Shown here: positions 1 to 38,643 of the stretch, piece after piece | How the letters are laid out: every line of letters starts with the position of its first letter | How positions within the stretch are numbered: position 1 is the stretch's first letter | Source of the DNA: a bacterium | Lineage (GTDB): Bacteria; Bdellovibrionota_C; UBA2361; RFPC01 | NCBI GenBank assembly: GCA_009926305.1 | Contig: RFPC01000018.1 | Coordinates: 1 to 38,643 of the forward strand | DNA: 38,643 nt | Direction: 5' to 3' | The notes under the pieces: generated by a model | What the model was told of the DNA's origin: nothing | Database searches by the model: none | What the model saw: only the letters and a program-made list of their open reading frames with translations | Program-made: the position numbers and the translations under genes

Positions 1-26
1 CCCGCTTTCGAAAGCGGGCTTTTTCT
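1..26 (+). terminator. Rho-independent terminator of an upstream gene
   Basis: The first 18 bases are a perfect palindrome (CCCGCTTT-CG-AAAGCGGG), followed directly by CTTTTTCTTT. This is a GC-rich hairpin with a U-tract, as expected for an intrinsic terminator reading left to right. The gene it terminates lies outside the window. Because the hairpin is symmetric it could also act on the other strand, but no T-run is visible for that direction inside the window. Confidence 0.85.
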
Positions 27-114
27 TTCGTACGCTATTTCAATCAGAACTCTCCGCGCCCTCCTCCGTTCTTACCGATAAAAATGACGTTTCCCCTAAA
101 ATCTGATACATGCA

Positions 115-120
115 TATAAT
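115..120 (+). promoter_or_regulatory. Possible -10 box upstream of lepB
   Basis: There is a consensus TATAAT hexamer about 92 bases before the lepB start, in the only long non-coding stretch between the upstream terminator and lepB. I find no good -35 hexamer at 16-18 base spacing, so the assignment is tentative. Confidence 0.35.
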
Positions 121-211
121 ACGTCTATCGTGAAAAGTATTTTAAAAATGATACTCTGAGAACCATATCCAGATGAACAACATCAACTGATAAAATAAAA
201 CTGGTAAGACT

Positions 212-883
212 ATGCACGACCAGCTAACACAAAAGAAAATGCGAGAGAGCTCGCAAGGACAGGATTCGACGACTGCCAAAGGAACAAGCGCCTGGAGAGA
301 GACTGTCTCGTTCATCAAGACGATTCTCTTACTACTAGCACTTGCACTCCTCATACGCGGAACACTCATTGAAGCATTTAAAATCCCATCGGGTTCTATG
401 ATTCCAACACTTCGTATTGGAGATCATATTCTCGTCAGCAAACTCAGCTATGGATTGCGAGTTCCCTTCGTTGATAAAATTCTCTTTCAATATGCAAAAC
501 CCGAAAGAGGGGATATTGTTGTTTTCACCAGGGTCGATGAGCCGCACACAGAGGAGAATGAATCTAAGGATAATATAATCAAGAGAGTAATCGGCATTCC
601 AGGAGATGAAATTCAAGTCATAAGAAATAAATTGTTCGTGAATCAGGAGTTGCAGAAAGAGTCATATGCGCGTTGGGAAAATGGAGGTGATCCGATAGGT
701 AATTTCGGTCCAGCCGTAGTTCCTGATGGACATGTTCTCGTCCTTGGAGACAATCGCGATCAGTCCCGAGACTCTCGATTCTGGGCAGACCCGTTCTTAC
801 CTCAAGAACGCTTGAAGGGAAAGGCTATGATAGTCTATTGGTCTTGGGATAACTTTGAGCGGATCGGAACTCGATTGAAATGA
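212..883 (+). CDS. lepB: Signal peptidase I
   Basis: This is a 223-residue type I leader peptidase, which cleaves signal peptides from secreted proteins on the periplasmic face of the inner membrane. A hydrophobic anchor spans about residues 34-50. It is followed by IPSGSMIPTL with the catalytic serine at about position 62, GDHILVSKLSYG (box C), RGDIVVF, IIKRVIGIPGD with the general-base lysine at about 124, and the C-terminal GDNRDQSRDSR box. All S26-family catalytic elements are present. The length suits a single-anchor enzyme; E. coli LepB, with two anchors, is longer. The start ATG at 212 has only a weak GGTAAG upstream; an in-frame ATG nine codons later (239) is an alternative. The next gene, ygfZ, starts 22 bases after the stop, so the two are probably co-transcribed. 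Confidence 0.96.
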   Translation: MHDQLTQKKMRESSQGQDSTTAKGTSAWRETVSFIKTILLLLALALLIRGTLIEAFKIPSGSMIPTLRIGDHILVSKLSYGLRVPFVDKILFQYAKPERGDIVVFTRVDEPHTEENESKDNIIKRVIGIPGDEIQVIRNKLFVNQELQKESYARWENGGDPIGNFGPAVVPDGHVLVLGDNRDQSRDSRFWADPFLPQERLKGKAMIVYWSWDNFERIGTRLK

Positions 884-905
884 GAATGTCATTATAGGAA
901 ATAGT

Positions 906-1832
906 ATGTCTTGTAAGAATGAGGTTCTCTCTTGCTTTCCCGGAAGCGGATTCTTTGTTCTTCCCACTCCGCCCATTTTCTTGGCAACGGGAAGCCAAAC
1001 ACTGCGTTATTTGCATGCTCGAACTACTCAAGATCTTAAGTTGCTTGGCACAGGCGACAGCTGCCTCGCTGGTTGTCTCGATGGACAGGGAAAGACGCAG
1101 GCTATTATCACGATTCAATGTCTTGAGCCTGAGACAAGTTACCTCATTATCGCTGATGGCGGAGAGTTAGAAGAGGTCAGGAATGCGATTCTACAATTTC
1201 GAGTAACAGAACAGATATCACTTGATCCTATTCCCAACACAGCCATTGTTCACCTGTTTGGAGCAGCGCCCGACTCTCTGGAATTGTCCCATCAACCAAT
1301 CCATATCATCCCATCAGTGAGGACAATATATCCGGGTTGGGATCTCTGCTTTCCAACCGCTACTCTTCATGACATACGAACTGAACTTCAAAACGTTTGT
1401 AATGAAATATCAAATGAAACATGGAAAGCATTCAGAATCGCTTCACGTAGATTTCACTTTCCACATGAGATTCAGCCTGGGAAAACGTTTCTTGAATCAG
1501 CTCCTTCCTCTGCTCTCACTATAGGAAAAGGATGCTATCCAGGCCAAGAAGTGGTTGAGAAGACTCTCGCTAGGGGAAAATCACCGTTTCAAACACTCCC
1601 TTTCTTCATTCGCTCTAATGAAGCAACGGAAGAAGGCTCTTCAGTCTATGAAAGCAATGATGTGAGCGAGAAGGCATCGTCGCGCCCCTTTGGCCAGATT
1701 ATCAGTATTGGAGCACTGCCAAACCAACAGGGGCAGTGTGCAGCAGTACGGATTCGAAACACTCAAGAGCCCATCCCTTCAACACTTTACCTCTCTAATG
1801 GCACATCCTTGGAGCTCATCCCAGCGCTATAA
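906..1832 (+). CDS. ygfZ: YgfZ/GcvT-fold folate-binding Fe-S maintenance protein
   Basis: This 308-residue protein carries the YgfZ signature KGCYPGQE at residues 208-215. The conserved cysteine of that motif (C210) is needed for function in known members. The family shares the aminomethyltransferase (GcvT) fold, binds tetrahydrofolate, and supports repair or assembly of certain Fe-S enzymes such as the tRNA methylthiolase MiaB. The N-terminal half contains the usual folate-domain stretch around 'RYLHARTTQDLK' (residues 34-45). The start ATG at 906 is preceded by TAGGAA at suitable spacing, 22 bases after lepB. About 100 bases with no obvious terminator separate it from mnmE. The N-terminal region is divergent, but the signature makes the family call firm. 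Confidence 0.88.
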   Translation: MSCKNEVLSCFPGSGFFVLPTPPIFLATGSQTLRYLHARTTQDLKLLGTGDSCLAGCLDGQGKTQAIITIQCLEPETSYLIIADGGELEEVRNAILQFRVTEQISLDPIPNTAIVHLFGAAPDSLELSHQPIHIIPSVRTIYPGWDLCFPTATLHDIRTELQNVCNEISNETWKAFRIASRRFHFPHEIQPGKTFLESAPSSALTIGKGCYPGQEVVEKTLARGKSPFQTLPFFIRSNEATEEGSSVYESNDVSEKASSRPFGQIISIGALPNQQGQCAAVRIRNTQEPIPSTLYLSNGTSLELIPAL

Positions 1833-1926
1833 ATAAGCACAGGGGGAAATCTCTGCGAGAACCCACTAGTATCTTACGGATATTTATCAAAAGCGTGAAC
1901 CATAGGATGGTTTCTTTAAATGTGTG

Positions 1927-1932
1927 TATAAT
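1927..1932 (+). promoter_or_regulatory. -10 box implying leaderless mnmE transcript
   Basis: A perfect TATAAT ends six bases before the A of the best mnmE ATG (1939). With the usual spacing of 6-7 bases from the -10 element, transcription would start at or next to that A and give a leaderless mRNA. This agrees with the absence of any Shine-Dalgarno sequence upstream. No convincing -35 hexamer is visible. Confidence 0.4.
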
Positions 1933-1938
1933 TCTCTT

Positions 1939-3348
1939 ATGAAGAAGAATTCAGCTGATCTTTCGCTGGCTCCACAACATTCGATAGCAGCTCTTGCTAC
2001 GGCACCAGCTCCTGCTGGCGTAGCCGTCATACGGGTCAGCGGCACTCAATCAAAGAGTGCCGTAAAAGCTTTATTTCGATCGCGGCTCTCTCCAATCGAG
2101 CACCCAAGAGAAATGTGTTTCGGGTCAATTCTGAACCATAAAAATGGAGATATCATTGATCATGGTCTCTGTGTCTATATGCCTGGCCCAAGAAGCTTTA
2201 CTGGCGAAGACATCGTAGAGTTCCACGCCCATGGCAGCCCGCTCATTGCAAAACGCATCCTCCAGTCTCTATTTGCATTTGGCATTACCCCGGCTGAACC
2301 AGGAGAATTCACCAAAAGAGCGTTTCTCAACGGAAAAATCGATCTTGTGCAAGCAGAAGCGATCGGAGAGCTGATCTCAGCAACAAGCGAATCGGCACTA
2401 AGAATTGCTAGTGATAACCTCGCTGGCAAACTGAGCCGCTTCATTGAGCATATTGCCGAACCCTTGAGAGACTTGCTCGCTGAAGTACAAGCCTCTCTTG
2501 ATTTTCCCGAAGAAGATATCTCTCCTTCACAAATATCAGAAATGCATGAATCACTGACCAAAGTACAAAGTGACCTTCATCAACTCCTTGAAAGCTTCAC
2601 GGTTGGAAAGCGCATGAGGGAGGGGTACAAGATATTGCTCTGTGGACCTCCAAATGCTGGGAAATCGAGCCTTTTAAACGCTCTTCTTGGACGAGCCAGA
2701 GCTCTTGTCAGTGATGTCTCTGGGACAACTCGTGATTTTATAGAAGAAGAGTGCATTCTCGGTCATCATCGATTTGTCATCTGTGATTCTGCAGGCATTA
2801 CAGAAACCGATGATGCCGTCGAAAAGCTTGGGATTGAGTTGTCACTGGAAAAACTGAAATGGGCAGATCTTGTTCTTCTTGTGATTGACGCAACGGAAGA
2901 ATATCCCGATATAGAAGCGTTAACTCGGCTTGTAGGGAAAGATGCCAAAAATATTTGGATGCTCACCAATAAAGTAGACAAAAATAAATCGGCTATTGGG
3001 CAATACTATTGCGATAGAGATGTCTGCAAGCAAAATTTTTATTTATCTGTAAAAACGGCAGATGGCCTTGATGCATTACGAAATGCGTTAATTGAAGAAG
3101 TCGAGGGCTCTCAACAAAACTTTTCTGAGTCCAACTCTATTCTCACTCAAGCAAGGCAGGCTCATTTAGTAGAACGTGCCATATTTCATTTACATACGGC
3201 AGCTCAAGCATTAGCGCACGAAACTGGGCTTGAGTTTGTAAGTGAGGAACTTCGGCTTGCTCTTCTTCAACTCGAAGAAATCGTAGGCAGAACATTCACT
3301 GAAGATCTCCTGGGAAGAATCTTCTCAAAGTTCTGTATCGGCAAATAG
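1939..3348 (+). CDS. mnmE: tRNA modification GTPase MnmE
   Basis: MnmE works with MnmG to install the carboxymethylaminomethyl group on wobble uridine 34 of certain tRNAs. From the ATG at 1939 it is 469 residues. The N-terminal formyl-THF-binding domain begins 'IAALATAPAPAGVAVIRVSG'. Then come the helical domain and the inserted G domain: P-loop GPPNAGKSS (about 236-244), switch GTTRD (about 262), DSAG (about 283) and TNKVD (about 343). The protein ends in the diagnostic FCIGK with the essential cysteine. An in-frame GTG at 1924 would add five residues, but it lies inside the probable -10 box, so I prefer 1939. Length and motifs are complete. It is followed about 130 bases later by pyrE in the same direction. 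Confidence 0.96.
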   Translation: MKKNSADLSLAPQHSIAALATAPAPAGVAVIRVSGTQSKSAVKALFRSRLSPIEHPREMCFGSILNHKNGDIIDHGLCVYMPGPRSFTGEDIVEFHAHGSPLIAKRILQSLFAFGITPAEPGEFTKRAFLNGKIDLVQAEAIGELISATSESALRIASDNLAGKLSRFIEHIAEPLRDLLAEVQASLDFPEEDISPSQISEMHESLTKVQSDLHQLLESFTVGKRMREGYKILLCGPPNAGKSSLLNALLGRARALVSDVSGTTRDFIEEECILGHHRFVICDSAGITETDDAVEKLGIELSLEKLKWADLVLLVIDATEEYPDIEALTRLVGKDAKNIWMLTNKVDKNKSAIGQYYCDRDVCKQNFYLSVKTADGLDALRNALIEEVEGSQQNFSESNSILTQARQAHLVERAIFHLHTAAQALAHETGLEFVSEELRLALLQLEEIVGRTFTEDLLGRIFSKFCIGK

Positions 3349-3479
3349 CAGCATTGGAGCTTGAATGCCACTCTCCGACAAAAAGAGGGAAAAACTGGAT
3401 CAACAGCAGGATAAGATGTCGAAATGACTCCAAATAGAGCGTGTTGAATACTGAGCGCACATGCCTTAGACTGCCGAGC

Positions 3480-4169
3480 ATGGAAAACACTGTCATACCC
3501 CTAAGCACCTACCAAAAAGAGTTTATAGATTTTCTTATGGAAACGGAGGTTCTGACCTTTGGAGATTTCATCACGAAATCAGGGCGCAAAACACCATATT
3601 TCGTCAATACAGGTCGATTTCATCACGGCTCTCACATTTCTCGACTAGGCCACTTCTACGCTGCTCATATTAAAAAACTCGGCTTATCCGAGGTGCAGAC
3701 GGTGTTCGGCCCTGCCTATAAGGGAATTCCCCTCTGTGTTACTACTGCATACTCTCTCTATGAGCGGTATAAAATTGATATCGGCTTTTGCTTTGACCGT
3801 AAGGAAGAGAAATCTCACGGTGATGGAGGCAAATACGTCGGAGCCCCTCTTCGAAGTGGAGATTCGGTTCTTATTATCGAAGATGTCATCACAGCTGGTA
3901 TTACCTTGAGAGCAACTCTCAAAACTTTGAAGGAAGAGGCTCTGGTAGATATTCGTGGCGTAGTTATAGCGGTAGACCGATGCGAACGGGGTGAAACAAA
4001 TCTCTCCGCAGCAGATGAAATTGAAAAAGAACTGGGGATCTCTATTCATCCACTCGTAACGATCCATGAAATCATTGAGTACCTCTCTCAATCAAATTCG
4101 AGTGGCTTCACTCTCTCGGAAGATTCACTTGAGCGAATTCAACAGTACCTTTCAGAACATGGGGCATAG
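3480..4169 (+). CDS. pyrE: Orotate phosphoribosyltransferase
   Basis: This enzyme transfers ribose-5-phosphate from PRPP to orotate, giving OMP in pyrimidine synthesis. The 229-residue product has the type I phosphoribosyltransferase PRPP loop 'VLIIEDVITAG' at about 130-140, the upstream FGPAYKGIPL stretch that contacts PRPP, and 'CFDRKEEKSHGDGG', the flexible catalytic loop with its lysines. The open frame extends to a GTG at 3441, but those 13 residues look non-conserved and have no ribosome site. The ATG at 3480, followed by a normal N-terminus (MENTVIPLSTYQKEF), is the likely start, although its own Shine-Dalgarno sequence is weak. The ccmH-like gene starts five bases after the stop codon, suggesting co-translation or co-transcription despite unrelated function. 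Confidence 0.93.
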   Translation: MENTVIPLSTYQKEFIDFLMETEVLTFGDFITKSGRKTPYFVNTGRFHHGSHISRLGHFYAAHIKKLGLSEVQTVFGPAYKGIPLCVTTAYSLYERYKIDIGFCFDRKEEKSHGDGGKYVGAPLRSGDSVLIIEDVITAGITLRATLKTLKEEALVDIRGVVIAVDRCERGETNLSAADEIEKELGISIHPLVTIHEIIEYLSQSNSSGFTLSEDSLERIQQYLSEHGA

Positions 4170-4174
4170 AGATA

Positions 4175-4627
4175 ATGGTGAAAGGGATCATCAGACCTCG
4201 TCCGAGTAGCCTGCTTGAGCCTAGTCTATTCATTCTATCCTTACTGCTGGTGCTCTTTACTGCACTTCCAGTAATTGCAGAACCAAAACTTATCGATGAC
4301 CAGTTTACCTCCGAACAAAAGATGATCTTCGATGAAGTACAAGGAAACATCTTAAGTCCATATTGTCCTGGTCGGCTTCTGAAAGACTGCCCAAGCACTG
4401 CAGCAAGAGATCTCAAATACTCAATAAAAGAGCAGATTTTGAAGGGATCAACTTCGGAAGAAATTCTTGAAAATCTCTTGGGGGAGTATGGAGAAGAAGT
4501 ACGGGCTGTGCCGAAAGTAGAGGGCATTGGCATGCTCGCATGGATACTGCCTGGGGTGTTCCTTGTTTTCGGACTTGTTGTCCTATTGATTTGGGTTACT
4601 TCTCAAACAAAAAAATCTCATCAGTGA
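4175..4627 (+). CDS. CcmH/CycL-like cytochrome c biogenesis protein (CX7C variant)
   Basis: This is a 150-residue predicted membrane-anchored periplasmic protein. A signal peptide or N-terminal hydrophobic segment covers about residues 15-35, and a C-terminal membrane segment about 119-141. In between is the CcmH pattern of a cysteine motif followed by 'ARDLKYSIKEQILKGSTSEE', the conserved helix in which the protein 'requires' repeated use of a DLR..I...G.S..EI pattern. CcmH family members normally carry LRCxxCQ and present apocytochrome c to the heme ligation machinery. Here the two cysteines are C64 and C72, seven residues apart. No other ccm genes lie in the window. It overlaps the convergent ctaA gene by seven bases, and its stop codon lies within a terminator hairpin. 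The family call is good; the redox role is uncertain because of the altered cysteine spacing. Confidence 0.75.
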   Translation: MVKGIIRPRPSSLLEPSLFILSLLLVLFTALPVIAEPKLIDDQFTSEQKMIFDEVQGNILSPYCPGRLLKDCPSTAARDLKYSIKEQILKGSTSEEILENLLGEYGEEVRAVPKVEGIGMLAWILPGVFLVFGLVVLLIWVTSQTKKSHQ

Positions 4628-4633
4628 GATTTT
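4612..4633. terminator. Bidirectional terminator overlapping two stop codons
   Basis: A perfect 9-base-pair stem (AAAATCTCA, loop TCAG, TGAGATTTT) lies where the ccmH-like gene and ctaA converge. On the minus strand the stem is followed by seven T residues (complement of A7 at 4609-4615). On the plus strand it is followed by TTTTCTC counted from within the stem. The plus-strand TGA (4625-4627) and the minus-strand TGA (4623-4621) are both inside the hairpin. Confidence 0.8.
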
Positions 4634-5568
4634 CTCAATCCTATCTCTTCGCCTTCTTTTCCGACACAAAGCGCAAGAGCCACGAGATATAACCAGACAA
4701 GATCCGCGAACAGCAGGTGAAGTAAGCGTGCTGGCAGAGGGGAAAGCATGAGCAAAGTCATCAATCCAACGAGAGCAGTCGCTCCGACCAAGGAGACGAG
4801 CATAGCCCCTCGAAACATCCCTTCGAACTGGAAACGAATTTCTCGATATGGATTCCAAAGTAATACGAGAGATAAAAAGAATAGGATTCCCAAGCAAGGA
4901 TGGAGAATTCTCAACCGAATCAATAAAGGACTTTCAGAAGAAAAATCCTTTGCAAAATCATTGAAGAGATCAACAGAGGGATACAGAGTGCCACTGAGAG
5001 AGGCTACTGAGCCAAACATAGCAATTGCAATAAAGAACAACAGCGGCAGGCTATACCGGAGAGCGGGAATGAATGGAATTTTCCATGACGGGAATTTTGC
5101 CTGTATAAAGAGCGCCACCAAAAAGTAAAGAAGAAATAGAGTATTAATAAGATGTCCAATCAGCCAATACATCCGCTCTAACGAGGCATTATCAGCAACC
5201 ATCCCTCTCAAAACGAGCCCAGCACCTATCAGCGCCTCTGTGATGGTAAAGAAGAGCACCGCCAACGAGAAGTTGTGTACTTGTCCTCTCTCTCGCATCC
5301 CACAAAAGATATAAAGAACAAGCACTGCTACACCTATGCCGAATAAACCAGAGGTGATTCGATGGACATACTCTATCCAAACGGCACTACCTCCAATCAA
5401 TGGGACAATCGCTCCATGACAGAGAGGCCATGACTCTCCACATCCATCCCCTGAATGTGAGAACCTCACAAATGCACCCCACAAAATAACAAAAAGACAG
5501 AGAAAGATAAGCGCAAGAGCACTTCTTTCAATCCGCTTGTATCGCTCGAGCGATAACACCATACTCAT
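4621..5568 (-). CDS. ctaA: Heme A synthase (COX15/CtaA family)
   Basis: CtaA oxidises the C8 methyl group of heme O to the formyl group of heme A for aa3-type oxidases. The 315-residue protein has about eight hydrophobic segments. The first extracytoplasmic loop carries the cysteine pair C43/C50 in GCGESWPLCHG, as in the Bacillus-type enzymes. The four expected heme-ligand histidines are visible as EYVHR (H69), LIGHL (H139), RILHP (H223) and LLHLL (H284). The start ATG overlaps the pdxT stop as ATGA, so translation is probably coupled. It is the last gene of the ctaB-sco-pdxS-pdxT-ctaA run and ends in the shared bidirectional terminator. Its partner in the pathway, ctaB, is about 2 kb upstream in the same direction. 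Confidence 0.93.
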   Translation of the reverse strand: MSMVLSLERYKRIERSALALIFLCLFVILWGAFVRFSHSGDGCGESWPLCHGAIVPLIGGSAVWIEYVHRITSGLFGIGVAVLVLYIFCGMRERGQVHNFSLAVLFFTITEALIGAGLVLRGMVADNASLERMYWLIGHLINTLFLLYFLVALFIQAKFPSWKIPFIPALRYSLPLLFFIAIAMFGSVASLSGTLYPSVDLFNDFAKDFSSESPLLIRLRILHPCLGILFFLSLVLLWNPYREIRFQFEGMFRGAMLVSLVGATALVGLMTLLMLSPLPARLLHLLFADLVWLYLVALALCVGKEGEEIGLRKSH

Positions 5569-6125
5569 AACGCTTTTAGAAATATTTCATGAAGGGCACT
5601 CACTTCTGATAGCTCCGTATGAAATGCAGAACAGAATATGTTTTTCTCACGGACAAGGACGGCTTCTTCTTGGTGACGAGCAAGGACCATCACCGCTTCT
5701 GATAGAGGAGTTATCTTCGGAGCTCGGATAAAGTCAACACCTATAGGTTTACTCATTCCTTCAATAGCAACCTCTGTTTGAAAGGACTCTCGTTGAGTCC
5801 CATAAGCATTTCGCTCTGCTCTGATGGAAATGGCGCCAAGCGAAGCTTGTTGTGGATGCGTAACCTCCTTAGCCAACAAGATTGCTCCGGCACAAATACC
5901 AAGCGTCGGAATAGCGGCGACACTTTCCTGAAGATGAGAAATCAACCCATCACGAGTTAAGAGCCGCAGCATTGTCGTGCTCTCGCCTCCAGGCAAAATG
6001 ATACCATCGAGGCTTTCAAGATGACGCTGATGCGTAATCTCGATGGGAGTGGCACCAAGCCGTTTAAGGTGCTCAATGTGAGGAGTAACGCACCCCTGAA
6101 GAGCTAGAACTCCTATCTTTTTCAT
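5565..6125 (-). CDS. pdxT: PLP synthase glutaminase subunit
   Basis: PdxT hydrolyses glutamine and channels ammonia to PdxS, which makes pyridoxal 5'-phosphate. At 186 residues it has the class I amidotransferase triad: nucleophile C78 in GICAGAI, with H169 and E171 in FHTEL. The glutamine-binding PGGEST is at 45-50, and the N-terminal 'IGVLALQG' is typical of the family. The start ATG at 6125 has GGGGAG upstream at a slightly long spacing. It lies 77 bases downstream of pdxS and shares an ATGA overlap with ctaA. Intact; I see no anomalies. Confidence 0.96.
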   Translation of the reverse strand: MKKIGVLALQGCVTPHIEHLKRLGATPIEITHQRHLESLDGIILPGGESTTMLRLLTRDGLISHLQESVAAIPTLGICAGAILLAKEVTHPQQASLGAISIRAERNAYGTQRESFQTEVAIEGMSKPIGVDFIRAPKITPLSEAVMVLARHQEEAVLVREKNIFCSAFHTELSEVSALHEIFLKAL

Positions 6126-6202
6126 ATCTGAATCGCTCCCCTACACGGCACAAAAGACGAGCAGCTTCCAAGATCCTACCAGAAAGCGAGCTTTCTCTCC
6201 TA

Positions 6203-7069
6203 TCAGTAGCCTCTTTCGGCGTACTTTTCACTCTCTGGCAACGCAGAGATTTCAACTCCACGCATCGCCTCTCCAAGACCACGAGAAACTTCCAGAAGCG
6301 CCTTCGGATCATTATAGTGCGTAGAGGCAACAACAATTGCCTTAGCGAAGAGAAGTGGATTTTCTGACTTAAAAATCCCAGACCCTACAAACACAGACTC
6401 AGCACCGAGCTGCCTGACGAACGCAGCATCTGCTGGAGTGGCAACTCCTCCCGCAGCAAAGTTAGGAACAGGGAGTTTACCATTCTCAGCAACCAGCTCT
6501 ACAAGCTCTAGCGGGACACGATACTCTCGAGCCTTATCCTCAAGCACGGGGCCTGTCATTGTCTTGAGCTCGCGCAACTCTTTTTGAATGAGTGTCATGT
6601 GACGCGTTGCCTCGATAATATTTCCAGTTCCGGCCTCTCCTTTTGTCCGGATAAGCGCCGCTCCTTCATTCACCCGACGCAGTGCTTCACCCAGATTGCA
6701 GGCACCGCATACGAAAGGAGTCTTAAACTGCTTCTTATTTATGTGATGGAATGGATCCGCTGGGGTAAGAACTTCAGACTCATCGATAAAGTCAACCCCG
6801 ATTGCTTCGAGTATCTGAGCTTCAGCGATGTGACCGATTCGCACCTTCGCCATTACAGGAATACTTACGGCTTGCTGGATCTCTTCGATCATTTTCGGAT
6901 CACTCATACGAGCAACTCCGCCATGCTTCCGGATATCTGCTGGAACCCTCTCGAGAGCCATTACCGCCACAGCGCCTGCTTCTTCAGCTATCTTTGCTTG
7001 CTCTACGTCAATCACATCCATGATGACGCCGTTACACAACATGTTTGCAAGACCAGTTCGTAAATCCAT
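6203..7069 (-). CDS. pdxS: PLP synthase subunit PdxS
   Basis: PdxS builds pyridoxal 5'-phosphate from ribose 5-phosphate, glyceraldehyde 3-phosphate and ammonia supplied by PdxT (the DXP-independent route). The 288-residue (beta/alpha)8 protein is highly conserved throughout. The active-site lysines are visible as K75 in [10 protein letters not shown] and K143 in [10 protein letters not shown]; the C-terminal region '[10 protein letters not shown]' is also typical. A GTG three bases upstream (7072) is in frame, but the ATG at 7069 sits at better distance from GAGGG, so I use it. About 130 bases separate it from sco upstream, enough for its own promoter. No MocR/PdxR-type regulator is nearby. 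Confidence 0.97.
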
Positions 7070-7198
7070 CACGTTCCCTCAACTATAATACTCGTCGCAC
7101 TGTAGAATACCGCTGGAGCGGCTCGAAAACAACTTTTGCAGCTGTCCAACGAGTTCCAAGAATCTCCGTCAAAAGACTAGCGATATCAAGCAGTAGCG

Positions 7199-7774
7199 CT
7201 ATTTATCTTTGACCATCCCAAGTAGGTCGCTCTTCAGGCGTTCTAGATGAGAGGAGTCCATACCTTGATAATAGCCTCTGACGCGTCCCTGGCGGTCGAC
7301 CAGTACCACTCGGGTATTGTGCTCATCTGGCAACATCCCTGAGGCAAGTCGAAACCCCTCAGACAACAGGCTCTCTACAGTAGACGAATCTCCTGTTAGA
7401 AACTTCCAATTTTTTGAACTTCCTCGATACTTTTTTGCATACTCCGCTAACACCTCAGGCGTATCGTTCTCTGGATCGACGGAGATAGATACGAAAAGAG
7501 CAGACTCTGGAGAGGGGAGCGCTCTTTGTATTGCTTGAAGTGAGCTATTGATCCTTGGACAGATGCTCGGACACCGTGCAAAAAAGAAACTCACAACACG
7601 CACTCGACCATCAGTTTCTCGAAAACGAAATTGTTCTTCTTGAGTATCGAGAAATGTAAAGTCAGGAGCTGCTCCCATCACCGGTAGCGAGTCTTTTGGG
7701 GAGCGACTTCCTTCGCAACCTATCAATCCCATCGATAGACCGAGAAGTGTAAATATGAGAATAAGAGAACGCAC
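7199..7774 (-). CDS. SCO1/SenC-type copper chaperone lipoprotein
   Basis: SCO proteins deliver copper to, or reduce thiols of, the CuA centre of cytochrome c oxidase subunit II. This 191-residue protein begins with a hydrophobic signal ending in lipobox LIGC (C20), so it is probably a lipoprotein facing the periplasm. The thioredoxin-like core has the copper-binding CPSIC motif (C68, C72), 'SVDPENDTPEVL' and the third copper ligand H152 in DEHNT. The start is a GTG that overlaps the ctaB stop by one base (TAGTG), indicating translational coupling. No oxidase subunit genes are in the window, so this is an assembly-factor cluster separate from the structural genes, or else those genes lie elsewhere. 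Confidence 0.92.
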   Translation of the reverse strand: MRSLILIFTLLGLSMGLIGCEGSRSPKDSLPVMGAAPDFTFLDTQEEQFRFRETDGRVRVVSFFFARCPSICPRINSSLQAIQRALPSPESALFVSISVDPENDTPEVLAEYAKKYRGSSKNWKFLTGDSSTVESLLSEGFRLASGMLPDEHNTRVVLVDRQGRVRGYYQGMDSSHLERLKSDLLGMVKDK

Positions 7775-8640
7775 TATACTAACCCAGAATCAGCAACTAC
7801 TAACAAGAAAATAACCGGAAGGTAGATGAGCGATGCGCGGAGCAGTCCTCGCGCTGAGGCGTCATCTAAAGCTGACACGAACCGATATCCAGCCCGTAAC
7901 ATATAGCAGCTCAGTACTATAGCTCCTATTCCATAGACCATCCCACTCATCCCGATTAAGACGGGCAAAATTGATATGGGAACAAGAAGAACCGAGAAGC
8001 ACATAACATGACGAGCTGTTCGCTCTCCATCAGGGTCGACTGATGGCAGCATATGACACCCCCCTTTCCGATAGTCATCTCTATAAATCCACGCTATTGA
8101 GTAAAAGTGTGGGTGCTGCCAGATAAAAAGAATTAAAAAAAGTAGCCAGGCCTCTAGAGAGATTTCTCCAGTAGCAGCAGCCCATCCTCCAACAGGCGGA
8201 AGTGCTCCAGGGATGGCACCCACCATAGTATTAAGCCATGTAATTCTCTTGAGCGGCGTATACACCAGGACGTAAAGAAACGCGCTCAACAAGGCGAGAA
8301 ATCCTGTTAAGAGATTTACCTGTCCAACGAGAATTGCCGTACCACTCAGCACAAGAGTTGTACCGAATGACAGCGCGCTCGCTGGAGTAATTCTCCCCGC
8401 GGGGAGAGGCCGTTGAGCTGTGCGCTTCATTCTTTTATCCAGCTCTCGTTCAACAAAATTATTCAGCACGGCGGAACCTGCCACCGTGAGAAACGTGCCC
8501 AAAAGAGCAAATAGAAATCGAGGAAGTGGCTCTATCGAGCCAGATGCGAGGAAAAAACCCATGGAAGTTGAAATGAGAACCATGAAGCCAATCCGAGGCT
8601 TCGTGAGTGAAAGGTAATCTCTCCATTTGCTTAGGTCCAT
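7774..8640 (-). CDS. ctaB: Protoheme IX farnesyltransferase (heme O synthase)
   Basis: CtaB attaches a farnesyl group to heme B to give heme O, the substrate of CtaA. The 288-residue polytopic protein has the UbiA-superfamily aspartate-rich regions in the form found in heme O synthases: NNFVERELDKR (60-70) followed by TAQRPLPAG, and YRDDYRKGG with CHMLPSV (about 186-200). 'TKPRIGFM' near the N-terminus is also characteristic. It is the first gene of the minus-strand cluster. Its promoter should lie in the 240-base divergent region shared with the glycosyltransferase gene. The ATG at 8640 has only a distant GGTGGAG. Confidence 0.94.
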   Translation of the reverse strand: MDLSKWRDYLSLTKPRIGFMVLISTSMGFFLASGSIEPLPRFLFALLGTFLTVAGSAVLNNFVERELDKRMKRTAQRPLPAGRITPASALSFGTTLVLSGTAILVGQVNLLTGFLALLSAFLYVLVYTPLKRITWLNTMVGAIPGALPPVGGWAAATGEISLEAWLLFLILFIWQHPHFYSIAWIYRDDYRKGGCHMLPSVDPDGERTARHVMCFSVLLVPISILPVLIGMSGMVYGIGAIVLSCYMLRAGYRFVSALDDASARGLLRASLIYLPVIFLLVVADSGLV

Positions 8641-8883
8641 GGCTGCAAAGTCTCCACCTTACTACTCGGAAAAGGAACACCCTCGAGAAGGATGTAGCGA
8701 TTCCATGAGCTTTTAATTTTTGTACTAATTCAGAACAAAAATATCTCTTTTCCCTTCATGGATTCAAGTATTTACAAAAAATTTAGCCAATCTCGGCATT
8801 ATCTGAGCCACCCCCCTCTGTTAAAGCACTTTTCATGATGCACGCTTTCCATATACTAAATAGAGAAAATCGGAGAGATAAGC

Positions 8884-10812
8884 ATGCAGATTGATGAGAT
8901 TGTTCAGATGCTTCAGAGAGGAGAAATCCAGTCGGCCCTCGATGCAATAGAGGAGTATCCTACAAGCGCTCTCCCTACCCCAAACTACGATCTTGTAAGA
9001 GCTATTGTCTTAGATTACTCGGCCGCTCCTGTTCTCGCTCTTGAGGCGATAGAACGCGAGCTATCTCATTTCCCCGACAATATGGTTGCAAAACAACTCG
9101 GGGAGAGTGTTCAAGGGAGTATCGATCAGGCAAAGAAAAATTCCCCCGTCGATAATATACCTATTAAATTTTCTCTTATTCTGCCAGTAGAGTCACTCGA
9201 AGAAGGCTGGCGTCTTACCCTTCGTTCCATCCATGCTCAAATCTATAAAAATATAGAAGTGATAGTTATCCATAAGAGCCTTCCTCTTGCACAACAACAA
9301 GAGCTCCTTACTCTCGATAGGCGAATTCGAATAGTACACCATTCAGGGCACACCGCACACCAACTGATTGACTACGGTCTACAGAAGTCAACTGGAGAAT
9401 TCCAGATGGTAATCCCAGAAGCAGGTACTATTCTTACTGCGATAGGGCTTGCCACTGTTAGCCAGATCCTATCAGAAGAGAGCGAGATTCGATTTATTAC
9501 AGGAAGCTTGGCGTATTTGAATAGCGCAGGGTTGCCATTTGATTCTCCCAGCCCTGCTAATCGATGGAGCAGAAAAGACCTAATGGATTCGAAAATATTT
9601 TCTAATCCTGTGATAGCTCCAAGATTCGCGAATACCTTATGGCATAGAGACATCTATACTGGAGCAAAAGCAATTGCATCAGAATGCCCAAAGGAGGCAT
9701 ATGAGTTTGATTTATTTTTAAGAATGATTCGACTCACTAAATTCTATACCTCGAACTGTCTATTGAGCATCAGACCGACCACTCAATGGCAGAATCGGAC
9801 GGAATATCTCTCGCCTCGATATATCAGCGAAGCACTAATCTGTATAGAACGTGAGAAACGACTAGCTCCTCTCTCAGACAATGACTCAGTCGCTCCGCCG
9901 CTTATCGGTCAAACACCAGAGAGATACATAAGATTCTCCCCTGAGTTCGCTCCTCTTCCGTATTTTCCAATCTTTAAAACGAACGAGTTTCAACACAATG
10001 CGCCACGGATCTCTCTGGTAACACCATGCTTTAATCAAGAAGACTTCATCGAAGAAACCATAGACTCTGTTCTTAGCCAGGGGTATCCAAACCTTGAATA
10101 TATCATCATTGATGGCGGTAGTTCGGATCGAACCTGTGAAATTATTAGACGTCACGAAAAACACCTTCACTATTGGCGCAGTGAGCCTGATGGAGGGCAA
10201 TATTTTGCAATTCAGGAAGGATTCGCTCATGCCTCTGGTGAAGTAATGAGTTGGATTAATGCTGACGACAGGCTAACACAATACTCCTTGTTTTATATCG
10301 GACTTATCTTTCTGTCCTATCCTCAAATTTCATGGTTAACGGGGTGTCCTGCATCGATTGCTCGGACAGGCGTAGCTACTGAGGGCAAACTCTCGAAACC
10401 ATATAGTAGAGAAAACTTTCTGTTACGTGGCTTTGACCGTCCGTATATCCAGCAGGAAGGAACGTTCTGGAGACGGAGCCTGTGGGAGCAGGCAGGGAGC
10501 GCTCTTGATCTGAGGTATACATTAGCGGCAGAGACTGAGTTATGGCGGAGATTTTATCGACACTCTCCAATTCAACAATTCGAAAAGTCTCTCGGCTTAT
10601 TCCGAATACGAGACGGTCAGCGGTCCGCATCTCAAAGAGTAGAATATATGCGCGAAGCGGAAAGAATCTTGCAAGAGGAATCAGATCTAGCAAGGAGAGG
10701 CATATATTCGCACTGCCCAACACCTCCACCATGTCTTTCTCTTCATGATGTGCAAAGACAAGCGGAGCAACTCCTTCATCGCCTCTCCTCTTCCCCGCAA
10801 TCAGCCCCCTGA
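8884..10812 (+). CDS. Two-domain family 2 glycosyltransferase
   Basis: This 642-residue protein has about 95 residues of helical, TPR-like N-terminus, then two GT-A-like domains. The first (about 97-340) has the fold-like start 'KFSLILPVE' and 'NIEVIVIHK', but no clear DxD or DGS motif. The second (about 376-600) begins 'RISLVTPCFNQEDFIEETIDSVLSQG' in pattern, with DGGSSD (about 408), INADDR (about 458, the DxD equivalent) and QQEGTFWRR (acceptor region). It is therefore likely one active and one degenerate GT2 domain. The substrate cannot be read from sequence; surface polysaccharide or lipooligosaccharide glycosylation is the usual role. The start ATG has GGAGAG at good spacing. No other polysaccharide genes lie nearby, so it is an isolated transferase. 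Confidence 0.85.
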   Translation: MQIDEIVQMLQRGEIQSALDAIEEYPTSALPTPNYDLVRAIVLDYSAAPVLALEAIERELSHFPDNMVAKQLGESVQGSIDQAKKNSPVDNIPIKFSLILPVESLEEGWRLTLRSIHAQIYKNIEVIVIHKSLPLAQQQELLTLDRRIRIVHHSGHTAHQLIDYGLQKSTGEFQMVIPEAGTILTAIGLATVSQILSEESEIRFITGSLAYLNSAGLPFDSPSPANRWSRKDLMDSKIFSNPVIAPRFANTLWHRDIYTGAKAIASECPKEAYEFDLFLRMIRLTKFYTSNCLLSIRPTTQWQNRTEYLSPRYISEALICIEREKRLAPLSDNDSVAPPLIGQTPERYIRFSPEFAPLPYFPIFKTNEFQHNAPRISLVTPCFNQEDFIEETIDSVLSQGYPNLEYIIIDGGSSDRTCEIIRRHEKHLHYWRSEPDGGQYFAIQEGFAHASGEVMSWINADDRLTQYSLFYIGLIFLSYPQISWLTGCPASIARTGVATEGKLSKPYSRENFLLRGFDRPYIQQEGTFWRRSLWEQAGSALDLRYTLAAETELWRRFYRHSPIQQFEKSLGLFRIRDGQRSASQRVEYMREAERILQEESDLARRGIYSHCPTPPPCLSLHDVQRQAEQLLHRLSSSPQSAP

Positions 10813-10960
10813 CAGAAAACCACCATAACGAAAGGCGGATTCTTCCTTCGTAACCCCTTATATTTTTTAGTTTCTTCTCGTCAATACCTACAATGGCTAA
10901 AAATTATTTCCATGGTGATTACCTAGAATAAGCTTAAAGACAGTGGTAGCCTTAACTATT

Positions 10961-11338
10961 ATGACTGACTTTTACGAAAAAGAATGGGACTCCATCGATA
11001 CGAATCCAACGAAAGAGGTGAACCAATTAGCGAGCAAACTTGATGGGCTCCAAGAGCCGACTGAGTTCGGCTCACAACTTGCCTGCTTTCGAGTCCGAAG
11101 CTCGGAAGACCTTGAAGAACCAGGAAATGAATTCATCCGCATATCTAGCCCAAGTGATGATCCGAAAGTAGAGGCCTATCTGAAGGCTCCGCAAGGATGG
11201 GGAAGATTAGATCCACTCATGCTGGAAGCTTTTGGAGGACGAGTTCCAAGGAACTTAGGGTATGTACTTCGAGATGAGGTAATGCTTCATTTTAAAGCAA
11301 TGGAGATAGCAAATAGCGATCTACTTGAAGAAGAGTAA
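10961..11338 (+). CDS. Hypothetical acidic protein
   Basis: I do not recognise this family. From the ATG at 10961 it is 125 residues, soluble, acidic, with no signal or membrane segment. The N-terminal half is helical and charged; the C-terminal half contains 'QGWGRLDPLMLEAFGG' and ends in LLEEE. A GTG at 10943 would add six residues. No clear Shine-Dalgarno sequence precedes either start. It stands alone between the glycosyltransferase gene and the convergent cysS. The composition looks like a real protein, but function is unknown. Confidence 0.6.
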   Translation: MTDFYEKEWDSIDTNPTKEVNQLASKLDGLQEPTEFGSQLACFRVRSSEDLEEPGNEFIRISSPSDDPKVEAYLKAPQGWGRLDPLMLEAFGGRVPRNLGYVLRDEVMLHFKAMEIANSDLLEEE

Positions 11339-11419
11339 GAAGGAGTTTTCGGAATTTCTTTAGCAAAAGATATGTACCGAAAATATATCATGCTCAGCTC
11401 ATCAGAACCGCATCATGCG

Positions 11420-12835
11420 TTAAGGCTTTCTCGTAAAGCGCACTCCACTGGCAGTATCCTTTAATATCACCCCCAGACCTGCTAAGTGATCCCGAATCTC
11501 ATCCGCTCGAGCGAAGTTCTTGCTCTTCCGCGCTTCCTCTCGCTCATCAATGAGAGCTTGAATCTCCTCGTCTGGCAGCTCTTTTACCTGTTCTCCAATA
11601 CCAAGACCAAAGACGCTATCGATACTCTTTAGCAGCTCTCTTCCGAGCTGTCGATCTCCTGCTGTGAGCTCCTGCGCAGACTTATTCACCTCTTTGATGA
11701 ACTTCATGACCGCTGCCATTGCAACAGAAATATTTAGGTCATCATCCATCGCAGCGCAGAATTCAGACTCAATCCCACGACAGAACTGATTCCACTCTTC
11801 CCGTAGCGGAGTCTCAGCTGGAGCACTCTCCGAGAGCTTCTCATAGCAATCATCAAATCGTTGAATGAGCTTTGTATTTCCACTCAAGTCATCTTCACGA
11901 AAATCAAGCTGCTGTCGGTAGTGCGTTTTTAACAACAGTTCGTAACGAATACTTCGAGGGTCATGGCCACGTTCGAGTAAATCTCGCAGCGTAAAGAAGT
12001 TCCCCGCTGATTTTGCCATCTTCTTCCCATTGACGATGAGATGTTCGTTGTGAAGCCAGTACCGAACGAACGGAGCCGCACCACAACATTCTGACTGTGC
12101 GATCTCATTGGTATGATGTGGGAACTTCAAGTCCACGCCACCCGAATGAATATCAATTGGCTGCCCTAAGTACTTTGTAGACATTACTGAACACTCTAAG
12201 TGCCATCCAGGTCGCCCTCTTCCAAAAGGGCTCTCCCAGTAATTATCACCATCGGCGGCGGAATGGGCTTTCCACAGCGCAAAATCCTGCGCATTTTCCT
12301 TTTCATACTCATCGGCAGCATTCAGCCGCTGACCAGCATTCGCCTTTAATGTTTCAGGGTTTAACTGAACAAGCTCTCCATAGTTCGGAAAGCTGGAAAC
12401 CTTAAAGTAGACGTCTCCATTTTCAGCTTGATAAGCATGCCCTGACTCAAGAAGCTTGCCAATCATCTCGATCATTCCATCGATCTCATCAGTCGCCCGG
12501 GGCATTTTTTCCGGGAGGATGATATTGAGAGTCTTTAAGTCTTCGAGGAATTCGGCGAGATAAAAATCAGTAAACTCTCGAAGCGTCTTCCCTGCTTTTT
12601 GAGAATCTCGAATGGTCTTATCATCCACATCGGTAATATTCATCACATGATAGACGGAGTATCCTCGAAACTCGAGATAGCGCTTAACGATATCGTTAAA
12701 GAGATACGCGCGAAGATTACCGATATGAGCATAGTTATAAACGGTCGGTCCACATGAATAGTATGTCACTCGCTCATCACTCGCAGGCTTAAAAGCCTCG
12801 AGGACACGACTCAATGAATTATAAAAGTGTACCAT
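11420..12835 (-). CDS. cysS: Cysteinyl-tRNA synthetase
   Basis: This class I aminoacyl-tRNA synthetase charges tRNA-Cys. The 471-residue protein has the HIGH-type motif HIGN at 37-40, directly after the zinc/substrate cysteine C28 (SCGPTVYNY). It also has the zinc-site segments GWHLECS and FPHHTNEIAQSE, and the KMSKS-type loop KMAKS at about 271-275. The C-terminal anticodon-binding part includes 'ARADEIRDHLAGLGV', a typical end. The ATG at 12835 has GAGGAAGG just upstream. It is the last gene of the gyrA-gpsA-sigma-cysS run, 30 bases after the sigma factor gene. Complete. Confidence 0.97.
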   Translation of the reverse strand: MVHFYNSLSRVLEAFKPASDERVTYYSCGPTVYNYAHIGNLRAYLFNDIVKRYLEFRGYSVYHVMNITDVDDKTIRDSQKAGKTLREFTDFYLAEFLEDLKTLNIILPEKMPRATDEIDGMIEMIGKLLESGHAYQAENGDVYFKVSSFPNYGELVQLNPETLKANAGQRLNAADEYEKENAQDFALWKAHSAADGDNYWESPFGRGRPGWHLECSVMSTKYLGQPIDIHSGGVDLKFPHHTNEIAQSECCGAAPFVRYWLHNEHLIVNGKKMAKSAGNFFTLRDLLERGHDPRSIRYELLLKTHYRQQLDFREDDLSGNTKLIQRFDDCYEKLSESAPAETPLREEWNQFCRGIESEFCAAMDDDLNISVAMAAVMKFIKEVNKSAQELTAGDRQLGRELLKSIDSVFGLGIGEQVKELPDEEIQALIDEREEARKSKNFARADEIRDHLAGLGVILKDTASGVRFTRKP

Positions 12836-12865
12836 ACCTTCCTCTTCTCTTTTGAGCTTCTGTCA

Positions 12866-13582
12866 TCACTCATCACTTTCATGTAAGACGGCATCGTGAC
12901 CCGTCATAAACTCTCTGAGCTGGGCAACTGCCCTTCGGTGAATTTTCGAGACCCATCCCTTAGACATTGAATGTTTTTCTCCAATTTCATCAAAGGTTCT
13001 ATGATGAAAGTAGTACTCTTCTATCACCAGCCGCTCTTTCTCGGGGAGCTTCTTCACCCCATGCTTCAAAAGCACAGCCACCTCTTGTCGGCTCGCGACT
13101 TCTTCCGGTGTCTCTGCATCACTCCCTAAGAGCTCCTCTCCACTCTCCGCATACAGAGAAAGTCGATACACAAACGCCGCGCTTGCAGCTTGCTCAAATA
13201 CCTCAGCGAGCTTCTCATCAGGACTCCCCTCAGCACGCCGTCGAATCTCATCTTCCTCTCGATAATCCGTTAAAGCACGCAACGCTCTTGCTTTTTGAAA
13301 CCCTGAACGCGAGAGCCCTGTAATCTTTGATAATCCGTCGAGCAATGCCCCTCGAACCCGAATCGTTGCATAGGGCTTGAAGGGTACTCCACGCAAGGGA
13401 TCAAATCGTTCGGCTGCTTCAACAACTCCGAGGTAACCAATACCCACAAGTTCGTCCTTTTCTTGTTGGGAGATATCAAACTCTCGAAGGAAGCGTCGGA
13501 CGTACCGCTCAACCCACTCAAGATGCTGCTCAGGTTCAAACTTGAACGGGGTATTTTCCTGAAGGGGTCGTTCCTCTTCCAT
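12866..13582 (-). CDS. FliA/WhiG-type (sigma-28) RNA polymerase sigma factor
   Basis: At 238 residues this has the size and order of a group 3 sigma factor. Region 2 (about 24-80) has 'ELVGIGYLGVVEAAERFDP' and 'FKPYATIRVRGALLDGL'. Region 3 follows ('SRSGFQKARALRALTDY'), and region 4 (about 176-225) has 'LPEKERLVIEEYYFHHRTFDEIG' in pattern and the recognition helix 'SKGWVSKIHRRAVAQLRE'. Such factors direct flagellar, motility or chemotaxis genes in most Gram-negative bacteria. Here it lies between gpsA and cysS rather than among flagellar genes, so the target set is inferred, although a large chemotaxis operon follows 11 kb away. No anti-sigma factor gene (flgM) is adjacent. The Shine-Dalgarno sequence is weak. 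Confidence 0.88.
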   Translation of the reverse strand: MEEERPLQENTPFKFEPEQHLEWVERYVRRFLREFDISQQEKDELVGIGYLGVVEAAERFDPLRGVPFKPYATIRVRGALLDGLSKITGLSRSGFQKARALRALTDYREEDEIRRRAEGSPDEKLAEVFEQAASAAFVYRLSLYAESGEELLGSDAETPEEVASRQEVAVLLKHGVKKLPEKERLVIEEYYFHHRTFDEIGEKHSMSKGWVSKIHRRAVAQLREFMTGHDAVLHESDE

Positions 13583-13600
13583 GAGCTTTGCAATTCACCG

Positions 13601-14608
13601 TTAAAACTCTGCCTTGGTTGGACGCAGAATAAAGCGTTGGATCATCTCAGCTGGAGAAATAACTCCTTCAAGCATTGCACTCACCGCTTCAGTGATAGGC
13701 ATCTCAACCTGATGCTCCTCCGCAAGCTGAAGTACAATTGCTGTAGTCCCAACCGCTTCAGCAGTAGATCCGAGGGTTCGCAGAATCTCGTCCAACTGCT
13801 CTCCTCTTCCGAGTCGGATACCAACAGTTCGGTTGCGACTCCGATCGCATGTGGCAGTCATAATAAGGTCTCCCATGCCTGAAAGTCCGAAAAGAGTCCG
13901 CTCTTCAGCGCCCATAGCAACTGCTAATCGCGTCATTTCTGCCAACCCACGAGTGACCAGTGCCGCTCTTGCTGAATCTCCAAGGTCAAGCCCATCTGAA
14001 ACACCAACTGCTAGTGCAATTACGTTCTTTAAGATTCCACCTAACTCAACACCAAGCGGATCGCTCGAGAGATATACCCGCATAGTATCGGCTCGGAACA
14101 ACTCAGATACTTCGCGCGCAACTACCCCGTCAGTTGAAGCCGCTACGATACCCGCAGGTCGGCGACGAATAACATCGCTAGAGAAACTAGGCCCCGACAG
14201 CACTGCTAATCTGGTTAATTGAGGATACTTCTTGTGCATGAACTGAAGAGGAGTAAGCAACGTCTCAGGCTCCAGACCCTTGATTGCGCTTATAATCAAC
14301 GTATCAGTTGAAACCTGCATAGAGCTAAAGACCTCTCGCAACGCTCTAGAAGGAACCGTCAACAGAAGTATGGGCTGCTCGAACACCAGATCGGCTGTAT
14401 CAACTGGACAGAGTCCTTCATGTAGAGAGAACTCGCTATGATACCGGGAGTTCTTACCATGGTTCCTGACCGACTCGAGCACAGCAGCGTCCCGATCCCA
14501 ACACACGACATTGTGCCCATTTCGGGCAAGATGATCGGCAAGCGCTGTACCCCAGTTTCCAAGACCAAGAACACCTACCGAACTTCTCTTCTTCCTAATC
14601 GTCGCCAT
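13601..14608 (-). CDS. gpsA: Glycerol-3-phosphate dehydrogenase [NAD(P)+]
   Basis: GpsA reduces dihydroxyacetone phosphate to sn-glycerol 3-phosphate for phospholipid synthesis. From the ATG at 14608 (GGAAGAGAG upstream) it is 335 residues, the usual family length. It has the Rossmann motif GLGNWG at 15-20, 'SAIKGLE' with K110, 'LSGPSF', and the catalytic lysine K194 in [13 protein letters not shown]. The open frame extends 22 codons further upstream within gyrA, but those residues are not GpsA-like. The true start overlaps the gyrA stop by 14 bases, indicating coupling to gyrA. Confidence 0.95.
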
Positions 14609-17102
14609 TACTCTCTTCCGCACCGCTGGCATCTCGAATAGGAGCAATAGCTGACAGCTTTTCTCCCTCATCAAGATTCACTAAACGAACTCCCTTCGTA
14701 TTTCTTCCAACACAAGAAATATCAGCAACTCCCATTCGCACAATCTTTCCAGTCGAAGCGATTGCCATTACTTCATTATCCTCAAGCACCGCGGAGACTC
14801 CAACCACCGGACCGTTCCTCTCGCCGGCTTGTATATCAATCAACCCTTTCCCGCCGCGATTCTGCCTGCGATAGTCTTGAATCCGTGTGCGTTTTCCAAA
14901 TCCATTTTCACAAGCCGTTAATAGAAACGCGCTTTCGTCTGGTCGCATGTCAGCTCCATCCACTCCATCAGAGCTTTCAGCACCTGCCACCACGACCATG
15001 CCAACCACTTCATCTCCAGAATCGAGGTTAATCCCCTTTACCCCTCGAGCAGTCCTCCCCATAGGACGGACATCACTCTCTGAAAAGCGGATAGCCATAC
15101 CACTCTTTGAGGCAAGCACAATGTCATCTTGTCCATGGGTAATACGCGCCCCTATCAACTGATCACCATCAGCCAGCGTACAAGCAGTCAATCCGCTCTT
15201 TCTGTTGGCTCTCTCAAAACTCATCAAGTCTGTCTTCTTTATATATCCCTGGCGAGTTGCCATAACGACAAACCGGTCATCAGCGAACTCTGAAACTGCT
15301 CGAATCGCCGAAATCTTCTCGCCATCTCGAAGCTCGAGCAGGTTTACCAGGGCGCGGCCTCGAGCAGTCCTTCCACCCTGAGGCAACATGTAGACCTTCT
15401 TAATAAAGCATCGCCCATGAGTAGTAAAAAAGAAGAGGTAAGCCAGGGTTGAGGCCACAAAGAGATGTTCTACAAAATCCTCATCCTTGTTTGAGGCCGC
15501 AGTGACACCCTTTCCTCCTCGCTTCTGCGCCTTATACTGGTCAGCAGGAGTACGCTTAATATATCCTTGGTGGGTAACGGATACGACCATCCTCTCATCT
15601 TCTATGAGGTCTTCAATTTCAATCTCTCCTTCCTGCTCAACAATCCGAGTTCTTCTCTCATCACCAAACTCGTCTCGAATGTTTGCAAGCTCTTCCCCTA
15701 TGACGCGGTCAATCTCAGCTGGACTCGCCAGTAAAGTACGCAAACGCGCTATCTCTTCAGCCAGCTCTGCATGCTCCTTCTCAACAGCAAGCCTCTCCAT
15801 CCCAGTCAGCTTCTGCAAACGAAGTTCGAGGATTGCCTGGGCCTGAACCGTTGAGAGCTCAAACTCCTCACAGAGCTGACGCCGCGCCAATGCTGGACTT
15901 TCCGCGCCTCGAATGAGCGCTATTACCTGATCAAGATTTAAGAGGGCAATACGATACCCCTCTAAGATATGCATTCGGTCTTCTGCTTTCCTGAGCTCAA
16001 AAACCGCCCGTCGAGTTACGACATCACGACGGTGGTCAAGAAAACATTGAAGAAGCTGCTTCAAGCTACAAACAACAGGACGTCCTTCTACGATTGCGAG
16101 GTTTATGATTCCAAAACTGGTCTGGAGAGGCGTCAGTTTATACAGCTGATTCAGGATAATATCTGGAGTTGCATCTCGCTTTAACTCCATGACGATCCTC
16201 ATTCCCTTTCTATCAGACTCGTCTCTCAGCTTAGAAATCCCCTCTATTAACCGATCATTGATAAGACTACCGATCTTCTCAACGAGCGAAGATTTATTTA
16301 CCTGAAAAGGAATTTCAGTAATAACGATTGCCTGAACCTCTTTTCCACTCCGAGTAAGAGTTTCAACTTCAGCCTCTCCACGCACACGCACGATGCCGCG
16401 ACCTTTCGTATAAGCAGCAATAATCGGCGACCTCCCAAGGATGGTTCCACCCGTAGGAAAGTCTGGGCCTGAGATAAACTCCATGAGCTCTAGCACTCCA
16501 AGCTCTGGATTTTGAAGAAGAGCAAGTGCTCCATTAACGACCTCAGTAAGATTATGGGGCGGAATGTGAGTAGCCATTCCCACCGCAATTCCATCGGCTC
16601 CATTGACAAGTAGGTTGGGAAAGCCTGATGGCAACACCAAAGGCTCCTCAGTGGTGTCATCGAAGTTCGGGCCAAAATCGACGGTATCTTTATCAATATC
16701 ATCGAGCAGTCGAGAAGATATCGCACTCATTCTACTCTCGGTGTATCGATAAGCAGCTGGAGGATCACCATCAATAGAACCAAAGTTTCCTTGACCATCA
16801 ACAAGTGGATATCGAACGCTCCACGACTGAGCCAAGCGCACGAGCGCATCGTACACAGAAGAATCACCATGCGGGTGAAACTTCTTCAACACCTCCCCAA
16901 CAACCCCCGCGCACTTTGAGTGTTTCCGGTTAGAGAGAAGTCCTTCACCGAGCATTGCGTACAAGATTCGTCGCTGCACAGGCTTCAAACCGTCTCGAGC
17001 ATCTGGCAACGCTCGTCCCACAATAACGCTCATCGCATAGTCCATGTAGGACTGCTGCATTTCGTTTTCGATCGTAATTAAGCTCTGAGATTCATTATCC
17101 AT
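14595..17102 (-). CDS. gyrA: DNA gyrase subunit A
   Basis: GyrA is the DNA-breaking and DNA-wrapping subunit of gyrase. From the ATG at 17102 it is 835 residues. It has the N-terminal '[20 protein letters not shown]', the quinolone region with [10 protein letters not shown] (S81 and D85 match E. coli S83 and D87, both wild type), and the active-site tyrosine Y120 in [10 protein letters not shown] GyrA box in the form QKRGGKG near residue 525 starts the C-terminal beta-pinwheel and marks it as gyrase rather than ParC. The C-terminus ends in a short acidic tail. An upstream in-frame GTG (17108) would add two residues. No ParC/ParE genes are in the window. gpsA overlaps its 3' end. Confidence 0.97.
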
Positions 17103-17169
17103 GGACACCTATTTCGTATGTACCGTTTGACCCTCCTAAATCTACCTTTTCTCAGGAGAAAATGGCAAG

Positions 17170-17217
17170 AAAACCATCTCCTCTTGATCACAAAAGTTCG
17201 ATAAAAAAGATGGTTTT
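17170..17217. repeat. Inverted repeat between nuclease gene and gyrA
   Basis: Ten-base arms AAAACCATCT (17170-17179) and AGATGGTTTT (17208-17217) enclose a 28-base spacer. On the plus strand the right arm continues into a T-run of six; on the minus strand, the direction of transcription here, it runs into TTTTCTTG. It could be a weak terminator for the nuclease transcript or an attenuator/operator in the gyrA leader. The sequence does not decide between these. Confidence 0.5.
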
Positions 17218-17303
17218 TTCTTGACTATTTCACCCGTATTGTGACAGCCATACGACGCATAAAGATCGGGAGCCTTCAACTCTAGGCACATCAACAGCAC
17301 CCC

Positions 17304-17861
17304 CTATCTTCCCCCACCAATACTTCGCCTTTTCAATTTTTTATTTGAGCGCGCCTCAACCTGATTCTGTCGATACTCCCATGGTGGAACGGGATCTGGT
17401 TGTGACCAAATAGCTATTTTTTCCTTCCTTGCCTGCCTCTCTAAGTCTCGAAGATTTTCTCCTCTCGGAGCATATCTCTGATACCACCAAGCAAGCCCAG
17501 CGCTTATCAACGCTTCATTCAAGAGAGTGTTATCTGAAAGAAAGACTTCTGCAACGATACGACCATACGGGTCTTTATCCCGAGGCTTGATAACTACATC
17601 TCTTCCAAATGTTTTATCGCTGGTAAACTGTTTGGCTCGCCTTCCAAATGCCTGCCCATCCTCAGGACAGTCTATTCCATAAAGACGCACCTTTTCTTCC
17701 TTTCCATCAAGCAAAACCGTAATCGTATCTCCATCGATTACACCAACAACTCTTACTGAAAAAGTGGTGGGAATTGCATGTAACGGTGACAACGTGAGAA
17801 GCACGTGGAGAAGGAATAGAACAACGCTGGAAGACCATCGACATCCCCAAGCACAGAACAT
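17304..17861 (-). CDS. Secreted thermonuclease-like (SNase) nuclease
   Basis: This staphylococcal-nuclease-fold protein is predicted to be exported. From the ATG at 17861 (AAGGGG five bases upstream) it is 185 residues. A signal peptide covers about 1-29, and the OB-fold nuclease domain about 33-150. Catalytic and calcium residues are visible: IDGDT (42-46), R59 and E67 in KVRLYGIDCPE, and R101 in DPYGRIVAEV. 'AISAGLAWWY'-like sequence near the end of the domain is typical ('LISAGLAWWYQRY'). A basic tail follows (KKLKRR). Such enzymes cleave DNA and RNA outside the cytoplasm for nutrient use or self-defence. The open frame upstream to 17936 lacks family similarity. It follows an unrecognised gene by 83 bases. 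Confidence 0.9.
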   Translation of the reverse strand: MFCAWGCRWSSSVVLFLLHVLLTLSPLHAIPTTFSVRVVGVIDGDTITVLLDGKEEKVRLYGIDCPEDGQAFGRRAKQFTSDKTFGRDVVIKPRDKDPYGRIVAEVFLSDNTLLNEALISAGLAWWYQRYAPRGENLRDLERQARKEKIAIWSQPDPVPPWEYRQNQVEARSNKKLKRRSIGGGR

Positions 17862-17944
17862 ACTTACCCCTTTCCGTTCTTTTGAGGTCTTGAAGTGATC
17901 GTATCCGCACCGTGGCATACACGCGAGCAAATTCAATTTAGGAC

Positions 17945-18595
17945 TTAATCTCGCTTAAATTTCCGTATGCCTCTCCCTCCAGAGTCACCTGGACGCCTTC
18001 TATGGGACCGACCTGCCATCGTCAATCGTCCTGAAGAAGGCTGAGTAGAAGAGGGTGCGGGCGGCAGACAGTGCATATTGAGATCTAATTGCTCGAGTTG
18101 TTTCGCTCTGTTTGTTGGTGAGCTCACATCTGAGTCACTCAAGTCGGGGTAGTAAGCGAGGTCTTTCGCAATATCCCGCCACTCTCCGTTGGTCAACTCT
18201 TGAGGGAGGTCTGCCAGAATTTTTTTTGTCTCCCTGTATACAATATCCATCAGATCGCGTGCTGGGACCTGACCCATTCCACGATACGTAGCCACCGACT
18301 CCTGTAAGTTGTCAACGCTCCCGTTATTACCGAGGTTACGAATCTTTGTTTTTAGCAAAGTTTCATCTTTCACTTGGATGGCGCGAACGATCTCCCGTAT
18401 CTGCCCAGCGTATTGCTCTGTATTTTTAAATGCTGGCTTGTAAAACTCGATTGGACCACGCGTCAGGTAGTCCACCAGCGTCCTCAGGCGATCTCCGGGG
18501 CTGAGTTCGCGTTTCAAATCCTGATCGAGCCGATCCACGCTCTGCCGAGACACGTCCGTTTTATGTTGAAAAAATATCACTCCCCCTTCCCCCAA
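17945..18595 (-). CDS. Hypothetical protein with disordered basic C-terminal tail
   Basis: Not recognised. The frame gives up to 216 residues from a TTG at 18595; GTG codons at 18580 and 18553 are alternatives. A GGGGAAGGGGGA stretch lies directly before the 18580 GTG, too close to be ideal, so the start is undecided. The first 170 residues look helical, soluble and charged, with no signal peptide. The last 40 are rich in Pro, Ser, Gly and Arg (for example SHRRRPGDSGGRG) and are probably disordered and nucleic-acid-friendly. It sits upstream of the secreted nuclease in the same direction. It could be an orphan or a fast-evolving protein; no function is proposed. Confidence 0.55.
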   Translation of the reverse strand: MGEGGVIFFQHKTDVSRQSVDRLDQDLKRELSPGDRLRTLVDYLTRGPIEFYKPAFKNTEQYAGQIREIVRAIQVKDETLLKTKIRNLGNNGSVDNLQESVATYRGMGQVPARDLMDIVYRETKKILADLPQELTNGEWRDIAKDLAYYPDLSDSDVSSPTNRAKQLEQLDLNMHCLPPAPSSTQPSSGRLTMAGRSHRRRPGDSGGRGIRKFKRD

Positions 18596-18872
18596 TATTG
18601 TTTTAAACGGTCCCTGTTATGCCTATCCCCAACCGCAAACACCTCTAAATTGCATGAAACACGCCGCATCATGACGTTACAAACTCTCACCCTCCGAAAC
18701 AACGTTTTATGGTGATAAATTTTGGCCTACAGCCTAAATCAGCAGGGAGAGAGCACGTAATACTGCTTTAATCCAGATACTTACAGGTTTTTCCCGCTTG
18801 CCGTTTCTCATCTGCCATCCGCATTCAGATAAACAGTCAAGTTGATAACGGCTATCCAGAGGACGAGGGGCT

Positions 18873-20435
18873 CTATTCGCTCACCAGCTGCTCAATATAA
18901 GCAAGAATTGTTCGAACGCCAAAACCAGTTCCTCCCTTTATTCCCGCTTCATCGCCTGAGGTTGTAAAAGCTGGTCCTGCAATATCAAGATGTGCCCATA
19001 GAACATCACCAATAAAATGTTCAAGAAACAATGCTGCTGTAATCGAACCACCCCCTCTGGAGCCGATGTTTTTAATATCTGCTATCGGACTCTGAAGTAA
19101 CTTTTTGTAGTTTTGCAATAGAGGCATATGCCACAAACGTTCACCCGCAGCACCACTTGCGCAGAGTAATCTTCCCTTGAGCTCTGAATTATTCGCATAT
19201 AAGCCAGCACACTCTTCGCCAAGCGCTACAACACAAGCGCCAGTAAGCGTCGCAAGGTCAATGATGATATCGCAACCATCCTTGCTTGCATAATGAAGTG
19301 CGTCGGCAAGCAAAAGTCGCCCCTCCGCATCCGTATTCAGCACCTCGACTGTTTTTCCGCTCATCATTTGAATCACGTCACCAGGCCGTAGCGCATTACC
19401 ATGGATCATATTTTCAGCAGTAGGCACATATCCGCGGACCTCAATGGGAAGCCTTAACGACCTCAATGCGTGAAAAACTCCAAGCACAGCTGCAGCTCCA
19501 GCCATATCGCACTTCATGGTTTCCATGCCGGTGCCAGTTTTTATCGAAAGACCACCAGAATCAAAAGTCACCCCCTTTCCAACAAGACCGATCACTGGAA
19601 ACTTTTTTCTCTTTTGGCTGGTGGGTTGATATCGAAGGGTAATGAAAGCAGGCGGCTTTTTACTCGCTCTTCCTACCGATAAAATTCCATTCATTTTTTT
19701 CTTTTCAAGTTCAGACACCTTGAGAGTTTTTACCTGCAAGCTCCCCCCTGAACGGAGCGATTGAGCTTGTCTTGCGAGATCATATGGACCGAGATCTCCA
19801 GCAGGCGTATTTACCAAATCTCGTGCGAAGTTCACCCCACTCACTTTTCCTTCAACCTGCGAAAGGTGTTTAAGGGTCAGTCCCTTGATCTTTTCAAACA
19901 ACACACGAGGCGCAGAAACTCCTTTTCGACGCTTCTTCGGGAGATCCTGATAACGGTCAAATGCATACTGCGAAAGAAGGAGCGTTTCGTAAAATACTTG
20001 GGACTCTTTGACAGCATCGTTCTGAAATACCGAGGCATGCACAGCAATATCTCCTGCCTTCCATTCTTTTGCCTGCTTGCTAGCGGCTATGGCAAGTCTT
20101 CTGACGAATCCCCATCGACTTTGCTCATCACTCGATTCAGGATGAAGTCGATCCTCACTCGCCCCAGGCTGCGAGGAATCACTCCAGAATCCGACAATGA
20201 TTCCAAGCAGCGGAGACTCTCCTGTAATTGAGAGAATATGCACACTCCCCTTTTCTGATGATACCCCTCGGCGTCTTAGCTCATCTTCTATAGAGAGACC
20301 CCCTCTTTGTTCTAGCGCATTCAAGATTCGTTTCTTACTTGAGCTCTTCTTCGTTCGAGCTGTGGCCTCTTTTGCTGGCAAAATACAAACGCCAATTCCC
20401 TTCGCTTTTTCCAATGTTCCGATTGTTAGACTCAT
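18873..20435 (-). CDS. pepA: Leucyl aminopeptidase (M17, cytosol aminopeptidase)
   Basis: This two-metal aminopeptidase removes N-terminal residues from peptides, and some members also bind DNA. From the ATG at 20435 (AAAGGA six bases upstream) it is 520 residues. The metal and catalytic residues are all present: K287 and D292 in GKGVTFDSGG, D310 in MKCDMAG, and D369, E371 and R373 in the signature NTDAEGR. The N-terminal macro-like domain is divergent and Lys/Ser-rich near residues 30-40. The open frame extends 36 codons upstream without similarity. It is a single-gene unit, divergent from the FG-GAP gene. Confidence 0.95.
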   Translation of the reverse strand: MSLTIGTLEKAKGIGVCILPAKEATARTKKSSSKKRILNALEQRGGLSIEDELRRRGVSSEKGSVHILSITGESPLLGIIVGFWSDSSQPGASEDRLHPESSDEQSRWGFVRRLAIAASKQAKEWKAGDIAVHASVFQNDAVKESQVFYETLLLSQYAFDRYQDLPKKRRKGVSAPRVLFEKIKGLTLKHLSQVEGKVSGVNFARDLVNTPAGDLGPYDLARQAQSLRSGGSLQVKTLKVSELEKKKMNGILSVGRASKKPPAFITLRYQPTSQKRKKFPVIGLVGKGVTFDSGGLSIKTGTGMETMKCDMAGAAAVLGVFHALRSLRLPIEVRGYVPTAENMIHGNALRPGDVIQMMSGKTVEVLNTDAEGRLLLADALHYASKDGCDIIIDLATLTGACVVALGEECAGLYANNSELKGRLLCASGAAGERLWHMPLLQNYKKLLQSPIADIKNIGSRGGGSITAALFLEHFIGDVLWAHLDIAGPAFTTSGDEAGIKGGTGFGVRTILAYIEQLVSE

Positions 20436-20935
20436 TGTTTTTCCTTTCATTTTTTGCTCAACGAGAGCACTGCGACTTCGTTCAGATTCTCTCGCGACAG
20501 TACCAGCTGTTCTAGCAAATTCCGAAAAATGGTGAAGCCTCAAATTTCTGAGAATTCCCTATCCCAAATGCTTTCTTGAGGAGAAATCTTTAGGCGGCGA
20601 CACTTCTGGTTTCTCTTATCAGAATCTACATGGTCCACAACTGGTGGAATGAGCAGCGACATGCGACAACCCACTTCTCTTTAACCTCTCAACGTCTCTT
20701 TTTGCTCAACGAAGATTTGGAGAATGGCGCATGTAACATGCTGTTTTATCGATTGTTTTTTCAAATCAGGCGTCTTTATCTCAATCAGCAACTCGTTTCA
20801 CCCCTCAACAGAGCACAAATTTATGAGAGCAATTTGTAATTTTCTCCATAACACCCTTGAAGCCGTTCTTCAGGAGAGAGCACACGCCTTAAGTCAGCTG
20901 AGCTTTACTCCTAAGAGATTGATAATAACTCTTGG
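20436..20935. other. Divergent intergenic region, about 500 bases
   Basis: This region lies between the starts of pepA (minus) and the FG-GAP gene (plus) and should hold both promoters. A GATAAT hexamer at 20921-20926 could be a -10 for the plus direction, but its -35 is poor. A small hairpin (TCCAC-AACTG-GTGGA) lies near 20633-20647. Short open frames are present, one of which (20724-20969) ends in an ATGA overlap with the downstream gene, but they look non-coding. No RNA gene was recognised. Confidence 0.4.
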
Positions 20936-20952
20936 GGAGGGGGATATAGATG
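20936..20952 (+). promoter_or_regulatory. Strong Shine-Dalgarno with ATG in the wrong frame
   Basis: GGAGG at 20936-20940 is nine bases before an ATG at 20950, an ideal ribosome site. That ATG opens a 29-codon frame (to TAG at 21037-21039) that is offset from the FG-GAP gene starting at 20966. The FG-GAP start itself is 25 bases from the GGAGG and has no site of its own. The T8 tract at 20980-20987 lies between the two. Confidence 0.55.
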
Positions 20953-20965
20953 TACGAAAAAGCAC

Positions 20966-23104
20966 ATGAAATATCTCCGTTTTTTTTCTCTCTTTGTCTC
21001 TTCTTTTTTGATTGGTCAAACACTCCAGGCTCAAAATAGCGGATGTGAACCCATTGCAACGATTCCGCACGGAGTTGATAATTTATACACCGATGCAACT
21101 GGAGGATTCAGCTTACGCGGGCGCTCTCTTATCACTGAAACCAACGGAACTTTACGGCTCTATCGGATAAATAGTAATGGCAATCCCGTGATGATAGGGG
21201 AACAACAACTTCCGGTAAGTGGAGTCGATACTCATATCTCCACAGACAATTCCTCTGTCTCCGTTGCTTATTATACCCGTGCACCGATCTCAGGAAGTAA
21301 CTTTGAAGCTCCTCCTTCGCTTAAAAAGGTGGATCGTTTTTCTCTGAATGATTTTTCACCACTTTCAAGCTTGATTGATACGCGAAGTAACAACATCGCC
21401 CCTCAAAACGTCTGCCAGCCCATTTTTACTTCAGGAAACGTCTGTGAAGATGTCTATATGCCAGATTTTTCATGGGAGAATTGGTTTGATCGGTATGAGT
21501 GTGCATTGGCGGGAAATTGTAATGAGGAAGGTATGCTGGGAAGGTTCTATGTTTCCAGCAACGGAATAGGAACCCTAATCAATAGTCGAGAAGCTATGGA
21601 CAACTTGGTACAGCAAAACTTTCCTGACTGCGTAGGCTTCATGGGAGACGTATCAAGCTGTAACTTTACCAACGGCGGTATGCTAGCAGGAGGCATACGA
21701 GTAGTAAATGATACACTCTATGAGTCTCCACAACAAAAATGGACCTTACCTGCAGTACCTGAACTCATTGATGAACTGAAAGAATTTCATCCCTGCACTG
21801 GCTCAATCTTTTTTGGAAATCGTCACTGCATGTCTGAGGATGATTTTACATTTTCATACTTTACTGATGCAGCAATTGATCACGACTCAGGTTTCGTTGC
21901 GGTAGGAATAAAGATGGGAGTGAAACCAGATCATATCGAAGACCTTGAAGATGTTGGCATGATTCGGCTCCTAAAATTAGAAGCAAATAACATAAGTCAT
22001 GCTGGAGAATCTACTGTTACCGCTCCAATCGCTGATCAACAAATAGGGTTCTCCGTGGCAACTGCTGGACCGACAGAGACGATTGACGAATCGGGAAATC
22101 TTGTGCCTGGTTTTGTAGTGGTTGCTGGAGCCCCCGGAAATGGGCATCCTAGTTCAATTCTACCAGAAAACTCTTGTACAACCGTATCAGCAGCAAGCAT
22201 TCCACCCACCCAGGGAGGCGCCGTTTTCGTCTCCGTTCATAGGGAGTCTTCAGGAATGCTCGAAGGAGATACTCTCTTTTGGCGTGAAGAGCCCGGCCAT
22301 AAATTTGGCTTCGATGTAGCTGCTGCAGGTGATTTAGACGGAGATGCTCACCCTGAAATTATAGCAGGCGCACCGGGCGGTGGATATGCGATGATATTCT
22401 CAGAGTATGATGAAGATCTCAATGCAGCAGTTACCCTATCAGGGACGACTGCTGGATTCGGGAAACGGGTAGGAACTGCTTTCGGAGGGAATGGGTTCCG
22501 ATTCTTTATCGTTGGCTCTGATACTGAAGTAAAAATTTACAACGCACTTACCTGCTACAATTCTCAGAACTTTGGGAATGGAGGTGTTGTCAATGATTGG
22601 CAACCTTCGATGCCGTCTGGATGTCCTGGAGGCGGACCACAAACACCTGGCGAAGTGCAAGAGTTGTTTAACCAGGCATACAGCCAAGGAGTAAGCTATC
22701 TTGAAGGGCTTGGGCTTGGAGAAGGCTTTGAAAGTGGAATACTCATGGCTCTTCAACCTCTTCTTGACGCCTTGATCGAGAAAGTAGAGCAAGAATTCGA
22801 AGCACTCCTTCAGAATGGATATAATCTTAGTTTTTCGAGCCTGAATCCTCTTGAACAACTTCAGTTTCTTCAAACCTTACTCCCTGAGCTTAAGGTGGAA
22901 CAAGCACGCCTCAACAAAGCGCGTAAAAAACTGAACCGCTCAAAAACACTGAGAAAGAGAGCTCGTCAGCTTAAGAAAGCGGGGAAGAGTTCTGAGGCAA
23001 GAAAAAAGAGAAAAAGAGCGAGAAGGGCAAAAAAGAAGGCAGCTCTTCTTACTACCCAGGCCGCAATACAACTCAGAGCTCTACTTGAGCCAACACAGGA
23101 CTAA
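20966..23104 (+). CDS. Secreted FG-GAP (integrin-type beta-propeller) protein with Lys/Arg-rich tail
   Basis: This is a 712-residue predicted exported protein of unknown role. A signal peptide of about 22 residues ends in QTLQA. A cysteine-containing region lies at about 150-280. At least three FG-GAP-like blades follow: around 361 ('GFSVATAG' to 'VVVAGAPGNG'), around 446 ('FGFDVAAAGDLDGDAHPEI' with the calcium-binding DLDGD pattern, then IAGAPGG) and around 499 ('FGKRVGTAFGGNG'). The C-terminus from about 643 is very basic, with long K/R runs such as RKKRKRARRAKKK, then 'AAIQLRALLEPTQD'. FG-GAP propellers usually mediate adhesion or ligand binding at the surface. The start is ambiguous: the good ribosome site leads to a different frame. 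Convergent with the next gene 11 bases away. Confidence 0.75.
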   Translation: MKYLRFFSLFVSSFLIGQTLQAQNSGCEPIATIPHGVDNLYTDATGGFSLRGRSLITETNGTLRLYRINSNGNPVMIGEQQLPVSGVDTHISTDNSSVSVAYYTRAPISGSNFEAPPSLKKVDRFSLNDFSPLSSLIDTRSNNIAPQNVCQPIFTSGNVCEDVYMPDFSWENWFDRYECALAGNCNEEGMLGRFYVSSNGIGTLINSREAMDNLVQQNFPDCVGFMGDVSSCNFTNGGMLAGGIRVVNDTLYESPQQKWTLPAVPELIDELKEFHPCTGSIFFGNRHCMSEDDFTFSYFTDAAIDHDSGFVAVGIKMGVKPDHIEDLEDVGMIRLLKLEANNISHAGESTVTAPIADQQIGFSVATAGPTETIDESGNLVPGFVVVAGAPGNGHPSSILPENSCTTVSAASIPPTQGGAVFVSVHRESSGMLEGDTLFWREEPGHKFGFDVAAAGDLDGDAHPEIIAGAPGGGYAMIFSEYDEDLNAAVTLSGTTAGFGKRVGTAFGGNGFRFFIVGSDTEVKIYNALTCYNSQNFGNGGVVNDWQPSMPSGCPGGGPQTPGEVQELFNQAYSQGVSYLEGLGLGEGFESGILMALQPLLDALIEKVEQEFEALLQNGYNLSFSSLNPLEQLQFLQTLLPELKVEQARLNKARKKLNRSKTLRKRARQLKKAGKSSEARKKRKRARRAKKKAALLTTQAAIQLRALLEPTQD

Positions 23105-23115
23105 TAATCTTTTAT

Positions 23116-23577
23116 CTACTTTTGATATTCGACGTAAAAGTTCTCTACAAGAGTAGAAAAACAAGCATCACTCATTTCTTTTACTCTCTCAGTAAGAATA
23201 AGAGTAAGGGTATGTCCTGCTTTTTCAAGGGCTTCTCGACAATTACTCAGCGCTCCTAGGAATCGAAACGAGACTGCTCCATAAAGGATAACTCGCCAAT
23301 TGAGATTTAATCCGAGAATTTCTTTTACATCGTAAATTCCTTGTAGAGCATTTTCTGCTGCTATCTCAGTGAGCAATGAAGGAACCTCTATTTCTATGTA
23401 ATGCTCTCGAACAGTAGCACTAAGCTGAAGAACTCCCTGCCCTCTCTGAGACGAACAGTGAGCATCGGGGAGCTGAAACTCGCCAGAAGAAGAGTGTTGA
23501 CAGCCGCTATCGATCGCTCGCTCTCCCTGCAGAGGACTGAGCACTAACTGGTGTCGAACAATTGGGCTTCTTTTCAT
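23116..23577 (-). CDS. Hypothetical protein, possibly STAS-like
   Basis: This 153-residue soluble protein matches no family I can name. The first 50 residues are low in structure signals. The rest alternates strands and helices: 'HYIEIEVPSLL', a long helix, 'WRVILYGAVSFRFLGAL', a helix, then 'HTLTLILTER'. That order loosely resembles a STAS (anti-anti-sigma) domain, and the family is common beside chemotaxis genes, but no phosphorylatable DS-G motif is visible. AGAGGGG lies upstream at a long spacing. It is separated from the FG-GAP gene by a convergent junction and is divergent from the TIR-like gene. Function unknown. Confidence 0.6.
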   Translation of the reverse strand: MKRSPIVRHQLVLSPLQGERAIDSGCQHSSSGEFQLPDAHCSSQRGQGVLQLSATVREHYIEIEVPSLLTEIAAENALQGIYDVKEILGLNLNWRVILYGAVSFRFLGALSNCREALEKAGHTLTLILTERVKEMSDACFSTLVENFYVEYQK

Positions 23578-23678
23578 GGCATTTTACCCCTCTTTGTTTA
23601 GATGCCATCTCTGGGGAGAAGAGATAGAGAGATTCCGAAATTTCTAAAATAAGCGCATCTATCTGTATTCACTAGATA

Positions 23679-23684
23679 TATAAT
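23679..23684 (+). promoter_or_regulatory. Possible -10 box of the TIR-like gene
   Basis: A TATAAT hexamer lies about 63 bases before the TIR-like start, in the 170-base divergent region shared with the hypothetical gene on the other strand. No good -35 is visible, so this is only a candidate. Confidence 0.35.
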
Positions 23685-23747
23685 CTCCTCTGAAGCAATC
23701 GGTGCATTTCTCCTGAAAAGAGGACAGACCGTTTGGAGCAAAGTTTC

Positions 23748-24152
23748 ATGAAACACAATCTGAGTCTGTATATCTGTTCATCATCTCGGGATGAACATGC
23801 GAAAATCTCTCTCCTTGCCGAACTGAAAAAATACCGAGCCGAGGTAGAGGTCCTTCCTGACACTCTCACCGATGAACCCTTCTCAAAAAAATGGTTGCTA
23901 CGGACATCTGATAGACTTCGAAGAGCTGACTTTATTATCTTTCTTGCTGGGGAAACCTCTTGGCTCGAAAGTGACTATCAGTGGCAACTACTGGCGGCTC
24001 GTTCACTACAAAAACATCGAGTATTCATGAAAGTACATCGTGGGGAGATTCCTCTTGCTCTTTCTGCGCAACCGAACGCGACAGAACATATAGTCCCATT
24101 TGGAGTTCATTCATTGTCTGACTTTCTACGACAAATGTTAGTGGTGCCTTAA
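23748..24152 (+). CDS. Small TIR-like domain protein
   Basis: This 134-residue protein (ATG at 23748, GGAG nine bases upstream) reads like a stand-alone TIR fold. It has strand A plus loop 'LYICSSSRDE' (7-16), a helix 'SLLAELKKY', strand 'AEVEVLPD' (31-38), a helix ending 'SDRLRRADFIIFLAGE' (54-69, the conserved strand D) and then 'SWLESDYQWQLLAA' (71-84). In active TIR NADases a glutamate follows the tryptophan at the last site (W-E-L/I); here it is W79-Q80-L81. So it may be an inactive or binding-only TIR, or a different Rossmann-like family. No companion effector such as a Thoeris ThsA gene is near. Convergent with cheX three bases away. The fold call is inference. Confidence 0.55.
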   Translation: MKHNLSLYICSSSRDEHAKISLLAELKKYRAEVEVLPDTLTDEPFSKKWLLRTSDRLRRADFIIFLAGETSWLESDYQWQLLAARSLQKHRVFMKVHRGEIPLALSAQPNATEHIVPFGVHSLSDFLRQMLVVP

Positions 24153-24155
24153 AAA

Positions 24156-24671
24156 CTAGAACAGAGAAATATCTTTTAAAGACTCGAGAAGCTCATCAGG
24201 GGTCGGTTCTTCTGAAAGAAGCTGCTGATACTGATTCAGATGAATCGAAATAAATGTATCATCGCTTAAGAATGAGAGAGAGAGATCGTTTCCATCGTCA
24301 TTCTTGCTAGCACGAGATGAAACGACTTCTGGTAGAGAAAGAGTGCACGGCTCGGGCAAAAATGCTTTTAAGTTGCCTCCCACAATGTTCACTATCTCCT
24401 TTAGAGCATCAAATATTTGCTCCTCAGTCGGAGCTTCCTCCTCTAAGTCGAACATCTCACGAGCGATCTTGAGTGCAAGCTCATCACTGAAGTGAACAAC
24501 CAGCTTTCCTTCCCACGCTCCCTGTATAGAGATTCCGATCAATGGGCCCTCTAGGCCTGACCAGAGTTCTGCGGTCTCAGCAAGCTCAAAGCCGAGGAGC
24601 ATTTCCCATATCTTTGCGAGAATCTTTCTCAGCTCGCTTTGAATTCGCTCTCGTTCTTGCGCCCTGCTCAT
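24156..24671 (-). CDS. cheX: CheX-like chemotaxis phosphatase
   Basis: This 171-residue protein resembles CheX, which dephosphorylates CheY-P and resets the motor signal. The active-site pattern E-x-x-N is visible as E92-I-V-N95 in 'DALKEIVNIVGGNLKAFLP', the most conserved stretch of the family. The flanking 'SIQGAWEGKLVVHFSDELA' forms the usual beta-sheet edge. The start ATG has AGGGA close upstream, five bases after the cheR stop. It is the last gene of the chemotaxis operon. CheZ is absent here, consistent with CheX as the phosphatase. Confidence 0.83.
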   Translation of the reverse strand: MSRAQERERIQSELRKILAKIWEMLLGFELAETAELWSGLEGPLIGISIQGAWEGKLVVHFSDELALKIAREMFDLEEEAPTEEQIFDALKEIVNIVGGNLKAFLPEPCTLSLPEVVSSRASKNDDGNDLSLSFLSDDTFISIHLNQYQQLLSEEPTPDELLESLKDISLF

Positions 24672-24676
24672 CTTCC

Positions 24677-25501
24677 CTACCCTGTTCTAAGAGTATAACA
24701 TCCACCTCGCTCGAAAGGTCTCCTTATGAAATCATCATCAATATTGAGCGTGGTCTCTGCCGCACCAAGAAATAAAAATCCATCTGGCTGCATTATTTTT
24801 TTTACGTTTCCTAAGATTTCTTTTTTTACCTCAATATCGAAGTAAATAAGCACATTACGCATAAAGACAATATCTGGCTTTCCAAGATTTCCCCATGGCT
24901 GTACAAGATTCATCTTCTTGAACGAGACCATAGATTTAAGATCGTCTTTCACCTTCCACTGCTCTTCATTTTTTGTGAAATACTTAATAAGCATTGAAGC
25001 TGGCAGTCCGCGGTTTACTTCTATTTGGCTATAGATTCCCCGCTCGGCTTTATCGAGAACCTCCTGACAAATATCGGTACCAGTGATTTTCACATCCCAT
25101 CCCTCCAGTTCAGGAAAGTGCTCACGAAGCACCATGCAAATGGAGTAAATTTCCTGGCCAGTTGATGCTGCAGCGCACCAGATGTTGAGAGTTCTCGTTC
25201 TTTTTCGTTCTTCTATCAATTGAGGAAATACCTCTTTTTGAAGCATCTCAAATGGCTTCATATCACGAAAAAAAGAAGTCTCATTTGTCGTCAGCGCATC
25301 AATGATTTTCCCCTTCAGCACCACTTCACCGTTATCGCGTAGCTTTTGCACCATATCGGCGATATCAGCATATCCGCCTTTCTGCACAAGTGGCGCGAGT
25401 CGTGATTCTACCAGGTATTCTTTTCCCTTCTCGAGAACAATTGCAGCTTCTCGGCGAACCATCTCGCTAACAAATAGAAAGTCGTTTTCTAATAAGCTCA
25501 T
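24677..25501 (-). CDS. cheR: Chemotaxis protein methyltransferase
   Basis: CheR methylates glutamates on chemoreceptors using S-adenosylmethionine. The 274-residue protein has the N-terminal helical domain with TTNETSFFRD (71-80). The SAM-binding loop is at about 106-120 (IWCAAASTGQEIYS), then 'ITGTDICQEVLDKAERGIY', and 'FMRNVLIYFD', all characteristic of CheR. No TPR or pentapeptide-binding extension is present. The start overlaps the cheB stop by four bases (ATGA) and uses GGAGGG within cheB as its ribosome site, so the two adaptation enzymes are coupled. Confidence 0.96.
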   Translation of the reverse strand: MSLLENDFLFVSEMVRREAAIVLEKGKEYLVESRLAPLVQKGGYADIADMVQKLRDNGEVVLKGKIIDALTTNETSFFRDMKPFEMLQKEVFPQLIEERKRTRTLNIWCAAASTGQEIYSICMVLREHFPELEGWDVKITGTDICQEVLDKAERGIYSQIEVNRGLPASMLIKYFTKNEEQWKVKDDLKSMVSFKKMNLVQPWGNLGKPDIVFMRNVLIYFDIEVKKEILGNVKKIMQPDGFLFLGAAETTLNIDDDFIRRPFERGGCYTLRTG

Positions 25502-26616
25502 TTCTTGCCCTCCACATCCCGATGTTCTGCCATATTTCGGGAAGCTGCCTTTTGTACTCTACGAATTAATTCTGCTGCGATCTCTTGAAGTGGCAATGCA
25601 TCCTCGGCTAATCCATGCTGAAAAACATAGCCAGGCATTCCCCAAACAACACTCGTATCCTTGTCCTGTACAAGAATTGTTCCATGCTTCTGCTTTAATG
25701 CTTTACATCCAAGCAAGCCATCACTCCCCATACCCGTGAGAACTAAACCAAGAGCACTCTTTCCAAAGTGTTCTGCTACGGAGCGAAACAGAGGATCAAC
25801 TGCTGGACGACATGAATTCTCAGGGGGATCTTGATTTACGTTCAAGACATATCTGGCTCCTGAACGCACTACCTGCATGTGATATTCTCCAGGAGCGATA
25901 TACATAGTATTCGGCTCAAGGGGCATTCCCTCTGCGCCTTCAACGACCCTGATTTGACTACTCGTATTGAGTCGCTCTGCCAAGATTTTGGTAAATCCAG
26001 CTGGCATATGCTGAACACAGACAATCGGCACACCAAGATTCGCCGGAAGATGAGGAATAATTTGTGCTAAAGCATTTGGTCCACCCGTCGAAACCCCTAT
26101 AGCGACAATATCAATTCCCGCCGACTTCTCTTCCTTCTTTACCGATCTCAGGGGCACCACTTTTTCGTTCTGGCTAATCTTGTATTGCTTCGCTGATACG
26201 TGCTCCTCAAGGCTTAAACAGAGTGATGTGATCTTTAATGCGAGCTGCTCTCTAAAAGCCTCTCGCTCACTATTCCACTGATTCCGCATCGGCTTCATTA
26301 CATGATCAGCTGCTCCTGCTGCTATCGCATCTAGCAGCTGCCCTGTATTTCTTGCGCACCGTTCAGAAAAAATAATGATTGGAATATGTGCATCGACTTC
26401 ACGTATTGACTGAATGGTTTGAAGTCCACTCATTTCAGGCATATCAAGATCGAGCAATACAACATCAGGATGCTCTATCGCTATTTTCTGTATCCCAATT
26501 TTTCCACTCTGAGCGGTTGATATGACATCAATATGCTCATTCTCCTCGAAGAGATTTGATATCTCTTTTCGAAAATGAACCTCGTCATCTATCAGAATTG
26601 CTCTAACCTTCGCCAC
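25498..26616 (-). CDS. cheB: Chemotaxis response regulator protein-glutamate methylesterase
   Basis: CheB removes methyl groups from chemoreceptors once its receiver domain is phosphorylated by CheA. At 372 residues it has a receiver domain (acid pocket 'LIDDE' at 8-12, phosphoacceptor D56 in LLDLDMP, 'MKP' lysine at 108), a linker, and the esterase domain with S175 in GVSTGGP, H202 in VQHMPAGFT and D298 in TGMGSDGLLG. The start is GTG at 26616 with AGGGG five bases upstream. It follows cheY by 16 bases and overlaps cheR. Confidence 0.96.
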   Translation of the reverse strand: MAKVRAILIDDEVHFRKEISNLFEENEHIDVISTAQSGKIGIQKIAIEHPDVVLLDLDMPEMSGLQTIQSIREVDAHIPIIIFSERCARNTGQLLDAIAAGAADHVMKPMRNQWNSEREAFREQLALKITSLCLSLEEHVSAKQYKISQNEKVVPLRSVKKEEKSAGIDIVAIGVSTGGPNALAQIIPHLPANLGVPIVCVQHMPAGFTKILAERLNTSSQIRVVEGAEGMPLEPNTMYIAPGEYHMQVVRSGARYVLNVNQDPPENSCRPAVDPLFRSVAEHFGKSALGLVLTGMGSDGLLGCKALKQKHGTILVQDKDTSVVWGMPGYVFQHGLAEDALPLQEIAAELIRRVQKAASRNMAEHRDVEGKK

Positions 26617-26632
26617 GTACCCCTACCTATAA

Positions 26633-27019
26633 TTACTCTGCATCTAGAGACACGCCGATACCGAGTAACGCGATCTTGTCTACCAACATCTCTTTCGTGA
26701 ATGGCTTCATGAGATATTCATTGGCACCTGCTTCCATAGCTTTTACTACTTGAGTCATCTCAGTTTCTGTCGTTACCATCATCAACTTCAACGCCTCATA
26801 GCTCTCCTGCTTTCTAATAGCCTGAACGAGATCAAATCCATTCATTACCGGCATGTTCCAGTCTACTAGAGCAAAAGTCATATCAGCGTTTTCGCCCAAT
26901 ACTTCAAGTGCTTGCTGTCCATTCTCCGCTTCAAGAACACTACAACCAATCTCACGAAGCATTCTCGCTATAATGAACCGCGTTGCGCTTGAGTCATCAA
27001 CCACTAGTGCTTTCATCAT
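26633..27019 (-). CDS. cheY: CheY-type single-domain response regulator
   Basis: This is a 128-residue stand-alone receiver domain: VVDDS (acid pocket D8, D9), phosphoacceptor D53 in VDWNMPVMNG, the switch threonine in 'MMVTTETEM' and the conserved lysine K105 in LMKPF. In this operon it should carry the signal from CheA to the flagellar motor. Two consecutive ATG codons (27019 and 27016) follow GAGGGG; the second has the better spacing. A strong two-tier hairpin lies just upstream of the ribosome site, between the receptor gene and cheY. Confidence 0.93.
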   Translation of the reverse strand: MMKALVVDDSSATRFIIARMLREIGCSVLEAENGQQALEVLGENADMTFALVDWNMPVMNGFDLVQAIRKQESYEALKLMMVTTETEMTQVVKAMEAGANEYLMKPFTKEMLVDKIALLGIGVSLDAE

Positions 27020-27034
27020 CTTTCCCCTCAGTTT

Positions 27035-27082
27035 GCTCCTTCCTCTCTTTCAATACCCTATGCGCAGGGTGGAGGAAGGAGC
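27035..27082. repeat. Two-tier hairpin between chemoreceptor gene and cheY
   Basis: The outer arms are a perfect 11-base inverted repeat, GCTCCTTCCTC (27035-27045) and GAGGAAGGAGC (27072-27082). Between them is a second hairpin, ACCCT-ATGCGC-AGGGT (27055-27070). No T-run follows on either strand, so it is not an ordinary intrinsic terminator. In the minus-strand mRNA the distal arm ends about 10 bases before the cheY ribosome site. Confidence 0.75.
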
Positions 27083-27102
27083 GTTATGCCTTTGTGTGTG
27101 CC

Positions 27103-28875
27103 TTAGTACTGAAATCGTCCTACAAGCTCTTGCAGACCTGCCGCCATTCGCGATAGTTCTCCAGCTGCTTCACTCGTACTAACAACTCCCTCTTTTGTGC
27201 TCTGAGCTGCTTGAGCGACGTTTGAGATATTGTCAGTAATCTCATTACTACTTCGCGATGCTTCAACCACGTTTCGGCTCATTTCATTCGTTGTTGCCGT
27301 TTGCTCCTCTACAGCGCTGGCAATTGTGTTCGAAATATCATTAATTCGATCAATGATAGTGCTGATGTTTCCGATGGCGCCAACGGCACTTTCCGTATCA
27401 GCTTGAATAGCTCCAATCTTTTGGCTGATTTCTTCGGTCGCTTTTGCTGTTTCCTTTGCTAGCTCTTTAACCTCATTAGCAACCACAGCAAACCCTTTAC
27501 CTGCTTCACCAGCACGAGCAGCCTCAATAGTTGCGTTGAGTGCAAGTAAGTTGGTCTGTTCTGCAATCGAAGTAATCACCTTGATCACAGCCCCAATCTC
27601 AGTGCTGCTCACTCCAAGCTTTCCAACTACTTCATTTGTATTTTGCGCTAGACCTACGGCTTCAGTCGCGACACGAGCAGCTTCGTTCGCATTCGTTGCA
27701 ATCTCACGAATGCTCGCTGTCATTTCTTCTGTCCCAGTGGCAACAGTTTGAACATTCTTTGAGACCTCTTGAGAGGCGGAAGAAACCACCTGGGATTGCT
27801 GTGCCGTTTCATCAGCATTTTGAGACATCTGCTCGCTGATAGCATTAAGCTCCTCAGAAGAAGCAGCGAGGTTTGTCGAGTTCTCAGCAATCTGACCGAT
27901 ACTGACTCGTAAATCTCCGAGGAATCCACGTAAAGCATTCGCCATTTGTCCTATGGCGTCGTCACCCTTCAGCTCGATTTCCTTCGTCAGGTCTCCCTGG
28001 GCTGCAGCACTTACCACTAAAAGAATCTGATCAACTTTGTCTCGAAGCTCAGATGCGGCAACTCGCTCAGCCTCTTGTCGAGCCTCATTCTCTTCTTGAA
28101 GACGAATTTTATCAGTGATTACTTCCCAAGTAACCATTGGTCCAACATACTCACCTTGTGAGTTATAAAGCGGGCTTACCAATAGATTTGCTGTCTCAGG
28201 TCCAATTTGAATATGTGCCTCATACGGCAAATTACTCGGATTGCTAAGCAATTCACGTTGATGCGCTGGATTTTTGTGAAAAATATCTATGTTCTGTCCA
28301 ATAGCTTGGTCTGCTGAAATAGGGAGATACTGTTCAATAGAACGAAGAGTCTTATGAGACGCTGGGTTCATATATTGAATATGAAGATCCATATCCGCAA
28401 TCATGATATTTACTGGCGCATTCTCAATAATGCCTTTCATCTGTGCGAGTTCTGACTCATGAGCACTCGCATCTGTGCAGTCAACCCATGACCAAACAGT
28501 TCCGCCAAATCCACTATCTCGAACATACAAAGGATTCGCTGTCGCTTTGAATGTGCGCTCACCAAATGAAAATGTCTTATCAAAAGGAAGTTTTTTGGCA
28601 TTTTTTAACTCAGTATTGACTGGCACTTCACCATAAAGCTCAGCCACATTAGAACCCACTAAATCATCAACACTGACGGGCAGGTGTTCGGAGCATTGCT
28701 CAAACAATTCCCGACATGCATCATTCATAAATGTGATAGTAAGTGAGCGATCAAGAGACATCAAAGCCGCGGGAGCTCCCTCCAGCATTGCATACATGCC
28801 CATATCTGCCTTAGGAAGGCTCATTTGCGCATCTGATCCTCTTCCATTCACTGATTGTCCGTTCTCCGTTGCCAT
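27103..28875 (-). CDS. Soluble methyl-accepting chemotaxis protein with two PAS domains
   Basis: From the ATG at 28875 (AAAGGAGA upstream) this is a 590-residue receptor with no membrane segment. Two PAS-like domains cover about 25-130 ('[20 protein letters not shown]') and about 145-270 ('[20 protein letters not shown]'). A HAMP-like stretch follows at about 290-340 and then the coiled-coil signalling domain to the end. The conserved hairpin tip '[19 protein letters not shown]' is at about 440-460 and binds CheA and CheW. A cytoplasmic PAS receptor suggests sensing of an internal state such as redox or a small ligand; no heme or flavin ligand can be assigned by eye. Between cheW (12 bases) and cheY in the operon. 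There is no C-terminal CheR-binding pentapeptide; it ends in GRFQY. Confidence 0.94.
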
Positions 28876-28941
28876 CGTCTTCTCCTTTAAATAATCAGGC
28901 AAAACCGCATTATCCCGATACAAATCCAAAAATTGTTTTTC

Positions 28942-29472
28942 TTATCTGAGCGCCTCACTTGCTAATCCTCCCAGCGCCTCCTGAAAATGCGCATGGGATT
29001 TATCAAGATGAGAATCAAACATTTCTTCTTTTACTGCTGCTTCCACATCAAGCAATAAGAGCAAGCTGCCATCAAGCTTGAACACACCACTAACTACTGA
29101 ACGTGAAATTGGATCGAGAGTGTCAGGAGCCTCCTCGTATTGACTCTGGGAGACTTCTACGACATCTCCAATTTGATCAACGAGCAAGCTCACGACTTCC
29201 TCGTTTACACCGACTACCACATTCATCGGCTTCTGCTCTCCATTGCCTTGTGATAGTCGTAGGCGCTTTCTGAGATCAATTGCCGTAATGATTTGACCTC
29301 GGAGATTGATTAGACCTTCTACTATTGAAGAAGAGAGTGGAACAGGTGTCATCTCCTGATAGCGAATAATCTCTTGCACCTGCATGACGTTAATACCGAA
29401 AAAGAGATCACCAACGAAAAATGTCGCTAATTGCGTTGTTTCCGTAGGCAATTCTTGATTTTTGATAGCCAT
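28942..29472 (-). CDS. cheW: Chemotaxis coupling protein
   Basis: CheW links CheA to receptors. From the ATG at 29472 (GGAGG six bases upstream) it is 176 residues, the normal single-domain size. Visible features are 'ATFFVGDLFFGINVMQVQEIIRYQ', 'GLINLRGQIITAIDLRKRL' and 'VSLLVDQIGDVVEVS', the three conserved blocks of the family. The open frame reaches back to 29547 within cheA, but the added residues are not CheW-like. The start lies one base after the cheA stop codon, so translation is likely coupled. The C-terminus extends about 20 residues beyond the domain. Confidence 0.95.
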   Translation of the reverse strand: MAIKNQELPTETTQLATFFVGDLFFGINVMQVQEIIRYQEMTPVPLSSSIVEGLINLRGQIITAIDLRKRLRLSQGNGEQKPMNVVVGVNEEVVSLLVDQIGDVVEVSQSQYEEAPDTLDPISRSVVSGVFKLDGSLLLLLDVEAAVKEEMFDSHLDKSHAHFQEALGGLASEALR

Positions 29473-29473
29473 C

Positions 29474-31957
29474 TTACGCCTCCATACCACGCGATATACT
29501 GCTTTCAAGCGACCCTTCAAATTCTGATTGTAGTATCGTGGCCACATCGAGAATGTCAGTTACTTTTCCTTGCACTACTGCTGACCCAGAAATACCTCTT
29601 CGGGCGTGAGCATCGTGTAGGTCGAGTGAGTCTTCTAAAATATCAAGAATCGATTCCACGATGAGTCCCACTTGCTGTCCATCTACGGTACAAACAACGA
29701 CAGAATAGGTGTTTGTTGAGAAATGCTCATTCCCAAAAAATCGTGGGAGATTTAAGAGTGGAAGAATGCCATCGCGATACTGAACGACTTCGTGTCCGCT
29801 GGCATACTCTACAACCTCTCTTGAAAACTCTTCCAGTCGATCAACTCGACCAATTGGTATTCCAAGCTGGCTCGTGGTGCCGCTTCGAACGAGTAAGAGT
29901 GATTGCTTTTCGCTTGTTTCTTCCCCATCTTCTTGCTCATCAAAGCCGTCTTGTGTTTCGCGACCCTCATGCACAATACCAGCCTCACGTCCTAATCCTA
30001 ATATATCGAGAATCAGTGCAACCTTTCCGTCGCCCATTATTGTGGCTCCAGCAAAGACAGGAATATTCTTTACCTGACGCCCAAGCGGTTTCACGACAAT
30101 CTCCTCTGTGTCGTGCACACTCTCAACAATCAGGCCAAAATCCTTATTCTCCGCTCTGACCACTACAATATTCAGGGCTGTACGACGCTCTTCCTCTTGA
30201 ATATCCTCTTGCTTCATTCCGAGCTCTCTTCGTAAATCGACAAGCGGTAAAAGATTTCCTCTTAGTCGATAGAATAGCGCTCCTCGGATCTCTTCAAGGC
30301 CGGAATTTCCACTACCATGTTCCACCCTCAATAACTCAATCAAACTCACTTGAGGAATGGCAAAGCGCTGCTCTTGGCACGAGATAATCAGAGCAGGAAC
30401 AATAGCGAGCGTCAGTGGAATCTTAATCTTCAGCGTTGTTCCTGCTCCTTCCTGGCTCTGTATCTCAACACTGCCACCGATCTTTTCGATATTTGAACGG
30501 ACAACATCCATTCCGACACCTCTGCCAGAAACATTGGTGACCTTTTCTGCCGTAGAAAATCCGGGATGAAAAATTAGACGCTGAACTTCAGCTTCACTGA
30601 GTCGAGAAGCCTTTTCATGAGAATAAATCCCCTTTTCAACTGCTTTTGTCCGTATTCGCTCAATATTGAGACCAGCTCCATCATCCGCGATCTCAATTAT
30701 GACATGCCCACCTTCATGAAAGGCACGCAGCTGCAGGAGTCCTTGTCTATTCTTTCCAGCCTTCTCTCTCATCTCTGGAGATTCAATTCCATGGTCAGCT
30801 GAATTTCGCACGATATGCGTTAGAGGATCTTTGATTGCCTCCAGAATGGTCTTATCAAGCTCTGTGTCTTTTCCCTCCATTTCTACACGAATATCTTTGC
30901 CACATGATCGTGCTACGTCTCTTACTACTCGAGGAAACTTATTCCAAACATTCGCAATTGGCTGCATGCGAGTTTTCATCACCCCCTCCTGAAGTTCGGA
31001 GGTAATAAGATTGAGTCGCTGGCAGGTTCCGAGTAAAGCGGTATCAGTTTCGTTCTTGGTAAATTGAAGAATCTGATTTCTTGCAAGAACAAGTTCACCG
31101 ACTAAGTTCATGACTTTATCTAAGAGCCCCACATCCACACGAAGCGAAGACTCAGTAACACTGGCTCTAGCAGCTTGAGGTGCAGACTCCTTATCTTCCG
31201 CAGCGTCTGCGCTCGCAGAGCTGGATACCTCTTCTTGAGGCAGCTCAGCAGAAGGCGGTATTTCCTCCGCTGATGAGGATGCTTCCATGACCGCTCCCAT
31301 CATTTCCTGCTCAGCGACGGGTTCTTCTTGTTGAAAATCAGGAGAGGCAAGAATCTCTGCTATGAGATCGTGGTTCGCTGTATCTTCGCTAGGCTGCTCC
31401 GAAGACCCTCTCTCTCCATTCGCTGGTGCGCTCGAACTCTCATCGACGTTCTCGCTCAATTCGTCAACGGACGTTTCGATAGAGCATTCTTCTCTCTGCC
31501 CTTCTTTTGGATCGTGCTCAACTTGAGAGTTGGTGCATGCCTCGCCCCCCAACTCATCAGATAGAGCCTCTCCGTCTTTTAGTGCCTGTAGTCGGCCCCT
31601 CAGTGGACCGAAAGAATCCTGACCCTCTGCTCCAGTTGTTTCAATCTTTGTTAAGATAGCCCGAATTGCATCAACCATTTCTAGAAGGGCTGTAGCAATA
31701 TCTGGTGTTACTGAAATTCTTCCACTGCGGAGTTCATCGAGAAGGCTCTCGCCAATATGCGCCACTGCTTCAAGCGTCTGTAAGCCTAAAAATCCACATG
31801 TCCCTTTGATAGTATGAATGGCTCGAAAAATTTTATTGAGAATATCTGTATCAGTTGGATTACTTTCAAGAGCTACGAAGTCTTGATCGAGTTGATCTAA
31901 ACTTTCAAATGCCTCGATGAGGAACTCTTGTATGATCTCGTCTTGCTCATTAGACAT
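29474..31957 (-). CDS. cheA: Chemotaxis sensor histidine kinase CheA with two CheW domains
   Basis: CheA autophosphorylates and passes phosphate to CheY and CheB. From the ATG at 31957 it has 827 residues. The Hpt domain has H48 in RAIHTIKGTCGFLG. A long acidic, Ser/Glu-rich linker (about 155-275) has no clear CheY-binding P2 domain. The dimerisation helix follows ('LLDKVMNLVGELVLARNQI'), then the ATPase domain with N box 'HIVRNSADHGIE', 'IADDGAG' and GRGVGMDVV, and a first CheW domain. A second CheW-like domain (about 685-825) follows a short acidic linker: 'LLLVRSGTTSQLGIPI', 'YRDGILPLLNLPRFF', 'VGLIVESILDIL'. CheA normally has only one. An in-frame ATG 17 codons upstream lacks similarity. 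First gene of the operon; GGGGGA lies 12 bases before the start. Confidence 0.95.
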   Translation of the reverse strand: MSNEQDEIIQEFLIEAFESLDQLDQDFVALESNPTDTDILNKIFRAIHTIKGTCGFLGLQTLEAVAHIGESLLDELRSGRISVTPDIATALLEMVDAIRAILTKIETTGAEGQDSFGPLRGRLQALKDGEALSDELGGEACTNSQVEHDPKEGQREECSIETSVDELSENVDESSSAPANGERGSSEQPSEDTANHDLIAEILASPDFQQEEPVAEQEMMGAVMEASSSAEEIPPSAELPQEEVSSSASADAAEDKESAPQAARASVTESSLRVDVGLLDKVMNLVGELVLARNQILQFTKNETDTALLGTCQRLNLITSELQEGVMKTRMQPIANVWNKFPRVVRDVARSCGKDIRVEMEGKDTELDKTILEAIKDPLTHIVRNSADHGIESPEMREKAGKNRQGLLQLRAFHEGGHVIIEIADDGAGLNIERIRTKAVEKGIYSHEKASRLSEAEVQRLIFHPGFSTAEKVTNVSGRGVGMDVVRSNIEKIGGSVEIQSQEGAGTTLKIKIPLTLAIVPALIISCQEQRFAIPQVSLIELLRVEHGSGNSGLEEIRGALFYRLRGNLLPLVDLRRELGMKQEDIQEEERRTALNIVVVRAENKDFGLIVESVHDTEEIVVKPLGRQVKNIPVFAGATIMGDGKVALILDILGLGREAGIVHEGRETQDGFDEQEDGEETSEKQSLLLVRSGTTSQLGIPIGRVDRLEEFSREVVEYASGHEVVQYRDGILPLLNLPRFFGNEHFSTNTYSVVVCTVDGQQVGLIVESILDILEDSLDLHDAHARRGISGSAVVQGKVTDILDVATILQSEFEGSLESSISRGMEA

Positions 31958-32043
31958 AGGCAAATATAATCCCCCTGCCTCTGGACGTGGCAGGGGAATT
32001 GTCTCCAAAATAATTACAGCAGTTTCTTTCCCTTAGTTCCGCG

Positions 32044-32286
32044 CTACCCGTTGAATACTGAGAAAGCACCCGCGCGCCCAATCTCAATAGTTCTCTGAGT
32101 AGTGAGAGGGTCGGTGATTTCAAGAGGGAGCTTTAGAAAATTATCCGACTTTTTTCTCCGAGAACCTCTTAAATCTTGAGCACTTTCCTCAACTATCCCG
32201 CTCTCTTGCCCAAAATTTCGAGTTGAGACTGTAATTCTCCGGAAAAGACGTTTTACAAGGATTCTCTTTCCCCCGCACTGCATCAT
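32044..32286 (-). CDS. Possible small basic protein, doubtful
   Basis: This 80-codon frame sits upstream of cheA on the same strand, in an otherwise empty 380-base divergent region. The product would be basic in its first half (RRITVSTRNFGQ, GSRRKKSDNF) and ends 'GRAGAFSVFNG'. No Shine-Dalgarno sequence precedes the tandem ATG start, and no family is recognised. The frame may be chance. The same region must hold the cheA promoter and that of the ABC1 kinase gene. Confidence 0.25.
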   Translation of the reverse strand: MMQCGGKRILVKRLFRRITVSTRNFGQESGIVEESAQDLRGSRRKKSDNFLKLPLEITDPLTTQRTIEIGRAGAFSVFNG

Positions 32287-32336
32287 ACAGAAGAGTCCAC
32301 AAGCAAAAACAACGAGAAGCCAGAGCGAACACCCCC

Positions 32337-33890
32337 ATGACTTTCTTTGATGATATCAATCGCACAATAGAACTCGGAAAACTTGGAATCAGTGCAAAAA
32401 GATCTCAAGGAGCTGATCCCAATCAGGATGCTCTAAAAGTTCTGATTGAAAAAATGGCCTCACTCAGAGGACTTCCACAGAAAATAGGACAGATTCTTAG
32501 CCTCAATGAACTGAATTCTGAAAGCTCTCATTTTCTGAAGCTGACAGAGGGCAGTGCTCAGCTCTCCTCTCAGGAGATAAATGAAATCATCGAACGAGAA
32601 CTTGGAGCCAACTGGAACACCTACTTCTCCGAAATCACTCCAGATGGAGTATCGGCATCACTTGGACAGGTTCACAGAGCGAAAACCGTAAACGGCAACG
32701 ACGTAGCGATAAAAGTTCAATATCCAAAAATTGAGCGAGCGCTTCAATACGATCTCAAAGCATTAGGGCTTCTTAGCTTGCCCCTTACTGGAAAACAGCG
32801 AGGATTTCATTTCGAAGAGTATCGTAAGACTTTGTCAGAATCTCTTTTTCAAGAATTAGACTATCTCCAAGAGCTTGCTGCGCTCGAGCGGTTCCAACAA
32901 TACCATAAAAGCGAACCATCACTGGTATCTCCCATTCCATTTCCAGAACTTTCTACACAAAAAGTCCTGACGATGAGCTGGATTGAGGGTCTACCCATTG
33001 AGTCAACTCGCACATGGGACTTTTCAGAGAGGCTTTTTATCGCAAGAACGCTTACTCGTTTCTTCTTCAAGGAATGGCTGATTTGGCGGGAGGTGCATGC
33101 CGATCCCCACTCTGGCAACTACCGATTCGAACGGAGCAATGACGGAATTAAAATTGGACTTCTCGATTTCGGTTGTACGAAGCGATTATCGCAGGATGAA
33201 TCATCCGCGCTACAAGCATTTTTAGTCTGGGGGGAAAGCCCCTCCCAGAATCTTCTTGAACTCTATGGACGCCTTGGATTTGATCAAGCCCTACTTGAGC
33301 CGATTGAAAAAAAGTTGCCACTGATTACTGAAATTCTGCTTGAACCGTTTCTCTCTAAGCGTCCATTCCTTATTTCTGAATGGCAAATATCAAAACGAAT
33401 AGACAAGATTCTAGGTGATGATCGTTGGAACTTTCGGATAGCAGGTCCTGCTTCACTCATCTTTTTTATTCGTGCGCTATCTGGCCTCATCCAACAGCTT
33501 CAATTTCTATCAGTCCCAGTGAACTGGAACGCTGAGCTACAACAGGTATGCGCTCAAGCACCAAGAAAAGAGGTGTTACTACCATCCACTAAAAATACAT
33601 CTTGCATACCGCAACAAACAACTCCTGCAGCAAATACTCACTCATCACAGGCATCACACCTTAAAATTGCAGTACTTGAAAATGACCTGCCAAAGGTTCA
33701 GCTCTCATTCAAGCCGCACCTCGTTACACAACTGAACTTGCTTATGGATAAAGACCTCTTGGAAAAAATAGAGGCTCGGGGTATTAAACTAGAAGAGCTC
33801 GCGCAAAGCGTGATGAAGAGCGGCTATCGGAAACAAGAGCTTTTTTCGCTCTCGGAAGAGTCAAAAAATATTAAGGTATGGCTTGAGTAA
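32337..33890 (+). CDS. ABC1/UbiB-family atypical kinase-like protein
   Basis: This 517-residue member of the ABC1/ADCK/UbiB family is related to proteins needed for ubiquinone synthesis. It has the family-specific KIGQ motif near residue 48, the alanine-rich loop equivalent ASLGQVHRA, K126 in VAIKVQYP, 'EVHADPHSGNY' at about 252 and the DFG equivalent LLDFGCTK with D277. The hydrophobic C-terminal helices of UbiB are not evident. Instead the C-terminus after about 420 has a low-complexity linker (TPAANTHSSQ) and an extra helical segment of about 80 residues. So it may be a soluble ABC1 protein with its own accessory domain rather than classical UbiB. No Shine-Dalgarno sequence precedes the ATG. 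It is followed 30 bases later by a small membrane protein gene. Confidence 0.85.
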   Translation: MTFFDDINRTIELGKLGISAKRSQGADPNQDALKVLIEKMASLRGLPQKIGQILSLNELNSESSHFLKLTEGSAQLSSQEINEIIERELGANWNTYFSEITPDGVSASLGQVHRAKTVNGNDVAIKVQYPKIERALQYDLKALGLLSLPLTGKQRGFHFEEYRKTLSESLFQELDYLQELAALERFQQYHKSEPSLVSPIPFPELSTQKVLTMSWIEGLPIESTRTWDFSERLFIARTLTRFFFKEWLIWREVHADPHSGNYRFERSNDGIKIGLLDFGCTKRLSQDESSALQAFLVWGESPSQNLLELYGRLGFDQALLEPIEKKLPLITEILLEPFLSKRPFLISEWQISKRIDKILGDDRWNFRIAGPASLIFFIRALSGLIQQLQFLSVPVNWNAELQQVCAQAPRKEVLLPSTKNTSCIPQQTTPAANTHSSQASHLKIAVLENDLPKVQLSFKPHLVTQLNLLMDKDLLEKIEARGIKLEELAQSVMKSGYRKQELFSLSEESKNIKVWLE

Positions 33891-33920
33891 AGACCTTCAC
33901 ATCGAAGAAGAGAGCACTTT

Positions 33921-34307
33921 ATGACAATATGCATGTGGATTGCGACAACGGCCTGGGTCTGTCTTATCGCGGGCTTTCTCAATAGGCGAAGCGTAAAAAA
34001 GCATATTCCACTTGTGCTCACTGCTATTGTTCTCGATTTAGGAGTAGTTGTATTCCTGCAAGCCACCCGATCCGCAGTACAAACGGCTGTTGAATTTTCT
34101 TTAACTGTGCCGCAAAAAATTCACATCATCTCATCTTCGATTGCGGTTACGCTCTATATTCCAATGGTTGCACTTGGAGTATACCTCTATAGAAATAGAA
34201 CCCATCACAAAGTTCGACGGGTTCATCGAGGAATTGGCATGTTCGCACTGCTTTCTCGAACACTTGGATTTATATTTATGTTCTGGATGATAGAGGCAAG
34301 TACTTAA
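33921..34307 (+). CDS. Small four-helix membrane protein (DUF420-like)
   Basis: This 128-residue protein has four predicted membrane segments (about 4-20, 28-47, 68-90 and 105-124). The loop between the last two contains 'NRTHHKVRRVHRGIG' and the third helix has 'KIHIISSSIAV', a His pattern reminiscent of DUF420 or other small heme/quinone-membrane proteins linked to cytochrome oxidase. GAAGAGAG lies eight bases before the ATG. It is probably co-transcribed with the ABC1 kinase gene; both would suit a role in respiratory cofactor metabolism. It converges on purK with a 28-base gap. The family name is inference from pattern. Confidence 0.6.
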   Translation: MTICMWIATTAWVCLIAGFLNRRSVKKHIPLVLTAIVLDLGVVVFLQATRSAVQTAVEFSLTVPQKIHIISSSIAVTLYIPMVALGVYLYRNRTHHKVRRVHRGIGMFALLSRTLGFIFMFWMIEAST

Positions 34308-34335
34308 GAGTCGCTGTCTGGACTACTATTGAGAA

Positions 34336-35499
34336 CTATATCGATCGCGATGAAGCTCCCTTTAGCTCTTTTCTTAGGGTTCTCGCTTTCTTACACACGG
34401 ACGAGAGATCCGCTCCCAGCACAGTAACGTGCCCCATCTTTCTTCCCTCTCTCGGTTCAGGCTTGCCATATAAATGAAGATGGGCGGAGGAATCTTTTGC
34501 AATAGAAGAGATATCAAGATAGGGGCATTCCTCCCAGAGGTCACCGAGGAGGTTTACCATTGCAACCGAGCCGAGAGGCTCAACAGCACCGAGCGGCATT
34601 CCGCAAATTGCTCGGATTTGTTGTTCAAACTGGCTCGTCTGAAAACCTTCAATAGTGAGATGTCCAGAATTATGGGGGCGAGGTGCAATCTCGTTTACAA
34701 GCACTTTTCCGTCATGCAACAGGAAAAACTCAATCGTAATTACCCCGACTACTCCCAGCTCATCTGCTATGGAACGTGAGTATTGCACTGCCTCCTCTGC
34801 AGATGAATCAGGAACCGCAGAGGGAAAAAACGAGAGATCTAAAATATGATTTACGTGTTGATTCTCAATCGGCCCATAGGTACAAATCTCGCCATTGCCT
34901 CCACGAGCAACCACTACTGAAAATTCTGAGACGAACGAAATCTTCTCTTCTAATAGACATGGCTGTTGAGAAAGACTATGCCAAGCTGAATGGAGTTCCT
35001 CTACTCGCGCAATCGAGGCTTGTCCTTTTCCGTCATATCCGAAATCGGCGGTCTTGAGAATAGCTGGAAACTCAAACGTACTCGAACTATTTCTCTCTGC
35101 TATTTTTGTCAGGTCCTCCATCGACGAAAGTTCGGCGTAGGGCGCGATGGGAACACCTAAGTCAGATAACAAGGCACGCTCTCGCAAACGATTTTGCGTC
35201 AAAAATATCGCCTTCGGTGGTGGAAAAACAGGAACTGCTTCTTCTAAAAAATAGAACGTATCCACTGGAATATTTTCGAACTCGTAGGTAATGACATCGC
35301 ATTCGGCTCGAAAATCTGATAATCGGTCCTTGTCGTCATATTCTCCCACAAATTCTCGATCAACGACCTGTCCCGTTGGTGAATCAGGGGTTGGCGAATA
35401 GACGCAGACTCGATAGCCCATTCGCTTCGCAGCGAACGCTGCCATACGGCCAAGCTGCCCACTGCCGACAATTCCTACCGTTGCACCAGGAAGTATCAT
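34336..35499 (-). CDS. purK: N5-carboxyaminoimidazole ribonucleotide synthase
   Basis: PurK uses ATP and bicarbonate to carboxylate aminoimidazole ribonucleotide, making the substrate of PurE in purine synthesis. The 387-residue ATP-grasp enzyme starts '[18 protein letters not shown]', the typical N-terminal nucleotide-fold motif. It contains '[11 protein letters not shown]', '[16 protein letters not shown]' (ATP-grasp lysine region), '[14 protein letters not shown]', and '[15 protein letters not shown]' with metal and substrate ligands, and '[18 protein letters not shown]' near the end. The start overlaps the purE stop by four bases (ATGA). Complete. Confidence 0.96.
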
Positions 35500-36002
35500 T
35501 TGACGTCCTGAAGAGTGATTGCCCTGACACGAGCATCTTCTTTCGCATGAAATTCCGCGAGCTGCTTCCGAAGATTTGCATCATGATTACTGAGAATCCG
35601 AACCGCCAGCAATCCAGCATTACGCGCTCCTGATTCTCCGATTGAGAGCGTACCAACCGGCACCCCACCTGGCATCTGCACGATTGAAAGAAGAGAATCG
35701 AGACCGCTCAACGCTCGGGATTGCACTGGAACACCAAGCACTGGAAGATTCGTTTGCGCCGCTGTCATCCCAGGAAGATGCGCTGCTCCGCCGGCTCCTG
35801 CAATCAAAATCTGAAGACCTCTCTCTTCAGCACTTACCGCATACTCGCGTAACAGATCTGGAGTACGGTGAGCAGAGACTACCCTCGCTTCATAAGGGAT
35901 AGAGAATGTATCAAGCACCTCACTGGCTTTCGCCATGGTTGGCCAATCAGAGTCGCTCCCCATAATAATGCCTACCAACGGCTCAGACATTTCTCCCTCC
36001 AT
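35496..36002 (-). CDS. purE: N5-carboxyaminoimidazole ribonucleotide mutase
   Basis: Class I PurE isomerises N5-CAIR to CAIR. The 168-residue protein has [13 protein letters not shown] (about 10-22), the active-site VVSAHRTPD with its histidine, and '[25 protein letters not shown]', all typical. The coupling to PurK by a 4-base overlap is the classic purEK arrangement and confirms the class I assignment. GGAGGGAG lies just before the ATG. The 88-base gap to the upstream sigma-54 regulator gene probably holds the promoter; TTGGAA and a weak -10 are visible, but not convincing. Confidence 0.96.
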
Positions 36003-36090
36003 TATTCACGTTATTTCAATAGACCTCGGAAAAACCTATTCCAAGCCCCTGCTTAGTGTACAAAAAATGGAGGAAAAAGAATATCTCTCA

Positions 36091-37482
36091 TTAGCCTTGA
36101 AGGATTCTGCGCAAAGTCGTCCTGTCAATGCCAAGCAGTCTGGCTGCCTGCATCTGGTTGCCATCGCTCTCTTTCAACGCTCCCTCCACTCGTTCACGCT
36201 TAAAAAGAGCCACTTGCTCTTGTAATGAACGTCTCTCTTGCTCCTTGGATGAAGAGCCTAAAACACCGGCAGAATGCGGCCTAGATTCCGCTTTTTGAAG
36301 CAGCGTAAAATCTTGCGGCAGGATTTCACTGCGACCAGCAAAAGCGGCTCTGGCTGCCGCACTCTGAATAGCAGCCTCAAGTTCTCTGATATTTCCTGGC
36401 CAAGAATACATCTGAAGCTCATCAATCGCTTCTTCAAGGACATGATGAAATCCCACTTCCTCGTTCTCCTGCAACTTCTGAAGATAGGCTTTTACCAGCA
36501 TCGGGATATCCTCCCTTCGGTCACGAAGTGGCGGGATTTGAATACGCTCGTAAGCGATTCGATGGAAAAAATCTTTCCGCAATACCCCATCACGAACAAG
36601 CATATCAACATCACCATTCGTCGCAGAAATAAATCGAATATCAACCGAAGCTTCCTTGTCTGCTCCAAGCTTTCGATATCGCTTATCTTGTAATACCCCC
36701 AGTAATGCCGTTTGTGTCTCAACGGGTAGTCCTTCTATCTCATCAAGAAAGAAAGTCCCCCCATGAGCACTCCGAATTAATCCGTCTCGGGCTGCATCTG
36801 CTCCAGTAAATGCTCCGCGCTCATGTCCAAAAAGCTCACTCGCTAAAACATCAGACCGACTTAATCCTGGTTGATAGCGAATGAAGTCATTCTTAGCTCG
36901 CTGACTGATTCTATGAATCAATCGTGCGCATAAACTTTTGCCGACGCCCGTTTCTCCCTCGAGTAAAATAGGCTGGGTGGTCGAACCTGCTAAGTGCAAC
37001 TGCTGCCTGAGGTCAATGATAGCTTGCGAGGAGCCAACAAGCTCTGTGTGCATCTGCCGATTCACATCTCCTTGAGAGAGCACATCGAGCTCTGACATAA
37101 GCTGATACTGTCGCGCTCCTTCATGAATGAGCGCGGAAAGATGGGGAATATCAGCTGGCTTTACTAGAAAATTTACGGCACCAAGCTTCATGGCTCTGAT
37201 ACCAAACGTCGTATCTCCATGACCAGTAAGAACGATAATCCTTAGGTTCCGATCGATTGCCTGAAGCCGCTGTAAAAGCTCAAAACCGCTCTCAACACCC
37301 CGCGAAGGCTCTAAGCAAAGGTCTATAACTGCAACCTCGGGCTTTTCTTTTTCGCACGCTTCAAGAGCAGCATCTGCGGTTGAGGCAACAAAAATTTCCG
37401 GATTTCTTAATGAAGATGCAAGGGCCTTTCCAAGGCTCGTTACCGCATCACGGTCATCATCGACAAGAAGAAGCGAGGTCAT
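36091..37482 (-). CDS. Sigma-54-dependent response regulator (NtrC family)
   Basis: This 463-residue transcription activator has a receiver domain (acid pocket VDDD at 7-10, phosphoacceptor D54, K108 in LVKP), an AAA+ domain with Walker A GETGVGKS (176-183), GAFTGA (223-228, the sigma-54 contact loop), Walker B FFLDE (244-248), and a C-terminal Fis-type helix-turn-helix (about 430-463, 'GNQMQAARLLGIDRTTLRR'). The receiver has an insertion after D54, LCLEPSRGVESG instead of the usual short MPxxxG. It has GGAG at good spacing within the end of the preceding kinase-like gene, so the two are coupled. Its targets should have TGGCAC-N5-TTGC promoters; I saw none convincing in the window. Confidence 0.95.
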   Translation of the reverse strand: MTSLLLVDDDRDAVTSLGKALASSLRNPEIFVASTADAALEACEKEKPEVAVIDLCLEPSRGVESGFELLQRLQAIDRNLRIIVLTGHGDTTFGIRAMKLGAVNFLVKPADIPHLSALIHEGARQYQLMSELDVLSQGDVNRQMHTELVGSSQAIIDLRQQLHLAGSTTQPILLEGETGVGKSLCARLIHRISQRAKNDFIRYQPGLSRSDVLASELFGHERGAFTGADAARDGLIRSAHGGTFFLDEIEGLPVETQTALLGVLQDKRYRKLGADKEASVDIRFISATNGDVDMLVRDGVLRKDFFHRIAYERIQIPPLRDRREDIPMLVKAYLQKLQENEEVGFHHVLEEAIDELQMYSWPGNIRELEAAIQSAAARAAFAGRSEILPQDFTLLQKAESRPHSAGVLGSSSKEQERRSLQEQVALFKRERVEGALKESDGNQMQAARLLGIDRTTLRRILQG

Positions 37483-37485
37483 AGT

Positions 37486-38136
37486 TTACTCCTGATGAAG
37501 CCACAGTTCTCGATTCGCATGCAATGATGGAACGATTCGCTGAGAAAGAAATGCCGCATCAATTAAAGGAAGCAATGCTGCATGATGAGGAATTTGGGGA
37601 ACTAGCCTTTTACTGAAGAGAAATATTTTATCTTCCTCCTCTTCATTTCGAAAAAGCTCTTGAGTGAACTCTTGGCTTCCCACTATGCAGAGCCCTCGTT
37701 TCTCGATATGCAACTCAATCTGCTGCTGGGAAGGGGTGCCAATAAGCACTTCAAGAATCAATTGCAAGGCGATTTCAAACTGCTTCCGAACCACACTCCA
37801 GACGCAGCGCTCATGCTCATGAACGGTAATCCGAGAAAGGCCTCCTTCAGTCTCACACAGAGCGTGAACGAGCGTACCGACCAAAACCTCTTCGGGCATC
37901 CCCTGTTTCAGAAACGCATCGAAATGCGTGAGTAATTCGTCAATTTGCTGAACTTTTTTTAATCCAATCCCTGCTTCTTCCTCTAATTGCTGGGCGAGAT
38001 AAAGCTGATTCGAGATGACAGATAAGGGAGTTCTTATCTCGTGGCTCAACCCTCGTATGAATATCGAGAAAAGCTCATAGAATATCGATCCATTGTGATC
38101 GCTGGTATTCATCCCACCACTTTCAGAAATTATCAT
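37486..38136 (-). CDS. Histidine-kinase-like protein lacking ATPase motifs
   Basis: This soluble protein (216 residues from 38136, or 208 from the ATG at 38112) has a clear histidine-kinase phosphoacceptor motif: GLSHEIRTPLSV with H32. The second dimerisation helix follows ('IGLKKVQQIDELLTHFDAFL'). The C-terminal part has the layout of a HATPase fold ('FEIALQLILEVLIG', then 'IELHIEKRGLCIVGSQ'), but the N box asparagine, DxGxG and GxGxG motifs are not recognisable. No sensor domain or membrane segment is present. It lies between sthA (6 bases) and the sigma-54 regulator (3 bases), so it is the likely partner of that regulator, perhaps receiving phosphate from another kinase in the manner of the phosphotransferase ChpT. 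The kinase call is secure; inactivity is inference. Confidence 0.75.
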   Translation of the reverse strand: MIISESGGMNTSDHNGSIFYELFSIFIRGLSHEIRTPLSVISNQLYLAQQLEEEAGIGLKKVQQIDELLTHFDAFLKQGMPEEVLVGTLVHALCETEGGLSRITVHEHERCVWSVVRKQFEIALQLILEVLIGTPSQQQIELHIEKRGLCIVGSQEFTQELFRNEEEEDKIFLFSKRLVPQIPHHAALLPLIDAAFLSQRIVPSLHANRELWLHQE

Positions 38137-38142
38137 CAGAGC

Positions 38143-38643
38143 TTATGAAGCACTGCTCAGACGAATCTTATTATAGCCATCATAAGCGGCTACTTTATAA
38201 CATTCAGCCAGGGTAGGGTAATTAAAAACGGTGTCGCGAAGATAATTGAGATCTCCATCCAGCGCCATAACTGCTTGACCGATATGAATAAGCTCTGCGG
38301 CGTACTCTCCGATAATATGCACTCCAAGAATTTTTCGGGTTTCGCGATGAATGAGCAACTTTAACATTCCATTCTCATCCCCAAGAATATGCCCCCTTGC
38401 TATCTCACGATAACGAGCGAGTCCAGTCTCGTATGGGATACCTTCTGCGGTTAACTCATCCTCATTTTTTCCGACATAAGAAATCTCTGGAATAGAGTAA
38501 ATGCCGTACGGAATTAAATCGTACAGATTTGAACAGGTATCTTTTATCTGAAAGGCATGGCAAGCAACCAATCGTCCTTGATTTCCAGACGTTGACGCCA
38601 AAGCGGGAAATCCAATTACATCTCCAGCCGCATAAATATGGGC
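38143..38643 (-). CDS. sthA: Soluble NAD(P) transhydrogenase, C-terminal part
   Basis: The reading frame enters from the right edge of the window, so only the last 166 residues are seen. It begins '[18 protein letters not shown]', the FAD-binding end of the pyridine nucleotide-disulfide oxidoreductase fold. It continues '[22 protein letters not shown]' in pattern, then '[25 protein letters not shown]' in pattern (the dimerisation domain) and ends '[10 protein letters not shown]'. IPEIS-VGK and HRET-ILG-H are typical of SthA, the soluble enzyme that balances NADH and NADPH. Lacking the N-terminus, I cannot check for the loss of the redox cysteines that separates SthA from lipoamide dehydrogenase. 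The stop is six bases before the kinase-like gene. Confidence 0.85.

Follow-up and report, generated by a model that had tools for sequence, protein, structure and literature searches.

Can a protein with the phosphoacceptor helix of a histidine kinase (HK) serve the response regulator encoded beside it if its ATPase motifs are gone? This question is raised by a small ORF near one end of the window, i.e. the whole 38,643-nucleotide stretch of DNA that was analysed. We refer to its product as a pseudo-HK, and the locus is arranged as follows:

36091..37482, minus strand: NtrC-type response regulator, 463 aa (receiver, sigma-54 AAA+ with GAFTGA, Fis-type HTH)
37321..37323, minus strand: codon of Asp54, the phosphoacceptor in the regulator's receiver, which is conserved whether or not an HK-like partner is present
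37486..38136, minus strand: putative pseudo-histidine-kinase (HisKA DHp plus decayed CA), 216 aa, or 208 aa if the start is M9
37489..37893, minus strand: predicted decayed HATPase (CA) domain, spanning approximately residues 82-216 and devoid of the N, D and G boxes (family profile searches, profile-profile comparison)
37897..38079, minus strand: DHp-like hairpin region, residues about 20-80 (HisKA match; profile-profile probability 97.9 for the N-terminal half alone)
38041..38043, minus strand: codon of the phosphoacceptor His32, invariant in 25/25 family members
38143..38643, minus strand: sthA, soluble (Si-specific) transhydrogenase, C-terminal 166 aa, the gene being cut by the contig end (NF003585, 255 bits)

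The preliminary description had proposed a canonical phosphoacceptor helix, SHEIRTPLS with H32, in a protein lacking a sensor domain, and our data agree on both points. HisKA was the sole match in a Pfam scan of the pseudo-HK (residues 26-55), where its 26.4 bits fell just below the cut-off of 26.9, and the same match reached 28.0 bits, above this cut-off, in the genome search. The histidine is invariant in the family, and the DHp helix begins after only some 20 residues, leaving no sensor domain. The family alignment begins at M9, which indicates a possible 208-aa protein with the histidine at position 24. The close spacing described for the locus is also correct, with the regulator 3 bp downstream and the stop of sthA (38143) 6 bp upstream. 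A few kb away, at 24156-32008 of the window (minus strand), lies a chemotaxis cluster whose genes, named from reading the ORFs, are CheX-like, CheR, CheB, a methyl-accepting protein, CheW and CheA.

Searches of related genomes detected pseudo-HK homologues of 190-263 aa at 25 loci in 24 genomes of one order (genome G011 has a second copy), with no match outside this order among the phylum genomes searched. The orthologous regulator is the next gene directly downstream in 25/25 loci, and sthA is located upstream in at least 13 of them. Since the same short protein always precedes the orthologous regulator, it is not a truncation. A pseudogene or truncated kinase fragment might be suspected from the fast divergence: the window protein shares 13-25% identity with the other members in the 25-row alignment and 32% at best, with a congener, in a smaller alignment. 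However, the frame is intact at all 25 loci with the regulator always adjacent, and non-synonymous change (pN 0.26-0.52) is well under the near-saturated synonymous change (pS 0.69-0.88), which means that the gene is fast-evolving yet constrained. Such conservation refutes the pseudogene reading, whose chance we consider negligible. In three regulator-bearing genomes of the order (G007, G009 and G012) the partner was not detected, so the pseudo-HK is dispensable there. A weaker candidate for a second pair occurs in genome G014, where a 186-aa ORF (L150:3064-3624) immediately precedes a second, divergent copy of the regulator; this ORF has a histidine in an HK-like helix (AHMFRKSLSGF) and may be a far-diverged member of the family (E 0.12). 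The sthA-pseudoHK-regulator arrangement was nowhere described among the papers found in our literature search, and the family, similar in kind to known recycled kinases, appears to be new as a family.

The missing N, D and G-box motifs, on which the suggestion of a dead HATPase fold was based, are indeed absent from the family. Pfam detected HisKA in 14 of the 25 members and HATPase_c in none, the window protein included, while HATPase_c was present in 9/9 other kinases scanned from the same genome. The best match of the family in a profile search of the PDB was ZraS (9jfj), covering profile positions 7-204 of 207. When the family profile was compared with that of 54 real kinases, 183 columns aligned at a probability of 98%. 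The C-terminal half alone gave hhalign scores of 27.5-30.6 against real CA domains, far above the column-shuffle maximum of 14.9 (30 shuffles per alignment) and the values of about 9.5 obtained with reversed alignments. In the profile-profile alignment to CA domains, the N box position reads LQLILEV, the Asp-x-Gly-x-Gly of the D box is missing, and (L)PLIDA stands where the GTGLGLAIV helix would start; what remains of this helix carries a near-invariant Asp (D193). These profile data point to the C-terminal half being a decayed HATPase domain, a Bergerat-like fold predicted to be ATP-incompetent. Prediction of the structure from the single pseudo-HK sequence reached a pLDDT of 40, which is too low to bear on the fold.

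An active kinase with unusual ATP-binding motifs would be in line with the HExxT motif kept in the window member. Nevertheless, the CA-like region is shortened, with its motif regions gapped or replaced, and an alignment of orthologues, which the preliminary description had named as a check, shows none of the N, D and G boxes of an ATP-binding site. We therefore regard an active kinase as highly improbable, and the window protein is almost certainly kinase-dead, as had been supposed.

If the protein does not use ATP, which function maintains its histidine? In the alignment of 25 pseudo-HK members, His is found in 25/25, Asn at H+11 in 25/25 and Arg at H+3 in 24/25. The acidic residue at H+1 occurs in only 4/25, one of them the window protein (Glu33), whereas it is present in 62/64 ordinary kinases, which were picked by their ATPase motifs. 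In HisKA proteins, the acidic H+1 is required for the autokinase but not for the phosphatase reaction, and Thr/Asn at H+4 is required for the phosphatase but not for the kinase (PMC3510030); the acidic H+1 acts as the general base for ATP-dependent phosphorylation of the histidine (PMC7005713). The pattern of the helix thus fits the histidine itself as the common requirement, i.e. phosphotransfer over autokinase activity, as far as one can judge from residues. The pseudo-HK could also pair with an intact kinase of its own genome, in which there are 17 further HisKA loci, and be phosphorylated in trans by the CA domain of that kinase within the hetero-dimer; the general base for this reaction, however, is gone in 21/25 members, and we find this very unlikely.

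Position H+4 is divided: 14/25 members have Thr/Asn, and 11/25 have Gly, representing the RGDL variant. In the latter, the H-box HxxRGDL (in one case HxxRGDP) replaces HxxRTPL, the loci concerned being L114 and L116-L124 of genus g14 and L115 of G014. Phosphatase activity is therefore possible in the part of the family with Thr/Asn. The pseudo-HK might even be a dedicated phosphatase or sequestering antagonist, which binds the regulator and removes or blocks phosphate coming from an orphan kinase or acetyl phosphate and is never phosphorylated itself. Outside the order, the regulator keeps an intact receiver with no such partner, making another donor plausible, and PhyT is known to sequester PhyR on top of phosphotransfer (PMC5898713). 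Yet the histidine is kept in 25/25 members, including those with Gly at H+4. Mutation of this residue in HisKA kinases abolishes phosphotransfer while the phosphatase reaction is kept (PMC7005713), which makes transfer the likelier reason for such strict conservation, and we consider a pure antagonist rather unlikely.

We suppose that the pseudo-HK is a soluble, sensorless protein that works without ATP as a dimeric His phosphotransferase/adaptor, with the adjacent sigma-54 activator as its partner, and assign to this reading, which is drawn from sequence comparison, a probability of roughly 0.6. It is suggested by the invariant histidine, the decayed CA domain, the loss of the acidic H+1 in most members and the pairing with a regulator whose receiver is intact. 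Thr/Asn at H+4 in over half of the family, HExxT in the window member and the absence of the partner from three genomes speak against it. According to this scheme, phosphate would come from another protein's receiver, probably that of a hybrid kinase, and pass via H32 to Asp54 of the regulator, and the phosphorylated regulator would then activate sigma-54 promoters; when there is no input, this contact could instead drain the regulator or shield it.

The genome of the window offers several potential donors: there are 18 HisKA loci (17 besides the pseudo-HK), the hybrid kinases with receivers number at least five, and the HPt proteins comprise two of CheA size and a short one. One hybrid kinase (HisKA-HATPase-receiver; contig C65, L156:1868-3841) lies next to a NuoB-like ORF encoded on the opposite strand. 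Outside the family, its DHp is the closest to that of the pseudo-HK, and among the hybrids its receiver is the closest to this regulator pair. Its distribution, assessed with a strict cut-off, does not follow that of the pseudo-HK, and we treat it as a possible donor, a lead only. For CheA, which had been named as a candidate, the survey of HisKA and HPt proteins gave nothing in its favour.

The regulator combines a receiver bearing the phosphoacceptor Asp, an AAA+ domain with GAFTGA and an HTH, and is thus an NtrC-type sigma-54 response regulator; RpoN was found in 41/46 genomes. The receiver Asp is kept in 45/45 aligned regulators, partnered or not, and the receiver Thr and Lys likewise with rare exceptions. 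In class genomes outside the order an orthologous regulator is present, often directly after sthA and with no HK-like gene between them; these loci and three within the order (together L132-L149) have intact receivers and no HK-like partner. Apparently, the regulator without its partner is an orphan whose link to the transhydrogenase extends over a small phylum. Because the partnerless relatives keep the receiver Asp, the regulator was probably phosphorylated from another source at first, and this may still be so. Three changes in the presence of the pseudo-HK are required on the regulator tree, in agreement with its having been gained in the order and lost again, e.g. in G012, although support is weak for many of the deeper branches and the position of the root is uncertain. 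As for the proposed redox control, a scan for the sigma-54 -24/-12 pattern gave only two isolated matches, none close to sthA, and the sole hint that suggests such control is the sthA linkage, which extends beyond the order.

The likeness to ChpT noted in the preliminary description holds for the layout but not for sequence kinship. ChpT, which has itself been termed a pseudo-HK (PMC9981736), is a soluble protein of about 220 aa with a DHp hairpin, an ATP-incompetent Bergerat-like domain and an invariant histidine (PMC3433190), and shares this layout, as predicted for our family, together with Asn at H+11 (in the four ChpT sequences read). Unlike most of the family, it retains Asp at H+1, and the partner of the pseudo-HK, unlike that of ChpT, is an adjacent sigma-54 activator. 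Membership in the ChpT family was not supported: profile comparison gave a probability of 1.5-1.9%, with low power as the ChpT alignment was small, and Pfam HPTransfase (PF10090), essentially absent from the window's class, matched none of the 25 members.

By description, PhyT (formerly PhyP) of Sphingomonas is closer in design than ChpT, since it has a degenerate ATPase domain and a phosphotransfer histidine, is encoded at its regulator's locus, and acts on this regulator by phosphotransfer as well as by sequestration (PMC5898713). It differs in being a membrane-anchored alphaproteobacterial protein with a periplasmic domain, an HRxxN DHp motif and PhyR as partner. Spo0B, a kinase-like dimeric DHp phosphotransferase (PMC3433190, PMC5898713), is likewise comparable by description, with another organism and other partners. 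ZraS is the nearest solved homologue by profile, and ZraS/NtrB-type HisKA kinases partner NtrC-type regulators, such as the one adjoined by the pseudo-HK gene; compared with them, the pseudo-HK has lost the ATP-binding motifs, the sensor region and mostly the acidic H+1.

Tentatively, and at slightly under even odds, one can suggest that a kinase-dead HK family arose independently and was inserted between sthA and a previously unpartnered regulator, opening it to a multi-kinase phosphorelay, and that one genus rebuilt the H box (RGDL for RTPL), leaving a transfer signature of little beyond His, Arg and Asn. Few kinase-dead phosphotransferases have been described so far (ChpT, PhyT and Spo0B), and here a separate family stands beside one regulator order-wide, while the regulators of sister lineages occur without it. 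This “with/without” comparison makes testable the route from a decayed kinase to a relay or adaptor, as well as what a HisKA helix must retain for phosphotransfer after the loss of ATP-dependent phosphorylation.
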